A stretch of 10,191 nt of DNA, from assembly GCA_900550025.1 (NCBI GenBank), contig URQP01000095.1:1-10191 (forward strand). Reading direction: 5' to 3'. Both the position numbers and the translations under genes were made by a program. A model generated the notes under the pieces. That model was given only the letters and a program-made list of their open reading frames with translations. It made no database searches and was not told the origin of the DNA. The stretch is from an uncultured Porphyromonadaceae bacterium. Its GTDB lineage: Bacteria; Bacteroidota; Bacteroidia; Bacteroidales; Muribaculaceae. Positions 1-10,191 of the stretch are shown piece after piece (the stretch's first letter is position 1; the number at the start of each line of letters is the position of its first letter).

Positions 1-52
1 CCGCTATTGTCACGGCCGCTATTGCCGATATTATGCGTTTCAGCCTTGTCAT
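1..52 (-). CDS. Start of a membrane protein, probably the partner sensor histidine kinase (partial)
   Basis: The first 17 codons are visible and the gene continues beyond the left edge. They read MTRLKRIISAIAAVTIA, a basic N-terminus followed by a hydrophobic run that looks like the first membrane helix of a sensor kinase. The ATG lies two bases after the TGA of the response-regulator gene. An in-frame GTG at 58-56 overlaps that TGA (GTGA) and is an alternative start. Such tight coupling behind an NtrC-family receiver protein is the usual place for the cognate histidine kinase, which would sense a periplasmic or membrane signal and phosphorylate the regulator. No catalytic domain is visible, so the kinase identity is inferred from position and the N-terminal membrane segment only. 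Confidence 0.55.
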   Translation of the reverse strand, partial: MTRLKRIISAIAAVTIA

Positions 53-54
53 GC

Positions 55-1383
55 TCACCCGATGTTGAAGCGTTTCATTTTGTTGTAGAGTGTCTGGCGC
101 GTTATGCCGAGCTTTTCCGCGGTGAGCGACAGGTTGCCGCCGTATTTCTTTATTGCGTCGGCAATCATACGCCGTTCCATGTCTTCGAGCGTGGTTCCGG
201 CATCTTCCGTCACCTTTCTGGAAGTGGCTATCTGCAAATCGCCGGCTTGTATCTCATTGCCGTCGCACACTATCACGGCTTTTTCCACTGTATGTCTTAA
301 TTCACGGATGTTTCCGCGCCATTCGCAGTTGACCAGCGCGTTCTCCGCTTCCGCGCTGAACCGTTCCACAGGGCGGGAGTAATCGGCGGCAAACGATGCG
401 AGAAACCGCCGGGCGAGCGGCATTATGTCCGCCTTGCGTTCGCGGAGAGGGGGAAGCTTGAGGTGGATTGTGTTGATGCGGTAGAGCAGGTCCTCGCGGA
501 ACAGTCCGCTGTCGGCCATCTGTTCTATTTCCTTGTTGGTGGCGCATATCAGCCGTATGTCGACGGGGATGCTTCCATTGCTTCCTACCGGGGTGACGCG
601 GCGGCGTTGCAGCGCGTTGAGCAGCTTCGCCTGTTGCGTAAGCGGCAAGTTGCCTATTTCGTCGAGAAAAAGCGTGCCTCCGTCGGCCTCTTCCATAAAG
701 CCTTTCCTCGACGATTTTGCGTCGGTGAACGCTCCTTTAACGTGTCCGAACAGCTCGCTTTCGAAGAGCGTCCCGGTTATTGCGCCCATATCCACGGCCA
801 CGAATTTCTTTGCCTGTCGCATCGACCGTGCGTGCAGTTCGTGTGCCAACAGATCCTTGCCGGTGCCGTTCTCTCCGGTAATCAGCACGTTGGCATCGGT
901 GGCGGCAACTTTCTCCACCGTGTCGTACAGACGTTTCATCACCGGTGTCTCTCCCCAGTACATTTCGGACGGTGTCCCGCCGCCTCCGGTAAGTTCGCAC
1001 CGCCGACGGTAGGCCATTTGCAGCGTTTCTACAAGCTTGCGGTTGTCCCACGGTTTCACCACAAAGTCGAAAGATCCGTCTTTCATAGCCCTTACGGCAA
1101 GCTCCACATCGGCATAGGCCGTGAACAGCACTACCGGGATTTTCGGAAAGTTGCGGTTTATCTCGTGCAGCCAGAACAACCCTTCGTTGCCGCTGTTGAT
1201 TCCTGACACGAAATTCATATCGAGCAGCACCACGTCGGTCTCCGACTTGCGCAGCAAGGCGAGCATCGTTTTCGGCGACGGCAAAGTTTCCACTTTCCCG
1301 AAAACGCTGCCGAGCAGCAGCCGCAGCGAAGTCAGGATGTTGGTGTTATCGTCCACCACCAGTATGTTTCCTTGTTTTTTCAT
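55..1383 (-). CDS. NtrC-family sigma-54-dependent response regulator
   Basis: This 442-residue cytoplasmic regulator has the three classic NtrC domains. The receiver (about 5-125) has acidic pocket D11/D12, phosphoacceptor D55 in VVLLDMNF, T88 and K110. The AAA+ domain (about 142-370) has Walker A GENGTGKD (170-177), a sigma-54 contact loop GAFTDA (217-222, canonical GAFTGA), Walker B GGTLFLDEI (235-243), arginine-finger region FREDLLYR (295-302) and sensor II WRGNIREL (355-362, where WPGN is usual). A Fis-type helix-turn-helix (about 400-442) ends in LGITRQTLYNKMKRFNIG. It should hydrolyse ATP to open sigma-54 polymerase complexes after phosphorylation. ATG 1383 is chosen because it places the ILVVDD strand at residue 7. 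The upstream TTG at 1419 would lie inside the promoter. Its likely targets are the paired palindromes upstream of tolC. The family call is secure; the target is inferred from context. Confidence 0.95.
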   Translation of the reverse strand: MKKQGNILVVDDNTNILTSLRLLLGSVFGKVETLPSPKTMLALLRKSETDVVLLDMNFVSGINSGNEGLFWLHEINRNFPKIPVVLFTAYADVELAVRAMKDGSFDFVVKPWDNRKLVETLQMAYRRRCELTGGGGTPSEMYWGETPVMKRLYDTVEKVAATDANVLITGENGTGKDLLAHELHARSMRQAKKFVAVDMGAITGTLFESELFGHVKGAFTDAKSSRKGFMEEADGGTLFLDEIGNLPLTQQAKLLNALQRRRVTPVGSNGSIPVDIRLICATNKEIEQMADSGLFREDLLYRINTIHLKLPPLRERKADIMPLARRFLASFAADYSRPVERFSAEAENALVNCEWRGNIRELRHTVEKAVIVCDGNEIQAGDLQIATSRKVTEDAGTTLEDMERRMIADAIKKYGGNLSLTAEKLGITRQTLYNKMKRFNIG

Positions 1384-1388
1384 CTCTA

Positions 1389-1420
1389 CAAATATACACA
1401 AAGTCGAGGGCAGAGGCAAA
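1389..1420 (-). promoter_or_regulatory. Bacteroidota primary-sigma promoter of the response-regulator gene
   Basis: On the minus strand the -33 element TTTG (1420-1417) is followed by 20 bases and then TATATTTG (1396-1389), a perfect match to the Bacteroidota -7 consensus TAnnTTTG. Transcription would start about five bases beyond the final G, near 1384, which is at or within two bases of the ATG at 1383. This implies a leaderless or near-leaderless message. It gives the regulator and the kinase a supply independent of the sigma-54 operon upstream. Confidence 0.8.
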
Positions 1421-1428
1421 TGAAAATT

Positions 1429-1497
1429 AACCTTATAACCATATAACCTGTTGCCGTAGGCAACTATAACCTTGCCGCCAATGCGGCAACATCACTC
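1429..1497 (-). repeat. Palindromic intergenic repeat, copy A (abuts permease B stop)
   Basis: A 69-bp element that is clearly similar to the one at 3823-3892. Shared blocks in plus orientation include AACCTTAT, CCATAT, TGTTGCCGTAGGC, CCTTGCCGCC and GGCAACATCA. It contains two perfect hairpins: GTTGCC-GTA-GGCAAC (1450-1464) and TTGCCGC-CAAT-GCGGCAA (1472-1489). It begins exactly at the TGA of permease B and ends just before the promoter of the regulator gene. It may act as an mRNA 3'-end stabiliser or a weak terminator. There is no clean U-tract, so I call it a REP-like repeat rather than a terminator. Confidence 0.7.
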
Positions 1498-3798
1498 GTA
1501 TTTCAGGCTCTCCACCGGGTTGGCTTGCGCTATCTTGTAGCACTGGTAGGTGACGGTGGCCACGATTATCACAGCCTGCCCGGCGAATGCCAATGCAAAC
1601 ACCCACCAGCTCATCGTGGTGCGGTAGGCGAAATTCTGCATCCATTCGTTGACGAAATGCCACGCCACCGGCACGGAAATCACGAACCCGACGAAAAGTA
1701 TCTTCAGATATTTGACGTTGAACATCCGGATTATCCCTGCCGTCGTAGAGCCGAACACCTTGCGCACGGCAATCTCGCGCTTGCGGTACTCGCTGTCGAA
1801 CAGCACCAGCCCGAACACTCCCATCACGCTTATCAGCACCGCCAGCGACGAGAACAGCATAATCTGTTTCGTCAGTTGCGACTCTTTCTGGTAGGTGTTC
1901 TCGAGTATTTGGTCGTAGAACGACACTTCGTTTGGATATTCCGGCTCGTATTTGCGGATTATTTTTCGAATGCCGTCCATTGTGTCGAACATGTTCGCCC
2001 CTTTCTTGACGCGCACGTAGCCGACCGACGTGTTGTCCCACCCTTTTATGCAGTTGAGAGCCATAGGCTCCGACGCTTCTGTCCATAGCGACGTGAAGTT
2101 GAAATCGTCGCAGATGCCAATGATTTGTGTGCCGAACACTTCCGCTCCCACTTTTATGTAGCGGGAGTTTTGTTTTTGTGCTGTGCGGTTGAAAATGATT
2201 GCGTTGCTGTCGTTAGGGAGGAAATCGCGCCCGTCGAGCAATTTGATGCCGAGCGTTTCCAAGAATCCCGGACTTACAGGTATGGAGTAGAACCACACCA
2301 TTTCATCTCCGCCCAAATTGCGTCCCCAACTCATTCCGACATTGCTCCCAATCTTGAAGCGGGAATATGCCACGCTTTCCACTTCCGGCAGTTGCTTGAG
2401 TTCGTTGGTCACGGCTTCAAGGTTGTCGCTTACTCCTTTGTTTGTCCCGAACAGCACCAATTCGTCTTTGTCGAAACCATAATCGGTGTGTATCAGGAAA
2501 TTGCGCTGCTTGGTGATGAATACGGCCGATATTATCAGCACTGAGGATGCAAATAGCTGTATCCATATAAGTGCGTTTCTGAGTGCCAACCCTTTAGGCG
2601 ACAATCCCAAACTCCCTTTCAATGCCACAGCCGGTGAGTAGGATGTGAGGCGTATGGCCGGATAGATTCCTGCGGCAGTCCCAAGAACGAGAGAAATTAG
2701 AGCTGTGGCAATGATAACAGGGAGGTAGCCGGTGAAACTTATTCCTGCCGTCGACAGATTGGCTATCGAAGTCATGGAAAAAAGCCATAGCAGCAGCAAC
2801 GAGATAATAAACGAGCATACGGAAATGACTGTCGATTCGACCGTGAGCAGGCATCGAAGGTTTTTTGTGGTCGCACCGAACACTTTGCGCGTGTTCACGT
2901 CTTTTATGCGTATTGGGGCGAGAGCGACGGCAAAGTTGGTGAAGTTGATGAATGCTATAATCAAAATAGCCAAGGCTACTGAAATGAGGATTATTTCCGT
3001 GTCGGGATTTACTTTTTCTGCCAATCCTGAGACAGGTATATTCTTTACATAGTGCAGTTTGGAAACGGGTGTGAAATCATATATTTTGCTGTCCCATGAT
3101 TTCCATTCTTTTGCATCTTTCGCCGCTATGCTGTCGAGCCGGGTTTTCAATTCGGCTACGGCCGCGGGATTGTCGATTCTGAACAGGCCGGCAAAGCTCA
3201 CCTCGTTAGAGCGTTTCAGCCACTTCTCGAAATCTATATTCGAGTTTTTGGCCGTTGAGTTTTCAGGGAAGTCCTCATACACACCGCCGATTGTCAGCTC
3301 CATGTCGTCGGCCAACCGTTTCCCTGTCACGTCGATGCTTTGGAAGTATTTCCGGGCAACGCTTTCCGGGATGATGACAGTGTTTTTTTCGGTAATGCTG
3401 CTTATAGAGCCGGCAATCATCCGGCAATCAATCATTCTAAGGAAAGTGGTGTCAACCTCCATCGTTTTAATAGAGGCATAATTGTTGTTGATTTTTGCAA
3501 GGGTTTCCTGTTGGTACGGGCTGATGAATGACGCCTCTTTGATGTGTGCCGACATTTTGCGTATGTTGTCGAACTCTGAGGCGCTAATCCATATTTTGTA
3601 GTTTCCGTCTTGATTGTAGCTGAGCAGGTAGAGATTGTCGGCATCGGGTACGGAGGAGTTGTAGGTGCGGTCGTAATACACCTGCATCATTATTATCATA
3701 AACACGGCAAAAGCCAGCGACAGCCCCAACAGGTTGAGGACTGCCGACAGCTTGAAACGCCGGAAAGCGAACAATATGTTTCGGATGAACCGTTTCAT
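1492..3798 (-). CDS. FtsX/MacB-type ABC transporter permease B (8 predicted TM helices)
   Basis: A 768-residue inner-membrane permease built from two FtsX-like halves. Helix 1 is at about 18-40 and is followed by a periplasmic MacB_PCD-like domain. Three helices lie at roughly 270-385, and a fifth helix begins the second half, with another periplasmic domain and three C-terminal helices. The coupling motif RKREIAVRKVFGST before the last two helices, and NTRKVFGATTKN in the first half, are the family's ATPase-contact segments. It ends in NPVESLKYE, exactly like permease A. It probably couples ATP hydrolysis by the separate ATPase upstream to mechanical export through the adaptor and TolC. ATG 3798 (MKRFIRNILFAF) matches the N-terminus of permease A. 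An upstream ATG at 3843 falls inside a palindromic repeat and is rejected. The family is certain; the substrate is unknown. Confidence 0.93.
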   Translation of the reverse strand: MKRFIRNILFAFRRFKLSAVLNLLGLSLAFAVFMIIMMQVYYDRTYNSSVPDADNLYLLSYNQDGNYKIWISASEFDNIRKMSAHIKEASFISPYQQETLAKINNNYASIKTMEVDTTFLRMIDCRMIAGSISSITEKNTVIIPESVARKYFQSIDVTGKRLADDMELTIGGVYEDFPENSTAKNSNIDFEKWLKRSNEVSFAGLFRIDNPAAVAELKTRLDSIAAKDAKEWKSWDSKIYDFTPVSKLHYVKNIPVSGLAEKVNPDTEIILISVALAILIIAFINFTNFAVALAPIRIKDVNTRKVFGATTKNLRCLLTVESTVISVCSFIISLLLLWLFSMTSIANLSTAGISFTGYLPVIIATALISLVLGTAAGIYPAIRLTSYSPAVALKGSLGLSPKGLALRNALIWIQLFASSVLIISAVFITKQRNFLIHTDYGFDKDELVLFGTNKGVSDNLEAVTNELKQLPEVESVAYSRFKIGSNVGMSWGRNLGGDEMVWFYSIPVSPGFLETLGIKLLDGRDFLPNDSNAIIFNRTAQKQNSRYIKVGAEVFGTQIIGICDDFNFTSLWTEASEPMALNCIKGWDNTSVGYVRVKKGANMFDTMDGIRKIIRKYEPEYPNEVSFYDQILENTYQKESQLTKQIMLFSSLAVLISVMGVFGLVLFDSEYRKREIAVRKVFGSTTAGIIRMFNVKYLKILFVGFVISVPVAWHFVNEWMQNFAYRTTMSWWVFALAFAGQAVIIVATVTYQCYKIAQANPVESLKYE

Positions 3799-3822
3799 TG
3801 CTTTTAGTTTAATATTGTTTTT

Positions 3823-3892
3823 AACCTTATTGCCATATGGCATGTTGCCGTAGGCGGCGATGGCCTTGCCGCCGGTGGAGGCAACATCATTC
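3823..3892 (-). repeat. Palindromic intergenic repeat, copy B (abuts ATPase stop)
   Basis: A 70-bp relative of the element at 1429-1497. It starts at the same place relative to a gene, at the TGA of the preceding ORF, and extends into the space before permease B. It holds the perfect palindrome TGCCATATGGCA (3831-3842) and a nested stem with outer arms GTTGCC/GGCAAC and inner arms GGCGGC/GCCGCC. The two copies differ by substitutions and one indel, and the indel breaks any shared reading frame, so they are not coding. Lying inside the operon, the structure could tune the ratio of ATPase to permease B. Confidence 0.7.
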
Positions 3893-4570
3893 CTTGTTGA
3901 TGACCGTAGAGATAATTTCGCCGTCGAGCATATCGATGATGCGGTGCGCGTAACCCGCGTCGCGCTGGTTATGGGTCACCATCACCACCGTAGTCCCCGC
4001 CTTGTTGAGCTCGGTAAGGATGTTCATCACTTCCACGCCGTTTTTCGAGTCCAAGTTACCGGTCGGCTCGTCGGCAAGAATCAGGTCGGGGTTGGAAACC
4101 ACGGCGCGCGCTATGGCCACGCGCTGCTGCTGTCCGCCTGAAAGCTGGTGCGGGAAATGCTTCGCGCGGTGGCTGATTTCCATACGGCGCATTATTTCCA
4201 ACACTCTCTGCTTGCGTTCATCGCCCTTGATTTTAAGGTAGGTCAGCGGAAGCTCGATGTTTTCCTGTACGGTGAGCTCGTCAATCAGGTTGAAGCTCTG
4301 GAAAATGAAGCCGATTTTCCCGCGGCGCAGGTATGTGCGGTCGCGCTCTCCGAGGGTGGTCACGTCCTTGCCGTTGAGTATGTATTTTCCAGATGTCGGG
4401 GTGTCGAGCAGTCCTAAGATGTTGAGCAGCGTGGTCTTCCCGCAGCCCGACGGACCCATAATCGCCACAAACTGTCCTTCTTCCACTTCAAAATCAAGGT
4501 TGTTGACCGCAATTGTCTCCACTTCGCTTGTGCGGAATTTCTTCGTAAGTTTTTCTGTCTGAATAAGCAT
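3887..4570 (-). CDS. ABC transporter ATP-binding protein, LolD/MacB type
   Basis: A 227-residue stand-alone nucleotide-binding subunit, the usual length for the LolD/FtsE/MacB-NBD family. All catalytic motifs are intact: Walker A GPSGCGKT (39-46), Q-loop Q91 in FIFQSFNL, signature LSGGQQQR (143-150), Walker B LILADE (163-168), D-loop NLDS (172-175) and switch histidine H200. It powers the two FtsX-type permeases from the cytoplasmic side of the inner membrane. In E. coli MacB this domain is fused to the permease, but here it is a separate gene between the adaptor (33 bases upstream) and permease B. Its stop codon sits at the edge of palindromic repeat B. The family assignment is secure. Which of the two permeases it serves, or whether it serves both, cannot be told from sequence. 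Confidence 0.96.
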
Positions 4571-4603
4571 AGTTGTATTTTTATTTAGTTTATAATCAAT
4601 TTA

Positions 4604-5857
4604 TTACTTCAAGATAAGCTCGTCGCAGTTCTTGAACATCTCGTAGCCTGAAAGCACCACTTTCTCTCCGGGGTTCAAGCCTTCGACCACCTCGTAGTAC
4701 TGCGGATTCTGCCGTCCTATCTTTATGCTGCGGCGGTGCGCGGTGTCGCCGTCCTTGTCGAGCACGAATATCCACGTGCCGCCCGTCTCGTTGAAGAAAG
4801 TGCCGCGCGGAAGCATCACGCTTTTTGTGGGCTCGCCGAGCTGCAGGTTGATGTAGTATGACTGCCCTGTGCGTATGTTGTCAGGGCGCTTGCCTGCAAA
4901 CTCGAAATCGGTCTGGAACTTGTTCTCGCGCACATCGGGATATACTTTCTTCACCCGCAGCATATATGTGCTGTCCTGCCGCTCGAAGCGTCCCTCCAAT
5001 CCCGGTACTACACGATCGATGTAATGCTCGTCGATGTCGGCCTCTATCTTGTGTCCTGTAAGCACATTGATGCGGCCTATCATTTGCCCGGAAATGACGT
5101 TCTGCCCGGGCTCCACGTCGAGCATTCCCAATTCGCCGTCGATGGGCGCGCACACCGTCAGCTTGTCGCGCCGCTCGCGTATCATCGCAAGGCTGCGGCG
5201 CATATTCTCAAGGTCGTCCTCAAGCTGCGTAATCTGTATGTTGCGGTACAGCTCGTCCTGCTTCAGCCGCTCGTCCACCAATTTGCGCTTCTCCACGGTC
5301 AGCTCGTAGTCCTCTTTCGCCTTCAGGTAGTCTTCTTTCGACACCAAGTCTTCCTTATACAGCCGCTGGTATTGCTCGTAAGTGCGCTTCTTCTGGCGTT
5401 CCTCCATCTGGAGCTGTATCTTCTCAGTCTGGTTGTTGAGCTTGTCCTGCTCCATCGTCACCTGCGTGTTGCGCAGGAAGTTCTGCTTCTCGGCGAGGTT
5501 GGCCTCGGCGTTGAGTATTTCAAGGTCGAGATTGGAATTGCGCAGCTTCACTATGGGGTCGCCCTTCTTCACGGCAGCTCCCTCTTCCAAGAAAATCTGC
5601 TCCACTATGCCGCCCTCTTCCGGGCTAAGCTGCAACGAAGTTACCGGTTGCACCTGTCCCACGACGCGGATGTAGTCGTTGAACTCTCCGGCAATCACTT
5701 CACCGGTCGTCACCGATTCCCGGTCTATTCGCATCACCGACGAGCGGTTGCCATAGACCGCTATTATCAACACAACTGTCACGGCTACTGCCATGGCCGC
5801 ATATATCCATTGCTTGCCTGTCAGTCTGAATCCTTTTTTCTTTATTTCTATATCCAT
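4604..5857 (-). CDS. MacA/HlyD-like periplasmic adaptor (membrane fusion protein)
   Basis: A 417-residue periplasmic adaptor that bridges the inner-membrane permease and the TolC channel. A basic N-terminus and one membrane anchor (about 18-36, IYAAMAVAVTVVLIIAVYG) leave the rest in the periplasm. Two lipoyl half-motifs (about 66-108, with EGAAVKKGDPIVKL; and about 233-265, with APIDGELGMLDVEPGQNV) flank a long charged coiled-coil hairpin (about 112-232). Beta-barrel and membrane-proximal domains follow, ending near LNPGEKVVLSGYEMF. It lacks a lipobox, so it is anchored by the helix. It stops with a double TAA TAA 33 bases before the ATPase, and an 82-bp gap holding a hairpin repeat separates it from permease A. 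Exporters of this type carry antibiotics, peptides, lipids or toxins; nothing here singles out one substrate. Confidence 0.94.
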   Translation of the reverse strand: MDIEIKKKGFRLTGKQWIYAAMAVAVTVVLIIAVYGNRSSVMRIDRESVTTGEVIAGEFNDYIRVVGQVQPVTSLQLSPEEGGIVEQIFLEEGAAVKKGDPIVKLRNSNLDLEILNAEANLAEKQNFLRNTQVTMEQDKLNNQTEKIQLQMEERQKKRTYEQYQRLYKEDLVSKEDYLKAKEDYELTVEKRKLVDERLKQDELYRNIQITQLEDDLENMRRSLAMIRERRDKLTVCAPIDGELGMLDVEPGQNVISGQMIGRINVLTGHKIEADIDEHYIDRVVPGLEGRFERQDSTYMLRVKKVYPDVRENKFQTDFEFAGKRPDNIRTGQSYYINLQLGEPTKSVMLPRGTFFNETGGTWIFVLDKDGDTAHRRSIKIGRQNPQYYEVVEGLNPGEKVVLSGYEMFKNCDELILK

Positions 5858-5872
5858 TTCTGTTTGTTTAAG

Positions 5873-5935
5873 GTTGAGAGTTGAGGGTTGAGAGTAGTTT
5901 ATTCATCACTAAACACTAAACTCTCAACACTCAAC
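5873..5935 (-). repeat. GTTGAG-type intergenic hairpin repeat
   Basis: This fills most of the gap between permease A and the adaptor. In plus orientation it contains GTTGAGAG twice (5873-5880 and 5887-5894), then the inverse CTCTCAAC (5921-5928) followed by ACTCAAC (5929-5935). As minus-strand RNA the outer arms can pair over about 15-18 positions with one mismatch and a small bulge, enclosing an AU-rich loop. There is no U-tract and transcription must pass through to reach the adaptor, so a role in mRNA processing or stability is more plausible than termination. I have an impression that similar GTTGAG repeats are common in Bacteroidales intergenic DNA, but I cannot check it here. Confidence 0.6.
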
Positions 5936-5939
5936 ATTT

Positions 5940-8264
5940 TTATTCGTATTTCAAGCTCTCTACCGGGTTTGTGCGCGCAATCTTCCGGCACTGGTAGCTC
6001 ACGGTGGCAACCGTTATGGCTGCAAGCCCCGCGAAGGCCAGCGCGTATATCCACCAGCTCATCTCCGTGCGGTAGGCGAAATTCTGCATCCATTTGTCGG
6101 TGAAATACCATGCCGCCGGTATCGACAGCACACAGCTCACGGCAAGTATCCGCAGATATTTCGTGTTGAACATTCCCACGACGCCCGATGTCGTTGCCCC
6201 GAACACCTTGCGCACGGCAATCTCGCGCTTGCGGTACTCGCTGTCGAACATCACCAGCCCGAACACTCCCATCACGCTTATCAGAACCGCAAGGGTTGAA
6301 AAGAGGGTGATTTGTGTGGTCAACTTGCGCTCTTTCTGGTATGTGGCATCCATAATCTGGTCGTAGATTCTCACGTTGAACGGATAGCCGGGGTCGTATC
6401 TGTCGAGCACCTTGCGGATGCCGTCCATTGCCTCGAACATATTAGTGCCTTTGCGCACCCGCACGTTCAGATTACCCAGTGGATATGGCATATCGACGAA
6501 CATAACCGGCTCGGTAGGATTGTAGAGCGACGAGTAGATGACGTTGTCGCAGATTCCCACCACCGTGAAATGCTGTTTGCCGAAATTTATCTGCTTGCCG
6601 ACATTCATAACGTCGCCGAATTTCTCTGCTGTCAATTTGTTGATTATCACCGCCGCCGTGTCGCTGTCGTTGAAGTCGCGGCCCTCTAAAATCTTGATTC
6701 CCATCGTCGTCATATATCCGCTGCCGCAGAACATCGTGCGTGGGTCTATTTTGTCACCTTCCGGTGTCTGGAATACCCAGCCTTGCGAGTTTTTATCTTC
6801 GGCGAGCACGCTCCACGATGCCGATGCGTTCTCCACGAACGGCAAAGCGTGCATGTCGTTGACTATCGAGGACTTGTCGGCGGGGGTGTTGGCCGGAGGA
6901 TTGATGTCGCACACCACAATCTCGTCCTTGTCGAAGCCATAGTCGATGGAGCGCGTCATATAGTCGCGCTGCTTCTGCATCAGGCTCGCTGCCACAATGA
7001 GGGCGGCGGCCACAAAGAATTGTACTCCTACCATCACGTTGCGCATCATCTGCCCCTTGGGCGACAGCCCGAAATTGCCTTTCAGCACCACGGCCGGCGA
7101 GTAGGAAGTCATTCTCAACGCCGGTATTATCCCTGCAAAGATTCCGGTAAGCGCGGCGATTGCTATGGTCAACACCGTGACCGGCATATATTCCGTAAGC
7201 GATATTCCGGCAGTGGTTATGTTGACGAACGAAGTCATCGACAGCAATTCCACGAAAAGGAACGCCAGCAGGCACGCCACGACGCTTGTCAATGCCGATT
7301 CGGCCACGAGCGACAGCGTGAGCGACCTCCGCGTAGCGCCCATTATCTTGCGGGTGTTGATTGAGCGTATCCTCACCGGAATGAGGGCGTTGGAGAAGTT
7401 AGTGAAATTTATCACTGCAATCAGGATTGTCAGGATGGCAATCGATATGAGCATCTGTTCCGTCGATTCTTTTACGGGGGCTTCCAACAATCCGCTAATC
7501 TCCTTTGTGTAATGCAAATCTTTCAAAGAAACATAGTCGATTCCTTTGCGCATCTCCGAATTTATTTCTTTCAAACCGGCGTTGACACTTTCCCGGATTC
7601 CGTCGATGGCCGAAGGGTCGTCCACTTTGATGTACATTGTGAAACTGTTGAAACCCCAGCTTTCCCACAGGTCGGCGTACCACGCCGGATTAATCGGGGA
7701 ATAGACGATGTTTTTCATCGAGCTGTTGGCAGGAAGATCCTTGTATACGCCGCCCACGATGATGCTGCTGTCACGCGTCAGTGTCTTGCCCACCACGTCT
7801 ATCGAGCCGAAGTAGCGGCGCGCGAAACTTTCCGGGATAATGCCCGACTTCATGTCTTTCATGCAGTCGATGGTTCCGGCAACCATCTCGAAGCCGAACA
7901 CTTCCGGGAAGCTTGGCGACACCATCAGGAGCTTGTCTTTCACGGCCTTGTCTTCTACATAAAAAGTATAGCCCATGCCCATATAGTCGGTGTAGGCATA
8001 GTCCTTGATGTGGGGCGAGCGTCCGGCTATGAATTCCATCATTGGCGGGCTCATCGACGTGAAATCGCCGTATTCGTCAGTCACATTGTAAGCCATGAAC
8101 ACTTTGTCGTAATCCTTGATACCCTCGTTGTAGGTGCGGTCGTAATATACCTGCATCATAATTACTAAAAAGGCGGTGAACGCCAAAGCGAGGCCTATGA
8201 CATTGATTGCCATTGGCATTTTGTATTTGCGCGTTAGCGTGGCGAGGTTTCTGAAAACTGTCAT
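5940..8264 (-). CDS. FtsX/MacB-type ABC transporter permease A (8 predicted TM helices)
   Basis: A 774-residue inner-membrane protein and paralogue of permease B. Predicted helices lie at about 18-38, 270-292, 318-342, 360-384, 410-430, 654-673, 703-721 and 737-757. The large segments 40-265 and 435-645 are the periplasmic MacB_PCD-like domains. Family motifs include NTRKIMGAT (first half), SPAVVLKGNFGLSPKG between the halves, and RKREIAVRKVFGAT before helix 7; the C-terminus is NPVESLKYE. Each polypeptide thus equals two four-helix MacB units, so one chain or an A/B pair could form the export core. The gene starts 22 bases after tolC, clearly co-transcribed. A tract near its 3' end is almost identical at DNA level to permease B (90 of 92 bases). 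The substrate is not deducible. Confidence 0.94.
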   Translation of the reverse strand: MTVFRNLATLTRKYKMPMAINVIGLALAFTAFLVIMMQVYYDRTYNEGIKDYDKVFMAYNVTDEYGDFTSMSPPMMEFIAGRSPHIKDYAYTDYMGMGYTFYVEDKAVKDKLLMVSPSFPEVFGFEMVAGTIDCMKDMKSGIIPESFARRYFGSIDVVGKTLTRDSSIIVGGVYKDLPANSSMKNIVYSPINPAWYADLWESWGFNSFTMYIKVDDPSAIDGIRESVNAGLKEINSEMRKGIDYVSLKDLHYTKEISGLLEAPVKESTEQMLISIAILTILIAVINFTNFSNALIPVRIRSINTRKIMGATRRSLTLSLVAESALTSVVACLLAFLFVELLSMTSFVNITTAGISLTEYMPVTVLTIAIAALTGIFAGIIPALRMTSYSPAVVLKGNFGLSPKGQMMRNVMVGVQFFVAAALIVAASLMQKQRDYMTRSIDYGFDKDEIVVCDINPPANTPADKSSIVNDMHALPFVENASASWSVLAEDKNSQGWVFQTPEGDKIDPRTMFCGSGYMTTMGIKILEGRDFNDSDTAAVIINKLTAEKFGDVMNVGKQINFGKQHFTVVGICDNVIYSSLYNPTEPVMFVDMPYPLGNLNVRVRKGTNMFEAMDGIRKVLDRYDPGYPFNVRIYDQIMDATYQKERKLTTQITLFSTLAVLISVMGVFGLVMFDSEYRKREIAVRKVFGATTSGVVGMFNTKYLRILAVSCVLSIPAAWYFTDKWMQNFAYRTEMSWWIYALAFAGLAAITVATVSYQCRKIARTNPVESLKYE

Positions 8265-8286
8265 ATCGTTTTTGTTTTATTTGTTT

Positions 8287-9606
8287 CTAATGGAGTTTGT
8301 TTGTGCGGTAATAGTCCACCAAGCGGCGTTTCACGTCGAAAAGCAGCCGGCAGCGCACGTGCTCGGCTTGCGACTCGAACCACGTGTTCATCAGTTTCTG
8401 CATGTCGAGGAAGCTCATCAGCCCCTCGTCGTATTTGCGCTTGGCGAACCGGTAGGCAATCGAGTCCGACTTTTCTTTGCCGGCCATCTTTGCCGCCTCT
8501 TTCTCCGCGTTGTCACGGTCGGTCACGGCCTGCTCCACGCTCGATTGCAGCTCGTAAAGCCTGCGGTCGTAGTCGAGACGCGCCTCACGGGCCTGATTCC
8601 TTGCCTTTTTTACCGTGTTCGAGCGCGACAGTCCGTCGAAAATCGGGATGCTCATCGAAACGCCCACATACTGCCCGAAATTCACGTCCATCTGTTCCCT
8701 GTAAGGCTGGTTCTCCGTACCGTAACGCTTGTAGTAGCTGTCGGACAATCCCGCTCCAATCGAGATTGTAGGAGCCCACGAGCCTTTCGCCGAGCGCAGC
8801 GAGTATTCGGCTATTTCCTTGTTCAGTTCGGCCTGCCGCATTATGGGGTTGTTGTAGCGTGCGAATTCCATCACTTCAGCCGCAGAATAATCCCCGCCGG
8901 CGTGATAAATCAAATTTTCCGGGCTGACAAGCTCAAGCGTGTCGGCCACCGGAAAATTCATCGTGTTTTTCAATTTAATTAATGAGTTTATGAACATGCT
9001 TTGCGTGGTAGTGTGGGTGTAGTCGTCATCGGCCACCTGCGCTTCCGCCTGACTCAAATCGACTGCGCTTTTCAGCCCCAGTTCCTTCATCCGTTGTGTC
9101 TGTACGAGCAGCGCGCGGCTTTCCTCCAGTTTCAAGCCTGTGATACGCAAAAGTTCCGTATAGTATTGCAGATTGACGTAGGCGTCGAGCACGCTGATTG
9201 CAATCTCGTCCTTCCGGCTCTGCAACGCCGATTCCGACAGCCTTTTCTGCGCCTTTGCCTGTTTGAACTGGCTGATAATCTGCCCTCCGGTGAATATGTC
9301 CCACGAGAGCGAAAGGCTGTAGCCGTTGCTCAACGTGCGCAGGTTGTCGTAGGTGTTGGTGGCAGGGTCGATGGAGCGCCCGAAGCTGCCTTGCAGCGAA
9401 AGCGAGGCTCCTACCGTCGGGAAGAACGAGCCTACGGCTTTCCTGTAGTCGAGGCGGTCGTTGTCGTGGGTCAGCTCCGCGCTCTTCACGTCGAAGTTAT
9501 GCTCCACGGCGTAGAGCATGCAGTCGTCGGCTGTCCATTTCCCGGAAGCCGAAGCCGATGCGCAGGCAATCAATGCCGCCATTATATAGCAATTTACTTT
9601 CATCAT
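8287..9606 (-). CDS. TolC-family outer-membrane efflux channel
   Basis: A 439-residue outer-membrane factor, the normal length for the TolC/OEP family. Residues 1-21 form a Sec signal peptide (hydrophobic YIMAALIACASASASG). The mature protein shows two OEP repeats rich in long amphipathic helices, the Bacteroidota-typical GRSIDPATNTY strand segment, and SWDIFTGGQI and SMSIPIFDGLSRSNTVKKA at equivalent places in the two repeats. As a trimer it would form the exit duct for the adaptor-permease complex. It is the first gene of the operon. ATG 9606 (MMK) is used, although the second Met at 9603 is equally possible. The sigma-54 element at 9630-9646 predicts transcription from about 9619, giving a leader of only about 13 bases with no evident Shine-Dalgarno sequence, which is usual in this phylum. 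Confidence 0.95.
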   Translation of the reverse strand: MMKVNCYIMAALIACASASASGKWTADDCMLYAVEHNFDVKSAELTHDNDRLDYRKAVGSFFPTVGASLSLQGSFGRSIDPATNTYDNLRTLSNGYSLSLSWDIFTGGQIISQFKQAKAQKRLSESALQSRKDEIAISVLDAYVNLQYYTELLRITGLKLEESRALLVQTQRMKELGLKSAVDLSQAEAQVADDDYTHTTTQSMFINSLIKLKNTMNFPVADTLELVSPENLIYHAGGDYSAAEVMEFARYNNPIMRQAELNKEIAEYSLRSAKGSWAPTISIGAGLSDSYYKRYGTENQPYREQMDVNFGQYVGVSMSIPIFDGLSRSNTVKKARNQAREARLDYDRRLYELQSSVEQAVTDRDNAEKEAAKMAGKEKSDSIAYRFAKRKYDEGLMSFLDMQKLMNTWFESQAEHVRCRLLFDVKRRLVDYYRTNKLH

Positions 9607-9629
9607 TCGATTTGTTTTACCATATAATG

Positions 9630-9646
9630 TGCAACGACCTTGCCAA
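9630..9646 (-). promoter_or_regulatory. Sigma-54 (RpoN) -24/-12 promoter of the export operon
   Basis: Read on the minus strand this is TTGGCAAGGTCGTTGCA. Against the sigma-54 consensus YTGGCACGRNNNTTGCW it differs at a single position (C to A after TGGCA). The invariant GG and GC dinucleotides are separated by exactly 10 bases. The -12 C is at 9631, so the predicted start is near 9619, 13 bases before the tolC ATG. No TAnnTTTG primary-sigma box is present between here and tolC. The operon also contains a sigma-54 activator gene, which independently supports the call. Confidence 0.85.
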
Positions 9647-9697
9647 AACGGTAATGTTAAGATAATCAGCGGTGTGCGGAAACAGTAAAATAAAAAG

Positions 9698-9714
9698 TGT
9701 CAAATAATTTGACA
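9698..9714. promoter_or_regulatory. Promoter-proximal activator-binding palindrome (UAS 1)
   Basis: TGTCAAATAATTTGACA is a perfect palindrome with 8-base arms around a single central A. It lies at -79 to -95 from the predicted sigma-54 start, a normal enhancer distance. Dimeric Fis-type domains of NtrC-family activators bind sites of this size and symmetry. Binding by the regulator encoded at 55-1383 is inferred. Confidence 0.65.
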
Positions 9715-9718
9715 TTGC

Positions 9719-9735
9719 CGTCAAATTGTTTGACA
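9719..9735. promoter_or_regulatory. Promoter-distal activator-binding palindrome (UAS 2)
   Basis: CGTCAAATTGTTTGACA repeats the GTCAAA-nnn-TTTGAC pattern of the neighbouring site. Its centre is at 9727, 21 bp from the centre of UAS 1 (9706), so both sites face the same side of the helix. It lies at -100 to -116 from the predicted start. Paired, in-phase sites fit cooperative assembly of an AAA+ activator hexamer. Confidence 0.65.
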
Positions 9736-9761
9736 CTTTTAAGAGTTGCAGCGGACGATCC

Positions 9762-9875
9762 TCAAAGCATATTGTTGGATTTTAGCCAGCGTCTGCCGCT
9801 CGGCGTAAGGCACCACAGCAGGAATATGACGCACGGCACTCCCAACATTAATAGTAAAAATACAGTTCCTTCCAT
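9762..9875 (-). CDS. Small single-helix membrane protein, 37 residues
   Basis: The sequence begins MEGTVFLLLMLGVPCVIFLL and ends WCLTPSGRRWLKSNNML. It has a single hydrophobic helix at about 5-24, then a basic C-terminal tail with the motif TPSGRRWL and a terminal NNML. Its ATG follows the TAA of the DUF6722-like gene with no gap, so the two are translationally coupled. The tail resembles a pattern (TPSGkrWLrxN) that I recall from tiny Bacteroidota proteins of unknown function; that is memory, not a search result. Hydrophobicity, an abutting start and a clean stop before the palindrome favour a real gene. Its function is unknown and it would act in the inner membrane. Confidence 0.65.
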   Translation of the reverse strand: MEGTVFLLLMLGVPCVIFLLWCLTPSGRRWLKSNNML

Positions 9876-10064
9876 TTATTTAGCTCTTTTTTTATTAGTC
9901 AATATCAATCCTGCAATCAATAATGAAGCGGCAACTGCAAAACTTAAGCCATAGACCGCCAATTTCATATTTTCCATATCCTTGAATAAGGATGCGATGA
10001 ATATGCCGGTTAGTACATATTTAGATATGTCGATAAGGTAGTTGCCTAATTTTTCTTTCCACAT
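9876..10064 (-). CDS. DUF6722-like small membrane protein, 62 residues
   Basis: It begins MWKEKLGNYLIDISKYVLTG and has two hydrophobic helices (about 9-27 and 35-55) with a short charged turn (KDMENMK) and a basic end (TNKKRAK). The pattern of a basic start, GNYLIDISKYVLTGIFIASLF and a second helix fits the small Bacteroidota family DUF6722 as I remember it. The start at 10064 is chosen because it has AAGG eight bases upstream and a well-placed promoter; a longer TTG reading from 10106 would lie inside that promoter. It is the first gene of a two-gene operon with the 37-residue peptide. Its function is unknown, and a link to the export operon is not implied because it has a separate primary-sigma promoter. 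Confidence 0.75.
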   Translation of the reverse strand: MWKEKLGNYLIDISKYVLTGIFIASLFKDMENMKLAVYGLSFAVAASLLIAGLILTNKKRAK

Positions 10065-10075
10065 CTGCCTTGTTG

Positions 10076-10107
10076 CAAATATAGTGAAAGGCGAGAGCAA
10101 AGACAAA
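10076..10107 (-). promoter_or_regulatory. Bacteroidota primary-sigma promoter of the small-membrane-protein operon
   Basis: The minus strand has TTTG (10107-10104), 20 bases, then TATATTTG (10083-10076). Elements and spacing are the same as in the promoter at 1389-1420. The predicted start is near 10071, giving a leader of about 7 bases that includes AAGG. This placement supports the ATG at 10064. Confidence 0.8.
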
Positions 10108-10191
10108 CGAAAACGGAGTTTTCAAACTATTGGCGTCCGCTAAAAATATGGGCATTCGGTTTATGGGGTGTAATGTGCTGCCGCCCCAGCC

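Follow-up and report, generated by a model that had tools for sequence, protein, structure and literature searches.

The DNA analyzed here (the window) is a stretch of 10,191 nucleotides from a Muribaculaceae bacterium near Candidatus Limisoma faecipullorum (TolC identity 98%). A preliminary description had read its genes as an ABC export operon followed by an NtrC-family regulator and, at the left edge, a kinase, and that order is borne out on the minus strand, where tolC comes first, then a permease, an HlyD adaptor, an ATPase and another permease, and after these the regulator and the beginning of a histidine kinase gene:

8287-9606, minus strand: TolC-family outer membrane channel (PF02321)
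5940-8264, minus strand: permease 1, FtsX/MacB-type and duplicated (PF12704, PF02687), ADOP/DarB-like, under those cut-offs
4604-5857, minus strand: HlyD-type periplasmic adaptor
3887-4570, minus strand: ABC ATPase of the MacB/LolD/DarD type
1492-3843, minus strand: permease 2, FtsX/MacB-type and duplicated
1389-1420, minus strand: housekeeping-type promoter of the regulator, with TTTG at 1420-1417, 20 further nucleotides and TATATTTG at 1396-1389
55-1383, minus strand: NtrC-family enhancer-binding response regulator with receiver, AAA+ and Fis-type HTH domains, start codon ATG at 1383
1-52, minus strand: first codons of the partner histidine kinase, which runs off the left edge

Domain profiles thus find all the parts of a tripartite exporter of the MacAB-TolC type, namely a TolC channel, an HlyD adaptor, an ATPase and a MacB/FtsX permease, and no pump protein of the window reaches the curated cut-offs for DarB, DarC, DarD, MacA or MacB. 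A small DUF6722 gene (9876-10106) lies 270 bp upstream of tolC on the same strand, and the gap between permease 2 and the regulator (1430-1490) holds, as judged by eye, two short GC-rich inverted repeats without a T run. The genome of one relative (G004) carries an rpoN gene with all three Pfam domains (L082 1231-2685), 3.6 kb upstream of the pump operon and on the same contig.

The region between the DUF6722 gene and tolC carries the elements on which our interpretation turns:

9630-9646, minus strand: predicted sigma-54 -24/-12 element TTGGCAAGGTCGTTGCA, with a predicted start near 9619
9652-9676, minus strand: candidate symmetric IHF-type element CACACCGCTGATTATCTTAACATTA, agreeing at 11 of 15 consensus positions, its center 19 bp upstream of the T in TGG
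9698-9714, minus strand: predicted proximal enhancer palindrome TGTCAAATTATTTGACA, 17 bp and perfect, its center 21 bp from that of the distal one
9719-9735, minus strand: predicted distal enhancer palindrome TGTCAAACAATTTGACG, 17 bp with one mismatch

The -24/-12 element is, as had been proposed, one mismatch away from consensus (YTGGCAYN5TTGCW) with the GG-N10-GC spacing exact. By itself such a match is weak evidence and lies within chance. The window holds 10 matches with at most two mismatches where 5.5 are expected, including one other single-mismatch match, and when the 269-bp intergenic region is dinucleotide-shuffled, 58 of 3000 shuffles yield a site on the tolC strand that scores at least 0.9 in a weight matrix of our own built from the consensus. 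The palindrome pair is far beyond chance: two such palindromes 17-42 bp apart, with up to three mismatches in each, appeared in none of 3000 shuffled versions of the intergenic region, nor in any of 200 shuffles of the whole window. When the GG of TGG is counted as -25/-24, the pair spans -116 to -79, and here the position and the 21-bp spacing given in the preliminary description stand, while the second palindrome falls one outer base short of the full 17-mer that had been quoted.

Orthologous tolC promoters had been suggested as a check, and in the two genomes with close orthologues, G001 (98% identical TolC) and G004 (82%), both the palindromes and the -24/-12 element are conserved and the flanks have diverged. 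Across the three species TTTGGCAARRTYGTTGY and the palindrome arms are kept, and the palindrome spacers and flanks have changed; the arms are identical in G001, two changes fall in the proximal palindrome of G004, and the spacers are altered in both. What holds for the close orthologues fails for the most part further out, the promoter being present at just 1 of the 22 loci (L014-L035) of distant TolC homologues from the family and the order.

The palindrome pair can also be sought with no promoter specified, as TGTNNAANNNTTNNACA, 4 bp and TGTNNAANNNTTNNACA again with at most two mismatches. We found this pattern in 36 genomes out of 347 from Muribaculaceae and in 63 out of 393 from Bacteroidales, compared with 3 of 347 and 21 of 393, respectively, for the reversed pattern that served as control; because the reversed pattern matches there too, some of the 63 Bacteroidales matches are chance. 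The scan of related genomes for a pair upstream of a sigma-54 box, which had likewise been recommended, gave a sharp result in 60 pairs drawn automatically from 30 of the 36 Muribaculaceae and 30 of the 63 Bacteroidales genomes. A sigma-54 site scoring at least 0.8 lies 90-94 bp from the pair start in 26 of these (14 and 12) and is absent from that interval in the other 34; the remaining 295 offsets together hold 14 such sites (7 and 7), so that about 0.24 would be expected in five offsets over the 60 pairs. The distance in the window is 90 bp, and in a wider, partly hand-chosen collection of 36 non-redundant promoters the offsets are 90 bp (2 promoters), 91 bp (11), 92 bp (9), 93 bp (13) and 94 bp (1). 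This near-fixed spacing spans DNA whose first 20 nucleotides after the pair show a similarity of 0.293, barely above the 0.267 given by composition. The set of 54 promoters examined for their target genes spans about 19 genera and 11 families, with the start codon called 1 to 328 bp past the box.

Beyond the order, a class-wide search with at most one mismatch found the pair in 7 of 295 genomes, namely G001 and G451, which belong to the same order, and five outside it. One of these five was inspected (G901, L201): a similar pair and a sigma-54-like box are 103 bp apart, a distance longer by about one helical turn, and the pair is flanked, by eye, by a diverging response regulator gene and, on the opposite side, by genes for an ATPase and an FtsX-type permease. 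A second class of pair, made of TGTGGAA/TGTAGAA palindromes, was seen at L081 9904 (G001), L083 8398 (G004) and L156 9043 (G406) where the distance to the sigma-54 site is 112 or 115 bp and exceeds that of the main class by about 21 bp, and the genomes that hold it also hold a different class of regulator (DRKTLYNK in the HTH). Paired TGTGCAACSRTTGCACA-type sites 21 bp apart, with the look of a LacI operator, occur in other Muribaculaceae (L047, L049, L051, L052, L054, L057-L059, L061, L064, L066 and L068); having no sigma-54 site at 90-94 bp, they were set aside.

Aligning the promoters on the -24 box brings out a further conserved block that the preliminary description had missed. It sits between the palindrome pair and the promoter, reads TAA-N4-YTGATWATCAR-N4-TTA, and is centered 19-20 bp upstream of TGG, its halves resembling two opposed IHF-type half-sites. 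Since the pattern was derived from the same promoters, it was tested on ten held-out promoters from outside that set, and the best match with a center anywhere from -40 to -12 fell at -19 to -21 in all ten. Their scores of 7-11 (mean 9.9 out of 15) compare with a mean of 6.98 and a maximum of 8.5 in shuffles, and none of 5000 shuffles reached the observed mean. As a general partner of Bacteroidales sigma-54 boxes the element is unsupported: together with any -24/-12 box it occurs correctly spaced in 171 of 344 genomes and displaced by 4 bp in 219 of them, with no enrichment, and we therefore claim it for the exporter regulon alone.

Whether this block is a bend site for IHF or HU is a finely balanced question. 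The IHF consensus is WATCAANNNNTTR, and a classical IHF site is not fully symmetric. The fit to that consensus at -19 averages 5.42 of 9 positions against a null maximum of 4.33, yet at least 7 of 9 are reached in just 13 of the 36 promoters. The element, by comparison, is fully symmetric, and its coupling to sigma-54 boxes is not seen genome-wide, so a reader might reasonably take it for the operator of some other transcription factor or for an intrinsically bent stretch, an alternative to which we give a little less than even odds. What keeps us inclined to the bend site is that both halves of the element read WATCARNNNNTTR in register. Its location, between enhancer and promoter, is moreover the place where IHF often aids looping according to the available part of a review (PMC7057263).

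The regulator encoded beside the pump is NtrC-like by its receiver, sigma-54 AAA+ and Fis HTH domains, which define the family, and its closest solved relatives are NtrC-family proteins: 436 residues align to 4l4u, and the receiver matches 2qr3, which we take to be a Bacteroides fragilis entry, over 118 residues. The receiver motif MNF..G.EGL that it has in common with 2qr3 marks 36 of the 43 members of its clade and none of 23 other regulators. Its contact with sigma-54 is putative, as the exact GAFTGA contact loop is not present in the window regulator, which has GAFTDA instead. The fifth position of this loop is other than glycine in 36 of 43 clade members compared with 5 of the 23 other collected regulators; the variants seen in those 36 are GAFTDA, GSFTDA, GSFTNA, GSFTSA or GAYTDA.

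This clade and the palindrome pair tend to occur together. When 31 regulator loci of 12 genomes are compared with the window regulator, 10 reach at least 460 bits and the others 204-396, and all five loci that also hold a pair belong to those 10. Of the 63 genomes with a pair, 24 have a best regulator of at least 460 bits, as against 7 of 63 pair-negative ones (the first 63 of 330 negatives listed). Even in pair-negative genomes, six of ten regulator loci have a pair (gap 5-6) with a sigma-54 site at 92-95 bp and four have none, and this composite matched nowhere in 836 kb of shuffled sequence. The linkage is not strict, a regulator of at least 460 bits being absent from 39 of the 63 pair-positive genomes (for example G510, best 302). 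Paired palindromes about 100 bp upstream that are associated in this loose manner with a regulator clade are what we take to be a predicted enhancer.

The Bacteroidetes housekeeping promoter consensus is TTTG-N19/20-TAnnTTTG. Such a promoter precedes the regulator, with TATATTTG lying ahead of the start codon by 5 bp in the window and by 4 bp in G001, so that regulator and kinase need not be part of the pump operon; in G001 the regulator-kinase pair stands on the opposite strand, about 5 kb from tolC. The kinase start in the window (52-1) resembles that of the kinase following the regulator in G001 and G004. Hydrophobic N-terminal segments in 25 inspected partner kinases are consistent, by hydropathy only, with two closely spaced membrane helices, and the one kinase that was scanned (from G001) matched only HATPase families, and no HisKA, at a Pfam E-value of at most 0.001. 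Kinases with so short a loop suggest a signal that comes from the membrane or from the exporter itself.

Exporter genes are the usual destination of the composite promoter, as 46 of the 54 lead into runs with TolC, FtsX/MacB permease, ABC ATPase or HlyD genes. The first gene among these encodes TolC in 20 cases, a permease in 21, an ATPase in 4 and another product in 1; the remaining eight promoters divide into four without a called gene and four with other first genes. At L130 (G451) one promoter precedes, by eye, a serine-hydrolase-like gene and not an exporter. Several genomes hold more than one pair. All five pairs of G633 have a sigma-54 site at 92-93 bp; one adjoins the sole clade regulator (542 bits; the next scores 310), two lead to permease genes and two are without a called gene. 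G550 has four, one adjoining a 541-bit regulator and the other three leading into permease or ATPase genes, with a second regulator at 420 bits; G451 has nine, of which five were inspected, and two regulators above 460 bits; and G543, G627 and G689 have many relatives. A single regulator per regulon is not universal. The circuit of kinase, regulator, paired enhancer and pump operon that the preliminary description had predicted therefore survives in its parts and as a supported reading, with two amendments: regulator and kinase, having their own promoter, need not be counted to the pump operon, and "dedicated" is too narrow a word where, as in G633, G550 and G451, the operator precedes exporter genes unlinked to the regulator.

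The link between pair and regulator leaves some room for another possibility, namely that some unrelated repressor or activator uses the pair as its operator and that the neighboring NtrC-family regulator acts elsewhere. The binder is assigned to the site by association only, and the look-alike TGTGCAACSRTTGCACA pairs of other Muribaculaceae do without a sigma-54 site at 90-94 bp. We nevertheless consider this unlikely, since the pair adjoins regulators of one clade at many loci, the composite site is present at six of the ten regulator loci that were held out, and the DRKTLYNK class of regulators co-occurs with a different pair, that of the TGTGGAA/TGTAGAA type. Less probable still is that tolC is transcribed mainly by way of the DUF6722 gene or another vegetative promoter and that the sigma-54 box is a relic. 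The DUF6722 gene is indeed co-directional and close, and an equally good box is not rare in shuffled sequence (the 58 of 3000 above), but in G001 and G004 the DNA between tolC and the upstream gene has diverged, a different gene occupies the place of DUF6722, and box and pair are retained all the same.

Least probable of all is that the long inverted repeat represents the hairpin of an intrinsic terminator with the palindromes as its stem and not as protein sites; RNA in the tolC direction does fold (-23 kcal/mol, z -6.8, 200 shuffles) with a U run after it, and the DUF6722 gene upstream is co-directional, but we reject this reading for the divergent upstream gene at half of the promoters, where the nearest upstream ORF of at least 100 aa points away (27 of 54, with 25 co-directional and 2, including the window, without such an ORF) and leaves nothing to terminate, while such folding is expected of any pair of 17-bp palindromes and the 90-94 bp spacing to the sigma-54 site goes unexplained.

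We thus favor, with a probability of about 0.85, the reading that the region upstream of tolC is the enhancer-promoter of a sigma-54-dependent exporter regulon. The conserved elements, their near-fixed spacing, their placement before exporters and their association with one regulator clade can be read from the sequences; which protein binds which element, the phosphorylation, the bending and the direction of control are what we infer from them. We postulate that a membrane histidine kinase, with two closely spaced membrane segments by hydropathy, would phosphorylate the NtrC-family regulator, two dimers of which could then occupy both palindromes (-116 to -79) from the same side of the helix, helping to assemble the AAA+ ring. 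At the symmetric element, which lies directly upstream of the -24 box, an IHF/HU-family architectural protein would put a bend into the DNA, and this would let the ring meet and open the sigma-54 polymerase waiting at -24/-12, whereupon tolC and the permease-adaptor-ATPase-permease genes would be transcribed. Regulator and kinase would be supplied from their own housekeeping-type promoter.

It is tempting to go further and speculate that Bacteroidales possess a multi-operon exporter regulon built on a rigid three-part sigma-54 enhancer, in which paired activator sites, a palindromic bend site for a homodimeric IHF-like protein and a -24/-12 element stand at near-fixed distances and are served by a GAFTDA activator. 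We offer this broader proposal tentatively, as one that may well prove wrong. If true, the normally flexible bacterial enhancer would exist here in a stereospecific form. The system in any case puts forward an operator, a regulator and an architecture that can be tested as the means of exporter control in an order prominent in the gut, for which we found few mapped sigma-54 regulons. Its natural series of enhancers with near-invariant spacing should be useful for learning how far enhancer geometry matters, and from the symmetric middle element one would expect a specific DNA-bending partner.

Sigma-54 has been tied to the cell exterior (Francke et al., 2011; PMC3162934), and sigma-54 promoters have been mapped in Flavobacterium psychrophilum (PMC9723704). 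A matrix-based study of 2025 reported COG0577 FtsX-like ABC permeases to be enriched under sigma-54 in Bacteroidia and termed this the first evidence (PMC12316311). The available parts of these three papers contain neither this operator nor this geometry, the available part of a paper on the iron response (PMC10434189) holds nothing tied to the exporter circuit, and among the matches listed in the open PubMed Central literature we found no paper on this operator. Within the literature searched, the operator, the geometry, the symmetric element and the assignment of the regulator appear to be new. The novelty suggested in the preliminary description thus appears to hold for the operator and is lost for sigma-54 control of FtsX-type ABC permeases in Bacteroidia, which had been predicted before (PMC12316311, as far as its available text goes).

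That earlier prediction concerns the same class of target gene, COG0577 FtsX-like permeases, under sigma-54; it deals with -24/-12 boxes and enriched families, and the terms IHF and "upstream activat-" are absent from the main text as available (PMC12316311). In general, enhancer sites are placed about 100-150 bp upstream, with looping that is often assisted by IHF (PMC7057263, available part), and the closest parallel in architecture is perhaps E. coli pspA under PspF, which according to the accessible part of its description has two enhancer sites, a sigma-54 box and IHF-assisted looping, activation being lost without IHF (PMC3709507). The present system is unlike pspA in its receiver-domain response regulator, its operator, its near-fixed spacing, its symmetric middle element and its ABC exporter targets. 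As for the pump, it shares with MacAB-TolC and darobactin DarBCD the FtsX-type permeases, a MacB/DarD-like ATPase, an HlyD adaptor and a TolC channel, and differs in falling under the curated cut-offs and in having two separate long permeases. The regulator, finally, has the receiver, AAA+ and Fis-type HTH domains of the NtrC1 and ZraR type, from which it is set apart by its GAFTDA loop and the MNF..G.EGL motif of its receiver.
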